Assembly: GCA_016927865.1 (NCBI GenBank)
Contig: JAFGLU010000111.1
Location: 1-62,788, forward strand
Direction: 5' to 3'
From: Anaerolineaceae bacterium
GTDB taxonomy: Bacteria; Chloroflexota; Anaerolineae; Anaerolineales; Anaerolineaceae
Length of the DNA: 62,788 bases
Positions within the stretch are counted from its first letter, which is position 1. Every line of letters begins with the position of its first letter. The notes beneath the pieces are model-generated. The model was not told where the DNA came from. It was given only the letters and a program-made list of their open reading frames with translations, and did no database searches. Of this stretch, positions 1 through 62,788 are shown in pieces. The position numbers and the translations under genes were made by a program.

Positions 1-219
1 GTTTCCATCCTGTTCAACGACCTGCGCCCCACCGGGTACACCTTCCGCGTGTATCACCCCGGTTGGGTGCGCTCTTATATGAGCGGAAAGAAAAACATGG
101 AAGCCGACCTGGAGCCGGAAGAAGCCGCCGCTTGCGCCCTGCCCATCTTCCTCAACCCCCGCCCCGACGAAGACCACCTGGTGCTGGTCGATTATAAGAA
201 CGAGGAATGGCCCTGGTAA
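1..219 (+). CDS. Short-chain dehydrogenase/reductase, C-terminal fragment
   Basis: The window opens inside this gene. Only the last 72 residues are present, ending at a TAA at 217-219. The stretch YTFRVYHPGWVRSYM followed by an acidic segment and PEEAA matches the substrate-side end of classical SDR enzymes (the HPGWVxTxM region before the last helices). The Rossmann fold and catalytic Tyr-x3-Lys lie outside the window, so substrate and cofactor cannot be judged. It converges on the minus-strand gene that ends at 220 with no intergenic space. Confidence 0.7.
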   Translation, partial: VSILFNDLRPTGYTFRVYHPGWVRSYMSGKKNMEADLEPEEAAACALPIFLNPRPDEDHLVLVDYKNEEWPW

Positions 220-666
220 TTACCCCTGGTACAACTCCACCACAAAAGCCTGCCTGGGCTTTTGTGGATTTACCGCCACCAGAACTTCTTTCCTTGGAAA
301 AAACGAAGTGGTAATTTCATTCTTCACAACACGATTACTGGTTGAATAGCGCTGCCCTGCCAGCGTGTACGAATAGGTGATCCGTACCCAGCCGCGCCCA
401 ATAAACTCCAGGTCGTCGATCTTTCCCTTCACGATCTCGCTTTTGCGGTACACCGAGCGCACAAATCCCACCCGCGCTACCAGAACTAACGCCCCGATGG
501 CCAGAATGGCGACCAGCAAGCCCAGCGAAAACGCCGTCGGCGGCCCTGGGATCATTGCCGCAGGGAGGATAATGATGCTCATGGCCAGCGGCAGCATATA
601 ACCGAAAAAGATATATGCATCGTGCCGCAGCAGTGCGCGAAACGACAGGTGGTTGCGATTATCCAT
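220..666 (-). CDS. Small membrane protein with DUF3592-like domain
   Basis: 148 residues. Two hydrophobic segments (about residues 17-40 and 45-67) are followed by a soluble domain of about 80 residues resembling DUF3592 (a small beta domain in which a variable segment, ITYSYTLAGQRYSTSNR, precedes a valine-rich strand and NPQKP). The ATG at 664-666 overlaps the upstream gene's stop at 659-661, suggesting translational coupling; a longer frame beginning at 723 would lie well inside that gene. The function is unknown. Related DUF3592-like proteins are encoded at 12503 and 49376. Confidence 0.65.
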   Translation of the reverse strand: MDNRNHLSFRALLRHDAYIFFGYMLPLAMSIIILPAAMIPGPPTAFSLGLLVAILAIGALVLVARVGFVRSVYRKSEIVKGKIDDLEFIGRGWVRITYSYTLAGQRYSTSNRVVKNEITTSFFPRKEVLVAVNPQKPRQAFVVELYQG

Positions 667-1600
667 TTTCCTCCCCAATTCCGGCTTGCCGTAACGTAAA
701 ACTGATCCAATCTGCTGCCTCACGCGCCAAACCCAACTCGCCTCCCTGCCGCCAGGACAGCGCGCTTTCGATCAAGCCCGCCCAGCCGCCAAACTCTGCC
801 TGTGCCCAATGCGCCGAAACCGGCTTGGAGGCAATCTCTCCATTGCGCAGCGTATACAGCGCCCGGCACATCGACAAGATGGCATAAGCCTGGTATTCGC
901 TGCTCTCCAATCGCGCCGGACGCGCCAACATCGGCTTCCACCACTCGCGCAGGTAACCCAGCACCGCTCCACGCAGCATTTCCGGCAAAACCGGCTCGAT
1001 GAGCGGCGCCAGGGGCGGCCCCATCACCGTCACGCCTTGCTCGCGCAGCACCCAGCGCTGGATGATCCAATCGCTCTCCTGCTTTGCCAAAAAGAATTCA
1101 CCTTCATTGACGGTCGGGAACGGCCCCGCCTGCGCGTCAAAGCGCGGCAAATCGACCAGCGGCAGGTACTTGCCCTCCAACTTGGCCGTCATCTTCGGCC
1201 CCGCGGCCCACAGCCGGGTGTGCATCGCCTCCAGCGCCGCCACCTGCGACTCACCCAACGCCTCGCGGGTAACAACCAAAAAATCAATGTCGCTGGTTTG
1301 CGGGTCAAAATCCCCGCCGGCCAGCGAACCGTATAAATACAACCCCACCATCTGCTTGCCCAGCACCGCCTTGACGCCATCCAGCAGCCCTTCCACGGCG
1401 GCGTTTGCCTCGGCGTAGGGTGTAGGATAAGATTTGATGGTTTGCTCGCCCTCATCTCCGGCCCTTCTCCCGGTGGGAGAAGGGAGCAGAACGTCTGACC
1501 CTCTCCCGCCGGGAGAGGGCAGGGAAGCCCCGGCCTTGCCGTGGGTGAGGGCTGTTCGTTTGGCTTCATGGATCGGGGTACGCTTGCGAGAAGGGCTCAT
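659..1600 (-). CDS. Aminoglycoside nucleotidyltransferase-like protein (AadA/ANT type)
   Basis: 313 residues from the ATG at 1598-1600. The nucleotidyltransferase signature is clear: GSLAGGDFDPQTSDIDF at about residues 91-107, with the paired metal-binding aspartates D104 and D106. The helical C-terminal half fits the DUF4111-like domain of adenylyltransferases. The family transfers AMP to hydroxyls of streptomycin or spectinomycin, but chromosomal homologues may have other substrates, so resistance is not proven. Oddly, residues of about 17-51 are encoded by a palindromic repeat (1448-1552), and no ATG, GTG or TTG lies between that repeat and the conserved YPTPYAEAN motif, so translation seems to run through the repeat. 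It is translationally coupled to the gene ending at 220. Confidence 0.72.
   Translation of the reverse strand: MSPSRKRTPIHEAKRTALTHGKAGASLPSPGGRGSDVLLPSPTGRRAGDEGEQTIKSYPTPYAEANAAVEGLLDGVKAVLGKQMVGLYLYGSLAGGDFDPQTSDIDFLVVTREALGESQVAALEAMHTRLWAAGPKMTAKLEGKYLPLVDLPRFDAQAGPFPTVNEGEFFLAKQESDWIIQRWVLREQGVTVMGPPLAPLIEPVLPEMLRGAVLGYLREWWKPMLARPARLESSEYQAYAILSMCRALYTLRNGEIASKPVSAHWAQAEFGGWAGLIESALSWRQGGELGLAREAADWISFTLRQAGIGEENG
1448..1552. repeat. Palindromic repeat lying inside a coding region
   Basis: Two perfect hairpins stand side by side: CCCTTCTCCC/GGGAGAAGGG (1462-1471 and 1475-1484, loop GGT) and CCCTCTCCC/GGGAGAGGG (1499-1507 and 1511-1519, loop GCC). They are enclosed by GCCCTCA at 1448 and TGAGGGC at 1546. 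The composition is that of REP-type intergenic repeats found in many GC-rich genomes, yet here it is read in frame as part of the N-terminus of the nucleotidyltransferase gene. Confidence 0.75.
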
Positions 1601-1632
1601 CAAAGCGATTATAATCGGTCTATTCTGTTTGC

Positions 1633-2244
1633 ATGGACGCTTCTTTGCCCAACGATACCCCAACCATTTGCCCCACCCCCGGACAAATCTTCCTCACCTG
1701 GCTGACCATTGGCTTTCAATCCTTCGGTGGGGGCAGTTCCACTTTTGCCCTCATCAACCGCGCCTGCGTCAACCGCGGCTGGCTGCGCGAGGACGAATTT
1801 GTGCGCACCTGGGCCATCTCCCAGGTCTCCCCCGGCATCAACCTCATCAAGCTCACCATCCTCATCGGCCACCGCCTGGCGGGCTGGCCGGGCTTGCTGG
1901 CCGGAATGCTGGGGCTGCTCTTGCCCAGCGCCTCGCTGACCGTGTTGATCACCGCCGGGTTCGCCTCCATCCGCGACAATCCCATCGTCGCCGCCGTCAT
2001 GCGCGGCATCCTTCCCGCCACCATCGGCCTGGGTCTGGCAATGGGCGTGCAGATGGCACTGCCGCTGTTCAAACAAGCCCGCAGCGAGGGCCCGCCCGCC
2101 ATCGGCGCCAGCACGCTCATTCTCGTTGCCGCCGCGGTAGTCATGTACCTTGGCCTTTCCCCGCTCCTGGTGCTGCTGTTTTCAGGGCTGGCAGCCGCGT
2201 TGGCCTTTGCCTTCTTTCCTGCCCGCGCCCCCGAGGGAAAATGA
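1633..2244 (+). CDS. chrA: Chromate transporter, first half of a split ChrA pair
   Basis: 203 residues forming one CHR domain. The hallmark near the N-terminus is FGGGSSTFALI, followed by VRTWAISQVSPG (the family's QxxPGP-like motif) and several hydrophobic segments. Long ChrA proteins fuse two CHR domains; here they are separate genes, since the next gene starts in an ATGA overlap with this stop (2241-2244). Such pairs act together in the membrane as a chromate efflux system. The start lies 33 bp from the divergent nucleotidyltransferase start at 1600. Confidence 0.85.
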   Translation: MDASLPNDTPTICPTPGQIFLTWLTIGFQSFGGGSSTFALINRACVNRGWLREDEFVRTWAISQVSPGINLIKLTILIGHRLAGWPGLLAGMLGLLLPSASLTVLITAGFASIRDNPIVAAVMRGILPATIGLGLAMGVQMALPLFKQARSEGPPAIGASTLILVAAAVVMYLGLSPLLVLLFSGLAAALAFAFFPARAPEGK

Positions 2245-2750
2245 ACCTGCTCGAATTCCTCTGGCTGTTCCTCAAAGCATCCCTGTTCTCCACCGGCGGG
2301 TTGGGCAACCTGCCCTTCCTGCACCAGGACCTGTTGGCCCTGGGCTGGGCCGCCGAAGCCGACTTCCTTACCGCTCTAGCAGTGGGCCAGGTCAGCCCCG
2401 GCCCCACCGGCTTGTGGAGCGTAAGCCTGGGCTACCTGATCTACGGCCTGCCTGGCGCGCTGCTGGCCTTGCTGGCGCTGACCCTGCCCCCGCTGCTGGT
2501 GCTGGGCGTCCAGGCTGTTTACAACCGCCTGGAAGGCCGCCCCGTGGTGCAAAACTTCACCCGCGGCCTGTCCCTGGGCGTCATCGGCCTGACTCTGGCA
2601 GTCACCTTCAGCCTGGCTCAGGCCTCCGTAACCGATTGGCGCGCCGCGCTCATCACCGGTGCCGCCCTGGTCGCGGGATTGAACCGCCGGGTGCCCGTCA
2701 TTGTCATTCTGGCGGTTGGCGCGCTGGCGGGTTGGTTGTTCTTTCGATAG
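2241..2750 (+). CDS. chrA: Chromate transporter, second half of a split ChrA pair
   Basis: 169 residues from the ATG at 2241, which overlaps the first half's stop by 4 bp. It carries the same landmarks: STGGLGNLPFL near the N-terminus and AVGQVSPGPTGLW (SPGP motif), then alternating hydrophobic helices to the end. As the C-terminal CHR domain equivalent, it should pair with the preceding protein in the membrane. A strong RBS for the next gene begins at its stop codon. Confidence 0.85.
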   Translation: MNLLEFLWLFLKASLFSTGGLGNLPFLHQDLLALGWAAEADFLTALAVGQVSPGPTGLWSVSLGYLIYGLPGALLALLALTLPPLLVLGVQAVYNRLEGRPVVQNFTRGLSLGVIGLTLAVTFSLAQASVTDWRAALITGAALVAGLNRRVPVIVILAVGALAGWLFFR

Positions 2751-2759
2751 GAGATAAAC

Positions 2760-3077
2760 ATGATCAGTAGAATCTGGCACGGATACACTACCCCTGCAAA
2801 TGCCGATGCATACGAAACCTTGCTGCGCGAAGAAATCTTTATCTGGATCGCCGGAAAGAATATTCCCGGCTACCACGGCATCCAGCTATACCGCCGCGAG
2901 ATGGGCGAGGAGATAGAGTTCATCACCCTGATGTGGTTCAACTCGCTCGACGATGTTCGCCAGTTTGCCGGAGAAGATTACGAGGTTGCCGTGGTGCTGC
3001 CCCAGGCTCAGGCCCTGCTCAAGCGCTACGATGCCCGTTCGCAGCACTATGAAGTACGGGTGGATTTGAAGGCCTGA
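2760..3077 (+). CDS. Antibiotic biosynthesis monooxygenase-like dimeric alpha/beta barrel protein
   Basis: 105 residues. The start is supported by AGGAGATAAAC just upstream. The sequence begins ISRIWHGYTTPANADAYE and continues with PGYHGIQLYRR, then FITLMWFNSLDDVRQFAGED, the usual order of strands and helix in ABM/YdhR-like ferredoxin-fold proteins. Many are small monooxygenases or heme-degrading enzymes; others have no known role. It follows the ChrA pair by 9 bp and is 4 bp before the acetyltransferase, so all four are likely co-transcribed. Confidence 0.6.
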   Translation: MISRIWHGYTTPANADAYETLLREEIFIWIAGKNIPGYHGIQLYRREMGEEIEFITLMWFNSLDDVRQFAGEDYEVAVVLPQAQALLKRYDARSQHYEVRVDLKA

Positions 3078-3081
3078 CCCC

Positions 3082-3588
3082 ATGCGACTCGAAAGCGAGC
3101 GCTTTGTCATCCGCCCGGTGGAGGAAGCCCGAGAGGCTCCCGCCATTCTGGAAGTCTACCGCCAATGCGAGGATTTCTTAGCTCTAGGCCCGGTGGCGGT
3201 CGCCTCGCCCGAAATGGTCCAGGCCGACCTGTACCTTTCACAGGAAGAGGGTTGCACCTTCTGTGGCATCTACGACCGTGTCACCGGAGAGATGATGGGC
3301 ATCGTCGATTTTTCCAACAGTGGCTTTGAGAGCGACCCCACCCTGGCATTCCTCTCCCTGCTGATGATCGCCGCGCCCTTCCGCGGTCACGGCTTAGGTG
3401 AAGCCGTAGTTCAGGCTGTAGAAAGCGAAATCCGCCGGGTGGGCCGCGCCCGCGCCATCGAATCGGGGGTACAGGTCAACAACCCGGGCGGCGTGCACTT
3501 CTGGCAGCGCATGGGCTACCGCATCGTCTCTGGCCCCACCCTCATGCCTGACGGTACCACCGTCTACCGCCTGTGGAAGGATTTGTAA
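3082..3588 (+). CDS. GNAT family N-acetyltransferase
   Basis: 168 residues with the GNAT layout: LESERFVIRPVEE at the N-terminus, GIVDFSNSGF (strand 4), the acetyl-CoA loop region PFRGHGLGEAVVQA (R/Q-x-x-G-x-G/A, about residues 98-111) and VNNPGGVHFWQRMGYR near the end, where an Asn and a helix close the acetyl-CoA site. The substrate is unknown. It is the last gene of the plus-strand run begun by chrA and converges with the double-GNAT gene ending at 3599. Confidence 0.8.
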   Translation: MRLESERFVIRPVEEAREAPAILEVYRQCEDFLALGPVAVASPEMVQADLYLSQEEGCTFCGIYDRVTGEMMGIVDFSNSGFESDPTLAFLSLLMIAAPFRGHGLGEAVVQAVESEIRRVGRARAIESGVQVNNPGGVHFWQRMGYRIVSGPTLMPDGTTVYRLWKDL

Positions 3589-3598
3589 CCCTTCCTCT

Positions 3599-4555
3599 TC
3601 ACTCCACCATCTTCTCCATGGTGAAGAACCCCGGCAGGTAGCTGTACCCAAACTTCAAATCGATGGCAATGATGGGCGGGTTGTTGGTGTTGTGATGAGT
3701 GCGCACCGTGTCCACCTTGAGCACCTCGCGGGCATAGCGCAACGCCAGAACCTTCACCGCCTGGGCCAGCCTGCGCCCCCGGTAAGCAAAATCCACTCCT
3801 GTAAACAGGTTATATGCGTAATCGGCCCCCTCAAAGCGAGTGACGGCGCTCATCGCGGCCCAGGCGCCCGTGGCCGAGTCGATCACCACGAACTGCCCGT
3901 CCGGCCGGTACCACTTCGCCTGGCAGACACTCTTCTGGAAGTCCTCGAAAGAATGCCAGGAATGCTCCCCGTCCGTTCCCAGCGTGGAAGCTGCCACCGT
4001 GTCATTCAAGGCATACAATTTGTGCTGGGCTTCCTCGGTGTCGCCCAGCTCCGCCATCGTCGTGAATTGGAAGCCCTGTTTTTTCAAATGGCCAATCAAC
4101 GATTCATAAGGTTGGTCGTCAAAACCGCGCAAATCCAACTCCATGGCAAATTGGTGGGTGCGTTCCACAAAGCCGCGGTGCTCGGCAAACGCCCGGCTCT
4201 CCGGGCTGTCGTCACGCACCGTGGTGCGCAGTTTGCGAACAGCCTGCGCCTGGGCTGTGCGCAACGCATCGGCATACAACTGCCTACCCACGCCCTGACC
4301 GCGCTGTTCCGGGTGGACGATTAAATACAGGCGCATCCGCTCCGGATAGGCCACCTCGCGCGCCGCCCAGTAAAAGCCCAGCAGCTCCCCAGCCTCATTT
4401 TCGGCCACTTTGAGGGTCACCCGCTCGCGTTTCTCCGCGTACTCCTCTTTGAGTTGGGCCTCGTTGGTCGGCTCATCCTCAAAGCTAGAAAACAAAGCCG
4501 CCAGCAGGCCAAAATCTCGCTCGGGGTCGCCTGGGCGCAATTGAATGTTTTGCAT
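3599..4555 (-). CDS. Tandem-domain GNAT acetyltransferase
   Basis: 318 residues from the ATG at 4553-4555, chosen because AGGTGG lies just upstream. The N-terminal half is a typical GNAT (VHPEQRGQGVGRQLYADAL, the acetyl-CoA loop; then ESRAFAEHRGFVER). The C-terminal half repeats the fold with a looser loop (GVDFAYRGRRLAQAVK) and ends in NNPPIIAIDLKFGYSYL. Two-domain GNATs of this type are often only active in one half. The substrate is unknown. Confidence 0.75.
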   Translation of the reverse strand: MQNIQLRPGDPERDFGLLAALFSSFEDEPTNEAQLKEEYAEKRERVTLKVAENEAGELLGFYWAAREVAYPERMRLYLIVHPEQRGQGVGRQLYADALRTAQAQAVRKLRTTVRDDSPESRAFAEHRGFVERTHQFAMELDLRGFDDQPYESLIGHLKKQGFQFTTMAELGDTEEAQHKLYALNDTVAASTLGTDGEHSWHSFEDFQKSVCQAKWYRPDGQFVVIDSATGAWAAMSAVTRFEGADYAYNLFTGVDFAYRGRRLAQAVKVLALRYAREVLKVDTVRTHHNTNNPPIIAIDLKFGYSYLPGFFTMEKMVE

Positions 4556-4637
4556 CTTTCCACCTGCTTTTGGTTCGGTCAAATCGGATCAGTCATCCCC
4601 CATTATATTCACAGTTTCCTGCTTTTGTCGATATTGC

Positions 4638-4749
4638 GTAACTATTCAGCCACAAAGGCTATTGCAGTGAATCGCAGGCTTCGCCCTTCTTTTTCCGCTA
4701 CCAGGGGGTGCGATTCAAACTCCAAACCCCGACAGGGCTGAGCAGCTAC
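4638..4749. mobile_element. 112-bp hairpin MITE family, old copy A
   Basis: The ends match the family: GTAACTATTCAGCC on the left and GGGCTGAGCAGCTAC on the right, 112 bp apart. The interior has drifted but keeps a short stem (TGAATCGCA/TGCGATTCA). Flanking 8-mers are GATATTGC (4630-4637) and GCGATTGC (4750-4757), six of eight identical, as expected for a decayed target duplication. It lies in the intergenic space between the divergent GNAT and glutathione peroxidase genes. Confidence 0.6.
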
Positions 4750-4847
4750 GCGATTGCTCACCCATAGCAGGGCAAACGCATCCATCCCCTCTGCGATTCC
4801 AGTTACAATAGATTCACGTCGGCCAATCTATCCCAAGGAGATCACAG

Positions 4848-5324
4848 ATGACCGTTCATGCTTTCACCGTCCATGACGCGCGCGGCAAGGAACTGCCCCT
4901 CTCCGCGTACCAGGGCAAGGTGCTTTTGCTAGTCAACACCGCCAGCCAGTGCGGCTTCACCCCGCAATATGCCGGGCTGCAGCAGCTTCATGAGACCCTC
5001 AGCGAACATGGCCTGCTCATCCTGGCCTTCCCCTGCGACCAGTTCGGCCACCAGGAACCGGGCAGCAACGCCGAAATCCAGCAGTTTTGCCAGCTCAACT
5101 ACGGTGTCAACTTCCCTGTCCTGGCCAAAATCGAGGTCAACGGTCCCGCCGCCCACCCACTATATCGCTATTTGACGGAGCAAAAACCCGGCCCCCAGGG
5201 CCCGGACATCCAATGGAACTTCACCAAGTTCATCATCGACCCCAGCGGCGCCGTGGTTCAGCGCTTCGAGCCCTCCGTCACGCCCGCGGAGCTGCTCCCG
5301 CACATCCAATTATTGCTGTCCTAA
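4848..5324 (+). CDS. Glutathione peroxidase family peroxidase
   Basis: 158 residues, start supported by AAGGAGATCACAG. The peroxidatic Cys is C35 in NTASQCGFT; FPCDQFG (about 61-67) and WNFTKF (W123, N124) supply the other conserved active-site residues. Cysteines C63 and C81 match the extra cysteines of non-selenium GPX enzymes that form an intramolecular disulfide and are recycled by thioredoxin rather than glutathione. It should reduce hydrogen peroxide or organic hydroperoxides in the cytoplasm. It stands alone. Confidence 0.9.
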   Translation: MTVHAFTVHDARGKELPLSAYQGKVLLLVNTASQCGFTPQYAGLQQLHETLSEHGLLILAFPCDQFGHQEPGSNAEIQQFCQLNYGVNFPVLAKIEVNGPAAHPLYRYLTEQKPGPQGPDIQWNFTKFIIDPSGAVVQRFEPSVTPAELLPHIQLLLS

Positions 5325-5391
5325 AAACAAAGACAAAACCCAGCAATAACCCATTTTGGTTATTGACGAATTGTGGATTTTAGGGTTTAAT

Positions 5392-5423
5392 GACTACACC
5401 TTACAAAAATGTAAGGCGTAGTC
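5392..5423 (+). terminator. Hairpin after the glutathione peroxidase gene
   Basis: GACTAC-A-CCTTACA, loop AAAA, TGTAAGG-C-GTAGTC forms a long stem with one A/C mismatch, followed by CTGTGTTTTTCC. A smaller stem AATAACC/GGTTATT sits just before it at 5345-5364. The pair probably ends transcription of the peroxidase gene, though it could also act in the leader of the subtilase gene that begins at 5482. Confidence 0.55.
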
Positions 5424-5481
5424 CTGTGTTTTTCCGCTCTACATCCCAAAAAAGTTAATACGCAAGTCCAAAGGAGAGAAA

Positions 5482-7476
5482 ATGAAACGTTTGTCTGTCT
5501 TATCCGTGGCGATTATCTTGAGCCTGGTGCTCAGCCTGGCGGCAGCCGTGCCTGCCAGCGCCGGTCAGGGCAACGATGACAAAGTGCGCGTGCTGGTCGA
5601 GTTTGCCCCCGGCCACAAGGGCGACATGGAAAAGGCCCTCAATGGCATAGGCGCCGAGTTCCACTTTGCTTTTGACGACCTCAACACCTTCGCGGTGAGC
5701 GTTCCTGCGCAGGCCCTCAACGGCCTCGAGCGCAACCCCAATGTGGTGAGCATTGAGGAAGACGCCATCCGCTACCCCATCAGCATACTACCTAGCCAGA
5801 ACGCTGCCCCCGCGGCGGTCTCCCTGCCTGATCAGGTCGTGCCCTACGGCGTGGACATGGTCCAGGCTCGCGATGTGTGGGATGTTAACCGCGACGGCGT
5901 GGTGGATGCCGACGCTCCCACCGCCTCCAACCGCACAATCTGCATCATCGACTCGGGCATCTACACCGGGCATGAAGATTTGAACGGCGTAAACGCCGAC
6001 GGGTACGACGGCAACCTGCCCTGGGATACGGATGGCAGCGGCCACGGCACGCACGTCTCCGGCACCATCGCCGCCATGAACAACGCCCTGGGCGTGATTG
6101 GCGTGACCCCCGGAACGGTGAACATCTACATGGTGCGCGTCTTCGGTGATGACGGCGCCTGGGCCTATTCCTCTACCCTGGCCGACGCCGCCAACCGCTG
6201 CGCTTCTGCCGGAGCCAACATCATCAGCATGAGCCTGGGCGGCAGCAAGTCCAACCGCACCGAGCAGAACACCTTCAACAATCTGTATAGCCAGGGCATT
6301 CTGTCCATCGCCGCGGCGGGCAACGAAGGCACCTCTGCCCTCTCCTACCCCGCCTCCTACACCTCGGTGGTCTCGGTCGCCGCCATTGACGAGAATAAAG
6401 TCGTGGCCGACTTCTCCCAATTCAACAGCGCGGTGGAAGTGGCTGCCCCCGGCGTGGCTGTGCTCAGCACAGTGCCTTATCTTGACAATTCCTCCGTCAC
6501 CGTGGACGGCGTGACCTACGCCGGCATCCAGCTAGAATACGCGCCTGATGGCTCTGCCAGCGGCGCTTTGGTGAATGGCGGCCTGTGTGCCACGAGCGGC
6601 GTTTGGACCGGTAAGGTTGTTCTTTGCGAGCGCGGAGAATATGACTTCTACACCAAATATATGAGCGCCGTCAACGGCGGAGCCGTCGCGGTGGTCATTT
6701 ATAACAACGTGTCCGGCGGGTTCAGCGGCACACTAGGCCAGGAAGTAGGCGGTGACGTACCCGGCATCTCCATCAGCCAGGAAGATGGGCAGTACCTGGT
6801 CGCCAATAAACTTGGGCAGACCGCCTCCGTTGTCGGCGAGATCATCGCTCCCGCCAGTAGCTACGAATACTACGACGGCACCTCCATGGCCACCCCGCAC
6901 GCTTCAGCCGTAGCAGCCCTGGTGTGGAGCGCTGTGCCGGATGCCACCAACGTGGAAATCCGCAACGCGCTCACCGCCACAGCCCAGGATCTAGGCGCTA
7001 CCGGGCGCGATGTGTACTATGGCTTCGGGCTGGTGCAGGCCAAAGCTGCCATTGACTACCTCACCGGTGGCATTTCTCCCACACCTACCGCGACTCCGGT
7101 CACGCCTACCCCGACTCCTACCATCACACCTACCGCGACCCCGGTCACGCCTACCCCGACTCCTGATCCTGACATGTCCATGTTTGTAGCCGACCTGCTT
7201 GGAACATATACTGCCCGGGGCTCCAAGTGGACCCCGAAGGTCACCATCACTGTTCAGGATAATACCGGCGCTTTGGTCTCTGGCGTCGTGGTCACCGGTA
7301 CCCTTGGCACCTCGACGGTTTCCTGCACCACCGGCACAGCCGGCACTTGCAGCGTCTCGACCAGCATAAAGACCAACATATCCAGCATTACCTACACGGT
7401 CACCAACCTGGCGAAGACCGGCTACGATTACACGCCTGACTTCAACGTCGAAACCAGCATCACCATCACCAGATAA
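5482..7476 (+). CDS. Secreted subtilisin-like serine protease (S8) with PA domain
   Basis: 664 residues. A signal peptide (about 1-27, ending in PASAG) is followed by an inhibitor I9-type propeptide (VRVLVEFAPGH to about residue 95) and the S8 catalytic domain with D157 (CIIDSGI), H188 (GHGTHVSG) and S468 (GTSMATPHA). A protease-associated domain is inserted between the His and Ser motifs (about 350-450). A TPT-rich linker (about 533-562) leads to a C-terminal Big_1-like beta domain of about 95 residues. RBS: AAGGAGAG. The predicted role is extracellular protein degradation, anchored or spaced by the linker. Confidence 0.92.
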   Translation: MKRLSVLSVAIILSLVLSLAAAVPASAGQGNDDKVRVLVEFAPGHKGDMEKALNGIGAEFHFAFDDLNTFAVSVPAQALNGLERNPNVVSIEEDAIRYPISILPSQNAAPAAVSLPDQVVPYGVDMVQARDVWDVNRDGVVDADAPTASNRTICIIDSGIYTGHEDLNGVNADGYDGNLPWDTDGSGHGTHVSGTIAAMNNALGVIGVTPGTVNIYMVRVFGDDGAWAYSSTLADAANRCASAGANIISMSLGGSKSNRTEQNTFNNLYSQGILSIAAAGNEGTSALSYPASYTSVVSVAAIDENKVVADFSQFNSAVEVAAPGVAVLSTVPYLDNSSVTVDGVTYAGIQLEYAPDGSASGALVNGGLCATSGVWTGKVVLCERGEYDFYTKYMSAVNGGAVAVVIYNNVSGGFSGTLGQEVGGDVPGISISQEDGQYLVANKLGQTASVVGEIIAPASSYEYYDGTSMATPHASAVAALVWSAVPDATNVEIRNALTATAQDLGATGRDVYYGFGLVQAKAAIDYLTGGISPTPTATPVTPTPTPTITPTATPVTPTPTPDPDMSMFVADLLGTYTARGSKWTPKVTITVQDNTGALVSGVVVTGTLGTSTVSCTTGTAGTCSVSTSIKTNISSITYTVTNLAKTGYDYTPDFNVETSITITR

Positions 7477-7492
7477 CCCATTTCAACCAACC

Positions 7493-7588
7493 GGGGCAGG
7501 CACAAGGCCTGCCCCTATCACTCTGCTGTACGGGCGGGCCTTGTGCCCGCCCTTCCATTTCTCAACCGGGCAGGCACAAGGCCTGCCC
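7493..7588. repeat. Three tandem hairpins between convergent genes
   Basis: There are three 8-bp-stem hairpins with 5-base loops: GGGCAGGC-ACAAG-GCCTGCCC within 7493-7515, GGGCGGGC/GCCCGCCC at 7532-7552, and GGGCAGGC-ACAAG-GCCTGCCC at 7568-7588. The middle one is in the opposite orientation, and its central A-T pair is replaced by G-C on both arms. They fill the space between the subtilase stop (7476) and the convergent methyltransferase stop (7602) and could end transcription from both sides. Confidence 0.8.
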
Positions 7589-7601
7589 ATACCGTTCCAC
7601 C

Positions 7602-8417
7602 CTATCCACCCAATCCGATCCTCAGAACCGCCGAACTGTTCTGCGCGTCGCTTGCCGCCATAAAGGATCCGATTTTCGGACCCCAAAAACCCCGGTTCGT
7701 CGCCCGTGAGAACATCGGGTAATATTCCATCACCCGCAGGCGGGAGTCCCATTCTGGGATCCTGCCAGCATCGTTCAAGCCCCATTTCACCAGCGCGGAC
7801 TCGTTGCCGCTGTCCACCAGCCCCTTGTTCACAAAAGGCATGCTGGCTTCCGAGATCGTGTCCATCACGATCTCTCCACCCGGGAAATGCTCGGCCAGGT
7901 CGATGAGCAGCGCCCTCACCTGCTCCTCGCTGAAGTAATACAGCACGCCCCCCGCCAGGAACAGGGTCCGTTCGCCTCTGGACTGGAAGGCCTCCATCCA
8001 GCCCTTGTCGAACATGGAGGAGGCAATGCACTTGCAGCGCGGTGTCTCACCGATCAGCTTCTTGCGCAGCGCAATCACGTCCGGCAGGTCCAGGTCGTAC
8101 CAGCGTGAGAAGCCGTTATCCACGCGGAAGAAGGTTGTGTCCAGCCCCGCACCCAGGTTCACCACGTTCCCCCGCGGCGATTCGGTCAGAAAATCGCCCA
8201 CCGTCTCGTCGAACATCCGCGCCCGGATGATCCAGGCGGCGTTGAACAAGTCGGAGAAGGCCTGGTCGATCTCTGCGAAATCGATCCCTTCCAGCCGGTC
8301 CACAATCTCCACCGCCTTGGGGTCTTTCAAAATTGGGTTGCCCTGCTTGGTCAGCTTAACCCGCCCCCACAGCGGCATGAACAAGGTGCGCTGCACATTT
8401 TTCAATTCCATATCCAC
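7602..8417 (-). CDS. LCMT-family SAM-dependent methyltransferase
   Basis: 271 residues from a GTG at 8415-8417, preferred because AGGAGG stands 7 bases upstream; an ATG two codons later is the alternative. The SAM motif NVVNLGAGLDTTFFRVD (about 84-100) with the following YDLDLPDVI is typical of leucine carboxyl methyltransferase/PCMT-PPM1 family proteins, as is LAGGVLYYFSEEQVR. In bacteria these proteins often methylate small molecules or polyketide-type substrates. Nothing nearby identifies the substrate. Confidence 0.8.
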   Translation of the reverse strand: MDMELKNVQRTLFMPLWGRVKLTKQGNPILKDPKAVEIVDRLEGIDFAEIDQAFSDLFNAAWIIRARMFDETVGDFLTESPRGNVVNLGAGLDTTFFRVDNGFSRWYDLDLPDVIALRKKLIGETPRCKCIASSMFDKGWMEAFQSRGERTLFLAGGVLYYFSEEQVRALLIDLAEHFPGGEIVMDTISEASMPFVNKGLVDSGNESALVKWGLNDAGRIPEWDSRLRVMEYYPMFSRATNRGFWGPKIGSFMAASDAQNSSAVLRIGLGG

Positions 8418-8471
8418 CGGTCAGCCTCCTAAAGAAAATTAGTTATGGCAACTGCCCAAAATACTCGAACT

Positions 8472-8521
8472 GTAACTGCTCAGAGGGTGGGGATTTCTTC
8501 CACCTCTGGCTGAGTAGCAAC
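8472..8521. mobile_element. Collapsed 50-bp copy B of the hairpin MITE family (core missing)
   Basis: GTAACTGCTCAGAGGGTGGGG at the left is the right arm of the family in reverse, and TTCCACCTCTGGCTGAGTAG at the right is the left arm in reverse, so this copy is inverted. The hairpin core between the arms is absent. Flanking 8-mers CTCGAACT (8464-8471) and CGCGAACT (8522-8529) agree at seven of eight positions. It lies between the methyltransferase and the divergent MalT-like regulator. Confidence 0.75.
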
Positions 8522-8610
8522 CGCGAACTTACCTTGTCCATTGAGAAGCTGCCTTTTCCATTATAAACCCTAGGCAAAATCCGCCCTCATGCGGCTATAA
8601 TTACCCTGTC

Positions 8611-11298
8611 ATGCCTCCCTACCTCCTCGCCACCAAGCTCCACCAGCCCGCCCTGCCGCCCCAGCGCGTCCATCGCTTGGCCCTGGTGCGGCGCCTGGAC
8701 GAAGGCTTGCAAGCCGGGCACTGCCTCTCGCTCATCTCCGCTCCGGCGGGCTTTGGCAAAACTACCTGCGTGCTCGAATGGCTGGCCGCGTTGCCCCGCC
8801 CTGCTGCCTGGCTCTCGCTGGACAGCGCCGACAACGACCCTGCCCGCTTTTTCACCTACCTTGCCGCTGCCCTCCACAAAATTGATCCCAGCCTGGGCCG
8901 CGACATTGAGGGCACCCTCCAATCCGGACAGTTACCTGCTCCCGAAGCCATCGCCGCCGCCCTGGTCAATGACCTCCTCCAGGCCCGGCAACCCTTCATC
9001 CTCGTCCTCGACGACTTCCACCTCATCCAGGAACCCGCCGTCCTGCACACCTTTGAAACCCTGCTGGCCAACCTCCCCCCGCAGATTCACCTGGTCATCA
9101 TCACCCGCGAAGACCCCCAACTGCCTCTGGCCCGCCTGCGCGCCCACAACCGCCTCACCGAAATCCGCGCCGCCGACCTGCGCTTTTCCGGAACCGACAC
9201 CGCTGCCTTTCTCAACGAGGTCATGGGCCTATCGCTGGCGCTGGACGAGGTGGTCGAGTTGGAAAGCCGCACCGAAGGCTGGATTGTTGGCTTGCAACTG
9301 GCTGGGCTGTCTATGCGTGGCAACAGCGACCCGGCTGCTTTCATCAACAAGCTCAGCGGCAGCCACCGCCACATCCTCAACTACCTCACCGAAGAAGTCC
9401 TCCAGCGCCTGCCCGAAGATTTGCATACCTTTTTATTGCAATCGTCCATCCTCGATAAGCTGCATGGCGACCTGTGTGACGCGGTCACCGGGCGCAGCGA
9501 CAGCGGTCAGCTCCTCGAGCGACTGCTCACAGCCAACCTGTTCCTCATCCCCTTGGATAACGAACAGCAATGGTACCGCTACCACCACCTTTTCGCCGAT
9601 TTGCTGCGCAGTTACCTCACACGCCTCGGGAAGACTCAGGTAGCCGGGCTGCACCAGCGCGCAGCCGCCTGGTACGCCCAGGCCGGCTTCTCCGGCGAAG
9701 CCATTCAGCACGCCCTGGACGCCGAGGATTACCCCCTGGCCTTGAGCCTGCTCGAAGCCAACATCATGCCTCTGCTCATGCGCGGCTACGCCCGCACGGT
9801 GGAATCATGGTTGAAATCCTTTCCGCCCGAAGCCCTGCCCAGCAGCCCTCGAACCGAGCTGGCTTTCGCCTGGATGTACCTGCTGCGTGGTAATTATCCT
9901 TTAGTCGACTTGCACCTGGATCGCGCCGGCCAGGCTCTGGCAGCCTTAGGAGAAGCCCCCGATTCGCTGAACGCCGAGCTGCTTTGCCTGCGCTCCAATC
10001 TAAGTTTCGTGAAGGGCCTCCCACAAGAGGGCATCCAACAGGCGCAGCGCGCCATTGAACTCGCCTCGCCCGACGACCACTTCCTTTTAGGGTCTGCTTA
10101 CATGGGGCTGGGAGGCGCTTACCGCTTGATGGGCGATTACCCGCGCTTGCAACATTCTTACCGCCAGGCCATCCACCACAACCGCCTGGCAGGAAACTTC
10201 CTGCCTGAGATGCTGGCTGTCTCCGCGGTCACGTTGTCGGCTATCCTGTACGGCCAACTCTCCGTGGCCCTCGAAGAGAGCCTGCAAGCCATTCAGCAGA
10301 TGGAAAATTCCGTATCCTCCTACCCGCCCATCAGCGCCACGGTCTATGGAGCTGTCGGCCTGGTATATTACGAAAGAAATCTGCTGGATGACATCCGCGA
10401 GTTGTTTGCAAAATCGCACCGTTTGAGCCGCCTCAGCGGGCACAATGCCGGGGTTGTTTACGGAAAAATCCTTGTCTCACGCTGCGAACAGGCTGCTGGC
10501 CGCCTGGAGGAAGCCGAACACGCCGCCCGCGAAGCCCTCGATTTGCTGGCTCTGGGCGCCCCAGTGTGGATTGCGCCGGAAGTGGCCGAGCAGCAGGTTC
10601 GCATCCTTTTGGCCCGCGACCAGCCTGCCGCCGCCGAAGCCATCCTGGTTCAATTTGGCTTGAAATACGAGAACAGTATTTGCATCCCTGGCCGGCTGGA
10701 ATATCAAGCCGACCCATTGTATCTTTCTGCGCTGCGCCTGGCCCTCCACCGCGGCCGGCTGCGCACTGAGTCGAACTCCATCCGCTCTGCTCTGGCCCTG
10801 GCCGATGTGCTCATCGAAGCCGCCGCCGCCGACCTACGCAACGGAACCCTCCTGAAAACCCTGGTGCTGCGCGCCCACGTGAACATCCTGATGGGTCACC
10901 CCGCGGCTGCCCAGGACGATCTGCTCCGCGCGATGGAAATCGGCGAGCCGGAAGGATACATCCGTTCCTTTCTCGATGAAGGCCCCGCGCTCATCCCCCT
11001 GTTGAAGCAAGCCTACCTGGTCTCGCCTCAAAAGGCCTACATCCTGCGCCTATTGGACGCCTTTGGCGTGCCCGCTGCCACCGGTCGAACCGCTGCCCAA
11101 CTGCCCGAGCCGCTCACCGAGCGGGAGGCCGAAGTTCTGCGAGCCATCGCCGAAGGTTTAAAATACGAAGAGATCGCCACCCGGCTGTACATCAGCCTCA
11201 ACACCGTGCGCTTTTATGTCAAAACTATCTACGGCAAGCTGGGAGTGAATAACCGCACCCGCGCTGTAGATAAAGCCCGCCGCTTGGGAATCATCTGA
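8611..11298 (+). CDS. MalT-like LuxR-family ATP-binding transcriptional regulator
   Basis: 895 residues. The N-terminal STAND-type ATPase has a P-loop APAGFGKTT (44-52) and Walker B LVLDDFH (about 131-137). A winged-helix region and a long TPR-like helical array (about 340-800) follow. The C-terminus is a LuxR helix-turn-helix (LTEREAEVLRAIAEGLKYEE, then NTVRFYVKTIYGKLG). Such proteins bind an inducer and ATP, oligomerise and activate transcription. The inducer is unknown. The regulator sits between two copies of the MITE family and is followed by the small companion gene at 11506. Confidence 0.9.
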   Translation: MPPYLLATKLHQPALPPQRVHRLALVRRLDEGLQAGHCLSLISAPAGFGKTTCVLEWLAALPRPAAWLSLDSADNDPARFFTYLAAALHKIDPSLGRDIEGTLQSGQLPAPEAIAAALVNDLLQARQPFILVLDDFHLIQEPAVLHTFETLLANLPPQIHLVIITREDPQLPLARLRAHNRLTEIRAADLRFSGTDTAAFLNEVMGLSLALDEVVELESRTEGWIVGLQLAGLSMRGNSDPAAFINKLSGSHRHILNYLTEEVLQRLPEDLHTFLLQSSILDKLHGDLCDAVTGRSDSGQLLERLLTANLFLIPLDNEQQWYRYHHLFADLLRSYLTRLGKTQVAGLHQRAAAWYAQAGFSGEAIQHALDAEDYPLALSLLEANIMPLLMRGYARTVESWLKSFPPEALPSSPRTELAFAWMYLLRGNYPLVDLHLDRAGQALAALGEAPDSLNAELLCLRSNLSFVKGLPQEGIQQAQRAIELASPDDHFLLGSAYMGLGGAYRLMGDYPRLQHSYRQAIHHNRLAGNFLPEMLAVSAVTLSAILYGQLSVALEESLQAIQQMENSVSSYPPISATVYGAVGLVYYERNLLDDIRELFAKSHRLSRLSGHNAGVVYGKILVSRCEQAAGRLEEAEHAAREALDLLALGAPVWIAPEVAEQQVRILLARDQPAAAEAILVQFGLKYENSICIPGRLEYQADPLYLSALRLALHRGRLRTESNSIRSALALADVLIEAAAADLRNGTLLKTLVLRAHVNILMGHPAAAQDDLLRAMEIGEPEGYIRSFLDEGPALIPLLKQAYLVSPQKAYILRLLDAFGVPAATGRTAAQLPEPLTEREAEVLRAIAEGLKYEEIATRLYISLNTVRFYVKTIYGKLGVNNRTRAVDKARRLGII

Positions 11299-11318
11299 AT
11301 TTTCCCGCTCGGCGAACC

Positions 11319-11399
11319 GAAAATGAGGTGCTTGTGGGATGCGAAGCACCCCACAAGCACCTCATTTTCAAAAACTTTCCCCACCCTCTGAGTGGTCAT
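11319..11399. mobile_element. Hairpin MITE family, partial copy C downstream of the regulator
   Basis: A 24-bp stem (11319-11342 region against 11346-11369) beginning GAAAATGAGGTGCTTGTGGG, with one A/C mismatch and loop GAA, is followed by the family right arm ACTTTCCCCACCCTCTGAG. The left arm is not recognisable; the regulator's stop codon is at 11296-11298. No target duplication is seen. Its position suits a transcription terminator for the regulator gene. Confidence 0.65.
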
Positions 11400-11505
11400 C
11401 CCAAGACTACATCTTTCGCATCCAGCGAACTACATTTTCATGTGGGCCGCCCGGCATCATGTCGCGGTATCCTATAGACAGCTTTTACAGGAAAGGACCC
11501 GCTCC

Positions 11506-11724
11506 ATGACAGATGTATGCCGGTACGCAATTACCATCCTTGGCACAGTCACTGAAGAAGACCTCAACACGACGAGTCCACTGGCGGTTACTGTGGCGGA
11601 GGTTGCAAACGACCGCACCCAGGTCACCCTGCTCAGCGACCAGGCCGGCATGGTCGGCGTCATTCGCCACCTGCATGGGCTGGGCTTGATTTTATTATCT
11701 ATCGACAGGACGCCTGCTCTATAA
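11506..11724 (+). CDS. Small companion protein of MalT-like regulator
   Basis: 72 residues from the ATG at 11506. The sequence reads as four short strands and two helices: YAITILGTV, LAVTVAEV, TQVTLLSDQAGMVGVIRHLHGLG and LILLSIDR. From memory, similar 65-75 residue proteins often follow MalT-type LuxR regulators in Chloroflexota, and the pattern resembles an ACT-like or ferredoxin fold. A role as sensor or partner of the regulator is inferred from position only. The next gene starts 38 bp later. Confidence 0.6.
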   Translation: MTDVCRYAITILGTVTEEDLNTTSPLAVTVAEVANDRTQVTLLSDQAGMVGVIRHLHGLGLILLSIDRTPAL

Positions 11725-11762
11725 GCAGCGACTGATCTTACCCACTTGAAGGAATCTCAAAA

Positions 11763-12404
11763 ATGACCGAACCAACCACCCGCAGAAACTTTTTGAAAAC
11801 CGGCTGCCTCACCGTGGCCGCTGTTGGGGTCACCTTGGCCGGGGGCGGCACACTGGCTGCCACCGTCCACGCCCCCATCGATATGCCCGAAACCACATTT
11901 GGAGAAAAGAAAATGGATGACCGCATCTTAGTCGCTTACGCCACCAAAGCCGGCGCCACCGCCGAAGTCGCCGCCCACATCGGCCAGGCCCTGTCCGCGA
12001 AGAACCTCCCCGTGGACGTCATGCCCATTAAAAAGGTCACCGACTTATCCGCCTACAGCACTGTTATCCTTGGCAGCGCCATCCGCATCGGCAACGTGCT
12101 GCCCGAGGTGACCAAGTTCGTGCAGGCCAACCAGGCCGCTCTGCAGCAAAAACCCTTCAGCGTCTTCATCACCTGCATGACCCTGGTACCCGACACAGAA
12201 GAAAACCGCAAGACCGTCAGCGCTTACCTCGATCCGCTGCGCGCCGTGGTAAAACCAGCCCACGAAGGGCTTTTTGCTGGGGTGGTCGACCCCAAAAAGC
12301 TGGCCCTCCTCGAGCGCTGGATGATGAATGCCATGAAGACTCCCGTTGGCGACTTCCGCGACTGGGACCAGATCAACGCCTTCGCAGAAAGCGTCGCTGT
12401 ATAA
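11763..12404 (+). CDS. Tat-type flavodoxin-domain protein
   Basis: 213 residues. The N-terminus TTRRNFLKTG followed by a hydrophobic stretch is a twin-arginine signal, so the folded flavoprotein is probably exported. The remainder is a flavodoxin_5-like domain: ILVAYATKAGATAEVA (FMN phosphate loop, about 57-72), then VILGSAIRIGNVLPE and FITCMTLVPDTEENR. HemG-type protoporphyrinogen oxidase and related menaquinone-linked flavoproteins share this domain. A Tat signal is unusual for HemG, so heme synthesis is doubtful. Confidence 0.8.
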   Translation: MTEPTTRRNFLKTGCLTVAAVGVTLAGGGTLAATVHAPIDMPETTFGEKKMDDRILVAYATKAGATAEVAAHIGQALSAKNLPVDVMPIKKVTDLSAYSTVILGSAIRIGNVLPEVTKFVQANQAALQQKPFSVFITCMTLVPDTEENRKTVSAYLDPLRAVVKPAHEGLFAGVVDPKKLALLERWMMNAMKTPVGDFRDWDQINAFAESVAV

Positions 12405-12428
12405 AGCCCCCTCTTTCATCATCAACTT

Positions 12429-12487
12429 TCCCTCCCCCAGCCGGAACAGGCTTTTTGGGCAATTCGTTTGTACGGCTGGGGGAGGGA
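12429..12487. repeat. Inverted repeat between convergent genes
   Basis: TCCCTCCCCCAGCCG (12429-12443) pairs exactly with CGGCTGGGGGAGGGA (12473-12487) across a 29-base loop. The space between the flavodoxin-like gene (stop 12404) and the zinc-ribbon gene (stop 12503) holds nothing else. It may serve both as terminator. Similar CCCTCCCC-type arms recur near the right end of the window. Confidence 0.7.
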
Positions 12488-12502
12488 CAAAGGGAGAGGG
12501 TT

Positions 12503-13108
12503 TTACGGGTGCGGGTAAATCGAATTCACCCTGGGGTCGTCCAGCGTGTACAGCACATACACCGGCTTTCCACGCTGCAGCTCCCCTCCCGGTTCGCGCA
12601 GCGTGGTCACCTTCCCGGTATAGGTCTGCCCCTGCGCCCTGAAGCGATATTCCACCGTCCACAAGTGCTGGCCATTCACCTGCACTGAGACATTCTCTTG
12701 CAGATCTGCCACTTCGCCCAAAATGGCCTCGCCGCTGCGCAGCACCTCCACCACCTTTCGCTTTTCCTGGTAGCGCCACAACAGCACCGCCGCCCCAACG
12801 GCCAGCAACACCATGCCCAGGATAAAGAAAGGAATCCCAACAAAAGCTGTTACCACACCCAGGGTTAATCCAAACCCTAACGCGGTAAAAATCCCGCCGA
12901 GCAAAGCCAGGACAAACCCAGCGATCGAAGCTCCGTCTGCCGCCATTAAGCGGCCAACATAGCTGCCCGCGATGGTACGGGGCGGCGGCGGCGGAATCAG
13001 CGGGCCGGGCGCTGCTTCTTCGCGGGGCGGCAGCATCGGCCCGCCGCAGTTCTTACAGTTGGAGATAAAAGCTTCGTAGGCGGTTCCACACCACGGGCAG
13101 GTAATCAT
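12503..13108 (-). CDS. Zinc-ribbon membrane protein with DUF3592-like domain
   Basis: 201 residues. C4-x2-C7 and C18-x2-C21 form an N-terminal zinc ribbon, followed by a proline-rich linker (PPPPPR), two long hydrophobic segments (about 62-110) and a C-terminal beta domain (about 125-201; LWTVEYRFRAQGQTYTG, then VYVLYTLDDPR) of the DUF3592 type. RBS AAGGAGA precedes the ATG. Its role is unknown; the order zinc ribbon, membrane pair, small beta domain suggests a membrane-anchored sensor or scaffold. Confidence 0.6.
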   Translation of the reverse strand: MITCPWCGTAYEAFISNCKNCGGPMLPPREEAAPGPLIPPPPPRTIAGSYVGRLMAADGASIAGFVLALLGGIFTALGFGLTLGVVTAFVGIPFFILGMVLLAVGAAVLLWRYQEKRKVVEVLRSGEAILGEVADLQENVSVQVNGQHLWTVEYRFRAQGQTYTGKVTTLREPGGELQRGKPVYVLYTLDDPRVNSIYPHP

Positions 13109-13206
13109 AATCGGTCTCCTTGGGAATATTATACGTGATTCGTTCCCCCAAACATTTCAGCCAAGGTCAACGTTTCATCAACGTTTGCCCACCCAAACAA
13201 CCCGCG

Positions 13207-13986
13207 TCAAAATTCCAACTCCATTCCATCCGTCCCAATTTCAGTGTTCGCAAAAATTCGCCGGGCTGATCCCAAGTCTTCCTCAATCGACCAGTTCATG
13301 GGGTTATGGTGAATCAGCACCAGCCGCTTGACCCCCGCCCGGGCTGCCACTAGCGCAGCCGCCGAGGGCGTGCTGTGAGAAATGCGCGCCATCAAACCCG
13401 CCATTCGATCAGGTCCGTTGCAATCGTGCAGCAGCAGGTCCACCCCGCGAATATTCTCTATGTACTTAACGTCAGGCCCTGCCGTGGTGTCGGTTACATA
13501 AGCCAGCGAATGCCCGGGCCAATCCAGGCGAAAGCCAACCTCATCCCCCTGGCTCGCTGAAAAGTGAGTGATCCTTCCCCCTTGAGGCAGCGCTTCGGGC
13601 GAGGTCAACAGCCGCCAGTCCAAATGGAAAGCCTCAAATTTAGCTCGCAGCGCATCCACGGTCGATTGGGTGGCGTGCACGCGCACAGAATGCAAACGGG
13701 CGTTGGAGCGGTCCAGAATTCCCGAAATCGCAGTTTCATCCACGCCCGGCATGCGCAGCTCCTGCAACATAAAAGAAGCAAACAGCCAGGTCAACCCTTC
13801 GGTGTGGTCTCCGTGAGCGTGGCTGAGGAAAACATCCAGTTCGGAGTCTTCCGGAAGATAGCGGCTCGTCCGATATAACCCTGTGCCTGCGTCCAGCATC
13901 ACTCCCACCTCCGGCAGCAAATAGCAGGCCGTCTGGGCCGTTTCGGTAGGAATGAAGCCCCCGGTGCCAAGCATTACAAGTCTCAT
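13207..13986 (-). CDS. MBL-fold metallohydrolase (RNase Z-like)
   Basis: 259 residues. The metal site H56-x-H58-x-D60-H61 (SHAHGDH) and the later motifs DTTAGPD, LLHDCNG and LVLIHHNP follow the RNase Z/arylsulfatase/phosphodiesterase branch of the metallo-beta-lactamase superfamily. It lacks the flexible arm of true tRNase Z, so a small-molecule phosphodiesterase or similar hydrolase is more likely. It is divergent from the pirin gene, with a repeat-rich intergenic space of 325 bp. Confidence 0.8.
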   Translation of the reverse strand: MRLVMLGTGGFIPTETAQTACYLLPEVGVMLDAGTGLYRTSRYLPEDSELDVFLSHAHGDHTEGLTWLFASFMLQELRMPGVDETAISGILDRSNARLHSVRVHATQSTVDALRAKFEAFHLDWRLLTSPEALPQGGRITHFSASQGDEVGFRLDWPGHSLAYVTDTTAGPDVKYIENIRGVDLLLHDCNGPDRMAGLMARISHSTPSAAALVAARAGVKRLVLIHHNPMNWSIEEDLGSARRIFANTEIGTDGMELEF

Positions 13987-14058
13987 GGTCGCCTCCCCTT
14001 CCGCCGTTCATCAAACATGCTATCCATTCCTTCAATCATAATCCATTTCACGACCGAC

Positions 14059-14169
14059 TAACTGGTTCTCTCGCCAAGTTAGCGAGTTATATTTTGTAAG
14101 TGTTTGTGCGGCTACGCCGCACAAACACTTACAAAATAAATACCACTTATTTAGCGAGAAAACCACTAA
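14059..14169. repeat. Large hairpin element of a second family
   Basis: The core is a perfect 23-bp stem (14090-14112 with 14116-14138, loop TAC). Outer arms TAACTGGTTCTCTCGCCAAG (from 14059) and the reverse of AGCGAGAAAACCACTAA (to 14169) pair imperfectly, separated from the core by unpaired stretches. The architecture and length (111 bp) mirror the GTAACTACTCAG family, but the sequence is different. No convincing flanking duplication is seen. Confidence 0.6.
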
Positions 14170-14180
14170 CGAAGTGGTGG

Positions 14181-14203
14181 GTTCTCTAGGAGTTTCCGTG
14201 GTA
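14181..14203 (+). repeat. 23-nt shared intergenic repeat, copy 1
   Basis: GTTCTCTAGGAGTTTCCGTG plus GTA matches the sequence at 28575-28597 at 19 of 23 positions. Both copies are in intergenic DNA upstream of plus-strand genes. The first abuts the large hairpin element ending at 14169. Confidence 0.45.
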
Positions 14204-14239
14204 CATCTCAGCAGGGTTTTACAAACCCGATTTCAGAAT

Positions 14240-14286
14240 TTGCCATTGCCATGCAATTTTGATACAATTCAGACAACAAGTGTCTG
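14240..14286 (+). promoter_or_regulatory. Promoter and palindromic operator of the pirin gene
   Basis: TTGCCA (14240-14245) and TACAAT (14263-14268) are spaced by 17 bases, a good sigma-70-type promoter. CAGACA-ACAAG-TGTCTG (14270-14286) is a perfect inverted repeat that would cover the transcription start. A partly overlapping TGTC/GACA pair continues to about 14296. A repressor bound here would block initiation. The pirin start codon follows at 14312. Confidence 0.65.
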
Positions 14287-14311
14287 ATTTTTGACACACA
14301 AGGAAACTACG

Positions 14312-15190
14312 ATGGAAAAAACAATTCGACCTATCAAACGAATCATCGAACCGCAGCACGTCATGGAAGGGGCCGGGGTGCTGCTGCGCCGGTCTTTTGG
14401 CCCCAACCGCACCAACCTCTATGACCCGTTCCTGCTCTTCGACCATTTCGCTTTCAACGATCCCAAAGAAGGGCCCATTGCGGGCTTCCCCACCCACCCC
14501 CACCGCGGCATTGAAACCGTCACCTATATGCTCGAAGGCAACGTCCGCCACCGCGACAGCATTGGCAACGCTGGCATCATTGGCCCCGGCGACGTGCAGT
14601 GGATGACCAGCGGGCGCGGCATTTTGCACGAAGAAATGCCCACGCGCAGCCCTGACGGCAACATCTACGGCTTCCAGTTATGGGTCAACTTGCCTGCTGC
14701 TCAAAAGATGAGCCAGCCACGTTACCAGGAAATCAAAGCCACCGATATCCCCTTCGTTGACGATGGCGGCGCCAGATTCCGCATCGTCGCCGGAGAGCAT
14801 TTGGGAGTGCACGGGCCGGTCACGCAAATCGCTGCCCAACCCCTCTACATGGACATCACCCTGCAGCCCGGCGTCGAGCTCAACCTGCCTGTGCCGCGCG
14901 GTCATTCGGCCATCGCCTACCTCTTTGAAGGCGCTGCCAGCTTTGAGCAAGCGCCGGCCGGCGAGGGCTCGCTCCTGCCTGCCATCCGAATGGTCATCTT
15001 CGACGACGGGGATGCCGCCTACGCGCAGGCCGGTGCTGACGGCGCCCGCTTCATGCTCATGAGCGGCGCGCCCTTCCGCGAACCGATTTTTCCCTATGGC
15101 CCTTTCGTGATGAACACCCGCGAGGAGATCGAACAAACCCTCAGCGATCTGCGCAACGGCGTGTTCGTTCAGACTGAAATGGCTTCCTAA
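14312..15190 (+). CDS. Pirin family protein
   Basis: 292 residues from the ATG at 14312, with AAGGAA upstream. The N-terminal cupin holds the full pirin metal site: H62 and H64 in FPTHPHRGIETV, H106 and E108 in GRGILHEEMP. The C-terminal cupin-like half is present (residues 170-280). Bacterial pirins are iron-binding proteins; some are quercetin 2,3-dioxygenases and others redox-responsive co-regulators. The palindromic operator at the promoter suggests stress-dependent control. Transcription is probably ended by the hairpin at 15200. Confidence 0.9.
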   Translation: MEKTIRPIKRIIEPQHVMEGAGVLLRRSFGPNRTNLYDPFLLFDHFAFNDPKEGPIAGFPTHPHRGIETVTYMLEGNVRHRDSIGNAGIIGPGDVQWMTSGRGILHEEMPTRSPDGNIYGFQLWVNLPAAQKMSQPRYQEIKATDIPFVDDGGARFRIVAGEHLGVHGPVTQIAAQPLYMDITLQPGVELNLPVPRGHSAIAYLFEGAASFEQAPAGEGSLLPAIRMVIFDDGDAAYAQAGADGARFMLMSGAPFREPIFPYGPFVMNTREEIEQTLSDLRNGVFVQTEMAS

Positions 15191-15199
15191 AGTTTGCCC

Positions 15200-15232
15200 C
15201 GCAAAAGGCCAGGGTCTCCCTGGCCTTTTGCG
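15200..15232. terminator. Strong bidirectional hairpin terminator
   Basis: CGCAAAAGGCCAGGG and CCCTGGCCTTTTGCG form a perfect 15-bp stem with loop TCT. It lies between the pirin stop (15190) and the stop of the convergent methyltransferase (15247). The A- and T-rich stem base suits termination from either side. Confidence 0.8.
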
Positions 15233-15246
15233 ATCAAACCCATCCA

Positions 15247-15888
15247 CTAACGCTTAACAAACTCAAACACTCCCGCGCAAAAGGAAACCTGCAAGTACGT
15301 CGTCTGGATTCCCTGCTTCGCAAACGCGGCTGACGTTTCGTCCGCCAGCCAGTAATACTCGTCTTCCCATTCGTCGCCCAATTGCAGCTTCAACGAATCT
15401 CGCTCCTTCGCGTTACCGAAGGACACATCCCCAATCACCAGCCGCCCGCCCGGGGCCAGATGTTCCTGCAACAAACGCAAAACCAACCCGGCCTTCTCGG
15501 GCAGGGTGAAATGATGGAAGGTGTAAGCCGATACAATCGCGTCGTATCGCCGCTGGAAATCCTGCGGCCATTCAGCGCGCAAATCGGCCTGCCCCAATGT
15601 GGCCCCCGGCAGCTTGGATGCCGCTCGAACCAGCATCTGCGCAGAAAAATCCAGCCCCCAAATTTGGCATCCCTGCCGTGCAAACCGTTCCGCCAGGTTG
15701 CCGGTACCAATACCCAAATCCATCACCGCGGCTCCGCTGCCTGCCGCAGCCTTTTCAACAATTAATCGCAGCACCTGGGCGTACCCGTCGAAAGGGAACG
15801 ATGATGCAGTCTCAACGTCCTCGTCATAATCCGCTGCCCAATCGTCAAAATCTTCCGCCGGAAATAAATCGTTCACAATTCCCTCCAA
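15247..15888 (-). CDS. Class I SAM-dependent methyltransferase (YrrT-like)
   Basis: 213 residues. FDDWAADYDEDV near the N-terminus and the SAM motif VMDLGIGTGNLAERFA (about 56-71), followed by IWGLDFSAQML and YTFHHF, match the YrrT-type methyltransferases. In Bacillus, yrrT sits with methionine-cysteine salvage genes; that context is absent here. It starts 12 bp after the stop of the GH32 gene, so the two are probably co-transcribed. Confidence 0.8.
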   Translation of the reverse strand: MEGIVNDLFPAEDFDDWAADYDEDVETASSFPFDGYAQVLRLIVEKAAAGSGAAVMDLGIGTGNLAERFARQGCQIWGLDFSAQMLVRAASKLPGATLGQADLRAEWPQDFQRRYDAIVSAYTFHHFTLPEKAGLVLRLLQEHLAPGGRLVIGDVSFGNAKERDSLKLQLGDEWEDEYYWLADETSAAFAKQGIQTTYLQVSFCAGVFEFVKR

Positions 15889-15900
15889 CCCATCCTCGGC

Positions 15901-17280
15901 CTACAACTCCCAGACCTCCAGCAGATCCGCCTGGCACTCCCCGCCCTGCGCGAACAGCCCCACACAGACGCTCTCCGGGCCGCGCGTGTAAACCCGGCTT
16001 GAAAGCACCCGGCCTTGATTCGCGAACACCTCAACAACCGAGTGATCCACGAAAATGTGTAGTTCCAGCGCTTCTTCTGCCGCCAGATCAAGCGGCGCTG
16101 CGTGATAATCGGGGTTGGGCCAATTGAAGGCCATCGTCGGACGCAGGCCCGCTTCCCGGCGGTCCACGAACACCTCACGGCGCTCTACGTCATACCCAAT
16201 CAGGGTCTGCTCGCTGCCATCCGCTGCCCCCAGCACGCTTACGCCAAAGCGCTTCGCTTGCCCCGGCGAAAAACGAACCCGCAATTCCAGGCTGGCCCCG
16301 CCCGCATTCTCAAGGTGCGTCTGGCCTTCCGCAACAACCCGGCTTGTGTGAATAACCTGCCGTTTGCGCAGCGCTTCCACCTCTGGGGCGGGTCGAGCCC
16401 CCAACGTACCGTCCTCATTCAAAAATAAAGTGCGCGGCAGGGCCATCGCTCCTGCCCAGCCGGCTTGCAAAATTTCATCATCAGGGCGGCTCTCCCAAAT
16501 CCAGCCCCAGAAAAGGGTGCGCCCTGCTTCATCGTTGAACACCAGCGCCGCGTACAGGCACCCGCCGTAATCGACCAGCCCTGATGTCTGCGGCGTGAAG
16601 TGATGATCTTCATAGCCTCCGCTCCAATAAAAAGGCTTCCACACCGGCTGGCCTGAAACAATTAACACATGGCGCCCGTCCACAGAGAAAAAGTTCGGAC
16701 AATTCCACACCAGCCCCGTGCTCGCCTCTTCATCCACTAACAAAGGGTGCATGTATTCCCAGTTCAGCAGGTCGGCAGAGCGGTACAGCAGGCAAGCCCC
16801 GCCCCGCCCGGTGATGCCGCTGCCCACCGCCATATACCACAACCCGTCGGTTTCCTTCCACACGAACGGGTCACGGAAAGTTTTTACCTTCAACGGGCAG
16901 GAGGATTCATCCAGCACCGGGTTGGCGGGGTGCTTCTGCCAGGTCAGCAAATCGTCGCTGCTGGTCGCCAGGCACTGCACCTCAGGGCGCACCCCAGTGT
17001 AAACGATGGTGGGCACACCGTTATGCACCACCATGCACCCGCTGAAGCAGCCATCTTTGTCATAGCTGCCCGGCTCGGGCGTAAGGGCAATGGGCAGGTG
17101 TTCCCAGTGGATCAGGTCGGGGCTAACGGCATGGGCCCAATGCTTGGTGGCCGAAAAAGCCCCGTTGGGGTTGTACTGGTAGAACAGGTGATATTGCCCC
17201 TTCCATTGGACGGCCCCATTGGGGTCGTTCATCCAATTGGCGGGCGGACACAAGTGATACGTTGGGCGATGATGGTCCAT
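15901..17280 (-). CDS. Glycoside hydrolase family 32 protein (beta-fructosidase-like) with altered acid/base site
   Basis: 459 residues from the ATG at 17278-17280, preceded by GAGAGAAG. The N-terminal five-bladed propeller has WMNDPNG with nucleophile D19, DGCFSG and FRDP (136-138). A C-terminal beta-sandwich carries IFVDHSVVEVFANQGR. No signal peptide is seen, pointing to cytoplasmic cleavage of sucrose or fructo-oligosaccharides. The expected acid/base motif WECP reads WNCPNFF: codon AAT at 16702-16704 puts Asn193 where the catalytic Glu should be. The protein may be slow, inactive or repurposed. No sugar transporter or fructokinase is adjacent. Confidence 0.88.
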   Translation of the reverse strand: MDHHRPTYHLCPPANWMNDPNGAVQWKGQYHLFYQYNPNGAFSATKHWAHAVSPDLIHWEHLPIALTPEPGSYDKDGCFSGCMVVHNGVPTIVYTGVRPEVQCLATSSDDLLTWQKHPANPVLDESSCPLKVKTFRDPFVWKETDGLWYMAVGSGITGRGGACLLYRSADLLNWEYMHPLLVDEEASTGLVWNCPNFFSVDGRHVLIVSGQPVWKPFYWSGGYEDHHFTPQTSGLVDYGGCLYAALVFNDEAGRTLFWGWIWESRPDDEILQAGWAGAMALPRTLFLNEDGTLGARPAPEVEALRKRQVIHTSRVVAEGQTHLENAGGASLELRVRFSPGQAKRFGVSVLGAADGSEQTLIGYDVERREVFVDRREAGLRPTMAFNWPNPDYHAAPLDLAAEEALELHIFVDHSVVEVFANQGRVLSSRVYTRGPESVCVGLFAQGGECQADLLEVWEL

Positions 17281-17377
17281 ATTTGTGCTTCTCTCGCCCA
17301 ATTGTACCAGTAGCGGCGGATGAGGACGGAAAAGCACTTTGGCCTTCCAGCATAACGCCGCACCCATCCAGGTTTCA

Positions 17378-17749
17378 TTACTTCAGCAGCAGATACATCG
17401 CCCAACCTGTAGAGAGCACGCTCAGATAGGGGAACACCTTGTGCAGCGTGGACAAAATCGCCGGCAGAGGCCGGTCGATGCTCGCCAGCCCGCCGGTGAG
17501 AATGGTCACCATCGCGCACACCACCGCGACAACCACCCCCAACCATTGATTTGAATTTAGCGGCGCGGCTTTATTCACCTTTGAAATCACGATCCCCAAC
17601 AAGACAACCGCTGCCAGTGCGATCAGCTTATGAACGTTGAAATTCAACGCCGGGTAGGGTTTGCCTGCGCGGCTCACCCAAAAACCGGACACAAAGATCA
17701 ACACGACCAACAGGCCTGAGCTAAATAGACGAACTTGCGTGGCACTCAT
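17378..17749 (-). CDS. Four-helix membrane protein co-transcribed with a TetR regulator
   Basis: 123 residues from the ATG at 17747-17749, two bases after the upstream TetR stop; AGGGAGTGA at the junction is the RBS. Four hydrophobic helices cover nearly the whole chain: LLVVLIFVSGFWVS, LIALAAVVLLGIVIS, WLGVVVAVVCAMVTILTG and a last helix ending YLLLK. No family was recognised. The pairing implies that the regulator controls its own gene and this membrane protein. Confidence 0.65.
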   Translation of the reverse strand: MSATQVRLFSSGLLVVLIFVSGFWVSRAGKPYPALNFNVHKLIALAAVVLLGIVISKVNKAAPLNSNQWLGVVVAVVCAMVTILTGGLASIDRPLPAILSTLHKVFPYLSVLSTGWAMYLLLK

Positions 17750-17751
17750 TC

Positions 17752-18336
17752 TCACTCCCTGGCACAAATGCCGTTCCAAAAAATGTCGAAACCCATTTCC
17801 AATGCTTCTTGCCGCCTGACCGGATCTGGCTGCATTTGGATGTAGTTCGTAATGGCTACAATGTTTTGATAGAGAAATCCCCCAATCAGGTCAACGGGGT
17901 ATGGATGAATCACCTTCTCTTGCAAGCCCTTCTGGATGGCGGCGTAGTAAAAATTAAAAAGTAGCCCCGTCTCTTTGACCACCTCAGTGGAGATCATCCC
18001 CGAGTCGCGCACCTGCAAAATGTAGCGGTAAGCCAGGGGGTTTTCCACAAACCAACCCACCGAGCCTCGCCAGATTGCATAAAAGGACTCGCGCGCCGAT
18101 AATTCCGGATCGAGAAGAGAGTTGATCCGCTCAGTCTGGGCGCGGGAGATTTGCAGGGCCAGTTCATCAATCAAATCTTGTTTGGTCGGAAAATACAAAA
18201 ACAACGTCCCTGCTGCCGCCCCGGCTGCCTGGGCAATTTCTGCGGTGGTGGTGTTTTGCACTCCTTTTTCCACAAACAAGGCCAACGCGGCATTTAAGAA
18301 TTTTTCCCTTCGTTCAGGATTCAACGTACGTACCAT
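17752..18336 (-). CDS. TetR family transcriptional regulator
   Basis: 194 residues from the ATG at 18334-18336, with AAAGGGTGC upstream. The TetR helix-turn-helix is TTTAEIAQAAGAAAGTLFLY followed by FPTKQDLIDEL (about 24-60). The C-terminal ligand domain is helical and aromatic (FNFYYAAIQKG). A near-perfect 22-bp inverted repeat at 18362-18383, in the promoter region, is the likely autoregulatory operator. It is the first gene of a two-gene unit with the membrane protein at 17378. Confidence 0.88.
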   Translation of the reverse strand: MVRTLNPERREKFLNAALALFVEKGVQNTTTAEIAQAAGAAAGTLFLYFPTKQDLIDELALQISRAQTERINSLLDPELSARESFYAIWRGSVGWFVENPLAYRYILQVRDSGMISTEVVKETGLLFNFYYAAIQKGLQEKVIHPYPVDLIGGFLYQNIVAITNYIQMQPDPVRRQEALEMGFDIFWNGICARE

Positions 18337-18361
18337 AAGCACCCTTTCATCGCCAAGACAC

Positions 18362-18383
18362 AATGACTGACTACTCACTCATT
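18362..18383 (-). promoter_or_regulatory. Probable TetR operator
   Basis: AATGACTGA-CTAC-TCACTCATT is an inverted repeat with one mismatch, 26 bp upstream of the TetR start codon. TGAxTGA half-sites of this form are typical for TetR/AcrR-type repressors. Confidence 0.65.
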
Positions 18384-18410
18384 TTACAGCGAATTATAGT
18401 ACCCGTCAAG

Positions 18411-18522
18411 GTTACTACTCAGCCAAAGGTGGAAGAAACCTGAATTTGAGGTGTATATGGGGTGCAAAGCACCCCATATACACCTCAAATTCAGGAACTT
18501 TCATCGACCTCTGAGCAATTAC
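18411..18522. mobile_element. Hairpin MITE family, intact copy D
   Basis: This 112-bp copy runs from GTTACTACTCAG to CTGAGCAATTAC. The core is a perfect 27-bp stem starting CCTGAATTTGAGGTGTATAT with loop AAA. The left arm continues CCAAAGGTGGAAGAAA and the right arm AACTTTCATCGACCT. Flanking 8-mers CCGTCAAG (18403-18410) and CTGTCAAG (18523-18530) differ at one position, consistent with a target duplication. It lies in the 261-bp space between the TetR gene start and the stop of the methyltransferase gene at 18598. Confidence 0.85.
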
Positions 18523-18597
18523 CTGTCAAGAAGCAATTTTCAACTATTCCCATCTTCACCTGACGGCAAGTGCTATGAGCCGGGCCTGTGTGGTCCC

Positions 18598-19359
18598 TTA
18601 CCGCCCCACCTTTCCCAGCCACAACTCCGTCACGCCGTGTGTCAGCACAACGCCCTCGCGTTGATGCTGCTCAAACACCCGCTGGGCGTCTCGTTCAAAC
18701 TGCTCAAACAAAGGGCCGCCCTCGTCCGGCGCATAGGAAGCCGTGCAGGCTGCCCCAAAGAACCGCTCCCAATCCGCCTTCTCTGTGAATTCAAAGCGCT
18801 GCCGCGAATAATTTCCACCCTCAAAGTAGAAATCAATCGGAGTACCCCGCCCTTTCATGATCTCCGCCGTATCCGTCTCGGGCGGGTAGATTTTCTCCAT
18901 CGCGGCGTTTACCTCCTGGTCGGCGCCGAAGTTGCGCAAGATGGCCAGCCAGCCGCCCGGTTTGAGAATGCGCTGAATTTCCGCCCGCGCCACTGGAGGA
19001 TCAAACCAGTTCACTGCCTGGGCCGCAGTGACCAGATCGGCACAAGCGTCCGGCAAGGTTGTCGCTTCGGCCAGCCCATCGATCATCCGGCAGGTCGGAT
19101 GACCCGCCAGGGCCTCCTCCGCCAGCCGTCGCATCTCCGCATTCGGCTCAACCGCCCACACACGCCCGGCCCGGTCCACAAAATGCCTTGTCAAGATCCC
19201 TGTCCCCGCACCGATATCTACCACCACCGTCTCCGGTGTAACATTCGCCGTTTGGAGGGTCATTTCGATGGCTTGGGAAGCGTAATCCCAACGGTAGCGG
19301 GCGTACTTTTCCGCTTTCGTTGTATATGCTGCGGAAGAATTCATCCGTTGTTGGTTCAT
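18598..19359 (-). CDS. Class I SAM-dependent methyltransferase
   Basis: 253 residues; the ATG overlaps the upstream stop in an ATGA junction (19356-19359). TTKAEKYARYRWDY and the SAM loop VVVDIGAGTGILTRHFVD (about 45-62), then VWAVEPNAEMRR and AQAVNWFD, mark the methyltransferase_11/25 group; the AVNWF segment is common in YcgJ/ubiquinone-like methyltransferases. The substrate is unknown. Coupling to the nitronate monooxygenase gene suggests joint expression. Confidence 0.82.
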   Translation of the reverse strand: MNQQRMNSSAAYTTKAEKYARYRWDYASQAIEMTLQTANVTPETVVVDIGAGTGILTRHFVDRAGRVWAVEPNAEMRRLAEEALAGHPTCRMIDGLAEATTLPDACADLVTAAQAVNWFDPPVARAEIQRILKPGGWLAILRNFGADQEVNAAMEKIYPPETDTAEIMKGRGTPIDFYFEGGNYSRQRFEFTEKADWERFFGAACTASYAPDEGGPLFEQFERDAQRVFEQHQREGVVLTHGVTELWLGKVGR

Positions 19360-20915
19360 GGCGTCGTTGTCTCCGCCCCAAGTATATCCTCAACCGCATG
19401 CTTCGCCCAGTATGCCGCCTGCCCCTGCCGTGACAACCTCCGGGCACCTTCCAGGTTGTTCCCCAGGGTCACGATGGCCGGCTCCTCCCCCAGTTCCCCA
19501 GGCTGCGTGCCCACCTGCCCCAACCCCACCCCGGCCAGCAGCCCGTTGCACAGGCAGACCTTGCCCTCCGCGTTGGGTGGCAGGCCGCGCTTTCCAATGA
19601 AATCCTCCAATGGGGCCGCCGGACAGCGCTGGAACAGGTGCCGTGACCCGTCAGAGCCGGCCTTGCTCAAGCCGCGCTGGCGTAGAAAGCCCAGGTCACA
19701 AATCCTGCGCCGGTCGGTATACACCATCTCGTCCGCCAGCGTCCCGGCCAGTTGCACCACCTTGAACGGGAAGCCGGTCGGCGAAACCAGCGAGGTCTGC
19801 ACCAGTTCTGCGTCTGATTTTCCCCGGCGCAGTTCCTTGAAAATGGCGCTGCGGTAAACCGGGTTCAAACCCGAATCTTCAGCCAGGGCAAAAACCGTAC
19901 CCACCTGCACCCCACAAGCCCCCGCGCCCAACGCCCGCCGCAGTCCTTCCTGGCTGCCATAGCCACCCGCCAGCCAAAACGGCAGGCCTTCCTGGCGAAT
20001 GGCAGCCAGGTCTGGTTCATCTTGCTCGCCATAAACCGGCTGGCCCAATTCGTCTTTTTTCAACGGCCCTTGCGGCGCAGCGTTGTGCCCACCGGCCGTA
20101 TGGTGCTCGATGATAAACCCATCGGGAGCCTGGCTGGGACTGTGCGCCAGCGCCCCGACCAGATTCTCCAACGACACAATCGCCAGGAATGCCGGGCGAG
20201 ATAGTTTATCTTGCGCCAGCTTTCCCCCCGCCACGCGACGAGGATCGAACGTCAGCACAAAGGACTCCCCCGACTCGCGGTACAACACAGGCAGATCCAG
20301 GCTCGCCGGAGCATGTTGTGACAACCGCGTACAAGCTGCGGGCAACCCTTCGGGGTTCCCCGCCCCCACGATGATCCCGTCCACCCCGGCCAACATGGCT
20401 CCATACATGGCGTACAGTAAGGGCAGTTCCACTTTCTTCAGGAAATTGATGAACACCTTGCCGTTGTGTCCTTGTTTTGCCAGCCACACCTCGGCAAAGG
20501 CCGTCGCAATTAGCAACTCGATCAATTCCTCATCCAGGGTCAGCGTAACTGGTTCGATTTGTCCGGATGGAACCGGAAAAGCTTTACGGCCATCCTCTGC
20601 TCGCGCATTCTGCACCGGGCCGTATTTAAACCGATCCGAGGGCTGCTTCCCCCCCTCAATCAAGTATCGCTCGAGGATTTTCCGGCCAATCTCGACCCCG
20701 AAGCGCGCATCAAAGGCCGCCAGTGCCTGCCGCAAATGTCCGCCTGGGTCACCCAACTGAAGAAGGCGCACATGCACCACATCCAGTGCCGTCCCTGATA
20801 CGGTTCCAGCGGTAACGCCCGGCCGCGCCGTCGCCACCGCTCTGGCCAGAGTCCAATTTGAAACGTAAACCCCCATCCCCCCTTGGATGAGTTTAATTTT
20901 CTTTAGAAAGTCCAT
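19356..20915 (-). CDS. Nitronate monooxygenase / NPD-like FMN enzyme
   Basis: 519 residues, longer than a minimal NMO. The TIM-barrel landmarks are IQGGMGVYVSNWTLARAVA at the N-terminus, DGIIVGAGNPEGLPA, GFIIEHHTAGGHN (the region with the catalytic-type His) and PFWLAGGYGSQEGLRRALGAGACGVQVGT, the FMN phosphate site. The C-terminal third (about 380-519) has several cysteines (RRICDLGFLRQRG, CPAAP, KVCLCNG) and is distinctive of a large NMO subgroup. It oxidises nitronates or acts as an enoyl reductase-like flavoenzyme. It is the first gene of a pair. Confidence 0.82.
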   Translation of the reverse strand: MDFLKKIKLIQGGMGVYVSNWTLARAVATARPGVTAGTVSGTALDVVHVRLLQLGDPGGHLRQALAAFDARFGVEIGRKILERYLIEGGKQPSDRFKYGPVQNARAEDGRKAFPVPSGQIEPVTLTLDEELIELLIATAFAEVWLAKQGHNGKVFINFLKKVELPLLYAMYGAMLAGVDGIIVGAGNPEGLPAACTRLSQHAPASLDLPVLYRESGESFVLTFDPRRVAGGKLAQDKLSRPAFLAIVSLENLVGALAHSPSQAPDGFIIEHHTAGGHNAAPQGPLKKDELGQPVYGEQDEPDLAAIRQEGLPFWLAGGYGSQEGLRRALGAGACGVQVGTVFALAEDSGLNPVYRSAIFKELRRGKSDAELVQTSLVSPTGFPFKVVQLAGTLADEMVYTDRRRICDLGFLRQRGLSKAGSDGSRHLFQRCPAAPLEDFIGKRGLPPNAEGKVCLCNGLLAGVGLGQVGTQPGELGEEPAIVTLGNNLEGARRLSRQGQAAYWAKHAVEDILGAETTTP

Positions 20916-21014
20916 GATTCACTCCATTCCGGTTAAGGTTAATGGGTGTAACCCCTGGACTGCTTCCAAGATGTGCACCGGATATAGCGGCCGGCTGCCG
21001 CCTAGCTTTTCTGC

Positions 21015-21374
21015 CTACCCTGCCCAATTCCACGCGGACCGCAGCCACTCGATCACCTGCTCATCCAAATCCTCCAACTTGTACAGCTCCAGGTGATGCA
21101 TAAACCGGCCTGGCGCTGGTTGAACCACTTCTTTCCACCGCGGAGAAGCGTCGCGCTGCGGCATACTCACCGACAGCACCAATGGAGCAACCTTGCCTAG
21201 CAGGTAGCGACCCGGCACCCATGCCCAGGCGAACGCTTTCTTGCGCCGAAAGGCAACCTGGCTCTTGCTCACTATCATCTCTGACGGGCAGTTCTCATCG
21301 ATGACCCTACGCAACTCATCAAACAAAGGCCTCGAATCCGAAAAATCAACAAAGAATTCATCCAGGGTTGGCAT
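21015..21374 (-). CDS. DUF5655-like small protein
   Basis: 119 residues from the ATG at 21372-21374, chosen because GGAG lies six bases upstream; an ATG four codons earlier is possible. SRPLFDELRRVI, the basic strand SQVAFRRKKAFAWAWVPG, FMHHLELYKLEDLDEQVIEW and a C-terminal Trp-rich end match DUF5655, a fold seen alone or fused to other domains in bacteria. Its function is unknown. It overlaps the end of the preceding gene by 17 bp and closes a three-gene run. Confidence 0.6.
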   Translation of the reverse strand: MPTLDEFFVDFSDSRPLFDELRRVIDENCPSEMIVSKSQVAFRRKKAFAWAWVPGRYLLGKVAPLVLSVSMPQRDASPRWKEVVQPAPGRFMHHLELYKLEDLDEQVIEWLRSAWNWAG

Positions 21375-21678
21375 CACTGGCTCCATCACCCAACAGCTGT
21401 GACGCTTCCTCGGCGCTCAAACGCATCAGGGTTTGCTCGTCCTCCGAGCCATTCACCAGATACTCATAATCCGTTTCGTACAGGTAATACCCGCCGCAGA
21501 GCGGGCACTGCCACACCTGCTTCATGCGCTCGCTGCCCGGTTTGAAATCCTTGACCATCACCAGCCGCCAGGCAGCCTCCGGTAGGCACGTGTCGTGTTC
21601 CTCCCAGCCGAACTTTTGCCGGGCATACTCCCGGTCAGCCAGCTGCGAGCAAATTTCACATGCGCCGTCAGCGCTCAC
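21358..21678 (-). CDS. Small zinc-ribbon-like protein
   Basis: 106 residues from a GTG at 21676-21678. This start forms a GTGA overlap with the upstream stop and has AGGAGGAATGG directly before it; a longer frame would run 60 bp into the upstream gene. Two cysteine pairs (CEIC near the start; CPLCGGYYLY near residue 60) could bind zinc. The rest is acidic. No family is recognised; its role is unknown. Confidence 0.6.
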   Translation of the reverse strand: MSADGACEICSQLADREYARQKFGWEEHDTCLPEAAWRLVMVKDFKPGSERMKQVWQCPLCGGYYLYETDYEYLVNGSEDEQTLMRLSAEEASQLLGDGASDANPG

Positions 21679-22379
21679 CCATTCCTCCTGCCCATCTGGA
21701 AGAGACGCCGGGCCACCATCACCGAGAATATGGCCCACGGCACGAGCGAAGCCAGCGAGAAGATCAACCCCAACGTCCCAGCTGTGGAGGGCACTAGCAT
21801 CAGGATCCCCGCAGCCAATCCCACGCCCCCGGTGGCTGTTGAAAACACCTTGCTACGCAACATCACCACCGCAAAAATCAACAAAGCCGCCGCATTCAAC
21901 ACATAATAAGTGTCAAAGGCGGTCCCTTTGTAGATCGCCAGCAAGGCCTGCCCTGCGCCCAGCAGGGCAGTACGCTCTGCTTCGCTCGTCGCCAGGTCAT
22001 ACTGCCCGCTAAGCGCCAGCATTTCGAACCCAGTATTGGAGGCATAATATGCAGCGACCCCCAGCGTACCCAAAAGCATGGCAATCATCACAGCCGTCTC
22101 AGACGAACGCCGCAGGGCAAGAAACAAAGCCAGGTAGATCAGCACCAGGATAGTGTTGTTAAGGATGTACAGCAAATCCATGCTCAATAGCCCCAGAAGA
22201 GGGTGATCCTGCATTAAATCAATAAACCCTTCCACCGTTTCGGGTGGCGGCCAAATCACAAAAATGAGAATCTGCACCACCATGATCCCCACCACGGTCA
22301 GGGCTGCCACCCCACCCACCCGATACAGGTTCTTCCAGCGGGATTCTTCGTTAATTTCTGCGATAGCTGCTTTTTTCAT
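21675..22379 (-). CDS. Six-helix membrane protein, DUF4386-like
   Basis: 234 residues. Six hydrophobic helices follow a polar N-terminus (NEESRWKNLYRVGG). The motifs LYILNNTILVLIYLALFLAL and the loop with ERTALLGAGQALLAIYKGTAFDTYY resemble DUF4386 membrane proteins, of which two more are encoded at 58637 and 59370. Its stop overlaps the next gene's GTG. Its function is unknown. Confidence 0.6.
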   Translation of the reverse strand: MKKAAIAEINEESRWKNLYRVGGVAALTVVGIMVVQILIFVIWPPPETVEGFIDLMQDHPLLGLLSMDLLYILNNTILVLIYLALFLALRRSSETAVMIAMLLGTLGVAAYYASNTGFEMLALSGQYDLATSEAERTALLGAGQALLAIYKGTAFDTYYVLNAAALLIFAVVMLRSKVFSTATGGVGLAAGILMLVPSTAGTLGLIFSLASLVPWAIFSVMVARRLFQMGRRNG

Positions 22380-22461
22380 GAGCGGCGAACATCCTTCATC
22401 TGTTGGGAATGCTTTTACCCCACCATTATCCCACAGAAAACGCCGCGCTTATTCCGTAAGA

Positions 22462-23577
22462 TCAAGCCAGCACCTGTTCTACTGGCCTGCGCAGCGAGCG
22501 CGGCAGTGCCGGGCCGTAACCGTAACGCACCAGCAGTTGCGGCAGCGCGTCTCCCAGCCCCATCGCGCTCTGAAATTCCCCGCGCAAACCCGCCACCTCG
22601 ATAGGTTGGTTCAGGAAAGCCGATTGGATTCCTAGTGAGGTCAAGGTCAGTGCCAGCCGCTCGTATACCTGCCCCGTTCGCACCCACGCCGCGGGTTCAT
22701 CTTCCTGCGAGGCAATCACCACTGCTCCTGCCAAGCTGCGCATCTTGTCGGCGTCCGCCTGGGCCTGCTGCTGCGGCTTCATCCCCGCCACCACGCGTTT
22801 GCCCAGCCAGCGCGGCACCTCTGGGTTACCCGAGCAGCGGGAGAACAACCCGTCCGCAGTCGCCATGGCCTCTTTGCGGGTGAAGCGCAGCCAGGCGATC
22901 AGTTCATCCAAAAACTCCCGGTCCGCATACTGCTGCAGCGTGCTCGAATAGACAGCATCGGCTGCCACAGTCAGGCGTTCCCGCGTGGAAGCAAAGCTCA
23001 AACTCACCCCCGGATCCAAAGGCAAGCCTTCAATCTTGGCGAAATCCTCGCCCGCCACCGGTCGCCCGTCATACTTCGAGCGAGTGTTTTGACGCAACGG
23101 AATGGCCTCAAACAGCGGGCCTTGCAGCGGCGAACCCGGCTCAAGTTTCACACGAACAGACTCCTGTTCATCTGGGTAGTCTACCTCGGCATCAAACCCG
23201 GCAGCACACGCCGCAATCAGCAAGTTCTCCAGCGCACAACCCAGACTAATCCACAATTCCCGGTCTTCGGGGTCCACCACCGCCTGCCGCCGCGACTGGT
23301 CGGGCAGCAGCGTAATCTCGTTCTCCGCCACCGCGAACTTCCACGCCTGGGCATTGTGCCCATTGGCTGCCATAGTCGCATATCGAATCAGTTCTCGCAT
23401 CGGCTCATCCATGCTACTCTCCTCAAACACGGAGCGCGCCTCCAGCGCCGCTTCGTCATAATCCAGCCACGGCGCATAAGTCGCCAGCAAATACCCCCCG
23501 GCTGCTGTTCCACTCGCCGCCGCCAGCAGCTTGATGAAATCTCGGCGGTTCATTCGCCTGCCAAATCCGGCGTTCAT
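22462..23577 (-). CDS. Tat-signal nitroreductase family protein
   Basis: 371 residues. RRMNRRDFIKLLAAASG is a twin-arginine export signal, so the FMN protein probably works outside the membrane. The body carries nitroreductase-type features: ATMAANGHNAQAWKF (FMN-binding Asn-rich segment, about residues 67-81), SLGCALENLLIAACAAGFD, and GQVYERLALTLTSLGIQSAFLNQP near the end. The start overlaps the TetR stop by ATGA, so this is the regulated target of that TetR. The substrate is unknown; a membrane quinone or xenobiotic is possible. Confidence 0.82.
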   Translation of the reverse strand: MNAGFGRRMNRRDFIKLLAAASGTAAGGYLLATYAPWLDYDEAALEARSVFEESSMDEPMRELIRYATMAANGHNAQAWKFAVAENEITLLPDQSRRQAVVDPEDRELWISLGCALENLLIAACAAGFDAEVDYPDEQESVRVKLEPGSPLQGPLFEAIPLRQNTRSKYDGRPVAGEDFAKIEGLPLDPGVSLSFASTRERLTVAADAVYSSTLQQYADREFLDELIAWLRFTRKEAMATADGLFSRCSGNPEVPRWLGKRVVAGMKPQQQAQADADKMRSLAGAVVIASQEDEPAAWVRTGQVYERLALTLTSLGIQSAFLNQPIEVAGLRGEFQSAMGLGDALPQLLVRYGYGPALPRSLRRPVEQVLA

Positions 23578-24158
23578 TGATCACCGCGAATATAAGGCGC
23601 TAAAACTTTAAGTACCAGGCCAGCGCCCACGTGGAAATCCTCTTCGGTCACCACGCGGCCAAACGTCTCCAGGTAGTTCAGGTAATGGTTCGCAATGATC
23701 CAGATGATTGTCAGCACTTCCTCCTGACTCATTCCCTGCGGAAAGACCAGCAGCCCGGCCTCCACCGCCCCCTGTACCAGGCGGCTCTGCCTTTGAAAAC
23801 GCTCCTCGTAAAGCCGAATATGCCGCCCGGCCAGTGCTGGGTCAGCGTTCATCAGTGCCACCATCTCCCGGTTGAAGAAGCGATAACGCCACAGCATTCT
23901 GAAGTTACCTTTGGTGAACTGTTCCACGCTGTCAACGGAAGCCGCCCGTCCCTCAATTTCCGCATAGACCTCTTCCCAGTTAGCCACCATCCGGTCGTAT
24001 ATTTCGCGGATGATGTGTGGCTTGTTTTGGAAGTGGTAATACAGATTTCCCGGACTAATTCCGGCTGCTTCGGCGATGTGATTGGTGGTAACTTTGGCCG
24101 TGCCCAGTTGGTTGAACAGTTCGAGCGCGGTCTGGAGGATCAAATCTCTGGCAGTCAT
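23574..24158 (-). CDS. TetR family transcriptional regulator controlling the nitroreductase
   Basis: 194 residues. The helix-turn-helix is KVTTNHIAEAAGISPGNLYY with HFQNKPHII after it (about 22-50). The C-terminal domain resembles TetR_C_31-like ligand domains (YRFFNREMVALMNADPAL). It is the first gene of an operon with the Tat nitroreductase (4-bp overlap). Two tandem palindromes of 18 bp lie just upstream (24170-24213), a strong case for autoregulation. Confidence 0.9.
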   Translation of the reverse strand: MTARDLILQTALELFNQLGTAKVTTNHIAEAAGISPGNLYYHFQNKPHIIREIYDRMVANWEEVYAEIEGRAASVDSVEQFTKGNFRMLWRYRFFNREMVALMNADPALAGRHIRLYEERFQRQSRLVQGAVEAGLLVFPQGMSQEEVLTIIWIIANHYLNYLETFGRVVTEEDFHVGAGLVLKVLAPYIRGDQ

Positions 24159-24169
24159 CGGCGCCTCGC

Positions 24170-24213
24170 GATTTAGAGTAATTGCTCTAATTTTAGAGCA
24201 ATTACTCTAAATC
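24170..24213 (-). promoter_or_regulatory. Tandem TetR operator palindromes
   Basis: Two copies of an 18-bp palindrome, TTAGAGTAATTGCTCTAA (24173-24190) and TTAGAGCAATTACTCTAA (24193-24210), stand exactly 20 bp apart and are mirror images, so the full 44 bp also forms one large inverted repeat (21 of 22 pairs). The site begins 11 bp before the TetR start codon. Spacing by two helical turns would let two dimers bind on one face. Confidence 0.85.
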
Positions 24214-24238
24214 GTCAAGGGCAAAGCAATGAAAGATG

Positions 24239-25120
24239 TTACTCCGACAAAAATTCCAAGATTGCCCTCTGATATTCGGCTTGCTGTATCACAGCGGTGG
24301 CGTGCCCGCTGCCGTGGAACAGGTGCAGTTTTGCTTGTGGATATAACCCCTTGAGCCTCGCCCGCACTTCGTCCGGCGTGCCCGGGTCATTGTCCGCCAA
24401 CAGCAGCAGCACCCTGCCCTCCCATGTCGATAGGTCGCTTGGGGAAAACTTCTGATCGTGAAAATCAGCGGTCCGCCACAAAACACCCAACATATCGGCT
24501 TTGGTCAGCCGATATTGAAGCATTTCCTGATAAATGGCATGCAGCCCCGCGGTCTCTTCTGTTTTCTCTGGCATCAAGCCGCCCAAGCGCTTTCCCATGA
24601 TCCAGCGCAGAATCCCCTCAGGCAGCAGGCTGAGCGTGCGCGTGGCCTTACGGATGCTTTGTCCACCCTCAAAATTTGGCGGTAGGGTGTGCGACAGGAC
24701 CAATGATCGGGTCATCTTCGGGTAGCGCCGCACGAAAACCTGGGCCACAAATCCCCCATACGAACCGCCGATCACATGCGCACGGTCAACCCCCTCGCGT
24801 CGCAAAATCGCGGCAATACCATCCACCAGCGCATCCATAGATATCAACGGAGGGTACTCAGGAGCAATCACCTGGTATTTGTCTGCCAAACCGACAATGC
24901 TCTTCCAACTTACTTCTGGCGCGCACAACGCACCCGAAAGAAACAGCACCACCTCATCCTTTGGCTCGGTGTTGATGTAAGCCCAGTCTTCACCCTCATA
25001 CGAGAACTGCTGGTAGGAATATTTTCTTAAAAACTGCCTGAATTCATTTGTCTCAGCCGCCGGGACATCCTCATACAGAGCTGCAATCTTTGGGTTGGCC
25101 AACAAATTTGTCCTGTTCAT
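24239..25120 (-). CDS. Alpha/beta hydrolase
   Basis: 293 residues. The nucleophile elbow GGSYGG (about 117-122), the acid in LLADNDPGTP and the base in FHGSGHATA give the usual Ser-Asp-His order. VVLFLSGALCAPEVSW precedes the first helix where the oxyanion hole is expected. No signal peptide is present. The substrate is unknown. It is on the same strand as, and upstream of, the TetR gene but separated by that regulator's operator region. Confidence 0.85.
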   Translation of the reverse strand: MNRTNLLANPKIAALYEDVPAAETNEFRQFLRKYSYQQFSYEGEDWAYINTEPKDEVVLFLSGALCAPEVSWKSIVGLADKYQVIAPEYPPLISMDALVDGIAAILRREGVDRAHVIGGSYGGFVAQVFVRRYPKMTRSLVLSHTLPPNFEGGQSIRKATRTLSLLPEGILRWIMGKRLGGLMPEKTEETAGLHAIYQEMLQYRLTKADMLGVLWRTADFHDQKFSPSDLSTWEGRVLLLLADNDPGTPDEVRARLKGLYPQAKLHLFHGSGHATAVIQQAEYQRAILEFLSE

Positions 25121-25177
25121 CTCCGCTCCTCCACGTGCCAGGAAGCGAGCCCCTTGCGGCAGGTTCTAAATCATCGA

Positions 25178-25651
25178 TCAATCTCCAGCATAGGCTCGCT
25201 TTAGACCAGCGATATCCAGTTTTACCATCTTCAGCATTGCCGCTGTCACGCGCTTCACCTTCTCAGGGTCCGAGTCATTCATCATCTCGCCCAACACGGT
25301 CGGCACAATCTGCCATGAAACGCCATAACGATCTTTCAACCAGCCGCACTGTTCTTCCACACCGCCATCCAGAAGTCTCTCCCACAGTCTATCCACTTCT
25401 TCTTGCGATTCACAATTCACGTAAAACGAGATTGCCGGGCTGAACTGGAAATGCGGCCCACCGTTCAGGGCCATGAATTCCTGCCCCTGCAGGGTGAACG
25501 TTACGGTCAGCACCGTCCCCGCCGGCATGGGGCCTCCCTCGCCATAGCGGGCAACTTCGAGAATCTTGGAATCTTCAAAGATCGAACCATAGAAGTTCGC
25601 GGCTTCCTCAGCTTGATGATCAAACCACAGGCAAGGCATTATCTTCTGCAT
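25178..25651 (-). CDS. VOC-superfamily PhnB-like protein
   Basis: 157 residues from the ATG at 25649-25651, with AAGGAGC upstream. The sequence starts QKIMPCLWFDHQAEEAANFY and has GQEFMALNGGPHFQFSPAIS and DRYGVSWQIVP, the layout of the PhnB/3-demethylubiquinone methyltransferase-like branch of the glyoxalase/VOC fold. Members are dimeric and often uncharacterised; some are bleomycin-type resistance or dioxygenase-like proteins. The real function is unknown. Confidence 0.82.
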   Translation of the reverse strand: MQKIMPCLWFDHQAEEAANFYGSIFEDSKILEVARYGEGGPMPAGTVLTVTFTLQGQEFMALNGGPHFQFSPAISFYVNCESQEEVDRLWERLLDGGVEEQCGWLKDRYGVSWQIVPTVLGEMMNDSDPEKVKRVTAAMLKMVKLDIAGLKRAYAGD

Positions 25652-25741
25652 ATTGTTAAGCTCCTTTACAAATAAAATTGGCAAGTGAATGCCCAACGTT
25701 TATTTTATAACAAATTTAACCAATTTAAGTCAACATTTATC

Positions 25742-25853
25742 GTAACTACTCAGCCAGAGGCGGAAGAGGCCTGAATTTGAGGTGTGTGTGGGGGGCTTCG
25801 CCCCCCACACACACCTCAAATTCAGGAACTTTTCCCACGTTCTGCGCAGTTAC
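25742..25853. mobile_element. Hairpin MITE family, intact copy E with exact 8-bp target duplication
   Basis: 112 bp from GTAACTACTCAG to CTGCGCAGTTAC. The core is a perfect 26-bp stem beginning CCTGAATTTGAGGTGTGTGT, loop CTTCG. The left arm is CCAGAGGCGGAAGAGG and the right arm AACTTTTCCCACGTT. CATTTATC stands directly before (25734-25741) and directly after (25854-25861). It lies in the 298-bp space between divergent VOC and NAGPA-type genes. Confidence 0.92.
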
Positions 25854-25949
25854 CATTTATCCGATGTTCTCCAACCATCGTCGCATATACCAGATCTTTA
25901 CCCCCCGAGCCTCAGCAGTACCTAGAATAGGCTCATAAGGTAACCATCC

Positions 25950-26924
25950 GTGAATACTCAAAAGCGAACCTCTCCTCTTCTGACCATCGCCCTCATCGTT
26001 GGGGTCGTCGGCATCATACTTTTTACCCTGGCGGACCGCTACTTGATCGAGCACGTGGAGATCGACCTTTCTGAGCAAACCGCCAGCGCCTCTCCTACAC
26101 CAGCGGGCATCGCTGCCGAGCCGGTGGCACTTCACAGCACCCTTGCTCTGCAAACCACCCCCGTTCCCGCCATCTCCGATGATTGGAGCTACACCAGCGA
26201 GTCTGTGTCCATCCAAATTAACCAAGTCTCCACCGGCAGCGGTGAAAACACGGTCACCTATTATGTCGCAGACGTGACCCTCTCCGACGCTACCGATCTG
26301 GCCGGCGCATTCGCCGATGACCGGTTCGGCACCAACATCATCGAAGTCACTTCCGAGATTGCCGCAGACAACAACGCCGTCTTTGCCATCAACGGCGACT
26401 ATTACGGTTTTCGCCAGGATGGTATCGTGATCCGCAATGGAGTCGTCTACCGCGATGAACCCGCGCGGGTCGGGGCGGCCTTCTATCAGGACGGCAACAT
26501 GATGATCTACGACGAGACACAAACCAGCGCCGCGGAGCTAGTCGAGCAAGGCGTTTGGAACACTCTTTCCTTCGGCCCCGCCCTGATCGAAGATTCCCAA
26601 ATCATTGACTTCGAAGGCCGCGTGCAAATTGACACCAACGTCGGCAACCATTCCATTCAGGGCAACAACCCCCGCACCGGCATCGGCATCATCGCCCCCA
26701 ACCATTACGTCTTTGTAGTCGTCGATGGCCGTAGCAAGGGTTACAGCCGCGGCGTCACCCTGGACGAGTTTACTAAAATCTTCGCCGACCTGGGCTGTAC
26801 CGATGCTTACAACCTCGACGGCGGCGGCTCATCCACCATGTACTTCATGGGCCGGGTAGTCAACAACCCCCTCGGGCGCAACAAAGAGCGCGGCACCAGC
26901 GATATCCTGTACATCGGCTATTGA
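25950..26924 (+). CDS. Secreted phosphodiester glycosidase (NAGPA-domain) protein
   Basis: 324 residues from a GTG at 25950. An N-terminal membrane anchor or signal (LLTIALIVGVVGIILFTLA) is followed by an SPTP-containing linker and a NAGPA domain: NAVFAINGDYYGFRQDGIVI, GNNPRTGIGI, YVFVVVDGR and AYNLDGGGSSTMYF are the family's conserved blocks. The family includes the uncovering enzyme that removes GlcNAc from phosphodiesters and bacterial exopolysaccharide-related proteins. It probably acts outside the membrane on a phosphodiester-linked sugar. Confidence 0.88.
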   Translation: MNTQKRTSPLLTIALIVGVVGIILFTLADRYLIEHVEIDLSEQTASASPTPAGIAAEPVALHSTLALQTTPVPAISDDWSYTSESVSIQINQVSTGSGENTVTYYVADVTLSDATDLAGAFADDRFGTNIIEVTSEIAADNNAVFAINGDYYGFRQDGIVIRNGVVYRDEPARVGAAFYQDGNMMIYDETQTSAAELVEQGVWNTLSFGPALIEDSQIIDFEGRVQIDTNVGNHSIQGNNPRTGIGIIAPNHYVFVVVDGRSKGYSRGVTLDEFTKIFADLGCTDAYNLDGGGSSTMYFMGRVVNNPLGRNKERGTSDILYIGY

Positions 26925-26936
26925 TGAGCCTGAACA

Positions 26937-28502
26937 TCACGCGGCGCTGAGAGCCGGGATTTGCTCCATGATGTATTCCGCCAGAGCGGTAATGGTTAGG
27001 GCAGGGTTGACGTTTAGATTTACCGGCACCACTGAGCCATCGGCTACATAAAGCCCCGGATAGCCAAACACGCGCCCCTGCGAGTCTACCACGCCCTCTG
27101 CCGACGAGGCTCCCATCACACACCCGCCGAGAATGTGCGCAGTGGTGGGCGCGTCTAGCAGCACCTCAAACCAACTTCCCTTAGGATACCCCTTCATTTT
27201 CTCCGCCATCCGCCGGGTCACCTGGTTAGCCACCGGGATATAGGTGGGGATGCGGCTGCCCTCCGGCGGCAGTTCAGACGACAGGCCGATTCCTTTCCGA
27301 CGCAACCTGAGATAATTTTCCGTCGACTGCATCACCAGCAACACCGAAGTGCGTGCGCTTTGCCCCGGAATCCACAAGGCTCGCAAGAACTGATAAGGAT
27401 GCCTCAGGATGTTCCCCAAGAAGCGCAGCGTGCGGGGAACTCGCCCACCCCCATCGGTAAGCACCGTAGCAATAGCGTACAAGACATCAGAGCCTTTGTT
27501 ATACCGGACCACCTCGATATGCGTGTTTTCATCCGGGTAAATTCCGGCCGTGATGGCGATATGGTCGTTCCAATCCCGCTCCCGGTCGCGCGAATCCACA
27601 CCCAAAATGGCTTCCGAATTCGTCCGGGTCAAATCCCCCAGCCGTTCAGAAAGGTTGGGCAGCAGACCGCTCTGCTTACACCTCAGCAGCAAATCCACGG
27701 TGCCCAGCACCCCGCCGCTAAACACAACATTCTCTGCTTCGAATGCTCTCTTCTGCCGGAAGATGCCGTGAGAGGTGCGCGCTTTCACCTCATACCCGCC
27801 CCCTGGCAAGGGCCGCACGCCCACCACCTCGGTCTCGGGATAGATCACCGCACCCCTTTTTTCGGCCAGGTACAGGTAATTCAAATCAAGCGTGTTCTTC
27901 GCCCCAGTCGGGCAGCCAATCATGCATGCGCCGCATTTTTTGCAGCCAGTCCGTTCCGGCCCTTCTCCGCCAAAAAACGGATCCGGGACGGTTTTCTCGG
28001 GCTCTCCAAAATACACTCCCACCGGGTTAATGTGAAATGTATCCTCCCCACGCACCTCAATACCCACTTCGCGCAAAATCAGGTCGGCGTTCCCAACGCT
28101 CGGACATTCAACCGCGCCTAACATGCGGCATGCCTCGGCGTAATGGGACGCCAAACGTTCTTGCCAGTTTCCCGGTCCCCATTCCGGCTTCGAGAAAATC
28201 GCTTCGTCTGGCACGATCAACTGGTTGGCATAAACCAGGCTGCCGCCCCCCACGCCCACGCCGTGTAGAACCAGCACATGCCGCAGCAAGGTGAGTGCCT
28301 GGATGCCCAACAAACCCAAGCGCGGCATCCACACCGCTTTAGGCAGGTTCCAATTCGTTGCCGGAAAATCCTTCGCCCTGTAGCGGCGGCCTTTTTCCAG
28401 AACAGCCACTCGGTAACCTTTCTCGGCCAGGCGCAGCGCCGCGACCGAGCCACCAAAACCGGAGCCAATCACCAGGAAATCGTACTTATTTGTAGAAGAC
28501 AT
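26937..28502 (-). CDS. ChoD-like GMC oxidoreductase
   Basis: 521 residues. The FAD-binding start is DFLVIGSGFGGSVAALRLAE (G13, G15, G18). HGVGVGGGSLVYAN matches GMC motif 1. GCKKCGACMIGCPTGAKNTL (about 185-204) has CxxCxxCxxxCP spacing, which I recall from mycobacterial ChoD-type proteins and which matches a 4Fe-4S ferredoxin signature. GGCVMG and the C-terminal VADGSVVPVNLNVNPALT are the GMC end motifs. It probably oxidises a sterol- or hopanoid-like alcohol, but the substrate is inferred. No signal peptide is seen. Confidence 0.85.
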   Translation of the reverse strand: MSSTNKYDFLVIGSGFGGSVAALRLAEKGYRVAVLEKGRRYRAKDFPATNWNLPKAVWMPRLGLLGIQALTLLRHVLVLHGVGVGGGSLVYANQLIVPDEAIFSKPEWGPGNWQERLASHYAEACRMLGAVECPSVGNADLILREVGIEVRGEDTFHINPVGVYFGEPEKTVPDPFFGGEGPERTGCKKCGACMIGCPTGAKNTLDLNYLYLAEKRGAVIYPETEVVGVRPLPGGGYEVKARTSHGIFRQKRAFEAENVVFSGGVLGTVDLLLRCKQSGLLPNLSERLGDLTRTNSEAILGVDSRDRERDWNDHIAITAGIYPDENTHIEVVRYNKGSDVLYAIATVLTDGGGRVPRTLRFLGNILRHPYQFLRALWIPGQSARTSVLLVMQSTENYLRLRRKGIGLSSELPPEGSRIPTYIPVANQVTRRMAEKMKGYPKGSWFEVLLDAPTTAHILGGCVMGASSAEGVVDSQGRVFGYPGLYVADGSVVPVNLNVNPALTITALAEYIMEQIPALSAA

Positions 28503-28574
28503 GAAACCCTCTTGGGGATGGGGAATTACTCTTTATAACCCTGGCATGATTTGCGAGATGCGCTCCACCACTCA

Positions 28575-28597
28575 GTTCTTTGGGAATTCCCGTGGTA
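28575..28597 (+). repeat. 23-nt shared intergenic repeat, copy 2
   Basis: GTTCTTTGGGAATTCCCGTG plus GTA matches 14181-14203 at 19 of 23 positions. It lies in the 263-bp gap between the divergent GMC oxidoreductase and diguanylate cyclase genes. Apart from this I see no clear promoter or structure there. Confidence 0.45.
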
Positions 28598-28765
28598 TGT
28601 ACGACATTTCGGTGTGTATACGGCCATTTTCAGGTTAATTTTTTGAAAGTCTCAACGCCCGGAATCCGTATTGAATGTGCTAAAATAAAATTAAGGCTAA
28701 TCTGCCTATTTACCTATCCAAATCCGGAATATGCCAGAAAGACTCTTCACCCCTTCGAGAAGACC

Positions 28766-30340
28766 ATGACCTACGACAGAGCACTGATCATCACACTCCT
28801 GATCACTGCCGCGTTTGTCATGCTCTTCTTCTCCTACTTCGCCTGGAAACGAAGAAGGCTGGCGGGCAAGGCAGCTTTATATTTATCCATCTGCCTCGCC
28901 TTGGTAGCCATTTACAATTTTGGCTACGCCATGGAGCTTTACAGCAACAGCCTTGAAACCATCATGGCCTGGGTCCGCTTTCAGCACTTCGGCATCCAGG
29001 GGATTACCCCCATGTGGCTTCTGTTTGCGCTCAGCATGACCGGCTTCGAAAAGCACATCACCCCCCGGCGCATCGCCATGCTTTTTGTCATTCCCGTGAT
29101 CTTCTTCCTTTTGGCACAAACCCTGGGCACCCTCAACCTGGCCCACCCCAACCCACGCCTCGACACCAGCGGATCCTTCCCCACCTTCACCTATGACCGC
29201 CGCCTGTGGGTCTACCTGGTACTCGTCTTTCAAAGCCTGTGCCTGGCAGCCAGCACCGGCCTCTTCACCATGATGCTCTTCCGTTCTGCGCCGGCGCTGC
29301 GTAAACAAGCCGCCCTCTTCTGGATTGCCTCGCTTGTTCCCTGGGTAGGAGCCATCTTATACAACTTCGGGCTTTCTCCCAACAACCTCGATCTCGTCTC
29401 CATCGCCATGGCCGTCAGCAGCATGGTTTTTGTGTTAGGGTTCATGCGCTACCGCCTGCTAGATATCGTTCCCCTGGCCCGCGACATCATCTTCGACGGC
29501 ATGGCCGACGGCGTGCTGGTGCTGGACCAGCAAAACCAGGTTCTCGATCTCAACCCGCGTTTCCTGCAAATGTTCCCGCTGCTCAAAAAAGGCGCTGTCA
29601 TCGGGCAGCCCCTGCAAAAAGCCTTCCGCGCCTACCCCGACCTGGCCAGCCTGATCGCCGAAGACTCCGAGAAACCATTTGATCTCAAAGTACAAATGCC
29701 CGAGGGGAATTGTTGCTACAAGGGCACACTGGCGCCGCTATACAACTGGAGCAAAATCCGAATCGGCCGGATCGTTACCTGCCACGACTATACCGAAACC
29801 AAACAACTTCTGGATAAATTGGAAGACCTTGCAGCTCGTGACGGCCTGACCTCACTATTCAATCACCGCCACTTCTTCTACCTCGCCGAACAAGAACTCA
29901 ACCGCTTCCAGCGTTACGGGGGTTTCTTGTCGCTGATCATGCTAGACATGGACTCCTTCAAGAAGACCAATGACGCCTACGGCCACATGGTTGGCGATGC
30001 CGCCCTCAAGATGATCGCACAGATCTGCCTGGACATTTTGCGCAAAACCGACATCGCCGGCCGCTTTGGCGGAGACGAGTTCATCATCCTCCTCCCCGAA
30101 ACCGCCCCCGATGCCGCCGCTTTAACCGCCGAGCGGCTGCGGGCTGCCGTTGCCAACCAGCCCCTCGACCACGAAAACCGCACCTTCAACATCACTGCCA
30201 GCCTGGGAGTCACCGGCATCACCTCGCCCAGCGCCATCACCCTGGATGAACTCTTCCGCCACGTCGACCTGGCCGTCTACCAGGCCAAAAACGAGGGCCG
30301 TAATCGAGTTTGCGTGGTTTTGCCCGATGAAAATAAATAG
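28766..30340 (+). CDS. Membrane-bound diguanylate cyclase (7TM-PAS-GGDEF)
   Basis: 524 residues from the ATG at 28766. Seven hydrophobic helices (about 5-225) resemble the histidine-kinase 7TM sensor region. A PAS-like domain (GVLVLDQQNQVLDLNPRFLQ) follows, then a GGDEF domain: RDGLTSLFNHRHF, and RFGGDEF with GGDEF at 435-439. RKTD stands five residues before GGDEF, so the product-inhibition I-site (RxxD) is intact. It should make cyclic di-GMP at the membrane in response to an unknown signal. The next gene starts 18 bp later. Confidence 0.92.
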   Translation: MTYDRALIITLLITAAFVMLFFSYFAWKRRRLAGKAALYLSICLALVAIYNFGYAMELYSNSLETIMAWVRFQHFGIQGITPMWLLFALSMTGFEKHITPRRIAMLFVIPVIFFLLAQTLGTLNLAHPNPRLDTSGSFPTFTYDRRLWVYLVLVFQSLCLAASTGLFTMMLFRSAPALRKQAALFWIASLVPWVGAILYNFGLSPNNLDLVSIAMAVSSMVFVLGFMRYRLLDIVPLARDIIFDGMADGVLVLDQQNQVLDLNPRFLQMFPLLKKGAVIGQPLQKAFRAYPDLASLIAEDSEKPFDLKVQMPEGNCCYKGTLAPLYNWSKIRIGRIVTCHDYTETKQLLDKLEDLAARDGLTSLFNHRHFFYLAEQELNRFQRYGGFLSLIMLDMDSFKKTNDAYGHMVGDAALKMIAQICLDILRKTDIAGRFGGDEFIILLPETAPDAAALTAERLRAAVANQPLDHENRTFNITASLGVTGITSPSAITLDELFRHVDLAVYQAKNEGRNRVCVVLPDENK

Positions 30341-30358
30341 TGATGCTAAAATTAATCC

Positions 30359-32161
30359 ATGTCCGAAGCGCCCACAACCCCACCTACCGAGAAAAACATC
30401 TCTGTTCACGTCTCGATCACCTGGATTCATCTACTAATTGGTTTAAGCGCCGCGCTCACCATCTTCACCCTGTTCAACATCCCTAATAAAGAGCCCCTCG
30501 ACAATTACACCCTGTTATTCATCACCTGGGGCGCCTCCATTCTCATCCTGCTATTCGCCCTCTACTGGCTGGACCGTTCTCGCCCCACCCAGCCTTCCTC
30601 CCTCACCCGCCAGGATTGGCTCCTGTTCGGGTGGCTGGTGCTGATGGCTTTCCTCCTGCGTTTTTGGCGCATCTCGTCCATCCCCTTCTCTATGAGCGGC
30701 GACGAGTCCTCGCAAGCCATGGACAGCCTGCGCGTGCTGCAAGGCCTCATCCGCAATCCGTTTACCACAGGCTGGTACACCGTTCCCACCATGAACTTTT
30801 TCTTCAACAGCCTGTTCATGTCGGTGATCCCCGATAAATTCATCGGTTTGCGTCTGCCTTATACGCTCTTTGGCTCATTCACGGTGGGCGGCGTGTACTT
30901 GCTGGTGCGCCAGATCACCGGCCGCCGTTTGGCGACCCTCACCGCCTTGTTGACCCTCACCTATCACTACCACATTCACTACTCGCGGGTGGGCTCAAAC
31001 CAGATCGTCGACCCCTTCTTTATGGTGTTCGCCTTGTACTTTCTGTACCGCGCCATGCAAGAAAACCGGTTGTTTTTCTGGGGCCTCAGCGGGGTGTTCA
31101 CCGGCCTGGCCATGTATGCCTATGCCGGAGCGCGCTTGACTCTTCTGGTCATCAGCGGCATCCTTCTCTTCCTCGCCGCGCGCACGCTAGGCAAGTTTAT
31201 CAAGCAGCACTGGCATGGAGCGGTCATTTTCTACCTCGGTTTTCTCATCACCGGGGCTCAAATGCTCCAGTTCGGCGCGCTGCACCCCGATGATTTCAAT
31301 GCCCGTGTCAACCAGATCGGCATTATCCAATCTGGCTGGCTGGCCCAGGAAGCGCAAACATACCAGATCAGCCAGGCCGCCGTCCTGTGGGAGCAGTTCT
31401 ACCGCTCCTTTTTTGCCCTCACCTACTACCAGGACCGCACAGTCTGGTACAAGCCTGATGCGCCAATGCTCGACCCAGCCTCGAGTGTGTTGTTAATCTT
31501 CGGGCTGCTCTATGGCACCATTACACTCTTTAAAAACCAGAAATTTTTGCCTTTTGCCGCCTGGTGGTGGGGCGGCACCCTGCTCGGCAGCATGCTCACC
31601 GAAAGTCCGCCATCCTCCCAGCGACTGGTCACCTTGATCGTGCCTTCCCTGTTCTTTGTGGCCTATGCCGTCGACCGCTTGATCCAAATGCTGCGCCGCG
31701 CCATTCCCCAACTGGGCGGCAACTTGCTCTATTACATCTTTTTGCTGGTCTTTGCCTTCAACAGCCTTTTCTTTTACTTCGTCGAGTACACCCCGCGCCG
31801 GGCCTTTGGCGGCGGCCCAGCCGAAACCGCCACTATCCTGGCGCCTTACATCAACAACGTTAATGGCAAATACCCCGTATACCTACTGCCCGACCCCGGC
31901 ACCAACACCGAGTTTCCCACCTGGGCTTACCTGTTTGAAGAGCCCTACACCCTGCTCAAAGACCCCCTGGCCTCTCCCCTCCAAGTTGACGGCCTCAACA
32001 ACAGCAAAGGCGCACTCTTCATCGCATTCCCCAGCCGCTTCGCCGAATTGGAAATACTCAGAGAGCAAGCTCCCGGCGGCCAACTGACCCACATCGAGTC
32101 GCAGAGCATTTGGAAATCTGAGATTATGCTGTACCAGGTTCCGCCTGCCCAGGATCCATGA
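30359..32161 (+). CDS. GT-C family membrane glycosyltransferase (PMT/ArnT-like)
   Basis: 600 residues with about 11-12 hydrophobic helices. The first external loop has the Asp-Glu pair of the superfamily (PFSMSGDESSQAMDS, about 113-127); LRLPYTLFGSFTVGGVYLLV and TYHYHIHYSRVGSNQIVDPF are typical of the PMT_2 group. The C-terminal 110 residues are soluble. It probably transfers a sugar from a polyprenyl phosphate to protein or lipid on the outer face. Co-transcription with the diguanylate cyclase suggests c-di-GMP-linked surface glycosylation, which is inference. Confidence 0.85.
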   Translation: MSEAPTTPPTEKNISVHVSITWIHLLIGLSAALTIFTLFNIPNKEPLDNYTLLFITWGASILILLFALYWLDRSRPTQPSSLTRQDWLLFGWLVLMAFLLRFWRISSIPFSMSGDESSQAMDSLRVLQGLIRNPFTTGWYTVPTMNFFFNSLFMSVIPDKFIGLRLPYTLFGSFTVGGVYLLVRQITGRRLATLTALLTLTYHYHIHYSRVGSNQIVDPFFMVFALYFLYRAMQENRLFFWGLSGVFTGLAMYAYAGARLTLLVISGILLFLAARTLGKFIKQHWHGAVIFYLGFLITGAQMLQFGALHPDDFNARVNQIGIIQSGWLAQEAQTYQISQAAVLWEQFYRSFFALTYYQDRTVWYKPDAPMLDPASSVLLIFGLLYGTITLFKNQKFLPFAAWWWGGTLLGSMLTESPPSSQRLVTLIVPSLFFVAYAVDRLIQMLRRAIPQLGGNLLYYIFLLVFAFNSLFFYFVEYTPRRAFGGGPAETATILAPYINNVNGKYPVYLLPDPGTNTEFPTWAYLFEEPYTLLKDPLASPLQVDGLNNSKGALFIAFPSRFAELEILREQAPGGQLTHIESQSIWKSEIMLYQVPPAQDP

Positions 32162-32162
32162 A

Positions 32163-32417
32163 ATGACAGAGAATCCCCTGCCCCCTGCCCCCGTCAAAAA
32201 AGGCCCCAGCCCGCTCATCGAGTTCGACCTCAAACTGCGCCCGATGGACCTACTGCGCTGGCTGCTGGCGGTTGGGTTGGGCACTTGGGGAGGCTGGCTG
32301 CTTTACCAGCAAGCCACGCCCTTCCCCACCGAGCCACCCTCCATTTTCTCCCTGGTTCTCATCGCCCTGGGTTTCGCGGCCTTTTTCTTCTTCCCCGAAA
32401 CCGACCTGGAAGGATAG
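32163..32417 (+). CDS. Small two-helix membrane protein
   Basis: 84 residues, starting one base after the glycosyltransferase stop. After a proline-rich N-terminus (LPPAPVKKGPSPL) come two hydrophobic helices (LLRWLLAVGLGTWGGWLLY and IFSLVLIALGFAAFFFF) and an acidic end. No family is recognised. Its tight spacing suggests it assists the preceding glycosyltransferase. Confidence 0.6.
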   Translation: MTENPLPPAPVKKGPSPLIEFDLKLRPMDLLRWLLAVGLGTWGGWLLYQQATPFPTEPPSIFSLVLIALGFAAFFFFPETDLEG

Positions 32418-32424
32418 CCTCTGC

Positions 32425-32799
32425 TCAGGCCCGCTTCTTTCCCTTGGCAAGCGCTTTGGCCCGGTTTTCTTCCGCTCGAAATTCCGTAATCCGCATTATG
32501 AGGTCAAAGGGAATGGGTTGGTCCAGGGGGAATTGCACCGAGCCTTTGGCCCCGGCGTAACCCGACAACTCCTCTTTAAAATGCTCGATGCCTGAAGGCG
32601 CCGGGTAAAAACCAATGTGGTTCTTATAAGCCGCGAAGTGCACCAGGTTGCCGTTCAGATAAAAGGTGGGCATCTGGTAACTGATCTTTTCCTCTGCGTC
32701 CGGCGCCGCCGCACGAATCACCGCTCGCAATTCTCGCAGAGTCTTTTGAACCTCCTCAGGAAACTGGGCAATATAGTCGTCGATCGTTTGAATCTGCAT
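32425..32799 (-). CDS. DUF1801 (YdhG-like) protein
   Basis: 124 residues from the ATG at 32797-32799 (GGAG upstream). TIDDYIAQFPEEVQKTLREL, EKISYQMPTFYLNGNLVHFA and GFYPAPSGIEHFKEEL are the hallmark segments of DUF1801/YdhG proteins, a small alpha/beta fold; some are described as frataxin-like iron chaperones. The basic tail RAKALAKGKKRA is common. It is the last gene on a minus-strand run and converges with the gene ending at 32417. Confidence 0.85.
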   Translation of the reverse strand: MQIQTIDDYIAQFPEEVQKTLRELRAVIRAAAPDAEEKISYQMPTFYLNGNLVHFAAYKNHIGFYPAPSGIEHFKEELSGYAGAKGSVQFPLDQPIPFDLIMRITEFRAEENRAKALAKGKKRA

Positions 32800-32828
32800 T
32801 TTTTTTGACTCCACACCGCAGTCAGGAT

Positions 32829-33515
32829 TTAATGCCTTTTCCGTTCGCGGCTGTTGATGGTCATGCCGATCAGCCGTGAGACCACCACGGTCACGTAACC
32901 CACGCCAGAGAACTGCTCCATCATGGCTACCACGCGCGCAGGAACACTGATGGGCATGATATCACCCAGGCCGGTCGCCGACAGGTTGGTAAAGCTGAGA
33001 AATAGCAGTTCCACAAAGGTGGCTGCCTCTCCAGGCCGCGCGCCATTGTAGAAACTGTTGGGCAGCCAGGTCTGCAACACCAGATACGCATATCCGTAAC
33101 CCCATGCCAGCAGGGTAAAAGTGGCCCCGGCAGCAAACAGCTCATCGGTGGTCACCCAGGTATCCCGCATCATATAGGCAATCAAGCTGCCTGCCGCGTA
33201 AAAATAAAGCACCGCTTCCAGAACCGCCGACCAGCCCAACAAGAAGGGCGAATCAAGAAACGCCGATAGAATCGACAACACAAAGGCCGGAATGGCCAGC
33301 ACCCAGGCCACCCAATTCACCGCCGGGCTGCGATCCACCACCCAAACGATGAGCATCAAGATCAACCCGCCAAAGGCGCTCAGCACGGCCCGCTGGCTGT
33401 GCAGACCGTCAAACACCGCATATAAAATCAGCAAAATGAACTGCGCCGCCAGCAAGAAGGCAGAAGGGTGGTGGCCCTTAATCCATTCCCGAAGGCTCAC
33501 TTTGTCGTTTTTCAT
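32829..33515 (-). CDS. Ion channel protein with non-canonical filter
   Basis: 228 residues. Four to five hydrophobic helices precede a two-helix pore module: a pore helix and filter SFTNLSATGLGDIMP (about 173-187), then a final helix. In K+ channels the filter is TVGYGD; here it is ATGLGD, with Leu for Tyr. There is no RCK or cyclic-nucleotide domain, only a short basic tail (SRERKRH). A potassium or non-selective cation role is likely. It lies 18 bp after the DppC-like gene. Confidence 0.78.
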   Translation of the reverse strand: MKNDKVSLREWIKGHHPSAFLLAAQFILLILYAVFDGLHSQRAVLSAFGGLILMLIVWVVDRSPAVNWVAWVLAIPAFVLSILSAFLDSPFLLGWSAVLEAVLYFYAAGSLIAYMMRDTWVTTDELFAAGATFTLLAWGYGYAYLVLQTWLPNSFYNGARPGEAATFVELLFLSFTNLSATGLGDIMPISVPARVVAMMEQFSGVGYVTVVVSRLIGMTINSRERKRH

Positions 33516-33533
33516 AGGATAAATTATAGACCC

Positions 33534-34457
33534 TTACCCGGCGAAGTCAATTTCTTTGCGGGTCGATTCATTCAAATAATTCGCCAGTAGGATGAAACTG
33601 ACCGACATCAACAGAATGCACAACGACGGAATGATCAGCATCAGCGGGTTGCGGCTCATGGCTGATCGGCCCGCGTAAAACATGCCGCCCCAACTGACCA
33701 CAGTGAATTCCCCGCCGTCCACAGCGCCGGTCACCCCTACCCCAATGTAGCCCAGGATGGCTTCCAGCAAGATCACCGCTGGGACCTGATTGATGATCCA
33801 CACCAGAATCAGGTGCAGCACATTCGGCAGCAGGTGGCGCGTGAGGACCTCCCAGCGAGACGCCCCCAAGGCGATGGCCGCCTCCACAAACAACTGGGCT
33901 TTCAAGGTCAAAGTGCTTACCCGCACCATTCGTGCCAGACTCACCCAGCTCACCGCCGCAAAACCCACCGCCAGGGTGATCAAGCCGTTCAACCAGGTTG
34001 GTTCCAGGTAACTGCGGAAGATGAGAATAATGATGACGGCAAACATAATTCCTGGTAAGGACTGGACAATATCGCTGAGCAGCGTAATCCCCGCGTCCAC
34101 CCTTCCCCCCGCATAACCCGCCACCAGTCCCAGCAAAGTGCCGATCAACGCAGCCAGGGGCACAGCCGTCAGCGCCAGGAAGTAGGCCGTGCGCGTACCA
34201 TAAATCAGGCGGCTGAGAACATCTCGCCCGTAGGCGTCTGTACCCAGAGGGAACTCAGCTACCCCCGGTTTGTAAGGATTGTCCACCCAGGCTGGTGGCA
34301 AATTGGACTGCCCGCCCTCCAGGCTCCAGCGGTAGGGGTCATGCGGAGCCAGCCAGGGTGCCAGAACAGCCACCAACCCCAAGCACAGCATCACCACCAG
34401 GCTGAACCACACCGATTTGCGCCGCAAGGCCCGTCGCCAAAAGAAAGAGGCGTTCAT
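33534..34457 (-). CDS. ABC transporter permease, DppC/OppC type
   Basis: 307 residues. The N-terminal OppC_N helix (SLVVMLCLGLVAVLAPWLAP) is followed by a binding-protein-dependent transport inner membrane domain with the EAA-like loop EAAIALGASRWEVLTRHLLPN (about 184-204) that docks to an ATPase. The usual PLGTDAYGRDVLSR motif is intact. It overlaps the DppB-like gene by 4 bp. No substrate-binding protein or DppD/DppF ATPase is encoded here. Confidence 0.88.
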   Translation of the reverse strand: MNASFFWRRALRRKSVWFSLVVMLCLGLVAVLAPWLAPHDPYRWSLEGGQSNLPPAWVDNPYKPGVAEFPLGTDAYGRDVLSRLIYGTRTAYFLALTAVPLAALIGTLLGLVAGYAGGRVDAGITLLSDIVQSLPGIMFAVIIILIFRSYLEPTWLNGLITLAVGFAAVSWVSLARMVRVSTLTLKAQLFVEAAIALGASRWEVLTRHLLPNVLHLILVWIINQVPAVILLEAILGYIGVGVTGAVDGGEFTVVSWGGMFYAGRSAMSRNPLMLIIPSLCILLMSVSFILLANYLNESTRKEIDFAG

Positions 34458-35482
34458 GGCGCCCCCGGGTGCTGAATCACGCGAAGGCGTGGATCCAGGG
34501 CCGCGCAGATTCCCTCGCCGAGCATATTGATCAACAACATCCCCATTGCGTAGATCAAGGTGATGCCCAGAATGACGGGGTAATCCAACTTGAGCACAGA
34601 CTGCCAGTATTCCCGCCCCACTCCCGGAAAGGCATACAGGCTTTCTACAACAAACAACCCGGCAAACATCTCAATCAGCGCCGGGCCCAGGTAGGTGATA
34701 ATCGGAACGAGCGCATTGCGGGCCACATGCACCAGCATCACCCGCCGCTGCGTCAGGCCCTTGGCCCGCGCCGCCCTGACGTAATCCTCGCCCAGAATGT
34801 TCATAAACGACACCTGCGTCACTCGGGCGAGGCTGGCCATAGGCATGACCGCCAGCACCACCGCCGGGACGATCCAATCGCCCGGCGTGTCCCAATCGGG
34901 AAGCACCTGGGTGATACGCAGCCAGGAGGCCAGCAGGATGATGGCCAACAAGCCCAGCACAAAATTCGGAATGGAGATCAACGCCGCCAGGGCCACAGAG
35001 ATGGCCCGGCTGGTTTTCGACTTTGGCCGGGCCGCGCTGACAATGCCCAGCGGCACGCCTAACCCCACAGCGATTACAGCACCCAACAATACCAGGCGAA
35101 TGGAATACCCAAAACGGCTTTCCCAAAGGCTGCCTCCGCGTGGCGGCTCAAACAAAATGTCTTCCACCATCCGCCCGTGCTGCTGGATGGAGGGCCCCAG
35201 GTTGCCGCAGATGACGCCGCAAAAAAAGCGCCCGTCCTCGCCGATATCGCCAAACACGTAACGTGTGAACTGCCGCCACAAGGGCAGATCCAGCCCAAAG
35301 CGGCGATTCAACTCGCGAAGCATCAATGGATCGGTCGCCGTATTAGCTAAAACGCGGGGCGTGCCGGCAAAATTGTTCCAGGGCGTGCCCGGAATGGCGT
35401 GCATGAGCAAGAATGAGATCAGCGCCACCCCCAACAGGATGGCGACCATCCGTGAAACCCGCCGCGCCAGAAAACGGATCAC
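34454..35482 (-). CDS. ABC transporter permease, DppB/OppB type
   Basis: 342 residues with six hydrophobic helices. RFLARRVSRMVAILLGVALI at the N-terminus and the cytoplasmic loop EDYVRAARAKGLTQRRVMLV match DppB-type permeases. An extended external region (about 65-125; TRYVFGDIGEDGRFFCGVIC) between helix 1 and 2 is longer than in minimal DppB. ATGA-type overlaps join it to the exporter upstream and the DppC-like gene downstream, so all three are one translational unit. Confidence 0.88.
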   Translation of the reverse strand: MIRFLARRVSRMVAILLGVALISFLLMHAIPGTPWNNFAGTPRVLANTATDPLMLRELNRRFGLDLPLWRQFTRYVFGDIGEDGRFFCGVICGNLGPSIQQHGRMVEDILFEPPRGGSLWESRFGYSIRLVLLGAVIAVGLGVPLGIVSAARPKSKTSRAISVALAALISIPNFVLGLLAIILLASWLRITQVLPDWDTPGDWIVPAVVLAVMPMASLARVTQVSFMNILGEDYVRAARAKGLTQRRVMLVHVARNALVPIITYLGPALIEMFAGLFVVESLYAFPGVGREYWQSVLKLDYPVILGITLIYAMGMLLINMLGEGICAALDPRLRVIQHPGAP

Positions 35483-37350
35483 CGGTATCCTTCTGCTTGC
35501 AGGTTGAACAGGCGCGCATAGGCCCCATCCAGCACAATCAACTCCTCGTGGCTGCCCACCTCCAGAATCTTGCCCTCCGACAGCACCACAATCCGGTCCG
35601 CCATGCGCACGGTTGAGAAGCGGTGTGAAATCAACACGGCAATGCGGTCTTCGATCAATGCGCCGAAGCGTTGGAAAACCTCGTACTCTGCTTCAGCATC
35701 CAACGCTGAAGTGGGCTCGTCCAGCACCAGCACCTCAGCCTTGCGCATGAAGGCACGGGCCAGGGCAATCTTCTGCCACTGCCCACCCGAAAGCTCCAGC
35801 CCCTTCTCCCAACGCCGCCCCAGCATCGACTCATACCCCTTCGGCATCTTGGCGATGATCGGGCTGGCTCCGCCCCGCTCCGCAGCATCTTTGATTCGCT
35901 CCATGTCATCCAGTGCATCCACCTGTCCAAAGCCGATATTCTCTCGCACCGTGAACTGGTAGCGCACAAAATCCTGGAAGATAACCCCAAAACACTGGTG
36001 CAGGCTGGACAGGTCGTACTCGCGCAAATCCACCCCATCCAGCAGGATCTGCCCCTCGCTTGGGTCGTAAAGCCGCGTGAGCAGTTTGATCAAGGTGGTT
36101 TTGCCAGCGCCGTTGAGCCCCACCAGGGCGATGCGCTCACCGGGTCGAATGTGCACGTTGATCCCGCGCAGCACGTCCACCTCCGAGCCCGGATAGCGGA
36201 ACGAAACATTGCGAAACTCAATCCCCTGCCGGACGGGCGCGGGGGCCGGGCGCCCGTTCAGCGGGGCAATGAGCTGCGGCTGCAATTCCAGATAAGTCAG
36301 CAGATTATCAAGGAACAGGTTGCTCTCATACAGGCGATTCAGGCTGTCGAGCAGCGAGCGGATCGAGCTTTGTGACTGTCGGAAGATGGACAGGAACATG
36401 GTCATGTCGCCCAGGGTAATCTGTCCAGCCACTGTGCGCAGCACAATCCAGGCATAGCTGCCGTAGTACGCCAGGCTCGAAAGCAAGCCCCAGCCCAGGC
36501 CTGCCCAGGTGCGCTTCTCGGCAATGGCCCGGTCTTCTTCATAAAACTTGGTAAACAGGGTCTGGTAGCGCTTGAGCAGCGGCTCGCCCAGCCCAAACAG
36601 CTTGATTTCCTTGACCGTATCGTTGCCGGTCAAGAGCATCTCCAGGTAATTCAGCAGGCGAGCCTCGCGCGCGCGCCGGCTGACGGCCCGAAAAGCCCGC
36701 TCGGCGTACTGCGATTGGGACAGGAACGAAGGGATGGCTGAAACGAACACAATCACCGCCAACCACGGGCTAAAGCTCACCAGCAGGACCACTAAAGAAA
36801 TGATCGTGATCACCTGCTGACCCATCTGCAGTGTCGAATTGACGATGGACAGCGCGCTGGTGTCGGCCTGGCGGCGGGCGTTTTGCAGCGTGTCGTAGAA
36901 CGCCGGATTCTCAAAGAACTGCAAATCCAGGCTGATGGCCTTGCGGATGATCAGGCTGTTGATGTGGTTGGTTAGTTGCGACTGGACGATGCGGTCAAAC
37001 AAAGAGCGGATTTGCCCGGTCAGCGAGCCGGTCAGTACCAGCCCGAATTCCAGGGCCAGGTACGGGCCGACAAAGCGCAGCCCTTCCATTGGGCTCATGC
37101 CCTGGTTAGCCGCGCTGAGAATCGAGTCGATGATCAACTTGCCCACCCAGGCCTGCGCCGCCGGTAGAAAGGCCGCCACCAGCGTCAGGGCCACCCCCAT
37201 CAATGCGGTCGTGCGGCTGGCCATCCACACCAGCCGGAAAGCCTGCGGCGTGTTGCGCAAAGCTTCCCAAAATTCGCGCACCTGTTTGCTGAACCCGGCC
37301 AATAACCCGGCCGGGGATTGTTTCTCTCGGGTAGAGTTGTTGAAATTCAT
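35479..37350 (-). CDS. ABC exporter, fused membrane and ATPase domains
   Basis: 623 residues from the ATG at 37348-37350 with GGAGATC upstream. A six-helix exporter domain (about 30-340) is followed by an ATPase with Walker A GLNGAGKTTL, signature LSGGQWQKIALARA and Walker B VLVLDEPTSALD, then the H-loop ISHRFST. The fold suits export of a peptide or lipid-like compound. It is unusual as first gene of an operon whose next two products are import-type DppB/DppC permeases. The start region overlaps a decayed MITE copy. Confidence 0.9.
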   Translation of the reverse strand: MNFNNSTREKQSPAGLLAGFSKQVREFWEALRNTPQAFRLVWMASRTTALMGVALTLVAAFLPAAQAWVGKLIIDSILSAANQGMSPMEGLRFVGPYLALEFGLVLTGSLTGQIRSLFDRIVQSQLTNHINSLIIRKAISLDLQFFENPAFYDTLQNARRQADTSALSIVNSTLQMGQQVITIISLVVLLVSFSPWLAVIVFVSAIPSFLSQSQYAERAFRAVSRRAREARLLNYLEMLLTGNDTVKEIKLFGLGEPLLKRYQTLFTKFYEEDRAIAEKRTWAGLGWGLLSSLAYYGSYAWIVLRTVAGQITLGDMTMFLSIFRQSQSSIRSLLDSLNRLYESNLFLDNLLTYLELQPQLIAPLNGRPAPAPVRQGIEFRNVSFRYPGSEVDVLRGINVHIRPGERIALVGLNGAGKTTLIKLLTRLYDPSEGQILLDGVDLREYDLSSLHQCFGVIFQDFVRYQFTVRENIGFGQVDALDDMERIKDAAERGGASPIIAKMPKGYESMLGRRWEKGLELSGGQWQKIALARAFMRKAEVLVLDEPTSALDAEAEYEVFQRFGALIEDRIAVLISHRFSTVRMADRIVVLSEGKILEVGSHEELIVLDGAYARLFNLQAEGYR

Positions 37351-37459
37351 CAATGATCTCCGTGATGGAAGAGGTACAAGAGCCTTAGATTTGAAGTGCT
37401 TGCAAGGTGCACACTGGCGGATGCTTCAAAATCAGGGGCTTTTCCTACTGAGCAGTGAC
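37348..37459. mobile_element. Decayed copy F of the hairpin MITE family
   Basis: The right arm is clear (CTTTTCCTACTGAGCAGTGAC, ending at 37459). Core remnants CCTTAGATTTGAAGTGCTTG and GGATGCTTCAAAATCAGGGG pair partly. The left arm GTGATGGAAGAGG is recognisable, but the left end is guessed from the 112-bp length and would reach the exporter start codon. No target duplication remains. Confidence 0.5.
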
Positions 37460-37620
37460 CCTTTTTATTATAGCCCCACTTCGCTACTCTATGCCGTGGA
37501 CACGCGTCTGCGAGCGGCCACCCTCATGTGCGGCAAACACTCTACATTCTGCGGCAAAAGATTGTACAAGTCGCCTCAAAAGGTGGCAACCCTGTCCCGA
37601 ATCAAGGATAATTAGTCAAA

Positions 37621-37664
37621 GGACAAGGGCCGGGCAATTCTTACTGGTATTCCGGCCCTTGTCC
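37621..37664 (+). promoter_or_regulatory. Long hairpin directly before a ribosome binding site
   Basis: GGACAAGGGCCGG (37621-37633) pairs perfectly with CCGGCCCTTGTCC (37652-37664). The right arm ends two bases before GGAGGG, the RBS of the gene starting at 37681. It could be the end of an upstream transcript or a leader structure controlling translation. The rest of the 37354-37620 space shows only the decayed MITE copy. Confidence 0.6.
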
Positions 37665-37680
37665 TCGGAGGGATGCAATC

Positions 37681-38118
37681 ATGTTCTTTCGCCACCGTTT
37701 TCAAGTTCACGCGCCGCTCTCAAAAGTCGCCGAGTTTCACAGCCAATCTGCGGGCATGGCTGCCATCACCCCGCCTCCGCTAATTGTCCAACTGCACCAT
37801 GCCCCGCCTACCCTCCAAGAAGGCGACACCATGGATTTCAGCCTCAAGCTGGGGGCGTTGGGTATCCGCTGGCTGGCCCAAATCGAAGGCGTCACTTCCG
37901 CTGGGTTCACCGACCGCCAGTTGCGCGGCCCCTTTGCCGAATGGGTGCACCAGCACAAATTCTCTGCTGTGGACGAAAACACCACCGATGTAATCGACGA
38001 AATCAACCTGCGCCTCAGCCGCGACCCAATCATGTTCTTTCTCGGCCTGGGCATGCGCCTGGGTCTTCCCTTCCTCTTTGCCTTCCGCGCCTGGAAAACC
38101 CGCAGGCTGCTTGCATGA
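37681..38118 (+). CDS. SRPBCC (START-like) ligand-binding protein
   Basis: 145 residues; GGAGGGATGCAATC precedes the [62 protein letters not shown] and the C-terminal helix follow the polyketide cyclase/START pattern of a hydrophobic pocket. Many such proteins bind a lipid or carotenoid-like ligand. The stop overlaps the start of the phytoene-desaturase-like gene (ATGA at 38115-38118), suggesting joint work on a hydrophobic substrate. Confidence 0.8.
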
Positions 38119-39605
38119 GCCGCTCGGCCCCTCGCGTGGTGGTCATCGGCGCGGGCGTTGGCGGCCTCACCACGGCAGCGGCGCTGGCGCGTGCCGGGTT
38201 GGAGGTGACCGTTTTGGAAGCGCAAGTCTACCCCGGCGGCTGCGCAAGCACCTATTTCCACCAGGGCTATCGCTTTGACGCCGGGGCTACCCTGGCAGCC
38301 GGGTTCTATCCCGGCGGGCCGATGGACAAAGTGGCGCAGGCCACCGGAATTGAGTCCTGGCCGGCCCAAGTCACCGATACCGCCATGATCGTGCACCTGC
38401 CCGACGGGCAGCAAGTGCCACGCCGCGCCGGAGACTCGCGCTGGGATGACATTCATGCCGCCTTTGGCCAACCCGGCCTGGATTTCTTCCGCTGGCAAGA
38501 GCGCGCCGCCGATGCCCTATGGGACCTGGCTATGCGCCTGCCGCCCTGGCCGCCCCAATCCCCCGCCGACCTGATCGGCGCTGCCGCGGCGGGGCTGCCC
38601 TGGATGGTTTCTGGCTCTCGCCTTCCCCTGGCTGCCGATGCATTCCGCCCGGTAGCAGCCCGCCTGGGCAACGCTCCCGAAGCCCTACGCCTATTCGTCG
38701 ATGGGCAACTACTCATTTCGGCCCAGGCCGAGAGCGACCGCGCCAATGCCCTCTACGGCGCTTCGGCCCTCGACCTGCCCCGCCGCGGGCTTGTGCATCT
38801 TACCGGCGGCATGGGCGCCATTGCCGAAACCCTGGCTGCTGCCGTGCTCAGCAGCGGCGGGCAAGTGCGCTACCGGCAAGAAGTGACACGCATTCACACG
38901 CAGCCCGGGCAGCCCGCCTCTGTCGAGACCAAACGCGGCGAGTCAATTCCCGCAGACGTTGTCATTGCCAACCTGCCGCCCTGGAATGTGCGCGACCTGC
39001 TTGAAGGCCCTCTACCGCCTGCGCTGCGCCGCCTGCCGCCCCGCCCTCACAATGGCTGGGGGGCCTTTATGCTCTATGTCGGCCTGGATGGTTCCATCCT
39101 CCCACCAGATTTCCCTCTGCACCATCAAGTTCTCGCCGGTCGCCCACTGGGCGAAGGCAACAGCGTTTTCCTTTCCCTCAGCCCAGCCTGGGACGCCTCT
39201 CGCGCCCCTGCCGGTCAACGCGCCCTCACCATCAGCACCCACACATCGCTTGACGGTTGGTGGGAGCTTTTCGAGAACGATCGCCCGGCGTACGAAGCGC
39301 GTAAGGCTGAGTTGACCGAAAAAGCCCTCGATACAGCCGAAATCGCCCTGCCCGGCCTGCGCGAAGCGTCCCGCCTGGTGCTGCCCGGCACGCCGGTCAC
39401 CTTCCAACGTTTCACCCGCCGCGCCTGGGGCTGGGTGGGCGGCTTTCCCCAAACCAGCCTGTTCAGCACGCTCGGCCCACGCCTGGAAAGAAACCTGTGG
39501 ATGGTCGGCGACTCCATCTTCCCCGGTCAATCCACCGCGGCGGTTGCCCTGGGTGGGCTACGCGTGGCTCAAGCCGTCTTGCGCCAGATCCCCAGGCAAG
39601 GGTAA
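38115..39605 (+). CDS. FAD-dependent phytoene desaturase/CrtI-like oxidoreductase
   Basis: 496 residues from the ATG at 38115. The frame stays open upstream, but the 4-bp overlap with the SRPBCC gene fixes this start. [22 protein letters not shown] is the FAD dinucleotide loop, followed by [25 protein letters not shown] typical of CrtI/CrtD/CrtO-type enzymes. The C-terminal [20 protein letters not shown] is the second FAD motif. It may desaturate or isomerise a carotenoid-like isoprenoid, but no other carotenoid gene is adjacent. Confidence 0.85.
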
Positions 39606-39622
39606 TACCTGCTTTTTACCGG

Positions 39623-40267
39623 TTAGCAGTCTACATAGACGTGTCCCGTCCCGAGCCCTACTACCCCATCAAAGAAAGAACCCCCGAACAGATGCCAGTC
39701 CAGGCTATTTAAATAATCTACGGCTGTCTCAGCCGTCAATGACTGGGCATCCTCTGCCGTGATGATTCCCATATAATAGCGACCCGAAGCGCGGAACGCC
39801 TCATACTCCACAAAATAATGCACCCACAGCCGCCCGCAGTGCAGGCAGCGCCGCAAATTCACCTCGCCGAACCGGCCGTTGGTTTCGTCCCTGCCCACAA
39901 ATTTAACCTTTTCATAATGATTGAAGGGCTGGGGTAAATCCAGGCAAATACATTTTTCCGGGTCAGAGGGTGCGCGCTCGGGGAAAGCAGCCAGGTTCAC
40001 CTTTTCAATGATGTCTGCCTCCGCCACGTCTCCGTGAAGTTCGCACACCAACATGATCCAGTCGTACACCCTCAACACATCCCCGTCCGACTCAACCAGC
40101 AGGTTCCGGTACCCTTCCCCGGTCAATCGTCGGGCCACAGTCAACTTGCGCAGCAAAGTCTCGTCGTACTCATTAGCCCGAATGGAAACGGCTTCTGAGT
40201 CGAAGCCTAATGCTCCCAGCGTTCCGGCCAGCTTTTCTTCCGTGTTCAATGAAGATATGTGAATCAT
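39623..40267 (-). CDS. Hypothetical protein with a CxxC pair
   Basis: 214 residues, GGAGG upstream. No family was recognised. The N-terminal 80 residues look like an alpha/beta segment (KLAGTLGALGFDSEAVSIR). The middle has CICLDLPQPF and LRRCLHCGRLWVHYFVEYEA, which could bind a metal, and the C-terminus is aromatic and glycine-rich (WHLFGGSFFDG). It converges with the desaturase-like gene, 17 bp apart. Confidence 0.6.
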   Translation of the reverse strand: MIHISSLNTEEKLAGTLGALGFDSEAVSIRANEYDETLLRKLTVARRLTGEGYRNLLVESDGDVLRVYDWIMLVCELHGDVAEADIIEKVNLAAFPERAPSDPEKCICLDLPQPFNHYEKVKFVGRDETNGRFGEVNLRRCLHCGRLWVHYFVEYEAFRASGRYYMGIITAEDAQSLTAETAVDYLNSLDWHLFGGSFFDGVVGLGTGHVYVDC

Positions 40268-40383
40268 ATGGCATCAACCTCCGGATCATTCAATTATATC
40301 CGCGCAAATCCCCACGCCACCCCAAAAAGGCCAGGACTTGCCCAATTGTGACTATTTTGGTACGATTATTTTAAGATCAAACT

Positions 40384-41520
40384 ATGAAAACCAAACGACT
40401 GCACCGCATTCTTTTCACCACGCTCAGCCTAACCCTTCTGCTGGGCGGCTGTGTTTTGCCGCAAACAATGACGGACAACTTGCCCACCGCCGGTCTGCCC
40501 ACCGAGGTTGCAGTTTGGCCCACGCTCACTCCCCCCACCCCCACCGCCACTGCCACGCCCGTCCCCACTGTTGTTCCCACGCAAACCCTTACACCGCTCC
40601 CCACGCTCACCCCCACGCCCGTCCCGCACCCGTTGGAGATCACCGCCATGCGCGCCGGGTCCTATCCCGGCAGCGACATTGTCCTCGAGCGAGAATTTGA
40701 ACCCGGCGACAACTACCACCGCTATTACGCCTCCTACCTCTCCGAAGGACTGGTCATTTACGGGCTGCTAACCGTTCCCTTCGGCGAGATGCCTCCCGGC
40801 GGCTGGCCCGCCATCGTCTTCAACCACGGCTATATCCCACCCGATGTGTATCGCACCACCGAACGCTACGTTGCCTACGTGGACCGGCTGGCCCGCAGCG
40901 GTTACATCGTCTTCCGCATTGATTACCGCGGACACGACCAATCCGAAGGCACGCCCACCGGCGCTTACAGCCACCCCGGCTACATGATCGACGTGCTCAA
41001 CGCGGTTTCATCACTGCAGCGTTTTCCCCAGGCCAACCCCGAAAAAATTGGCATGTGGGGTCATTCTATGGGCGGCTACCTGACCCTGCGCGCCATGGTC
41101 ATTGAGGACTCGGTCAAGGCTGGGGTCATTTGGGCGGGGGTGGTTGGTTCTTACCCCGACCTGCTGTACAACTGGCGCCGCAGCAGCAGCGCGCCCATTC
41201 CCACGCCCCAGCCTGGCTCGCGCCGCTGGCGCGACTCCTGGGTCGAGACCTACGGCAGGCCCGAGGAAAACCCCCAGTTCTGGGCCTCCATCTCGGCCAA
41301 CAGCTACCTGACCGATCTCTCCGGCCCGGTGCAACTGCATCACGGTACTGCCGACGCAGACGTGCCTGTGGAGTTTTCGCAAACCCTATATGAGCAAATC
41401 CAGGCCGCGGGCCGCGAATCCGAGTTATTCACCTACCCCAATGACAACCACAACATCTCCAACTACTTCACCGCCGCCATGAACAGCACTATCGAGTTCT
41501 TTGACCGGTATTTGAAATAA
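40384..41520 (+). CDS. Lipoprotein alpha/beta hydrolase (dienelactone-hydrolase/peptidase-like)
   Basis: 378 residues. The signal peptide ends in a lipobox (LLLGGC, Cys about 20), so the protein is probably lipid-anchored outside. A TPT-rich spacer (about 45-78) precedes a hydrolase domain: FNHGYIPPDVY (oxyanion region), GMWGHSMGGYLTLRA (nucleophile Ser), HHGTADADVP (Asp) and YPNDNHNIS (His). The S9-peptidase or esterase branch fits best. Likely substrates are peptides or esters in the medium. The hairpin at 41521 follows directly. Confidence 0.88.
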   Translation: MKTKRLHRILFTTLSLTLLLGGCVLPQTMTDNLPTAGLPTEVAVWPTLTPPTPTATATPVPTVVPTQTLTPLPTLTPTPVPHPLEITAMRAGSYPGSDIVLEREFEPGDNYHRYYASYLSEGLVIYGLLTVPFGEMPPGGWPAIVFNHGYIPPDVYRTTERYVAYVDRLARSGYIVFRIDYRGHDQSEGTPTGAYSHPGYMIDVLNAVSSLQRFPQANPEKIGMWGHSMGGYLTLRAMVIEDSVKAGVIWAGVVGSYPDLLYNWRRSSSAPIPTPQPGSRRWRDSWVETYGRPEENPQFWASISANSYLTDLSGPVQLHHGTADADVPVEFSQTLYEQIQAAGRESELFTYPNDNHNISNYFTAAMNSTIEFFDRYLK

Positions 41521-41542
41521 CCCCCGCCGGAAAAAGCGGGGG
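41521..41542 (+). terminator. Hairpin terminator after the lipoprotein hydrolase gene
   Basis: CCCCCGC (41521-41527) and GCGGGGG (41536-41542) pair across the loop CGGAAAAA immediately after the stop codon, followed by GATTTC. The poly-T tract is weak. Confidence 0.6.
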
Positions 41543-41638
41543 GATTTCAGAGTCGCCCAAAAGATCGGCGTTGACTCACCGAAGCCGAGAAAGTTGCCGA
41601 CCTCGGGGTATTTTCGGGCGAAAGACTTACCAGAGCGC

Positions 41639-41755
41639 TTAACCAGCTTTCTTCGCGGGCTGCTTGGCGTTCTGTTGTTCCTTCTTCTTGATTGCCTGCT
41701 CTTGTTTTTGCTTGCTAGCCTTGTTCTTGTCTTTCTTGCTGCCTTTTTCTCCCAT
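41639..41755 (-). CDS. Small lysine-rich protein (38 residues)
   Basis: A 39-codon frame from the ATG at 41753-41755 to the TAA at 41639-41641, with AAGGAGATCCATC directly upstream, an ideal RBS. The peptide starts MGEKGSKKDKNKASKQKQEQ and continues with KKKEQQ and a basic end KQPAKKAG; roughly two-fifths of residues are Lys. No hydrophobic segment is present. It is probably helical or disordered and could bind nucleic acid or ribosomes. From memory, similar short MGEKGSKKDKNK-type proteins occur in various bacteria without assigned function. Confidence 0.75.
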   Translation of the reverse strand: MGEKGSKKDKNKASKQKQEQAIKKKEQQNAKQPAKKAG

Positions 41756-41856
41756 GATGGATCTCCTTATTGTTTTTCCTGGCCAGGCACCGAATGCAGC
41801 CAGAATCATTTTACTTACCTCATTATAGCCCTTTTACACTACCTATGGTTGGTTTC

Positions 41857-42414
41857 TCAAATGGTGAGGAAATCCCCTAAATTTGAAGCCTGCAAGATCG
41901 CCGCGACCGTCTCATCAACGCTGAGGGCCGAGGTATCCACCACCACCCACCCATCCTCTGCCAACCGCGCAGCAGATGCATTCAACTGCCGGTATACAAT
42001 CTCAATCCCTTCGTCGATATATGCCAGCTCCGGGCTACCCTCAGCGCGCTGCCGGTTACGCTGGTGGGCTGCCTCCTGCCTGGGATACAGGACCACTTTG
42101 TGAAAATGCGGATGACCAAGCAGGGCCTGATAATCGTTCAGATGTTCGGCATCCCAAAAATCATCAATCACCACGCCAAAGCCTGTCCGGTGGTATATCA
42201 ACGCCGCCTCGGCTGCGCTCTGCCGCGCCAGAGCAATTTGCTGAGCCAACTCATCGCTCCATACAGGCCCGGGCAGCAACAACCCCGAGACCACCATCAT
42301 ACGCAAATCGTCCACAGGCATATGGATGCTCTTTGAAAAACAAGCTGCCAATGCCCGGCTGGTGGTGCTCTTGCCTACCGCAGGTGGGCCAACAATCAAA
42401 AAAATGGGTTTCAT
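41857..42414 (-). CDS. P-loop kinase-like protein (chloramphenicol phosphotransferase-like)
   Basis: 185 residues from the ATG at 42412-42414, with GAGAAAGG upstream. KPIFLIVGPPAVGKSTTSRA carries the Walker A loop (about 9-17). IHMPVDDLRMM and GFGVVIDDFWDAEHL follow, with an Arg-rich lid (RQEAAHQRNRQRAEG). The pattern is that of small-molecule kinases such as chloramphenicol phosphotransferase and uncharacterised AAA_33 proteins. The substrate is unknown. Confidence 0.78.
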   Translation of the reverse strand: MKPIFLIVGPPAVGKSTTSRALAACFSKSIHMPVDDLRMMVVSGLLLPGPVWSDELAQQIALARQSAAEAALIYHRTGFGVVIDDFWDAEHLNDYQALLGHPHFHKVVLYPRQEAAHQRNRQRAEGSPELAYIDEGIEIVYRQLNASAARLAEDGWVVVDTSALSVDETVAAILQASNLGDFLTI

Positions 42415-42662
42415 TAGGGCCTTTCTCCCGACCTCGTCGGAAATCTCCTCCCCATACACAACAACTCTAACAAATCTGGTCCCAGTTCTTGTACTAAACC
42501 TTGGGACTCGCCTTCGGCAATCATGTTAAGAAATGACATTACGCAACTCCTTATCAACCAGGATCGAAACGGTCACGACTTGTTTCTTGCCGTGTTTTCG
42601 TCATTGTAATTGTTTCAGACGAGCCAGTCAAGATAATTATTATCTTTATTATAAACATATAA
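42415..42662. other. Intergenic space without recognised gene
   Basis: A 248-bp AT-richer stretch upstream of the kinase gene. It contains an A/T-rich run near 42630-42660 (AATTATTATCTTTATTATAA) that could hold a promoter, but I cannot place boxes with confidence. The collapsed MITE copy begins at 42663. Confidence 0.5.
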
Positions 42663-42722
42663 GCAACTGCTCAGAGTGTAAGAAAAATTCAGGCCTCTTC
42701 CGCTTCTGTTCGGTTCTCCAAC
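42663..42722. mobile_element. Collapsed copy G of the hairpin MITE family (core missing)
   Basis: GCAACTGCTCAGAGTGTAAG is the family right arm in reverse; ATTCAGGCCTCTTCCGCTTC is the left arm in reverse, joined without the hairpin core. The outer right end (TTCGGTTCTCCAAC) has drifted and no target duplication is left. It directly abuts the terminator at 42727. Confidence 0.65.
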
Positions 42723-42726
42723 AAAA

Positions 42727-42755
42727 ATCCCCGCAGGGGGAAATCCTGCGGGGAT
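42727..42755 (-). terminator. Intrinsic terminator of the sugar transporter operon
   Basis: ATCCCCGCAGG (42727-42737) and CCTGCGGGGAT (42745-42755) form a perfect 11-bp stem. Read on the minus strand it is followed by TTTTGTT, a proper T tract. It stands 42 bp after the stop of the binding-protein gene. Confidence 0.85.
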
Positions 42756-42796
42756 CGGGTACATGGGTGGGTTAGTCGATTGTACCAGGAGTCGGG

Positions 42797-44362
42797 TTAT
42801 TCGCCCTTGGCCTGTTTCCAGGCATCATACTGCAATTGGACCTCGGCCATAACCTTGTCCATACCAGCAGCCTTCAAGGCGTCAACATACTTCGGAATTT
42901 CGACGTCGGGATCAACCGAGCCCGTGAACAGAGACCGGTTCATACCGTCCACCACTGCCTGAATGGCGGTCAGTTCAGCCGCCACAGGCTCGGTGCGGAA
43001 GCGGAAGCCCAGCGTAGGATGAGCAACCGAATCGTTCGAGTATTCGATCAGCATCCGGTTCTTCTCGGGGTCTTCTTTGTTGGAAACAGCTTGAATCTGC
43101 GTGTCACCCAGGGTCCAGGCGCCGGCATGAGCACCGTACCAGGCGCTGTTGATGATATTGACGCGACCGTCAGATTCCACTTCCCAGTGGGTGCCTTCCA
43201 CGCCGTACAGCATCATGTTGATCAGCTTGGAGTCGACATGCATCAGGTTGAGGAACTTCATCGCCTGCACGGGGTATTCCGACATGGCGGGGATCGCCAA
43301 CATCGAGCCACCCGCGTGGTGGGTCACGTTGATCTTGGCCTGTCCATAGATCTCTTTGAGCTGCAGGTCAGCGTTGCCAGAGGCATTGACCAATTCCTGC
43401 GCTTTGATATTGCTACCCTTCAGCGGCTGAGTGCGGGCCAGGAATTTGCCGGCGTTGAAATCCTGAGCAGGATCCCAGGTCGACAGACCAGCATCCGGGT
43501 GGATATAACCCTTCTGCGCCCAACTGTACATCAACTTGGCGAAATCCTTGTTGATGTCGGTTTCCCAAACGCTGTAGATAGTCTCATCGTAGACACCATT
43601 GGCATCGGGCATCATCTTCATATTGATGACGTTGCCGGGGATGCTGGAGCTGAGGCTGGGCAGCCAGGGCTCAAAGCCCCACCACTGTTCCGCAATGTAG
43701 GGGTAATCGTTGGGATAGAGCTCTTTGGCCTTGGCCAGCCAGGGTTCCAGGTCTTCCATCGACTTGATCTTTGCGGCTTCTTCGTCGGTCAGACCAATTT
43801 CTTCAGCGATGGTGGCATTGTAGATGAGACCCATCGGAACGGTCAGCTCTTTATTGGTCGGGACGGCATAGTTGACGCCATCCACCTGGGTACCGGTGAT
43901 GAACGAGGGGTTCAGGGTGCGCAGGATGTCCTGACCATATAGCTCGAGCAGGTTGCCATCGGGGCCATTGTCGTCATTCAACGGGGTCAGCAGACCATCG
44001 CTGGCCTCTTGCATGTAGTACGACCAGTCAGCGGTGAAGATGATGTCGATCTTCTCGCCGGCTTGCAAAGCTGTGACAGCCTTCGAAGCCCAGTCGCCCC
44101 AGCCAATGATGTGGAACTTGACGTTGACGCCGATGAGCGGCTCAACGTATTCGTTGATCGCCTGCTCAACGGATTCGCGCTGGTCGGTATCGCCGTTGCC
44201 AATCCAGTAGTAGTCAAGCGTGACAACTTCTTCAACAGGAGCTGCGGGGGCTACAGGTTCTTCTCCGCCGCTGGGTGCTGCAGTTGGCGCAGCAGGTGTA
44301 CAACCAAACGCTGCCGCCATTACGAAAATGACCATCAGTAACGAAACGATCTTCTTTACCAT
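42797..44362 (-). CDS. Extracellular solute-binding lipoprotein, LplA-like
   Basis: 521 residues. The lipobox AAAFGC puts the modified Cys at 21, followed by an A/P-rich linker. The mature part has VTLDYYWIGNGDTDQRESVE, EKIDIIFTADWSYYMQEASD and a long C-terminal domain ending FTGSVDPDVEIPKYVDALKA. This is the large binding protein (DUF3502-like) of LplABC-type importers for oligosaccharides. It is the last gene of a three-gene operon and the only component outside the membrane. The importer ATPase is not encoded here, as usual for CUT1 systems sharing an MsmX-type ATPase. Confidence 0.9.
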   Translation of the reverse strand: MVKKIVSLLMVIFVMAAAFGCTPAAPTAAPSGGEEPVAPAAPVEEVVTLDYYWIGNGDTDQRESVEQAINEYVEPLIGVNVKFHIIGWGDWASKAVTALQAGEKIDIIFTADWSYYMQEASDGLLTPLNDDNGPDGNLLELYGQDILRTLNPSFITGTQVDGVNYAVPTNKELTVPMGLIYNATIAEEIGLTDEEAAKIKSMEDLEPWLAKAKELYPNDYPYIAEQWWGFEPWLPSLSSSIPGNVINMKMMPDANGVYDETIYSVWETDINKDFAKLMYSWAQKGYIHPDAGLSTWDPAQDFNAGKFLARTQPLKGSNIKAQELVNASGNADLQLKEIYGQAKINVTHHAGGSMLAIPAMSEYPVQAMKFLNLMHVDSKLINMMLYGVEGTHWEVESDGRVNIINSAWYGAHAGAWTLGDTQIQAVSNKEDPEKNRMLIEYSNDSVAHPTLGFRFRTEPVAAELTAIQAVVDGMNRSLFTGSVDPDVEIPKYVDALKAAGMDKVMAEVQLQYDAWKQAKGE

Positions 44363-44453
44363 GTCTCCTCTTCCTTTATCGAATCTTTTCTATATGGCCC
44401 ACCCACATAGTTTATATGTAGCAATTGGCACGCACCAACTGCCAATAAAACCC

Positions 44454-45410
44454 TTAACCCTTCACCGCGCCAATGGTCAGGCCGCGGATGAAGTAACGCT
44501 GGAAAAACGGATAAGCAAAGATGATGGGGCCTACCGTGACGACCGCCATCGCCATGCGGAATGTTTCCGATGGCAACTCCGACAGGTTCACAATGCCCGG
44601 CATCTTTTCCGCGTTCTCCAGCAAGAAGCGGATATTGTTGAGTGTGGTATAGATGGTGAACTGCAAGCTGTAATATTTGGCCTCATCCACCAACAGAAGG
44701 CAGTTATAGAAGTTGTTCCAAATGCCAATGGCGGCAAACAAAGCCACCGTTGCCAGGCCCGGCAGTGCCAGGGGTACCACAATCTGGATCAACGTGCGCC
44801 ACTCGCCGGCCCCATCCATGCGAGCCGATTCAATGACCTCGTTGGGAACATTTGCCCGGTAGAACGTGGTCATCACAATCACCCAAAAAGCGCTAAACGA
44901 GGAGGGCAAGAACAGCGCCCATAACGTGTCGTTGATGTTCAACACCTGCCGCATGACCATAAAATACGAAACCAGCCCACCGCTGAACAGCATGGTGAAA
45001 AAGGCATAGAAGGTGAAGAAACCTTTGAACTTGAAATTTGGCCTCGAGAGCGGGTACGCATACAAGCCCACTGATATGACCGCCAGCACCGTGCCTGCCA
45101 CCGTAGAAATCAGTGTGTTTTTATAGGCAATTCCCACAATCGAGCCCTGCCCAAACAGGAACTTATACGCTGCCACAGAAAATTCCTCAGGCCACAAGCG
45201 GTAGCCGTTGGCTGCCAGCGAAGATTCCTTTGTGATAGAGGAAATCACAACAATCCATATTGGGATCAAGGTCAATAAACTGAAGAAGATAAACCCTGCA
45301 TTCAGGATCGAATTGGCCGTCGGTGAAATCGACAGCATATCCCGTTTGCCTGTGACTTTGCGCAGAGGTTTGCCTGGCTTGCCGGAAGTTGATAGAATGC
45401 TTTTTTCCAT
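44454..45410 (-). CDS. Carbohydrate ABC permease, LplC/YtcP-like
   Basis: 318 residues from the ATG at 45408-45410, preferred over a GTG three codons earlier because AGGTGAG is properly spaced. Six hydrophobic helices; the ATPase-docking loop is ESARMDGAGEWRTLIQIVVP (about 190-209). A basic N-terminus (KPGKPLRKVTGKRD) faces the cytoplasm. The C-terminus FQRYFIRGLTIGAVKG is the usual CUT1 permease end. It works with the permease at 45428 and the lipoprotein at 42797. Confidence 0.9.
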   Translation of the reverse strand: MEKSILSTSGKPGKPLRKVTGKRDMLSISPTANSILNAGFIFFSLLTLIPIWIVVISSITKESSLAANGYRLWPEEFSVAAYKFLFGQGSIVGIAYKNTLISTVAGTVLAVISVGLYAYPLSRPNFKFKGFFTFYAFFTMLFSGGLVSYFMVMRQVLNINDTLWALFLPSSFSAFWVIVMTTFYRANVPNEVIESARMDGAGEWRTLIQIVVPLALPGLATVALFAAIGIWNNFYNCLLLVDEAKYYSLQFTIYTTLNNIRFLLENAEKMPGIVNLSELPSETFRMAMAVVTVGPIIFAYPFFQRYFIRGLTIGAVKG

Positions 45411-45427
45411 TGTTCTCACCTGTTTCC

Positions 45428-46438
45428 TTAGAACAATGCCAGTTCTGGCCGGGTCTTTCGCACGATAAAATTCGTGACCAGAATAAGGACAAAGCCCACC
45501 ACCGACTGCACAAACGCTGCAGCCGAAGGATACCCAATGGGGGTTGAGCTTCGCAGCATGTTATACACAAACACGTCCAGGGTGTAGGTCACATCCTTCA
45601 CCAATGCCGCTCCGTTTGGCAGGGTATAGAACATATCAAAATCAGAACCGAAGATGCGGCCCACCGCCAGGATCTGCAAAAGAACAATGATCGGGATCAA
45701 GTGTGGCAGGGTAATATGCATAAACTGCTTCCACTTTCCGGCGCCGTCAATCGCAGCGGCTTCATAAAGCTCGCGGTCAATGCCGGTGATCGTCGCCAGG
45801 TAAATAATGGACCCGTTGCCTGTGTATTTCCATATATTGGCGACCACAAAGATGATGGGCCAGGCAGCGGCTGTCTTGTAAACCTCCAGTTTCTCAAACC
45901 CCATGGGAACAATGATGCTATTGATAATCCCCATATTGCTGCCCAGGGCGTAAACAACATAAGCTACAACGATCCAGGAGATAAAGAACGGCAGGAAGAA
46001 AATCGAGTGGTAGAGCTTGGCCATAAACCGGTTGGTCAGCTCAAAAATCAAAACTGCCAGCAAAACCGACAACACCAGACCGATCACCATGAAAACCAGA
46101 TTGTACACAACCGTGTTGCGGATATAGGTTAGCGTGCTGTCAATATTGGTTGGTAAAGTTAGGTAGCGGAAATTCTCAAACCCCGACCAGGGACTGTTGA
46201 GAAGGCTGTAGAAAAACTTATTCTGCAGCCAGTACCCTTCAGGAGGCCTGCTCAGCCGGTAGGTCTTGAAAGCCAACAAAATCCCGGGCATAGGCAGGTA
46301 ATTAAACAGCAACAAGAAGATGGCGCCTGGCAAAACCATGGTCAGATAAGATAAATTGCTGTAAATCTTATCTCTTCCCCATCCTCCCTTCTTCTTGATT
46401 GGAGCCGGACTTGCAGCGGTCGTCGTTTCAATTGACAT
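45428..46438 (-). CDS. Carbohydrate ABC permease, LplB-like
   Basis: 336 residues from the ATG at 46436-46438, with GGAGACTG upstream. The first helix follows a charged N-terminus (PAPIKKKGGWGRDK); the docking loop is ELYEAAAIDGAGKWKQFMHI (about 214-233), typical of CUT1 permeases of the LplB/UgpA group. It is the first gene of the operon 46438-42797. A pair of direct repeats at 46597-46630 may control it. Confidence 0.9.
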   Translation of the reverse strand: MSIETTTAASPAPIKKKGGWGRDKIYSNLSYLTMVLPGAIFLLLFNYLPMPGILLAFKTYRLSRPPEGYWLQNKFFYSLLNSPWSGFENFRYLTLPTNIDSTLTYIRNTVVYNLVFMVIGLVLSVLLAVLIFELTNRFMAKLYHSIFFLPFFISWIVVAYVVYALGSNMGIINSIIVPMGFEKLEVYKTAAAWPIIFVVANIWKYTGNGSIIYLATITGIDRELYEAAAIDGAGKWKQFMHITLPHLIPIIVLLQILAVGRIFGSDFDMFYTLPNGAALVKDVTYTLDVFVYNMLRSSTPIGYPSAAAFVQSVVGFVLILVTNFIVRKTRPELALF

Positions 46439-46596
46439 TTGACAGTCTCCAGTTCTAAAGATCAAGTTCGCGTTATTATTTAGCTGTCTACGGTCTTTGC
46501 ATTGAAAAGTTCTACAGGTAAAAGCGAGGCTTCGTCAAAAAAACGGCCCGGCACGACTGTAGCAACGATGGTAACAAAAATTGCCCATTTGAACGT

Positions 46597-46630
46597 TCAC
46601 TTTTGTGACTAAACAATTCATTTTTGTGAC
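46597..46630 (-). promoter_or_regulatory. Two direct repeats upstream of the sugar transporter operon
   Basis: TCACTTTTGTGAC (46597-46609) and TCATTTTTGTGAC (46618-46630) are 21 bp apart, two helical turns. Each is itself nearly palindromic (TCAC-TTTT-GTGA). They lie about 160-190 bp before the first start codon, a distance that fits an activator or a response regulator rather than a simple roadblock repressor. Confidence 0.5.
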
Positions 46631-46914
46631 CACCTCAATATTTGAACTGAACTGGTTATTTAGGGGAATGGTCGCATCCTGATGACGAACAACGTACCAG
46701 GAAAAGAACCGAATGAAAAGAGAACTTCCGCTTCCTGGGTGAGTGCCTGCCGCCCACCCAGGAAAGGCTAAACCTTCCAAAAATTGTGTTCGAGCGCCAC
46801 CTATGCCGCGCTTCTATCCATATTTAGATTGTAGGGAGATTCTTGGCATAGTCAAGCGCGCATTGTCATCAAAAACCAATGACCCCAAATACATCCAAAT
46901 ACTCCCGAGCTCAC
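46631..46914. other. Intergenic space without recognised gene
   Basis: Between the direct repeats and the hairpin element at 46915 there are 284 bp of ordinary composition. I see no convincing frame with a ribosome site, no RNA gene and no clear terminator here. Confidence 0.5.
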
Positions 46915-47029
46915 GCAAATTTACCTGAGTTTGGGATAAGTCTCTTTTGAGGCATATTGCCCGGCAAAGCCGGCCAATATGCCTCAAAAAAGGGCACTTC
47001 ACTCCCTAACCCGAACTGACGTAAATTAC
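46915..47029. repeat. Hairpin element overlapping the APH gene stop
   Basis: The core stem TTTTGAGGCATATTGCCCGGC (from 46944) pairs with its partner ending at 46988 with one mismatch, loop AAA. Outer arms GCAAATTTACCTGAGTTTGG (46915) and, in reverse, GTAATTTACGTCAGTTCGGG (from 47029) match at most positions. The right end overlaps the kinase gene and supplies its TAA stop at 47026-47028. The architecture equals the 112-bp family, but the arm sequence differs. No flanking duplication is found. Confidence 0.6.
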
Positions 47030-47967
47030 ACAGCCAATGGTGGATTAGGCCCATCTGGCCGCAGTTGTTGATGGTCGGCGATCAATGCTTCGACCACCCG
47101 AAAGGGTTGCTCTGCGGCAGCCAGGTTACTGTCGATGTTAGGCGCCAGGGTAATCAGCGCTTTCCACAGCGCCCAGCCGCGCCCCCGCGCCCAGGTAGAC
47201 TCATTCACCGGCAGATTTGCAATGAACGCCTCCCGGCTCTCCCCCTCAAAAAACGTCCACGCGATGACCGTATCGCAAGCCGGGTCGCCCACGCACGAGC
47301 AGCCAAAATCAATGACCGCGTTCAAACGGCCGTTTTGCACCAGTAGGTTCGATGCGCTCACATCCCCATGCACCCACACCTCTGGCCCAGACCATTTTGC
47401 CGCCAGCGCCGCCTCCCAAACCTCCCAGGCAGCGCGGGTATCGATCTTACCTTCCATGGAATTCAGAGCCTCACGCATTTCGCCGTCATATACAGCCAGG
47501 TTCCCGCCCCGGAAAAAATTCTGCGCACCCGGTAGCGGCCCTCCCGTTGGGTCAATCCGCTGCAAGGCCGCCAGAAACTGCGCCACATCGACAGCCAACG
47601 AACGCAAGTCCGCGATCTTTGCCCGCTCCGCAATCTCGCCCTCGCGCCAGCGGTAGACCGACCAATGCCAGGGATACCCTTCGCCTGGCTCTCCCATCGC
47701 CACCGGCTCAGGGATTGGCAGCGGCAGTAGTGGCGCCAGCCTTGGCAGCCAGCGCTGCTCCTTCTGCACCTGATCCGCATAAGCCGCAGCGCTGGGCAGC
47801 CGCACCGACAACTCCTCGCCCAGCCGGAAGGTGCGGTTATCCCACCCATCCACTGCCACCCTCCGCACGGGCAAATGCGCCCAGTGTGGGAACTGCCCGG
47901 CAATCAGCTTGCGGACCAGCTCCTCAGTGATATTTTCTTTTGGAAAAACCACAACCTCAGAACTCAT
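47026..47967 (-). CDS. Aminoglycoside phosphotransferase (APH) family kinase
   Basis: 313 residues. The kinase-like catalytic site is VWVHGDVSASNLLV (about 197-210; catalytic Asp and the downstream Asn) and the metal site AVIDFGCS. The N-terminal lobe has VDGWDNRTFRLGEELSVRLP. Such APH-fold proteins phosphorylate antibiotics or other small molecules; without context resistance cannot be claimed. The final codons and the stop lie within the end of a hairpin element (46915-47029). Confidence 0.85.
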   Translation of the reverse strand: MSSEVVVFPKENITEELVRKLIAGQFPHWAHLPVRRVAVDGWDNRTFRLGEELSVRLPSAAAYADQVQKEQRWLPRLAPLLPLPIPEPVAMGEPGEGYPWHWSVYRWREGEIAERAKIADLRSLAVDVAQFLAALQRIDPTGGPLPGAQNFFRGGNLAVYDGEMREALNSMEGKIDTRAAWEVWEAALAAKWSGPEVWVHGDVSASNLLVQNGRLNAVIDFGCSCVGDPACDTVIAWTFFEGESREAFIANLPVNESTWARGRGWALWKALITLAPNIDSNLAAAEQPFRVVEALIADHQQLRPDGPNPPLAV

Positions 47968-48028
47968 CTCTTAGTTTTCTCGCTCCATAAAAAGCGCTCG
48001 CCACAGCATGGCGAGAGCTTTTATCTTG

Positions 48029-48139
48029 GTTACTACTCAGCCCATCGGGGAAAGAGGCCGAATTTGTGGTGTTTGGCGGGGCGAAGCCCCGCCAAACACC
48101 ACAAATTCGGGACTTTTCTACCAGTGCCTGAGTAGTTAC
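48029..48139. mobile_element. Hairpin MITE family, intact copy H with exact 8-bp target duplication
   Basis: 111 bp from GTTACTACTCAG to CTGAGTAGTTAC. The core is a perfect 25-bp stem starting CCGAATTTGTGGTGTTTGGC, loop GAA. TTATCTTG precedes (48021-48028) and follows (48140-48147) directly. Compared with copies D and E, the stem base is changed on both arms together (CCTGAATTTGAGG to CCGAATTTGTGG). It lies between the APH gene start and the stop of the YeaQ-like gene. Confidence 0.92.
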
Positions 48140-48159
48140 TTATCTTGTAAACCAACGCC

Positions 48160-48411
48160 TCAGATCCGCTTGATCAGGCGCAACAAGTACAACAACACCA
48201 CCGCGCCAACCAGCGCCGTGATCAGCGAGCCGATGATCCCGCTGGCCGAGAGACCCAGCACGCCAAACAGCCACCCGCCCAACACCGAGCCGATGACGCC
48301 AACCACCAGGTCGCCCACCAGGCCCAACGACTTGCCTTTCATGATCCGGCTCGCCAGCCATCCAGCGGCCAGCCCGATCAACAAAAATAAGAGTAAGCTA
48401 CCAGCATCCAT
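48160..48411 (-). CDS. GlsB/YeaQ/YmgE-family small membrane protein
   Basis: 83 residues from the ATG at 48409-48411, with AAAGGAGGAATTT as RBS. Three hydrophobic helices with glycine-rich turns (LFLLIGLAAGWLASRIMKG, GDLVVGVIGSVLGGWLFGVL, SLITALVGAVVLLYLL) are the pattern of the transglycosylase-associated protein family, often induced by general stress. The name reflects homology; no enzyme activity is known. Confidence 0.88.
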   Translation of the reverse strand: MDAGSLLLFLLIGLAAGWLASRIMKGKSLGLVGDLVVGVIGSVLGGWLFGVLGLSASGIIGSLITALVGAVVLLYLLRLIKRI

Positions 48412-48449
48412 TTCAAATTCCTCCTTTGCGCTACTATAACACAAACGGT

Positions 48450-48851
48450 TTACAGTAACCACCTGCCCGCGAAGTAGCCCGCCAGGCTCACCAGCGTGCT
48501 CAAAACCACGCCCCAGGTGATATCCACCACCGTGAGCAAAACCGGCCAATCCTTCAGGGTAGCCAGATTGGTCAAGTCATAGGTCGCATAGGTAATCAAC
48601 CCATACAACGCCGCTCGCAGCAACGTCACGCGTAAAGATTGCGCCTCTAGACCCGGCAAAACCACAAAAAACACAATTCCCAGAATGAACAGCAGGTAGA
48701 AAATGATCGCTGCGACCCAATTGGTGGTAGGCGCCATCAAAAAACCCAGGTGCTTGCGGTAAAATCCGCGCGCAATCACTCCCAGCCAGAGCATATCGAT
48801 GGCAAAGAAAGCAACCAGAGTCACGCCATAGAGTTTGACCAAATTCAACAT
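48450..48851 (-). CDS. DUF2177 membrane protein
   Basis: 133 residues from the ATG at 48849-48851 (AAGGAAGGG upstream). Four helices; LYGVTLVAFFAIDMLWLGVI, ARGFYRKHLGFLM and ALYGLITYATYDLTNLATLK are the conserved parts of DUF2177. Function is unknown. It starts one base after the stop of the F420-type reductase gene, so they share a transcript; DUF2177 could serve the same membrane redox process. Confidence 0.85.
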   Translation of the reverse strand: MLNLVKLYGVTLVAFFAIDMLWLGVIARGFYRKHLGFLMAPTTNWVAAIIFYLLFILGIVFFVVLPGLEAQSLRVTLLRAALYGLITYATYDLTNLATLKDWPVLLTVVDITWGVVLSTLVSLAGYFAGRWLL

Positions 48852-48852
48852 T

Positions 48853-49311
48853 TCACCCTTCCTTTCGAACCCTGAACACCGGGTAATCGGCGGCGATTTT
48901 CTCAAATTCTGCCAGCGGCGCATTCAACGCCACGCTCACATGCGGCCGGGCCCCCGGCGCGATCCGCAAATACTGCTTCAATATTGGGGCGCGCTGACCG
49001 GTTTCCACCTCTTCCAGCATCACTTGCTCCACCTTGCCGTGCCGCAGCACGGCCTTCCCACCGGCTGCCTTCACGTTTTGCACCCAATTGGCTTCCTCGC
49101 CCAGCATCGACACCAGGTAGCGCTCCCCCTTGATCACCGTCATCGCCAACGGAAAGCGGATCATCTTCCCCGACTTCCTTCCCAGAACCTCCAGCGTGAC
49201 CATGTAGTTTGGCGAGATGCCCAGGGCGTGCAGCCAGCCCCAAAACCCGTTGAGCATTTTTGCCAGCCCGTTTGGACGACCATCTTTATACAGCCAACGA
49301 TGAAAGGCCAT
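48853..49311 (-). CDS. Deazaflavin (F420)-dependent nitroreductase/quinone reductase family protein
   Basis: 152 residues. LEVLGRKSGKMIRFPLAMTV, GERYLVSMLGEEANWVQNVK and AAGGKAVLRHGKVEQV are the signature blocks of the DDN/Rv3547-like family. Members reduce quinones or nitroaromatics with reduced F420, which fits a Chloroflexota host able to make F420, although other flavins are possible. The N-terminus is amphipathic and may touch the membrane. Confidence 0.88.
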   Translation of the reverse strand: MAFHRWLYKDGRPNGLAKMLNGFWGWLHALGISPNYMVTLEVLGRKSGKMIRFPLAMTVIKGERYLVSMLGEEANWVQNVKAAGGKAVLRHGKVEQVMLEEVETGQRAPILKQYLRIAPGARPHVSVALNAPLAEFEKIAADYPVFRVRKEG

Positions 49312-49375
49312 GGAACCCTCTCAGAAGTTATCACACTACCAACAGCTTCTTTCAGAAGAAAAAATTCCCACCGGG

Positions 49376-49837
49376 TTACTGTGGCAAAAGCCACGCCGAT
49401 AACCCGCCCCCCAGTAAAATGATCAATCCCAAAAGCAGATAAATCCACGCCCCGGCTGCATCCGGTTCCAGCACCGCTTTGCTCGGGTTCGTCGGGTCAT
49501 AATAAACCGTCACCAAAATCCCCTGTGGATAAAGGCGCAACTTTTTTCTGGCCGTTTCCAACGCATAGGACGTGCCCCCAAAGCCGACCTGCCTGCCCTC
49601 GTAAGTCTGGTCGTTTACTCGATACTCATAAACCACTTGCAGAACATAACGAGGGGTTGTACGGCTTTTCCGGTCAGCCCCGTCAAAAGCATCTAATCCC
49701 GACGCCAGCACCACCCCATCGGTCGTGGACCAGTGCTTCTGGGCAGCTCTTGCAACCCGGTATTGGTACGCGCCTGCAGCCAGGAACAGCCCGCCTACTG
49801 CCACAAGAACGATCGTCAGGATGATATTTCCGGCCAT
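49376..49837 (-). CDS. DUF3592 membrane protein
   Basis: 153 residues from the ATG at 49835-49837 (GGAG upstream). One N-terminal helix (GNIILTIVLVAVGGLFLAAG) and one C-terminal helix (IYLLLGLIILLGGGLSAWLL) flank a beta domain with VVYEYRVNDQTYEGRQV and YYDPTNPSKAVLEP, the best-conserved DUF3592 form in the window. Its function is unknown. Confidence 0.85.
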   Translation of the reverse strand: MAGNIILTIVLVAVGGLFLAAGAYQYRVARAAQKHWSTTDGVVLASGLDAFDGADRKSRTTPRYVLQVVYEYRVNDQTYEGRQVGFGGTSYALETARKKLRLYPQGILVTVYYDPTNPSKAVLEPDAAGAWIYLLLGLIILLGGGLSAWLLPQ

Positions 49838-49992
49838 ATCTCCACTCCATATTCGGGATGCAACAAAACGCCTTTGCCAATTATGCCATAAATTCACAAC
49901 GGACAACTTCTTTATACTTTCTTAGTACGACCTCATCTCTCTTTCAGATATAATGAATAGGAGCGTTGAATACACTCTCCCCGGGAGACACT

Positions 49993-50562
49993 ATGACCCT
50001 CAATACCATCTATCTCATATGCGCAATCGCCGGCGGGACCATCCTGGTTCTGCGCATCATCCTCACCGTTATCGGTCTCGACCACGGTGCTGACGCCGTG
50101 GACACCGTGGATGTGGGCTCCGATGCTATGGACGGGCACGCCGTCAGTGGAATGAACTTGCTTTCCTTGCAATCCCTGGCCGGCTTCTTCACCATGTTTG
50201 GTCTGGTGGGCTTGGGCTTGCTGCAAGCCCAACTGGCCCCCATCTGGAGCCTGTTGGGCGCGCTTGTCGCCGGGGGCATCACTGCCTGGGCCACAGCCTT
50301 CATCTTCTTCCAAATGGGCCGCCTTCAATCCGAAGGAAATATGGTCATCAGCGATGCCATCGGCCAGGTCGGAACTGTATACTTGACCATCCCAGAGAAA
50401 GGGAGCGGAGTAGTTACAGTCACTGTCAAAGACACCCTGCGCAATCTGGACGCAGTATCAGAAAATGGCCAGCGCATTCCCACTGGCGCCATCGTGCGGG
50501 TAGTATCTATCACTGCCGGCAAAATCCTGGTCGTCACTGAACAATCTGCCGACCATTCCTAA
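49993..50562 (+). CDS. NfeD-like membrane protein
   Basis: 189 residues from the ATG at 49993. Hydrophobic helices near residues 4-25 and about 55-110 enclose a small acidic loop (DHGADAVDTVDVGSDAMDG). The C-terminal domain (about 118-189; GQVGTVYLTIPEKGSGVVTV and GAIVRVVSI) is the OB-fold of the NfeD family. It is paired with the flotillin gene 18 bp downstream, as in yuaF-floT operons; the partner protein shapes flotillin-rich membrane domains. A TATAAT box at 49949 could be its -10. Confidence 0.82.
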   Translation: MTLNTIYLICAIAGGTILVLRIILTVIGLDHGADAVDTVDVGSDAMDGHAVSGMNLLSLQSLAGFFTMFGLVGLGLLQAQLAPIWSLLGALVAGGITAWATAFIFFQMGRLQSEGNMVISDAIGQVGTVYLTIPEKGSGVVTVTVKDTLRNLDAVSENGQRIPTGAIVRVVSITAGKILVVTEQSADHS

Positions 50563-50580
50563 ACCTCAGGAGGTTTTTCC

Positions 50581-52005
50581 ATGGGAGATTTTCCCCTTCT
50601 GACCCTCGCGGTCATCGTCTTCATCGTTTTGATGATCTTCGCGGTCCTCTACATGACCAGCCGTTACCAGCGCTGCCCTTCGGACAAAATCCTGGTCATT
50701 GCTGGGCGTGTGGGTAAAGGCAATTCCAGCAAGTGTATGCATGGCGGCGGCGCATTCATCTGGCCGGTGGTCCAGGAATACCGCTACATGAGTCTGACCC
50801 CGCTGACCATCAACATTCCTCTGCAAAACGCCCTCTCGCTGCAGAACATTCGCATCAATGTTCCCTCCACCTTCACCGTGGGCATCAGCACTCAGCCCGA
50901 GATCATGACCGTGGCAGCCGAACGCCTGGTGGGTCTTACCCCCGCGCTGATCGAAGCGATGGCCAAAGAAATCATCTTCGGCCAGTTGCGCCTCACCGTC
51001 GCATCGCTGACCATTGAGCAGATCAACCAGGACCGCGAGAGCTTCCTAGAGGCCGTGCGCAAGAACGTGGAGCCCGAACTGAACAAGATTGGTCTGTACT
51101 TGATCAACGTGAACATCACCGACATCACCGATGAAAGCGATTACATCGAAAGCATCGGTAAGAAAGCCGCCTCAGAGGCCGTCAACCAGGCCAAAGTGGA
51201 CGTGGCCCAACAGACCAAGAAGGGCTCCATCGGCGAATCGGATGCCAAGCGCGAAGAGACCATCCGTGTCTCCGAGAACCTGGCTGAAGCAGAAAAAGGC
51301 AAGAGCGCAGCCATGACCGGCCAGCGCATCTTCGTCCAACAGCGCGAATCCGAAGCCGTGCGCGGCGAAAACGCCTCGCAAGCCGAAATTGCTACCTCCA
51401 ATGCCGAACTGGAAGTACAGAAAGCCACTGCCCTGCAGCGTGCTGAAATTGCCAAGCGCGAAGCCGAAAAAGCCATCCAAATGGCCGAATACGAAGCCCG
51501 CATGGCCCTGCTCAAAGCCGAAGAAATTGCCCAGCAGGAAATTAACAAGACCAAGCAGGAAATCGACGCCGAAGCTAATGCCGAGCGCATCCGCCGCGAG
51601 GCCCGTGGTGTGGCCGACAGCACCTTGATGAAATACCAGGCCGAGGCCGAAGGTCTCAAGGCCCTCCTCGAAGCCAAGGCTTTTGGTTACCGCAAGCTCA
51701 TCGAGAGCTGCAACGGCAACGCCCAATCCGCCGCCAGCCTGCTGGTCATTGAAAAGCTCAGCGACATGGTCAAGGCTCAGGTCGAAGCCATTAGCAAGCT
51801 CAAGATCGACAAGATCACCGTCTGGGACGGCGGCGGGCAGAACGGCGCCAACGCCACCGCCGACTTCGTCTCTGGCTTTGTCAAAGCCATCCCTCCGCTG
51901 CAAGAGATTGCCGCCATGGCCGGCGTGGAACTGCCCGGTTATTTAGGCAGCGCTACACCGCAAAAAACCGAGGGCGAAGCCCCCGCGGAAGAAGCCAAGG
52001 CATAA
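50581..52005 (+). CDS. floT: Flotillin (SPFH-domain protein)
   Basis: 474 residues, AGGAGG upstream. The N-terminal helix (LAVIVFIVLMIFAVLYM) anchors it; an SPFH/band-7 domain (about 40-195) follows, with PLTINIPLQNALSLQNIRIN and EIIFGQLRLTVASLTIEQIN. A long Ala-Glu-rich coiled coil (about 200-380), KKGSIGESDAKREETIRVSE onward, drives oligomerisation. The C-terminus is proline- and glutamate-rich. It should scaffold ordered membrane regions with the NfeD-like partner. Confidence 0.93.
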   Translation: MGDFPLLTLAVIVFIVLMIFAVLYMTSRYQRCPSDKILVIAGRVGKGNSSKCMHGGGAFIWPVVQEYRYMSLTPLTINIPLQNALSLQNIRINVPSTFTVGISTQPEIMTVAAERLVGLTPALIEAMAKEIIFGQLRLTVASLTIEQINQDRESFLEAVRKNVEPELNKIGLYLINVNITDITDESDYIESIGKKAASEAVNQAKVDVAQQTKKGSIGESDAKREETIRVSENLAEAEKGKSAAMTGQRIFVQQRESEAVRGENASQAEIATSNAELEVQKATALQRAEIAKREAEKAIQMAEYEARMALLKAEEIAQQEINKTKQEIDAEANAERIRREARGVADSTLMKYQAEAEGLKALLEAKAFGYRKLIESCNGNAQSAASLLVIEKLSDMVKAQVEAISKLKIDKITVWDGGGQNGANATADFVSGFVKAIPPLQEIAAMAGVELPGYLGSATPQKTEGEAPAEEAKA

Positions 52006-52026
52006 ATTGTAGCTTCAACGTATAAA

Positions 52027-52063
52027 AATGGGCCGGGTTGCAGATGATGCGGCCCGGCCCATT
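52027..52063. terminator. Bidirectional terminator between flotillin and surface-protein genes
   Basis: AATGGGCCGGG (52027-52037) and CCCGGCCCATT (52053-52063) make an 11-bp stem. The plus-strand tail is CTTCT; the minus-strand tail is TTTATA, so it serves the convergent surface-protein gene at least as well. Confidence 0.8.
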
Positions 52064-52089
52064 CTTCTACCAGGCATATGCTACAGTGT

Positions 52090-54609
52090 CTATCTGAGAA
52101 TCAAGGGAAGATAAGTAGAATGGAGACGCTCGTATGCCCCTATGTCATACCAGCCGTTAACCGGTCGAGTATTCCCTTCCAGGTCGGTCGGCAAACCCGT
52201 CGAACAGGCGTCAATCGCCGGGCTGGTAGATTTCAAGTGATAATCCGCCCCAGGTACGACAAATTCCGGATCAACATTCACGCCGGCCAACCCGCCATCA
52301 TCAATATTGCACGCGCTTTCCACAGGCACCGCCGAAAAACCATCCGTCGTGTTTCCCCAGGCAATTGAATTATAGGCAATGTTCGCCTGGCCAGAAAAAC
52401 CCGAGCCACCGACATTATCCGCCAGGGTTGTGTGATAAATATTGAATATACCTTCGCTTCTCCGAATGCCTGCCCCCGAAGCTATCGTCACCGAGTTGTG
52501 ATGGATCAGGCAGTTCGAAACGTTCGCCACAGAAGCTGTCCCAATCTGGTAAATTGCCCCCCCGCGATACGCCGCGTTATGGTGCAAATAGGTTTGTGAA
52601 ACAGTCAAATTGCTTCCATTAGAATAGATCGCGCCACCATGGCCGGTAGTATTCCCATCACTGTCGGCGGTGTTGTTGAATAATCCGCTGCATTCGTCGC
52701 TGAGCGGGTCGCATGCTGTCGATAGAATTGTTGCCGCGTCGGGAGTAATATCCTGACGCATTGCCGTAATAATCACTGCACCTTCTTCATAAGTCGCAAC
52801 TATTTTAACCGTTGAGGTTAAAGCGGCGATCGCGCCGCCGTTCTCTGCAGCCTGATTATATAGAAAATCGCAATTGTCTGCATCCAATGTGCTGCTGCTC
52901 ACGAAAATTGCGCCGCCCGAGCCACTGGTGGCTGCGTTGCCGGCAAGCGGCGCGCCAAAGATTGCCCCGTCGCACTCCACTTTGGGGCTGTCCACCGCAT
53001 AGATCGCCCCACCATTCAGCGCCCAATTTGAGTACATAGTTGGACCTGTAGATTCATAGTCATCCAACCATATCCGAGAGCCCCCCGAAAGATAAACCCC
53101 ACCGCCCTGCCCCATCGGAGCGCTGTTTCCCGAGAAAACAACCTGTCCGTATGTGTCAAAGAAGCCTTCATTATTCGCATAAAGCGCGCCTCCGTTGGCC
53201 CCGGCTGAATTTTCTGTGAGATTCAAGGGGTATCCACCATCCGCATGAATTTGCACCGTTTGATTATTGTTCAAGTAGACTGCGCCGCCATGGCCGTCAG
53301 CATGATTAGTTTCCAACCGGCTGGCGCCGCCACTCGCCACCAGGTTCGCCCTTCCAGCCCCCGCCACCGCCACGGCGCCTCCGTTGCCCCCGGCTTGATT
53401 ATCGAAAATTTCCCACTGCCCATTTATAAACAAAAAACCGCCTGCTATATACACTGCCCCGCCATCGACATCACTGGTGTTTTCCTGCAATATCGAATCC
53501 GTAAGCGTAATTGTGCCGGCGAGGATATATATTCCACCGCCGTTTGCAGTGGCCTGGTTATTGACGATGGTTCCGGTAAAGTTGACCGTGCCGCTTTCAA
53601 CATACATTCCTCCACCGTTGACGGCCTTATTCTCATAATTTGTATCGTTGTAGCCAATATAGGTGCTGGTTGCCGTGAGTTCGGCGTTATTCGCCAGATA
53701 AACTCCCCCCCCAGAATTTGAAGCAGAGTTACTGTAAAACATGCCATTAAGCGTTACAGTTGCGCCATCGGCGTAGATACCGGCCCCATTGTAAGCAACA
53801 TTCGAAGCAATAGTGGACGAATCTATGACCGTAACGATGCCTGCATTGCTAACTTCAATGCCTCCTCCGTGTCCGTCAGCCGCCGTCGCAGTGTTATGGT
53901 TTATATTCGAGCCTGTCAATTCCAGTTCACCACCCACCACAGAAACCCCGCCACCTGACGGCGCGGAATTAAAGTTAACATACGCAGTGCCATCGTTGCC
54001 AACCAGCCTCCCATAAACGCGCGCCCCACCACCAGCCACTGTTGCCTCATTATCAGCAATACCTGAAAAGTCTCTGAGGCTCACCTCACTCCCACTACCA
54101 ATATAGACACCGCCGCCACTACTGGCCCGGTTTCCTTCAACACCGCTATTTTCCAGTATCACGTTTGAATTAGAAACTACCCTGATGCCGCCGCCCATAG
54201 CGCTGTTGCCATTCGTAATATCGAAATTTCGCAATGTGACTGCGCTGCCCGAAACCGTTAAAGCGCTGCCCGCGCCGCCACCATTGACGGTGCTGATAGC
54301 ATAGGCAACAGGAGTCGTACACGCAGCGTTATACCCGCCAATGATGGTCAGATCCTTAGAAGTGATCGTCACAAGCTCACTGAATGTGCCTTCCATCACT
54401 TGTATCGTATCGCCAGAGGACGCAGCATTGACGGCTGCCTGAATTGTTGCGTACGCGCAAGCGCCACCATTGATTCCAACTCTCAGAGTGGCCTGAGGCA
54501 CATCTTTTGCGGCCACATGATGATGAGACATCGCCGGCGTCCAGGCCGCCCAGCCTACAGTCAACATCACAACCAAGCCAAAATGCATCAACTTTTGCCC
54601 GATTCTCAT
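52090..54609 (-). CDS. Large secreted beta-helix surface protein with YLPLILR end
   Basis: 839 residues. A signal peptide (about 1-30) leads to a parallel beta-helix made of repeated GG(A/G)(I/V)Y-type turns (GGGVYIGSG, GGAIYAVDS, GGAIFVSSS) with FSGNSAPMG-like strands, reminiscent of polymorphic outer-membrane-type repeats. The C-terminal 100 residues (VDPEFVVPGADYHLKSTSPA, then DIGAYER) match the choice-of-anchor Q type module. The chain ends STYLPLILR, a motif I recall at the end of many Chloroflexota secreted proteins, perhaps a sorting signal. Its role is probably adhesive or protective. Confidence 0.85.
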   Translation of the reverse strand: MRIGQKLMHFGLVVMLTVGWAAWTPAMSHHHVAAKDVPQATLRVGINGGACAYATIQAAVNAASSGDTIQVMEGTFSELVTITSKDLTIIGGYNAACTTPVAYAISTVNGGGAGSALTVSGSAVTLRNFDITNGNSAMGGGIRVVSNSNVILENSGVEGNRASSGGGVYIGSGSEVSLRDFSGIADNEATVAGGGARVYGRLVGNDGTAYVNFNSAPSGGGVSVVGGELELTGSNINHNTATAADGHGGGIEVSNAGIVTVIDSSTIASNVAYNGAGIYADGATVTLNGMFYSNSASNSGGGVYLANNAELTATSTYIGYNDTNYENKAVNGGGMYVESGTVNFTGTIVNNQATANGGGIYILAGTITLTDSILQENTSDVDGGAVYIAGGFLFINGQWEIFDNQAGGNGGAVAVAGAGRANLVASGGASRLETNHADGHGGAVYLNNNQTVQIHADGGYPLNLTENSAGANGGALYANNEGFFDTYGQVVFSGNSAPMGQGGGVYLSGGSRIWLDDYESTGPTMYSNWALNGGAIYAVDSPKVECDGAIFGAPLAGNAATSGSGGAIFVSSSTLDADNCDFLYNQAAENGGAIAALTSTVKIVATYEEGAVIITAMRQDITPDAATILSTACDPLSDECSGLFNNTADSDGNTTGHGGAIYSNGSNLTVSQTYLHHNAAYRGGAIYQIGTASVANVSNCLIHHNSVTIASGAGIRRSEGIFNIYHTTLADNVGGSGFSGQANIAYNSIAWGNTTDGFSAVPVESACNIDDGGLAGVNVDPEFVVPGADYHLKSTSPAIDACSTGLPTDLEGNTRPVNGWYDIGAYERLHSTYLPLILR

Positions 54610-54965
54610 TACTCGCTCCTTAATGTCACAATCTGGTCATGCACAAGCGATCGATCACCGCCACCTTGCATGTGGATAAGAAACCAGTATTCGTTTTGAT
54701 TTACACAGTAAGGATGAAGTTAACGGAAGGATTAATTAGGCATCGAATAAATGGAAAGTCATAGATGCAAGCAGATGATTTTCATGTTGAAGTTAACACA
54801 AGCCTGGGATTAATTCCAATATAGGGGGATCGTCTCCCCTGATTGCGATTCCTTTTGCCTGGGCCTCAATAAAGTCTTTTATATTGTACACATTTATCGT
54901 AAACAATATGAATGAAACCAGCAGGTTCATTGCGCTGCGGCGTAAAAAGCACGAATTGGTATGCT
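54610..54965. other. Intergenic space upstream of the surface-protein gene
   Basis: 356 bp of lower-GC DNA. It should hold the promoter of the surface-protein gene on the minus strand, but I see no box pair that I would defend. No frame with a ribosome site and no palindrome above chance length was found. Confidence 0.5.
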
Positions 54966-55244
54966 CTATTTCTTCCGCTTCACTCTGGACAATATCAACC
55001 GCGCGAGTAAGGAAAACAACCCAACCCCCAAAAAGACACCTCCCACCCCGCGGATCGCCTCTGCCACGCCGCTGTGAAACGCATAACGCGCCGCCAGTTC
55101 GGGTGTCGGGTCCTGGTAGGGAATCCCGGCGAAGAGCACGTCATACACAAATCCCGCCAGGAACACAACCACCCCCAGCAGCAGGATCATCCCCGGCAGC
55201 CATTTCACCCAGCGTCGCTTAGTCAACAATATACAAATCCCCAA
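54966..55244 (-). CDS. Small two-helix membrane protein (start uncertain)
   Basis: Up to 92 residues. Two hydrophobic helices (LPGMILLLGVVVFLAGFVYD and AIRGVGGVFLGVGLFSLLAR) are joined by a polar loop containing PYQDPTPELAARYAFHSGVA. The longest frame begins at a TTG inside the preceding DinB-like gene; the first ATG is at 55193 and would give 75 residues. The basic end SRVKRKK is cytoplasmic. No family is recognised. Confidence 0.5.
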   Translation of the reverse strand: MGICILLTKRRWVKWLPGMILLLGVVVFLAGFVYDVLFAGIPYQDPTPELAARYAFHSGVAEAIRGVGGVFLGVGLFSLLARLILSRVKRKK

Positions 55245-55689
55245 TCTCGCCGTGCTTGCTCTCGTTGAGCAGTGAGCTCAATTCGCCCAGGTGCCACAAG
55301 TGATGGTCCAGGGTGAAGATGACCACACCCAGCATGGTCTCCCCAGCCCAGGGAAAAGCCAGGTTTTTGGCGCTGTAATCCAATGCCGCCAGCCATTGTT
55401 CGGTCTTTGCCTTCATCACTTCCATGAGCGCCAGGATCTGCTCCTGCGTTGGCACGTCCTCGTCGGCAATTTTCCACGGGTCCACGTCAAAAGATTTTCC
55501 CAGCCCATAAAGCAAGGCTTCCTTGTCCGACAGATAGAACTTTACGGACTGTAACATGTGAAAAGCCAGCCGCCCGGGGTTATACCCCTTGCGTCCCGTG
55601 TGCAGCCAGGCCTCCGCATCGAAAGCACTCACCACCTTGGTATACACCAGCCAGCTACGATTGTATTGCCGGATAAACTCAGTCTTCAT
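55219..55689 (-). CDS. DinB family protein
   Basis: 156 residues from the ATG at 55687-55689, GGGAGGG upstream. The four-helix DinB pattern is present: PGRLAFHMLQSVKFYLSDK supplies the first His, and TLDHHLWHLGELSSLLNES the His pair of the metal site. Members bind a divalent metal and often act as thiol-dependent S-transferases (bacillithiol or mycothiol). The substrate is unknown. Confidence 0.88.
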   Translation of the reverse strand: MKTEFIRQYNRSWLVYTKVVSAFDAEAWLHTGRKGYNPGRLAFHMLQSVKFYLSDKEALLYGLGKSFDVDPWKIADEDVPTQEQILALMEVMKAKTEQWLAALDYSAKNLAFPWAGETMLGVVIFTLDHHLWHLGELSSLLNESKHGEIGDLYIVD

Positions 55690-55738
55690 CAATTAGTCCC
55701 TCCCATATAAATATACTAAATTGCCTTGACCTTCGGAA

Positions 55739-56350
55739 TCATATCACCATTTTCACCTGATACACCGCCAGCAAGTTGCCCGAACCTTCCCATGTGCGCG
55801 TCTGGATGAGCTTGAGCGCCACCGGCGGGCGGCCTTCAAAAATCGGCGAGCCTCCACCGGCGATCAACGGGAAGAAGGTCAGGTGGAGTTCGTCGACCAG
55901 CCCATGCGCCAGCAAATCGTTCCACAACAGGCGACTCAACAGCACCAGGATATCCTTGCCAGGCTGTTGCTTCAGCGCAGCAATCTCGCGATAGGCAGCC
56001 TCCCTCGGGATGATTCGTGTGTTCTCCCAGGGCGCCAGATCGCCGGGCGAGAGCTTGTCGGTAATGACGATCTTCTCGATCGCCCCCATCAACCCGGCAA
56101 GCTCCTTGCGGATCGCCGTCGCCTTGGGGTCACCCGGCACCTGCGTCCAATAGTCCCGGTTCCCCAAAAAAGCCGTCCGGCTGAAGAGCAAGAAGTCCGC
56201 GCTGCGCAATCGTTCGGCGTTGTAGTAATCATAGCTGTCGTCCCCGGCATAGTCAGGGTGGTTGAATTCGAAGAGCGAGTCGATCCCCTTGTTCTTGTCT
56301 TCATAAAAGCCATCCAAGGTGACAAAATTGTTGATAATTAGTTTTCGCAT
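55739..56350 (-). CDS. Dihydrofolate reductase-like (RibD C-terminal) protein
   Basis: 203 residues from the ATG at 56348-56350, with AAAGGAGGCC upstream. [38 protein letters not shown] and [20 protein letters not shown] are the conserved segments of the RibD C-terminal/YyaP-type family, which bind NADPH in a DHFR fold. A long insert after the first strand (about 16-45) is acidic and aromatic. The next gene encodes a second member. Confidence 0.82.
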
Positions 56351-56441
56351 CATGGCCTCCTTTCCCGTTGCCTGATGAGCCATTTTCCCTGTCTTGCCAA
56401 TCGACAGAACAAGGTTAGATCGAATCGTTATGAACGCTTCC

Positions 56442-56999
56442 CTACCCGACTTGATATCGTAGGTAAACCATGCCGTTGCCAAAGCGGCGCTCCTCCAACA
56501 GGGTCAGTTCCAGGCGGACCTGCTTCGGCAGGGCGGGTTTTCCGCCTCCCACCAGGATGGGCGCAAGGAATAGCTGGCATTCGTCAATCAGCTCGGATCG
56601 AAAAGCCTGGGCAGCCAGTTCGGAGCCACCAATCGCCAAATCCCGTTCGGCTGTCGCTTTCAACCGTCGAATCGCTTCCGCATCGAAGTTACGCTCAATC
56701 CTCGTCTTGCGAGTCACGACAGTTTGCAATGTCTTGGAGTACACAATTTTTTCGGCGGCCTGCCAGATCTCCGCAAAGTCGCGCGTGATCGGGGACTCAG
56801 CGGCCAGGCTGAGATCGGTCTCCCAGGCTGTCATCATTTCATACATTCGCCGCCCGTAAAGATATGTGCCCGCCGCGCGTTCGAGATCGTTGATAAATTG
56901 GTGGGTTTCCTCGTCAGGCATGGCCCAATCAAAACCGCCATCTGCATCCTCAATATATCCATCCAGGGATAGTATTGCCGAGTAAATTAAACGTGCCAT
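56442..56999 (-). CDS. Dihydrofolate reductase-like protein, second copy
   Basis: 185 residues. [37 protein letters not shown] and [20 protein letters not shown] match the YyaP/YwjB branch of the RibD C-terminal family. It is shorter than the neighbour at 55739 and clearly distinct, so this is an adjacent pair of paralogues rather than a recent duplication. Substrates of this branch are unknown. Confidence 0.85.
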
Positions 57000-57058
57000 G
57001 GGGAACCTCCGTTTTCAAGCACTATGGTTAAATCCTAATCGCCTCACGGCACATGCGC

Positions 57059-57520
57059 TTATATTTCTCGGGACATGAACACGCTGTTGGGGTCGTCCCA
57101 ATACCCTTCGAACGGTTCGCACACCTCAAACCCGTGTTTCGCATAGAGTGCCCGCGCCGGGGCAAAGAAATCCATCGAGCCCGTCTCCAGGCTCACCCGC
57201 CGGAAGCCCCTGGTTCGCGCCTCGCGCAGAATGTGCTCCAGGATCAACGTTCCAAGGCCCATCCCGCGAAAGTTGCGTGCCGTGCGCATCGATTTCAACT
57301 CGGCGTGGGTGTCGCTCAATCGTTTCAACGCCCCGCAGCCCGCCAACTCCTCGCCCTGCCACACCGACCAAAAAATGATCTCGGGCTGTCTCAGCTTTTC
57401 CAAATCCAGCGCATGGATGCTCTCGGGCGGCGTGGTGGCCCGCATGTCATCCAGGTGTTCTTCTAAAAACTGCGCTATGCGGGGGTTGGATAAATCGTCT
57501 ATTTTAAAACAGAAATCCAT
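57059..57520 (-). CDS. GNAT family N-acetyltransferase (YsnE-like)
   Basis: 153 residues from the ATG at 57518-57520 (GGAGGGCAGAA upstream). ELAGCGALKRLSDTHAELKS and ARNFRGMGLGTLILEHILRE (acetyl-CoA loop with RGMGLG) are followed by SLETGSMDFFAPARALYAKH, a block typical of the PhnO/YsnE-type branch. The final part FEGYWDDPNSVFM closes the pocket. The substrate is unknown. Confidence 0.87.
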   Translation of the reverse strand: MDFCFKIDDLSNPRIAQFLEEHLDDMRATTPPESIHALDLEKLRQPEIIFWSVWQGEELAGCGALKRLSDTHAELKSMRTARNFRGMGLGTLILEHILREARTRGFRRVSLETGSMDFFAPARALYAKHGFEVCEPFEGYWDDPNSVFMSREI

Positions 57521-57666
57521 TTCTGCCCTCCGTCCATCTGAAGTCAACCCAAATTATACACGTTTCGCTCCGCCGCCTGGAGTTTGGCATTTCGATATTC
57601 ATGGCTGGTCTTACCACCAAGCATCCCTGGCACTGCCCGCCACACCGTCCGGTGTCCTACCGGGAG

Positions 57667-57697
57667 GGCAAGTGTGACGGCGCGGGTCACACTTGCC
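57667..57697. repeat. Intergenic hairpin
   Basis: GGCAAGTGTGAC (57667-57678) pairs with GTCACACTTGCC (57686-57697) around a 7-base loop. It lies in the 336-bp space between the divergent GNAT and membrane-protein genes, which otherwise holds the promoter at 57789. Confidence 0.65.
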
Positions 57698-57788
57698 AGG
57701 CCAGGGTGAGGGTGAAACCACTACACTTGATAACCCCACCATTTTGCAGCTTTTTAGTAAATAAAAACAGACATAATGTAAAAAACAC

Positions 57789-57817
57789 TTGACATTAAGT
57801 AAACTTAATGATACTAT
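57789..57817 (+). promoter_or_regulatory. Strong promoter with operator in its spacer
   Basis: TTGACA (57789-57794) and TACTAT (57812-57817) are 17 bases apart. Between them and overlapping the -35 lies the perfect palindrome CATTAAG-TAAA-CTTAATG (57793-57810). A repressor there would block RNA polymerase; the XRE protein encoded two genes downstream is the obvious candidate. Confidence 0.8.
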
Positions 57818-57856
57818 ATGTGCATCTGAGTTTACAAAAGAAAGGAAACAAAAATC

Positions 57857-58354
57857 ATGTCTTACCAGGAAAAACGAACCCTCGCCAGCATCTTCTCAGG
57901 GATTTTGATTCTCGCCGCCTATTGCATCTACGCCTTCAATCCCACCCGTTTGGCCGCCCTGACCCCTGACGATTTGAAGCCCTGGGCCAGCACCATGCTC
58001 ATCTTCATCGGCATCGGCATCGTCGCAACCATCGTCATCCAGATTGTCTTCCACATCCTCCTCTCCATCTCGCTGGCTGTGCAAACCAAGATCCGAAACA
58101 TGGAGAGCGACGACAAGGAAATCGAGCGCTCGATCCAGCTCGAGATGGTCGAAGACGAAAGAGACCGGCAAATCGAACTCAAATCTCAACGCATTGGCTT
58201 CGCCATTGCCGGGATCGGTTTTGTCGCCGGGCTGCTCTCTCTGGTCTTCAACTATTCACCCGTGGTCATGCTCAACATCCTGTATCTGTCCTTCTCCGCC
58301 GGCTCGATTCTGGAAGGCTTCGGGCAACTGTACTTCTACAGAAGGGGTGCTTGA
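57857..58354 (+). CDS. Four-helix membrane protein paired with an XRE regulator
   Basis: 165 residues. Two N-terminal helices (about 12-28 and 45-75), a charged central segment ([20 protein letters not shown] and [15 protein letters not shown]), and two C-terminal helices. The layout matches membrane proteins that are regularly encoded before a short XRE-type regulator. It is the first gene under the promoter at 57789, and its stop lies one base before the regulator start. Confidence 0.72.
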
Positions 58355-58355
58355 T

Positions 58356-58580
58356 ATGGTGAAGAAATTTGAAATCTCCAACAACATCCGCAAACTGCGC
58401 TTCTTCGCCAACGAAATGACCCAGCAAGACCTGGCCGAAAAAGTGGGCGTGTCTCGCCAAACCATCATCGCCATTGAAGCCGGCAAGTACTCCCCTACGC
58501 TCGAGCTGGCCTTCCGCATCGCCGACGTCTTTGGGGTGGGCATCGGCGAAGTCTTCCAGTGCGAGCTCAAGGGCGAGTAA
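58356..58580 (+). CDS. Short XRE-family transcriptional regulator (YgzD-like)
   Basis: 74 residues from the ATG at 58356, consisting almost only of the helix-turn-helix: [20 protein letters not shown], then [20 protein letters not shown] and [16 protein letters not shown]. This compact form typically regulates its own operon together with the membrane protein before it. The palindrome at 57793-57810 is the expected site. Confidence 0.88.
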
Positions 58581-58636
58581 GTCGTTCCTTCTATAAATCT
58601 GATCAACGAAACCTGTAAAGAAAGTAGAGCAAAAAA

Positions 58637-59344
58637 ATGAAACCGTACCGCAAAATTTCTGTAACCGTCGGCATCCTATTCCTCGTCGGCACCATCGCCG
58701 GAATCCTCAGCATGGTCTTAACCCAACCCCTGCTGACGGGGAACGACCTGCAAACCGTCGCTGCCCATGAAACGCAGTGGATCACCGGCGCCATCCTGGT
58801 CCTGGTCATGGGCCTGCCCCTGGCGATGGTTCCGGTGGTATTATTCCCGGTGTTGAGAAAACAAAATGAAATCCTGGCCATCGGCGCCATTGTGTTCCGT
58901 GGCGTGCTCGAAGCCATTTCCTATGTACTGATGGTCATTTGTTGGTTGATGCTTCTCTCGGTCGCGCAGCAAGTATCTGCGGGCGCTGGGGTTGCCGAGA
59001 TAACCAGCCTGCGAACCCTGGGAACCCTGCTGCTTTCAGCAGGAGATTGGATCGAACTGCTCCTGGCAATTGTATTCAGCATCGGCTCGATCATGATCAA
59101 CTTCCTGCTCTTCCAAATGCGGATCATTCCCCGCTGGTTGTCTGGTTGGGGTCTGGCCGGCTCCATCCTGTACTTCGTTGCCCCCTTCGTCAGCCTGCTC
59201 AGCCCCGCTCACCCCGCCTTTTCGCTGGATACGTCCATCGGCTTTTTGATCGGCCCGCTCGCTCTCCAGGAGATGGTCTTCGCGGTCTGGCTGCTGGTCA
59301 AGGGCTTCAACCCTTCAGCAAAACCCGCTCTCGCGGTTGCATAA
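58637..59344 (+). CDS. DUF4386-like membrane protein
   Basis: 235 residues with about seven helices. KISVTVGILFLVGTIAGILS, ISYVLMVICWLMLLSVAQQV, and FLLFQMRIIPRWLSGWGLAG (a conserved basic-Pro-Trp turn of DUF4386) are present. Its function is unknown. The next gene encodes a shorter relative, and the run continues to 60980 without a terminator. Confidence 0.75.
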   Translation: MKPYRKISVTVGILFLVGTIAGILSMVLTQPLLTGNDLQTVAAHETQWITGAILVLVMGLPLAMVPVVLFPVLRKQNEILAIGAIVFRGVLEAISYVLMVICWLMLLSVAQQVSAGAGVAEITSLRTLGTLLLSAGDWIELLLAIVFSIGSIMINFLLFQMRIIPRWLSGWGLAGSILYFVAPFVSLLSPAHPAFSLDTSIGFLIGPLALQEMVFAVWLLVKGFNPSAKPALAVA

Positions 59345-59369
59345 TACCTTCTCCCATTTGAGGTCTCTC

Positions 59370-60038
59370 ATGAAAAACTTGCAAAAACTTGGCGGCTTTG
59401 CCGCATTGTACCTGGCAGCCGCATACCTGCTCGGAATCACCCTCTTCTTGGTGGTGTTGGACTATCTCAACATCGTCGACCCGGCCCAAAAGGTGGCACT
59501 CATCGTTGAAAAACAGGCGGTCATCTACACGACCAACCTGTTGATGTACGTCATCTTCGGCTTTGTCCTGGTGGTTTTGGCGCTGGCCCTTTATGAGCGC
59601 TTGAAGAACGCCTCCCCCGCCCTCATCCGCAGCGCGGCGGTCATCGGCTTCATCTGGGCCGGCGCGTTGATTGCCTCTGGCATGGTCTCCAACGCGAGCA
59701 TTGCCCCGGTCGTCGAGCAGTATAGCAAAGACCCCGCCCAGGCAGCTTTGACCTGGGCCACCATCGAAACAGTGACCAACGGCCTGAGCGGCGGCAGCGG
59801 CGAAATTTTGGGCGGCATATTCACCCTCTTGATCAGTCTCGCCGCCTTGCAGATGCGCGGGCTACCCAAAGGATTGAATATCCTGGGGCTGGTCGTTGGC
59901 GCCATCGGGATCATTTCCACCATCCCCGGCTTGAGCGACCTGGCCGGTGTGTTCGGTCTCACCCAAATCCTGTGGTTCGTCTGGGTAGGTTTGGTTCTGC
60001 TGCGCCGCAGCCCTGCCGCGGCCTCCATAAAGGCATAA
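59370..60038 (+). CDS. DUF4386-like membrane protein, second copy
   Basis: 222 residues from the ATG at 59370. NLQKLGGFAALYLAAAYLLG, VLALALYERLKNASPALIRS, VTNGLSGGSGEILGGIFTLL and LQMRGLPKGLNILGLVVGAI match the same membrane family as the preceding gene. It lies 25 bp after it and 3 bp before the dehydrogenase gene, so the three are likely one transcript. Confidence 0.72.
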   Translation: MKNLQKLGGFAALYLAAAYLLGITLFLVVLDYLNIVDPAQKVALIVEKQAVIYTTNLLMYVIFGFVLVVLALALYERLKNASPALIRSAAVIGFIWAGALIASGMVSNASIAPVVEQYSKDPAQAALTWATIETVTNGLSGGSGEILGGIFTLLISLAALQMRGLPKGLNILGLVVGAIGIISTIPGLSDLAGVFGLTQILWFVWVGLVLLRRSPAAASIKA

Positions 60039-60041
60039 ACA

Positions 60042-60980
60042 ATGAAAGCCATTCTTTACAACAAAAGCAATGCCCCCGCTGTTCTGGCGCTGCGCGACGT
60101 AGAAAAACCCACCCCGCGCGAAGACGAAGTGTTGGTCAAGGTCCACTCGGTCTCCGTCAACGCCGCCGACTACCGTTCTATGGCGATGGGCTTGATCCCC
60201 AAGCGCAAGATCTTCGGCGCCGATGTGGCCGGGGTGGTCGAAGCCACCGGAACGAATGTCCGCCGATTCAAAGTTGGCGACGCCGTCTTTGGCGATCTGG
60301 CCGACGCGGGCTTTGGCGGCTTCGCCGAATACGTTGCCGCTCCGGAAAGGCTTCTGGCGCGCAAGCCCGCGGGCGTGTCCTTCGAGCAAGCTGCCGCGCT
60401 GCCTATCTCCGCGCTGACAGCTTTACAGGGTTTACGCGATATTGGCAAAATCCAGCCGGGTATGAAGGTTTTGATCTACGGCGCGGGCGGCGGGGTGGGC
60501 ACCTTTGCCGTGCAGCTCGCCAAGCACTTCGGCGCCCAGGTGACCGCCGTGTGCGGCCCCCATAACACCGAACTGATCTGCGCGCTCGGCGCCGACCGCG
60601 TCATTGATTACACTAAAGAGGACATCACCCAAAGCGGCCAAACGTTCGACCTGATTCTGGGCGTCAACGGCAGCCGCCCCTTGCGCCACTACCAGCGCAT
60701 GCTGGCCCCTAACGGCATCTTCGTTATGGCCGGCGGCGGCTTACCGCAGGTCCTCAAGACCATGCTTCTGGGGCCGTTCATGTCCCTGGGGAACCGCAAA
60801 ATGCGCTTCCTGGCAGCCAAAGCCAATCCCAATGACCTGGACCAGGTCATCCGGCTGGTCGCCGAGGGCAAGATCAAACCCGTCATCGAGCGCACCTACC
60901 CGCTCGAACAAACCCCAGAGGCCGTCGATTACCTCCGCCAGGGCCACGCCCGCGGAAAGGTGGTTATTAACGTGGTGTAA
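60042..60980 (+). CDS. MDR-family NAD(P)-dependent oxidoreductase (quinone oxidoreductase-like)
   Basis: 312 residues. KAILYNKSNAPAVLALRDVE, HSVSVNAADYRSM, FGADVAGVVEATGTNVRRFK and GMKVLIYGAGGGVGTFAVQL (the nucleotide-binding loop, about 144-163) define the quinone-reductase branch of the medium-chain dehydrogenase family. The cysteines that hold catalytic zinc in alcohol dehydrogenases are absent. It ends the plus-strand run begun at 57857. Confidence 0.88.
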   Translation: MKAILYNKSNAPAVLALRDVEKPTPREDEVLVKVHSVSVNAADYRSMAMGLIPKRKIFGADVAGVVEATGTNVRRFKVGDAVFGDLADAGFGGFAEYVAAPERLLARKPAGVSFEQAAALPISALTALQGLRDIGKIQPGMKVLIYGAGGGVGTFAVQLAKHFGAQVTAVCGPHNTELICALGADRVIDYTKEDITQSGQTFDLILGVNGSRPLRHYQRMLAPNGIFVMAGGGLPQVLKTMLLGPFMSLGNRKMRFLAAKANPNDLDQVIRLVAEGKIKPVIERTYPLEQTPEAVDYLRQGHARGKVVINVV

Positions 60981-61005
60981 AGGTTGAAACACTGCCTCAA
61001 TACAT

Positions 61006-61049
61006 GGAAGCCCTTCCGAGGCTGGACATTTCCAGCCCGAAGGGCTTCC
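61006..61049. terminator. Nested hairpin between convergent genes
   Basis: GGAAGCCCTTC (61006-61016) pairs with GAAGGGCTTCC (61039-61049). Inside it GGCTGGA-CATT-TCCAGCC (61020-61037) forms a second stem. It lies between the oxidoreductase stop (60980) and the convergent membrane-protein stop (61082). A short GGGAC/GTCCC repeat follows at 61062-61075. Confidence 0.75.
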
Positions 61050-61081
61050 GTGACCTGAGCAGGGACTTTAGTCCCGCGAAA

Positions 61082-61627
61082 TTAGTCCCCGCGAGCTTCT
61101 TTGCGCACCACGCTCAAGGCGACAAAGGCAAACACGGCGAACACCACAGCGCTGATCCACCCGCCCAGGCTGAACACCTCCGGGCCGTACAGGCCCAGGG
61201 CCGTTCCGCCAAAGATGAGCACGCCCGCCAAGACGCCGAACTGCCACATGCCATACAGGAAGATGAACGGCAGGTAATGCGCCCCCACAATCACCATCGC
61301 CGCCGGGAAGAACCAGTGCGTTTGATGCAGGGTGGCCGCCCCAACCAGGATGAAGCCAATCGGCACCGTGAAGGCAATCTGCATGGCCAGTTGGTCCAGC
61401 GTGTTGCCGGGACTCAACTTGGTAGAGCGCCCCATTAAGCGGAAGATCAACTGGGTGATGGGGAACAAAAACATGCTGACGAAGAACAGCGCCGCCATGC
61501 CCGCGCCCTCCGAAACCCACGTGCCCAACGCGGCGGCCAGCGCCCAAATTGCCGCCGCCACCAACTGTCCCACAAACCCGCCCATGTAGGCCTGGCGCAG
61601 CTCGCGCTGCGCATCTTGAATATTCAT
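61082..61627 (-). CDS. Six-helix membrane protein of unknown function
   Basis: 181 residues. About five or six helices follow a short amphipathic start (NIQDAQRELRQAYMGGFVGQ). Conserved-looking elements are LIFRLMGRSTKLSPGNTLDQ and IVGAHYLPFIFLYGMWQF. It resembles a small uncharacterised family (I think DUF7010), but I am not certain. It lies 37 bp after the hydrolase gene on the same strand. Confidence 0.62.
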   Translation of the reverse strand: MNIQDAQRELRQAYMGGFVGQLVAAAIWALAAALGTWVSEGAGMAALFFVSMFLFPITQLIFRLMGRSTKLSPGNTLDQLAMQIAFTVPIGFILVGAATLHQTHWFFPAAMVIVGAHYLPFIFLYGMWQFGVLAGVLIFGGTALGLYGPEVFSLGGWISAVVFAVFAFVALSVVRKEARGD

Positions 61628-61664
61628 CGATGTATTCTCCTGTGTTTGTTTCGCCGTTCAGGCT

Positions 61665-62492
61665 TTACTTCATCTCCGCCCGCACGCGATCCAGCCATTC
61701 TACCACCAATGCGTGGAATACCTCTTCTTGCTCGATCTGCATGTTATGCCCGGCCTTGTCCAGAATGACAAAGGAGGCCCGCGGGAAATTCTCAATCAAC
61801 TGCCAATGGTCGCGGTATCCAACCAGTGAATCCTGCCGCCCCATCACCATCAGCGTTGGCTGGCGGTAAGGCTGCTCCACCCAGTCCACGTCCTCTGCGT
61901 AAGGCACATGCTTGCTCAGGCTGTGCTCGAGGAAGTCGTAATCGGCGACTTTCAACCCCGGCAGCACATCGCTGGCGAATTTTTCCCACACTCGCCGGGT
62001 CTGCACCACGGTGATGCCGGTGAAGTAACGGCGTTCCTCTTCGGTCAGGCTGTCGACGAAGGCCTCGTCTTTTTCCAATACCTGGAAAGGCGGCAGATGG
62101 TCGCGCAGAGTCTCCTGGCTGGCCACCGGGCAGATCAGCAGCAGCCCCTCCACCAGTGGCTCACGCGCCTTGAGCACGCCTCTGGCCAAATAGCCACCGT
62201 AGGATTCCCCCGCCACCAGGAAGTGCTGCCCCGGCAGAATTCCATCGATGAACTCCAGCACCACGCTCAACATCGCGTCCGAGCCGTCGATCCAGGGTCG
62301 CCCCGGAGTCTTGCCCATCCCCGGCAGATCGAAGTAGATGCGCTGCCAGGGTTGATCCAGTTGCTCAAAGGCCGGTTCCAGGCAGCCTTTCATCAAACGG
62401 TGATCCGGGCTCCACCCGTGAATCATCACCACCGGCATCCCCGAGCCGTGGATTTCGTAGTAGACCGGTATATCCTTCACCATGTATTCCAT
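61665..62492 (-). CDS. Alpha/beta hydrolase
   Basis: 275 residues, GGGAGGG upstream. VVMIHGWSPDHR gives the oxyanion turn, VAGESYGGYLARG the nucleophile elbow (Ser about 97), MGRQDSLVGYRD the acid and DKAGHNMQIEQ the base. No signal peptide. It resembles proline iminopeptidase- and haloalkane-type hydrolases without a decisive marker, so the substrate is open. Confidence 0.85.
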   Translation of the reverse strand: MEYMVKDIPVYYEIHGSGMPVVMIHGWSPDHRLMKGCLEPAFEQLDQPWQRIYFDLPGMGKTPGRPWIDGSDAMLSVVLEFIDGILPGQHFLVAGESYGGYLARGVLKAREPLVEGLLLICPVASQETLRDHLPPFQVLEKDEAFVDSLTEEERRYFTGITVVQTRRVWEKFASDVLPGLKVADYDFLEHSLSKHVPYAEDVDWVEQPYRQPTLMVMGRQDSLVGYRDHWQLIENFPRASFVILDKAGHNMQIEQEEVFHALVVEWLDRVRAEMK

Positions 62493-62558
62493 CGTTCATC
62501 CCTCCCAATCAGAAAATATTTTCTATCATTCCCCAGGGTATTATATCCGAAAACCCCC

Positions 62559-62605
62559 GATATTGATGTATGTGAGGTGCTTCGCACCTCACACACATCA
62601 ATATC
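62559..62605. repeat. Hairpin element upstream of the hydrolase gene
   Basis: GATATTGATGTATGTGAGGT (from 62559) and its partner ending at 62605 form a 22-bp stem with one mismatch, loop TTC. The stem resembles the cores of the 112-bp family (GTGAGGTGC-type tip), but family arms are not recognisable on either side. Confidence 0.65.
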
Positions 62606-62666
62606 AGTTCTCTTGGGTAGTTTGACAATGTCACCTTAAAATTTCGAGCTCTTGGCCCCACCCCCA

Positions 62667-62763
62667 CCCCTCCCCGCTGGCAAAAACTCGCAAAATTTGG
62701 TTCAGGGGCGGGGAGGGGAGAAGATTTCGCAAAAGTGAGGGGCTGAAAGCCCCTCACTTTTGC
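62667..62763. repeat. Nested inverted repeats at the window end
   Basis: CCCCTCCCCGC (62667-62677) pairs with GCGGGGAGGGG (62708-62718), and directly after it GCAAAAGTGAGGGGCT (62729-62744) pairs perfectly with AGCCCCTCACTTTTGC (62748-62763), loop GAA. The last bases of the window (CCCTCCCCCGGCAAA) start a further similar arm. No gene is present from 62493 to the end. Confidence 0.7.
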
Positions 62764-62788
62764 AGAATTCTTTCCCTCCCCCGGCAAA

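What the first reader, a model, noticed from the sequence alone, without database searches (positions are those of the whole stretch)
48021..48147. A 112-bp MITE-like family with GTWACTACTCAG ends and 8-bp target duplications
Seen: copies at 18411-18522, 25742-25853 and 48029-48139 share both ends, length (111-112 bp) and a hairpin core. They are flanked by direct 8-mers: CATTTATC and TTATCTTG are exact, CCGTCAAG/CTGTCAAG differs by one base. A fourth, older copy (4638-4749) keeps six of eight. Exact duplications at unrelated sites show transposition rather than chance palindromes. Known: 8-bp duplications and ends starting GTAA are features of IS66-type elements. Inferred: these are non-autonomous passengers of such an enzyme. 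No transposase is in the window.
Basis: partly seen in the sequence, partly recalled or inferred. Interest (0 to 1): 0.8.

Follow-up and report, generated by a model that had tools for sequence, protein, structure and literature searches.

The report
Hairpin-cored passengers of IS66-type transposase
About a hundred 112-bp jumping hairpins litter this bacterium's genome; they use the ends of a known transposase family (IS66), copied 8 bases of target DNA on arrival, and carry a near-perfect palindrome whose two arms change together and whose middle flips, which makes them a natural record of how DNA palindromes are rewritten.

Summary
In detail: the copies and their 8-bp direct repeats are where stated. 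Of 104 with both flanks, 33 have 8/8 and 25 have 7/8 identical flanking 8-mers; no exact pair occurs among other pairings of the same flanks. One own-genome copy interrupts a hairpin whose mirror arm shows the empty site.

The IS66 reading is supported. IS66 elements with GTNACTRCTCAG at both ends exist in relatives, two of them (genes decayed) in the same family. ISDge4 (ISBst12 group of IS66) has nearly the same ends and an 8-bp repeat (PMC12898284, passages). No IS66 transposase was found in this 84.5%-complete genome.

New here: core arms pair at 2662 of 2782 positions although copies differ, and the 3-base loop is GAA in 45, TTC in 44 and something else in 18 copies. A second genus carries an asymmetric core in both orientations inside ends differing at one base. 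This fits template switching. The same ends enclose unrelated, often hairpin-forming interiors in other phyla.

The parts
48029..48139 (+). copy 1, 111 bp (subfamily GTTACTACTCAGCCCATCGGGG); flanks 48021-48028 and 48140-48147 TTATCTTG exact
18411..18522 (+). copy 2, 112 bp; flanks 18403-18410 CCGTCAAG and 18523-18530 CTGTCAAG (7/8); core arms 18439-18465 and 18469-18495 100% complementary, loop AAA
25742..25853 (+). copy 3, 112 bp; flanks 25734-25741 and 25854-25861 CATTTATC exact; core arms 25770-25796 and 25800-25826 100% complementary, loop TTC
4638..4749 (+). old copy, 112 bp, ends kept, hairpin core lost; flanks GATATTGC/GCGATTGC (6/8)
   Evidence: (E 0.13)
8472..8521 (-). 50-bp form with both ends but no core; flanks CTCGAACT/CGCGAACT (7/8)
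11301..11399 (+). eroded copy: core (24-nt arms, 96% complementary) and right end recognisable, left end lost
62550..62614 (-). probable eroded copy: core-like hairpin, ends not recognisable
   Evidence: E 5e-10; the model rewards hairpins

Best explanation
This is a family of miniature inverted-repeat elements moved in trans by a transposase of the ISBst12 (single-ORF) group of IS66. The enzyme recognises the 12-14 bp ends GTWACTACTCAGCC...CTGAGYAGTTAC and inserts the element with an 8-bp target duplication (shown from sequence: ends, duplication, two empty-site alignments, IS66 genes with the same ends elsewhere; inferred: that this enzyme moved these copies). Between the ends lies a roughly 55-bp near-perfect palindrome with a 3-base loop. 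Its arms are kept identical, and the loop or whole core is flipped, by template switching between the arms during DNA synthesis (inferred from arm homogenisation plus spacer inversion). Occasional loss of the palindrome leaves about 50-bp core-less forms.
For: 58 of 104 copies with at least 7/8 flanking 8-mers against 0.13% in other pairings. Empty-site alignments 45/51 (own genome, C53) and 90/120 (WFSA L170 against L158), crossing the junction without a gap at it. L188: IS66 protein of 506 aa (NF033517, PF03050, PF13005) whose element terminus GTTACTACTCAGCC lies 8 bp beyond the stop codon; L202 has the same arrangement with a gene in two frames; only one end was seen in each., 30 loci: IS66 flanked by inward GTNACTRCTCAG ends with no mismatch in L204, L212, L213, L217, L219; L207 (one mismatch, 1604 bp) has an exact GATTTTTA duplication, L213 7/8. 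L212 (one internal stop) and L219 (two frames) are in the window's family. ISDge4: GTGACTACTCAGCA/GTAACTGCTCAGCA, 8-bp repeat, single ORF, seen to transpose (PMC12898284 passages). Core: 2662 of 2782 arm positions paired, 89 distinct left arms in 107, loop GAA 45: TTC 44, other 18; 125 both-arm identical changes against 19 one-arm in 67 copies; 6 of 9 repeated arm sequences occur with both loops; an asymmetric core and its exact reverse complement inside outer ends that differ at one base (L101, L115). Arm homogenisation and spacer inversion, including ttc/gaa, are reported signatures of template switching (PMC8604942 passages). Core-shortened forms: window 8472-8521.
Against: No IS66 gene in the own genome or in the 3 congeners listed (G001, G002, G004). 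Similarity to the IS66 elements is limited to the first 12-14 bases; none is the direct parent, and the two in the same family are decayed. Four of the six named IS66 pairs show no 8-bp duplication (0-3 of 8). In the core, private paired changes (11) do not exceed private unpaired ones (15), so many paired changes may be inherited from source copies. G.T mismatches (21) outnumber A.C (13), other 15, a weak hint of RNA-level pairing. Copies were found with a model that rewards pairing.
Confidence: 0.85

Rival explanations
1. The hairpin core is maintained by selection on RNA or DNA structure (transcription terminator, processing site, or a structure the transposase needs) and not by template switching.
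For: Core pairing does not fall as flanks decay: 23.1, 23.0, 23.6 and 23.2 of 24 pairs for flank matches 8, 7, 6 and 5 or fewer, while left-end matches fall from 11.4 to 9.3 of 12. G.T exceeds A.C mismatches, 21 to 13.
Against: Loop orientation 45:44 and a flipped asymmetric core are not expected from selection on pairing alone. Forms without a core exist. The model used to find copies favours paired cores.
Confidence: 0.3
2. The elements are moved by a non-IS66 transposase that happens to make 8-bp duplications.
For: No IS66 gene in this genome; other IS families also make 8-bp duplications (recalled).
Against: IS66 genes bounded by the same 12 bases in the same order and family, and ISDge4.
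Confidence: 0.06
3. Chance or structural palindromes (terminators, REP-like repeats) with no history of transposition.
For: Copies have strong hairpins.
Against: Exact 8-bp flanking repeats in 33 of 104, empty sites.
Confidence: 0.01

Closest known systems
ISDge4 (Deinococcus geothermalis), ISBst12 group of the IS66 family (PMC12898284, passages)
   Same: Ends GTGACTACTCAGCA / GTAACTGCTCAGCA against GTWACTACTCAGCC / GTAACTGCTCAGAG here; 8-bp direct repeat; slightly unequal left and right ends.
   Different: ISDge4 encodes a 449-aa transposase; the window elements encode none and carry a palindrome instead.
Bacterial MITEs in general (review PMC10969869, word search only: IS66 does not occur)
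   Same: Short, non-coding, inverted ends, target duplication, high copy number, hairpin potential.
   Different: The core evolves as a separate unit whose arms match within a copy, differ between copies, and flip.
Template-switch inversion at short inverted repeats (PMC8604942, passages; PMC8794818, abstract and opening)
   Same: Arm homogenisation and spacer inversion, including ttc/gaa.
   Different: Described there in yeast coding genes and RNA genes; here in dispersed mobile copies, with orientation near 50:50.

Membership tests
MITE (miniature inverted-repeat transposable element) | terminal inverted repeats on a short non-coding unit | tested here: met
   111-112 bp, no room for a transposase
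MITE (miniature inverted-repeat transposable element) | target site duplication | tested here: met
   8 bp; 33 exact and 25 with 7/8 of 104
MITE (miniature inverted-repeat transposable element) | many dispersed copies | tested here: met
MITE (miniature inverted-repeat transposable element) | autonomous relative with the same ends in the same genome | tested here: not met
   none in the own genome, which is 84.5% complete; found in other genomes. Not required for a MITE, since parents are often lost (recalled)
IS66 family, ISBst12 group | GTAA-type ends (for this group GTNACTRCTCAG) | tested here: met
   (116 against 6 control); ISDge4 ends
IS66 family, ISBst12 group | 8-bp target duplication | tested here: met
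IS66 family, ISBst12 group | encodes an IS66 DDE transposase | tested here: not met
   element is non-coding; PF03050 absent from the genome. Hence a passenger of IS66, not an IS66 member
IS66 family, ISBst12 group | mobilised by such a transposase | not testable with these tools
   needs a transposition assay
Known RNA families (Rfam 15) | match at gathering score | tested here: not met
   0 matches in the window

The most novel reading that the evidence does not exclude
One pair of ends, GTNACTRCTCAG, acts as a general mobile frame: across several phyla it encloses unrelated, often palindromic modules that it acquires, and the ISBst12-type copy mechanism itself rewrites and flips the enclosed palindrome at each copying, so cores keep evolving as perfect hairpins within a fixed shell.
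Probability: 0.2. Interest if true: 0.7.

Novelty: new variant of a known kind. Interest (0 to 1): 0.55.

Why it matters
Two-ended matches with these ends turn up in records named Chloroflexi, Armatimonadetes, Elusimicrobia, Gamma- and Deltaproteobacteria, Mariprofundales and Firmicutes (mostly metagenome bins, so single hits may be misbinned). The exact end strings I searched hit only unrelated papers by title; the nearest printed ends I saw are those of ISDge4. Many independently placed copies, each a palindrome inside an asymmetric frame that records orientation, make rates of palindrome inversion, arm repair and palindrome loss measurable in nature.

Tried and rejected
IS66 in the own genome: none. 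Pairing of the ends into a full-length IS inside held loci: one weak chance pair in 170 loci. The IS66 of G080 (L172) has GTAACTACCTACCC nearby, not the MITE end; the IS66 of G065 has GTAACCGTTCAG ends.

Congener empty site: the only matching congener locus (L315) lacks the neighbouring gene, so inconclusive. Of 29 junction-spanning rows from 227 joined flanks most are hits of a flank to its own locus; four were aligned: two accepted, one (JAUCGK, 51/64 with 3 gaps) weak, one (MNXL) a local mosaic.

Fixed length: a first impression of a strict 110-120 bp came partly from the search pattern (98-126 bp). Wider patterns in 346 class genomes matched lengths 38-98 in 12, 99-159 in 35 and 160-220 bp in 14 genomes, so length peaks but is not fixed.

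Capture of free repeats: a first test used too lenient an end definition and was discarded (it had found 3 free places). The stricter one found 10 of 133 core-like places without an end nearby, in 7 of 20 genomes; loci were chosen for holding an element, so this is inconclusive. Rfam: nothing.

Full report
OBSERVATION. The sequence was read at all four places. Copies 18411-18522, 25742-25853 and 48029-48139 and their flanking 8-mers are exactly as described, and the old copy 4638-4749 keeps 6 of 8. The same window holds a 50-bp form with both ends but no core (8472-8521, flanks 7/8), an eroded copy (11301-11399) and two weaker hairpin hits (62550-62614, 46916-47020).

GENOME-WIDE COUNT. The window is contig C15 of a 3.97-Mb, 147-contig, 84.5%-complete genome. 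The end GTWACTACTCAGCC with up to one mismatch occurs 116 times against 6 for the reversed control. A covariance model from 28 copies gave 150 rows, the cap, in the own genome; removing second-strand rows and contig-end core fragments leaves 107 places, one of them cut at a contig end. Six contigs (C42, C50, C51, C92, C101, C112) begin or end inside the core, so the repeats seem to break the assembly.

TARGET DUPLICATION. Of the 107, 104 have both flanks (3 dropped). Flanking 8-mers match 8/8 in 33, 7/8 in 25, 6/8 in 13 and 5 or fewer in 33. In all other pairings of the same flanks 8/8 does not occur and 7/8 is 0.13%. Exact boundary duplications are 8 long in 33, 7 in 2, 4 in 2, and 5, 6 or 9-12 in none. 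The exact 8-mers are A+T-rich in positions 2-7 (76-85%) and not at positions 1 and 8 (45% and 30%).

EMPTY SITES. Joining flanks with one 8-mer removed and comparing with all held loci gave two informative cases. In the own genome the copy at C53:28609-28720 sits in one arm of another hairpin; the joined flanks match the intact mirror arm at 45 of 51 positions without gaps. In Anaerolineae S016_13 the joined flanks of L170 match a second copy of the host repeat (L158) at 90 of 120 positions with no gap at the junction. In congeners, BLAST with one copy and its flanks found no copy of the element in any of 4 genomes, one of them 61% complete, so the family expanded in this species or was lost or diverged in the others; the one congener locus matched is not syntenic.

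THE ENZYME. No IS66 transposase was found in the own genome by profile or protein. Of 29 other genomes that carry such end pairs, 13 have IS66 matches, and several of these lie directly at such ends: L188 (IS66, 506 aa; NF033517, PF03050, PF20042, PF13005) and L202 (gene in two frames) have a terminus GTTACTACTCAGCC or GTAACTACTCAGCC 8 bp beyond the stop codon, the end motif overlapping the stop; L191 has GTTACTACTCAGGC upstream of its gene. In these three only one end was seen. L184 (Thiomargarita) is a 1250-bp remnant with GTAACTACTCAAG ends and an exact CATTTGAC duplication. Searching the L188 protein in 301 genomes of the order gave matches in 46, none in the own genome or the 3 listed congeners. 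Among the 30 fetched loci, IS66 elements of 1.5-1.6 kb with inward GTNACTRCTCAG ends without mismatch are L204, L212, L213, L217 and L219; L207 (one mismatch) has an exact duplication, L213 7/8; the other four show 0-3 of 8. Others have more distant ends, such as L209, L215 and L230. L212 and L219 belong to the window's family but L212 has an internal stop and L219 is in two frames. Independently, ISDge4 of Deinococcus geothermalis, placed by its authors in the ISBst12 group of IS66, has ends GTGACTACTCAGCA and GTAACTGCTCAGCA, an 8-bp repeat and observed transposition (PMC12898284, passages only). Many window-type elements share its asymmetry: left GTWACTACTCAGCC, right (read inward) GTAACTGCTCAGAG.

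THE CORE. Between the ends is a near-perfect palindrome. Over 26 arm positions in 107 copies, 2662 of 2782 pairs are complementary, although there are 89 distinct left arms; 55 copies are perfect over 26 bp with 45 different sequences. In the largest equal-length class (67 copies, 24 positions) 125 changes are shared by both arms and 19 are on one arm; by hand, independent mutation at that rate would give about 4. Inheritance from source copies explains part of this: changes private to one copy are 11 paired and 15 unpaired. Relative to the asymmetric outer ends the loop reads GAA in 45 and TTC in 44 copies, other in 18, and 6 of 9 arm sequences seen more than once occur with both loops. In a genome of another family of the order (K_DeepCast m1_342; 135 exact matches), among 40 end pairs held, three core types occur in both orientations, and an asymmetric 28-bp core and its exact reverse complement occur once each (L101, L115) inside outer ends that differ at one base. 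Arm homogenisation together with spacer inversion, including ttc/gaa, is what polymerase template switching between inverted repeats is reported to produce (PMC8604942, passages; also PMC8794818, abstract and opening). I infer the same here. Selection on structure remains a rival: pairing does not fall in copies with decayed flanks, but those copies were found with a hairpin-rewarding model. Copies with the core reduced or gone (L019, L025, L030, L311, L313 and window 8472-8521) suggest that the core can be lost after insertion.

DISTRIBUTION. In 129 end-pairs from 31 genomes (a few overlapping or spurious) 79 have exact and 94 at least 7/8 flanking 8-mers; 21 of 31 genomes have an exact one, while for example Sedimenticola, Methylobacter, the Mariprofundales records and the Deltaproteobacteria record have none. 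Interiors differ between lineages; folding one interior per genome, 21 of 31 have z of -3 or lower and 6 are above -2, so many but not all are hairpin-forming. In 346 genomes of the class, matches of 38-98, 99-159 and 160-220 bp occur in 12, 35 and 14 genomes, with zero control matches in every listed row; sums by hand are 53, 507 and 70, symmetric ones counted on both strands and flanks not checked. In the order and family sample, 4 of 101 genomes, the own one included, had exact matches. Whether the interiors were captured from free repeats is open: 10 of 133 core-like places lack an end nearby.

LITERATURE. Text searches for four exact end strings returned 15 papers, 14 listed, unrelated by title; they would not have matched the ISDge4 ends, which I found by family name. 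IS66 with MITE, non-autonomous, ISBst12 or palindrome gave no description of this family in the titles and abstract openings listed (20 of 23, 8 of 8 and 12 of 59). The 2024 review of prokaryotic MITEs does not contain IS66 (word search). The Thiomargarita genome paper describes other MITEs and does not contain IS66 (passages). Subscription papers and ISfinder were not searchable.

VERDICT. As a MITE it is a new member of a known kind. The separately evolving, flipping palindrome inside a frame used across phyla makes it a new variant.

Noticed in passing
window 14063-14165: A second MITE-like hairpin with ends TGGTTYTCTCGC and CTAAC on both sides; the 12-base end with up to 1 mismatch occurs 65 times in the genome against 28 for the control, so it is possibly a small family.
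   Followed up: partly
window 46916-47020: Hairpin with arms of 24 nt (92% complementary); weak hit of the family model (E 1.5e-5), relation unclear.
   Followed up: partly
window 24169-24214, 62709-62783, 7494-7592: Other long inverted repeats (22-nt arms, 100%; 36-nt arms near the contig end; a cluster of G+C-rich arms), not compared with the element.
   Followed up: no
L027:1501-1674: Two elements 15 bp apart in the own genome; the second is a 47-bp core-less form.
   Followed up: no
G421: One class genome carries these ends around mosaics of GTCATTGCGAG...AATCTC units of many lengths (about 65-215 bp), as if the interior were assembled from modules.
   Followed up: no
G314 C14, C76, C204: Three places with the same short C-terminal match (about 40 aa) to the IS66 transposase, perhaps internal-deletion derivatives that keep one transposase end.
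   Followed up: no
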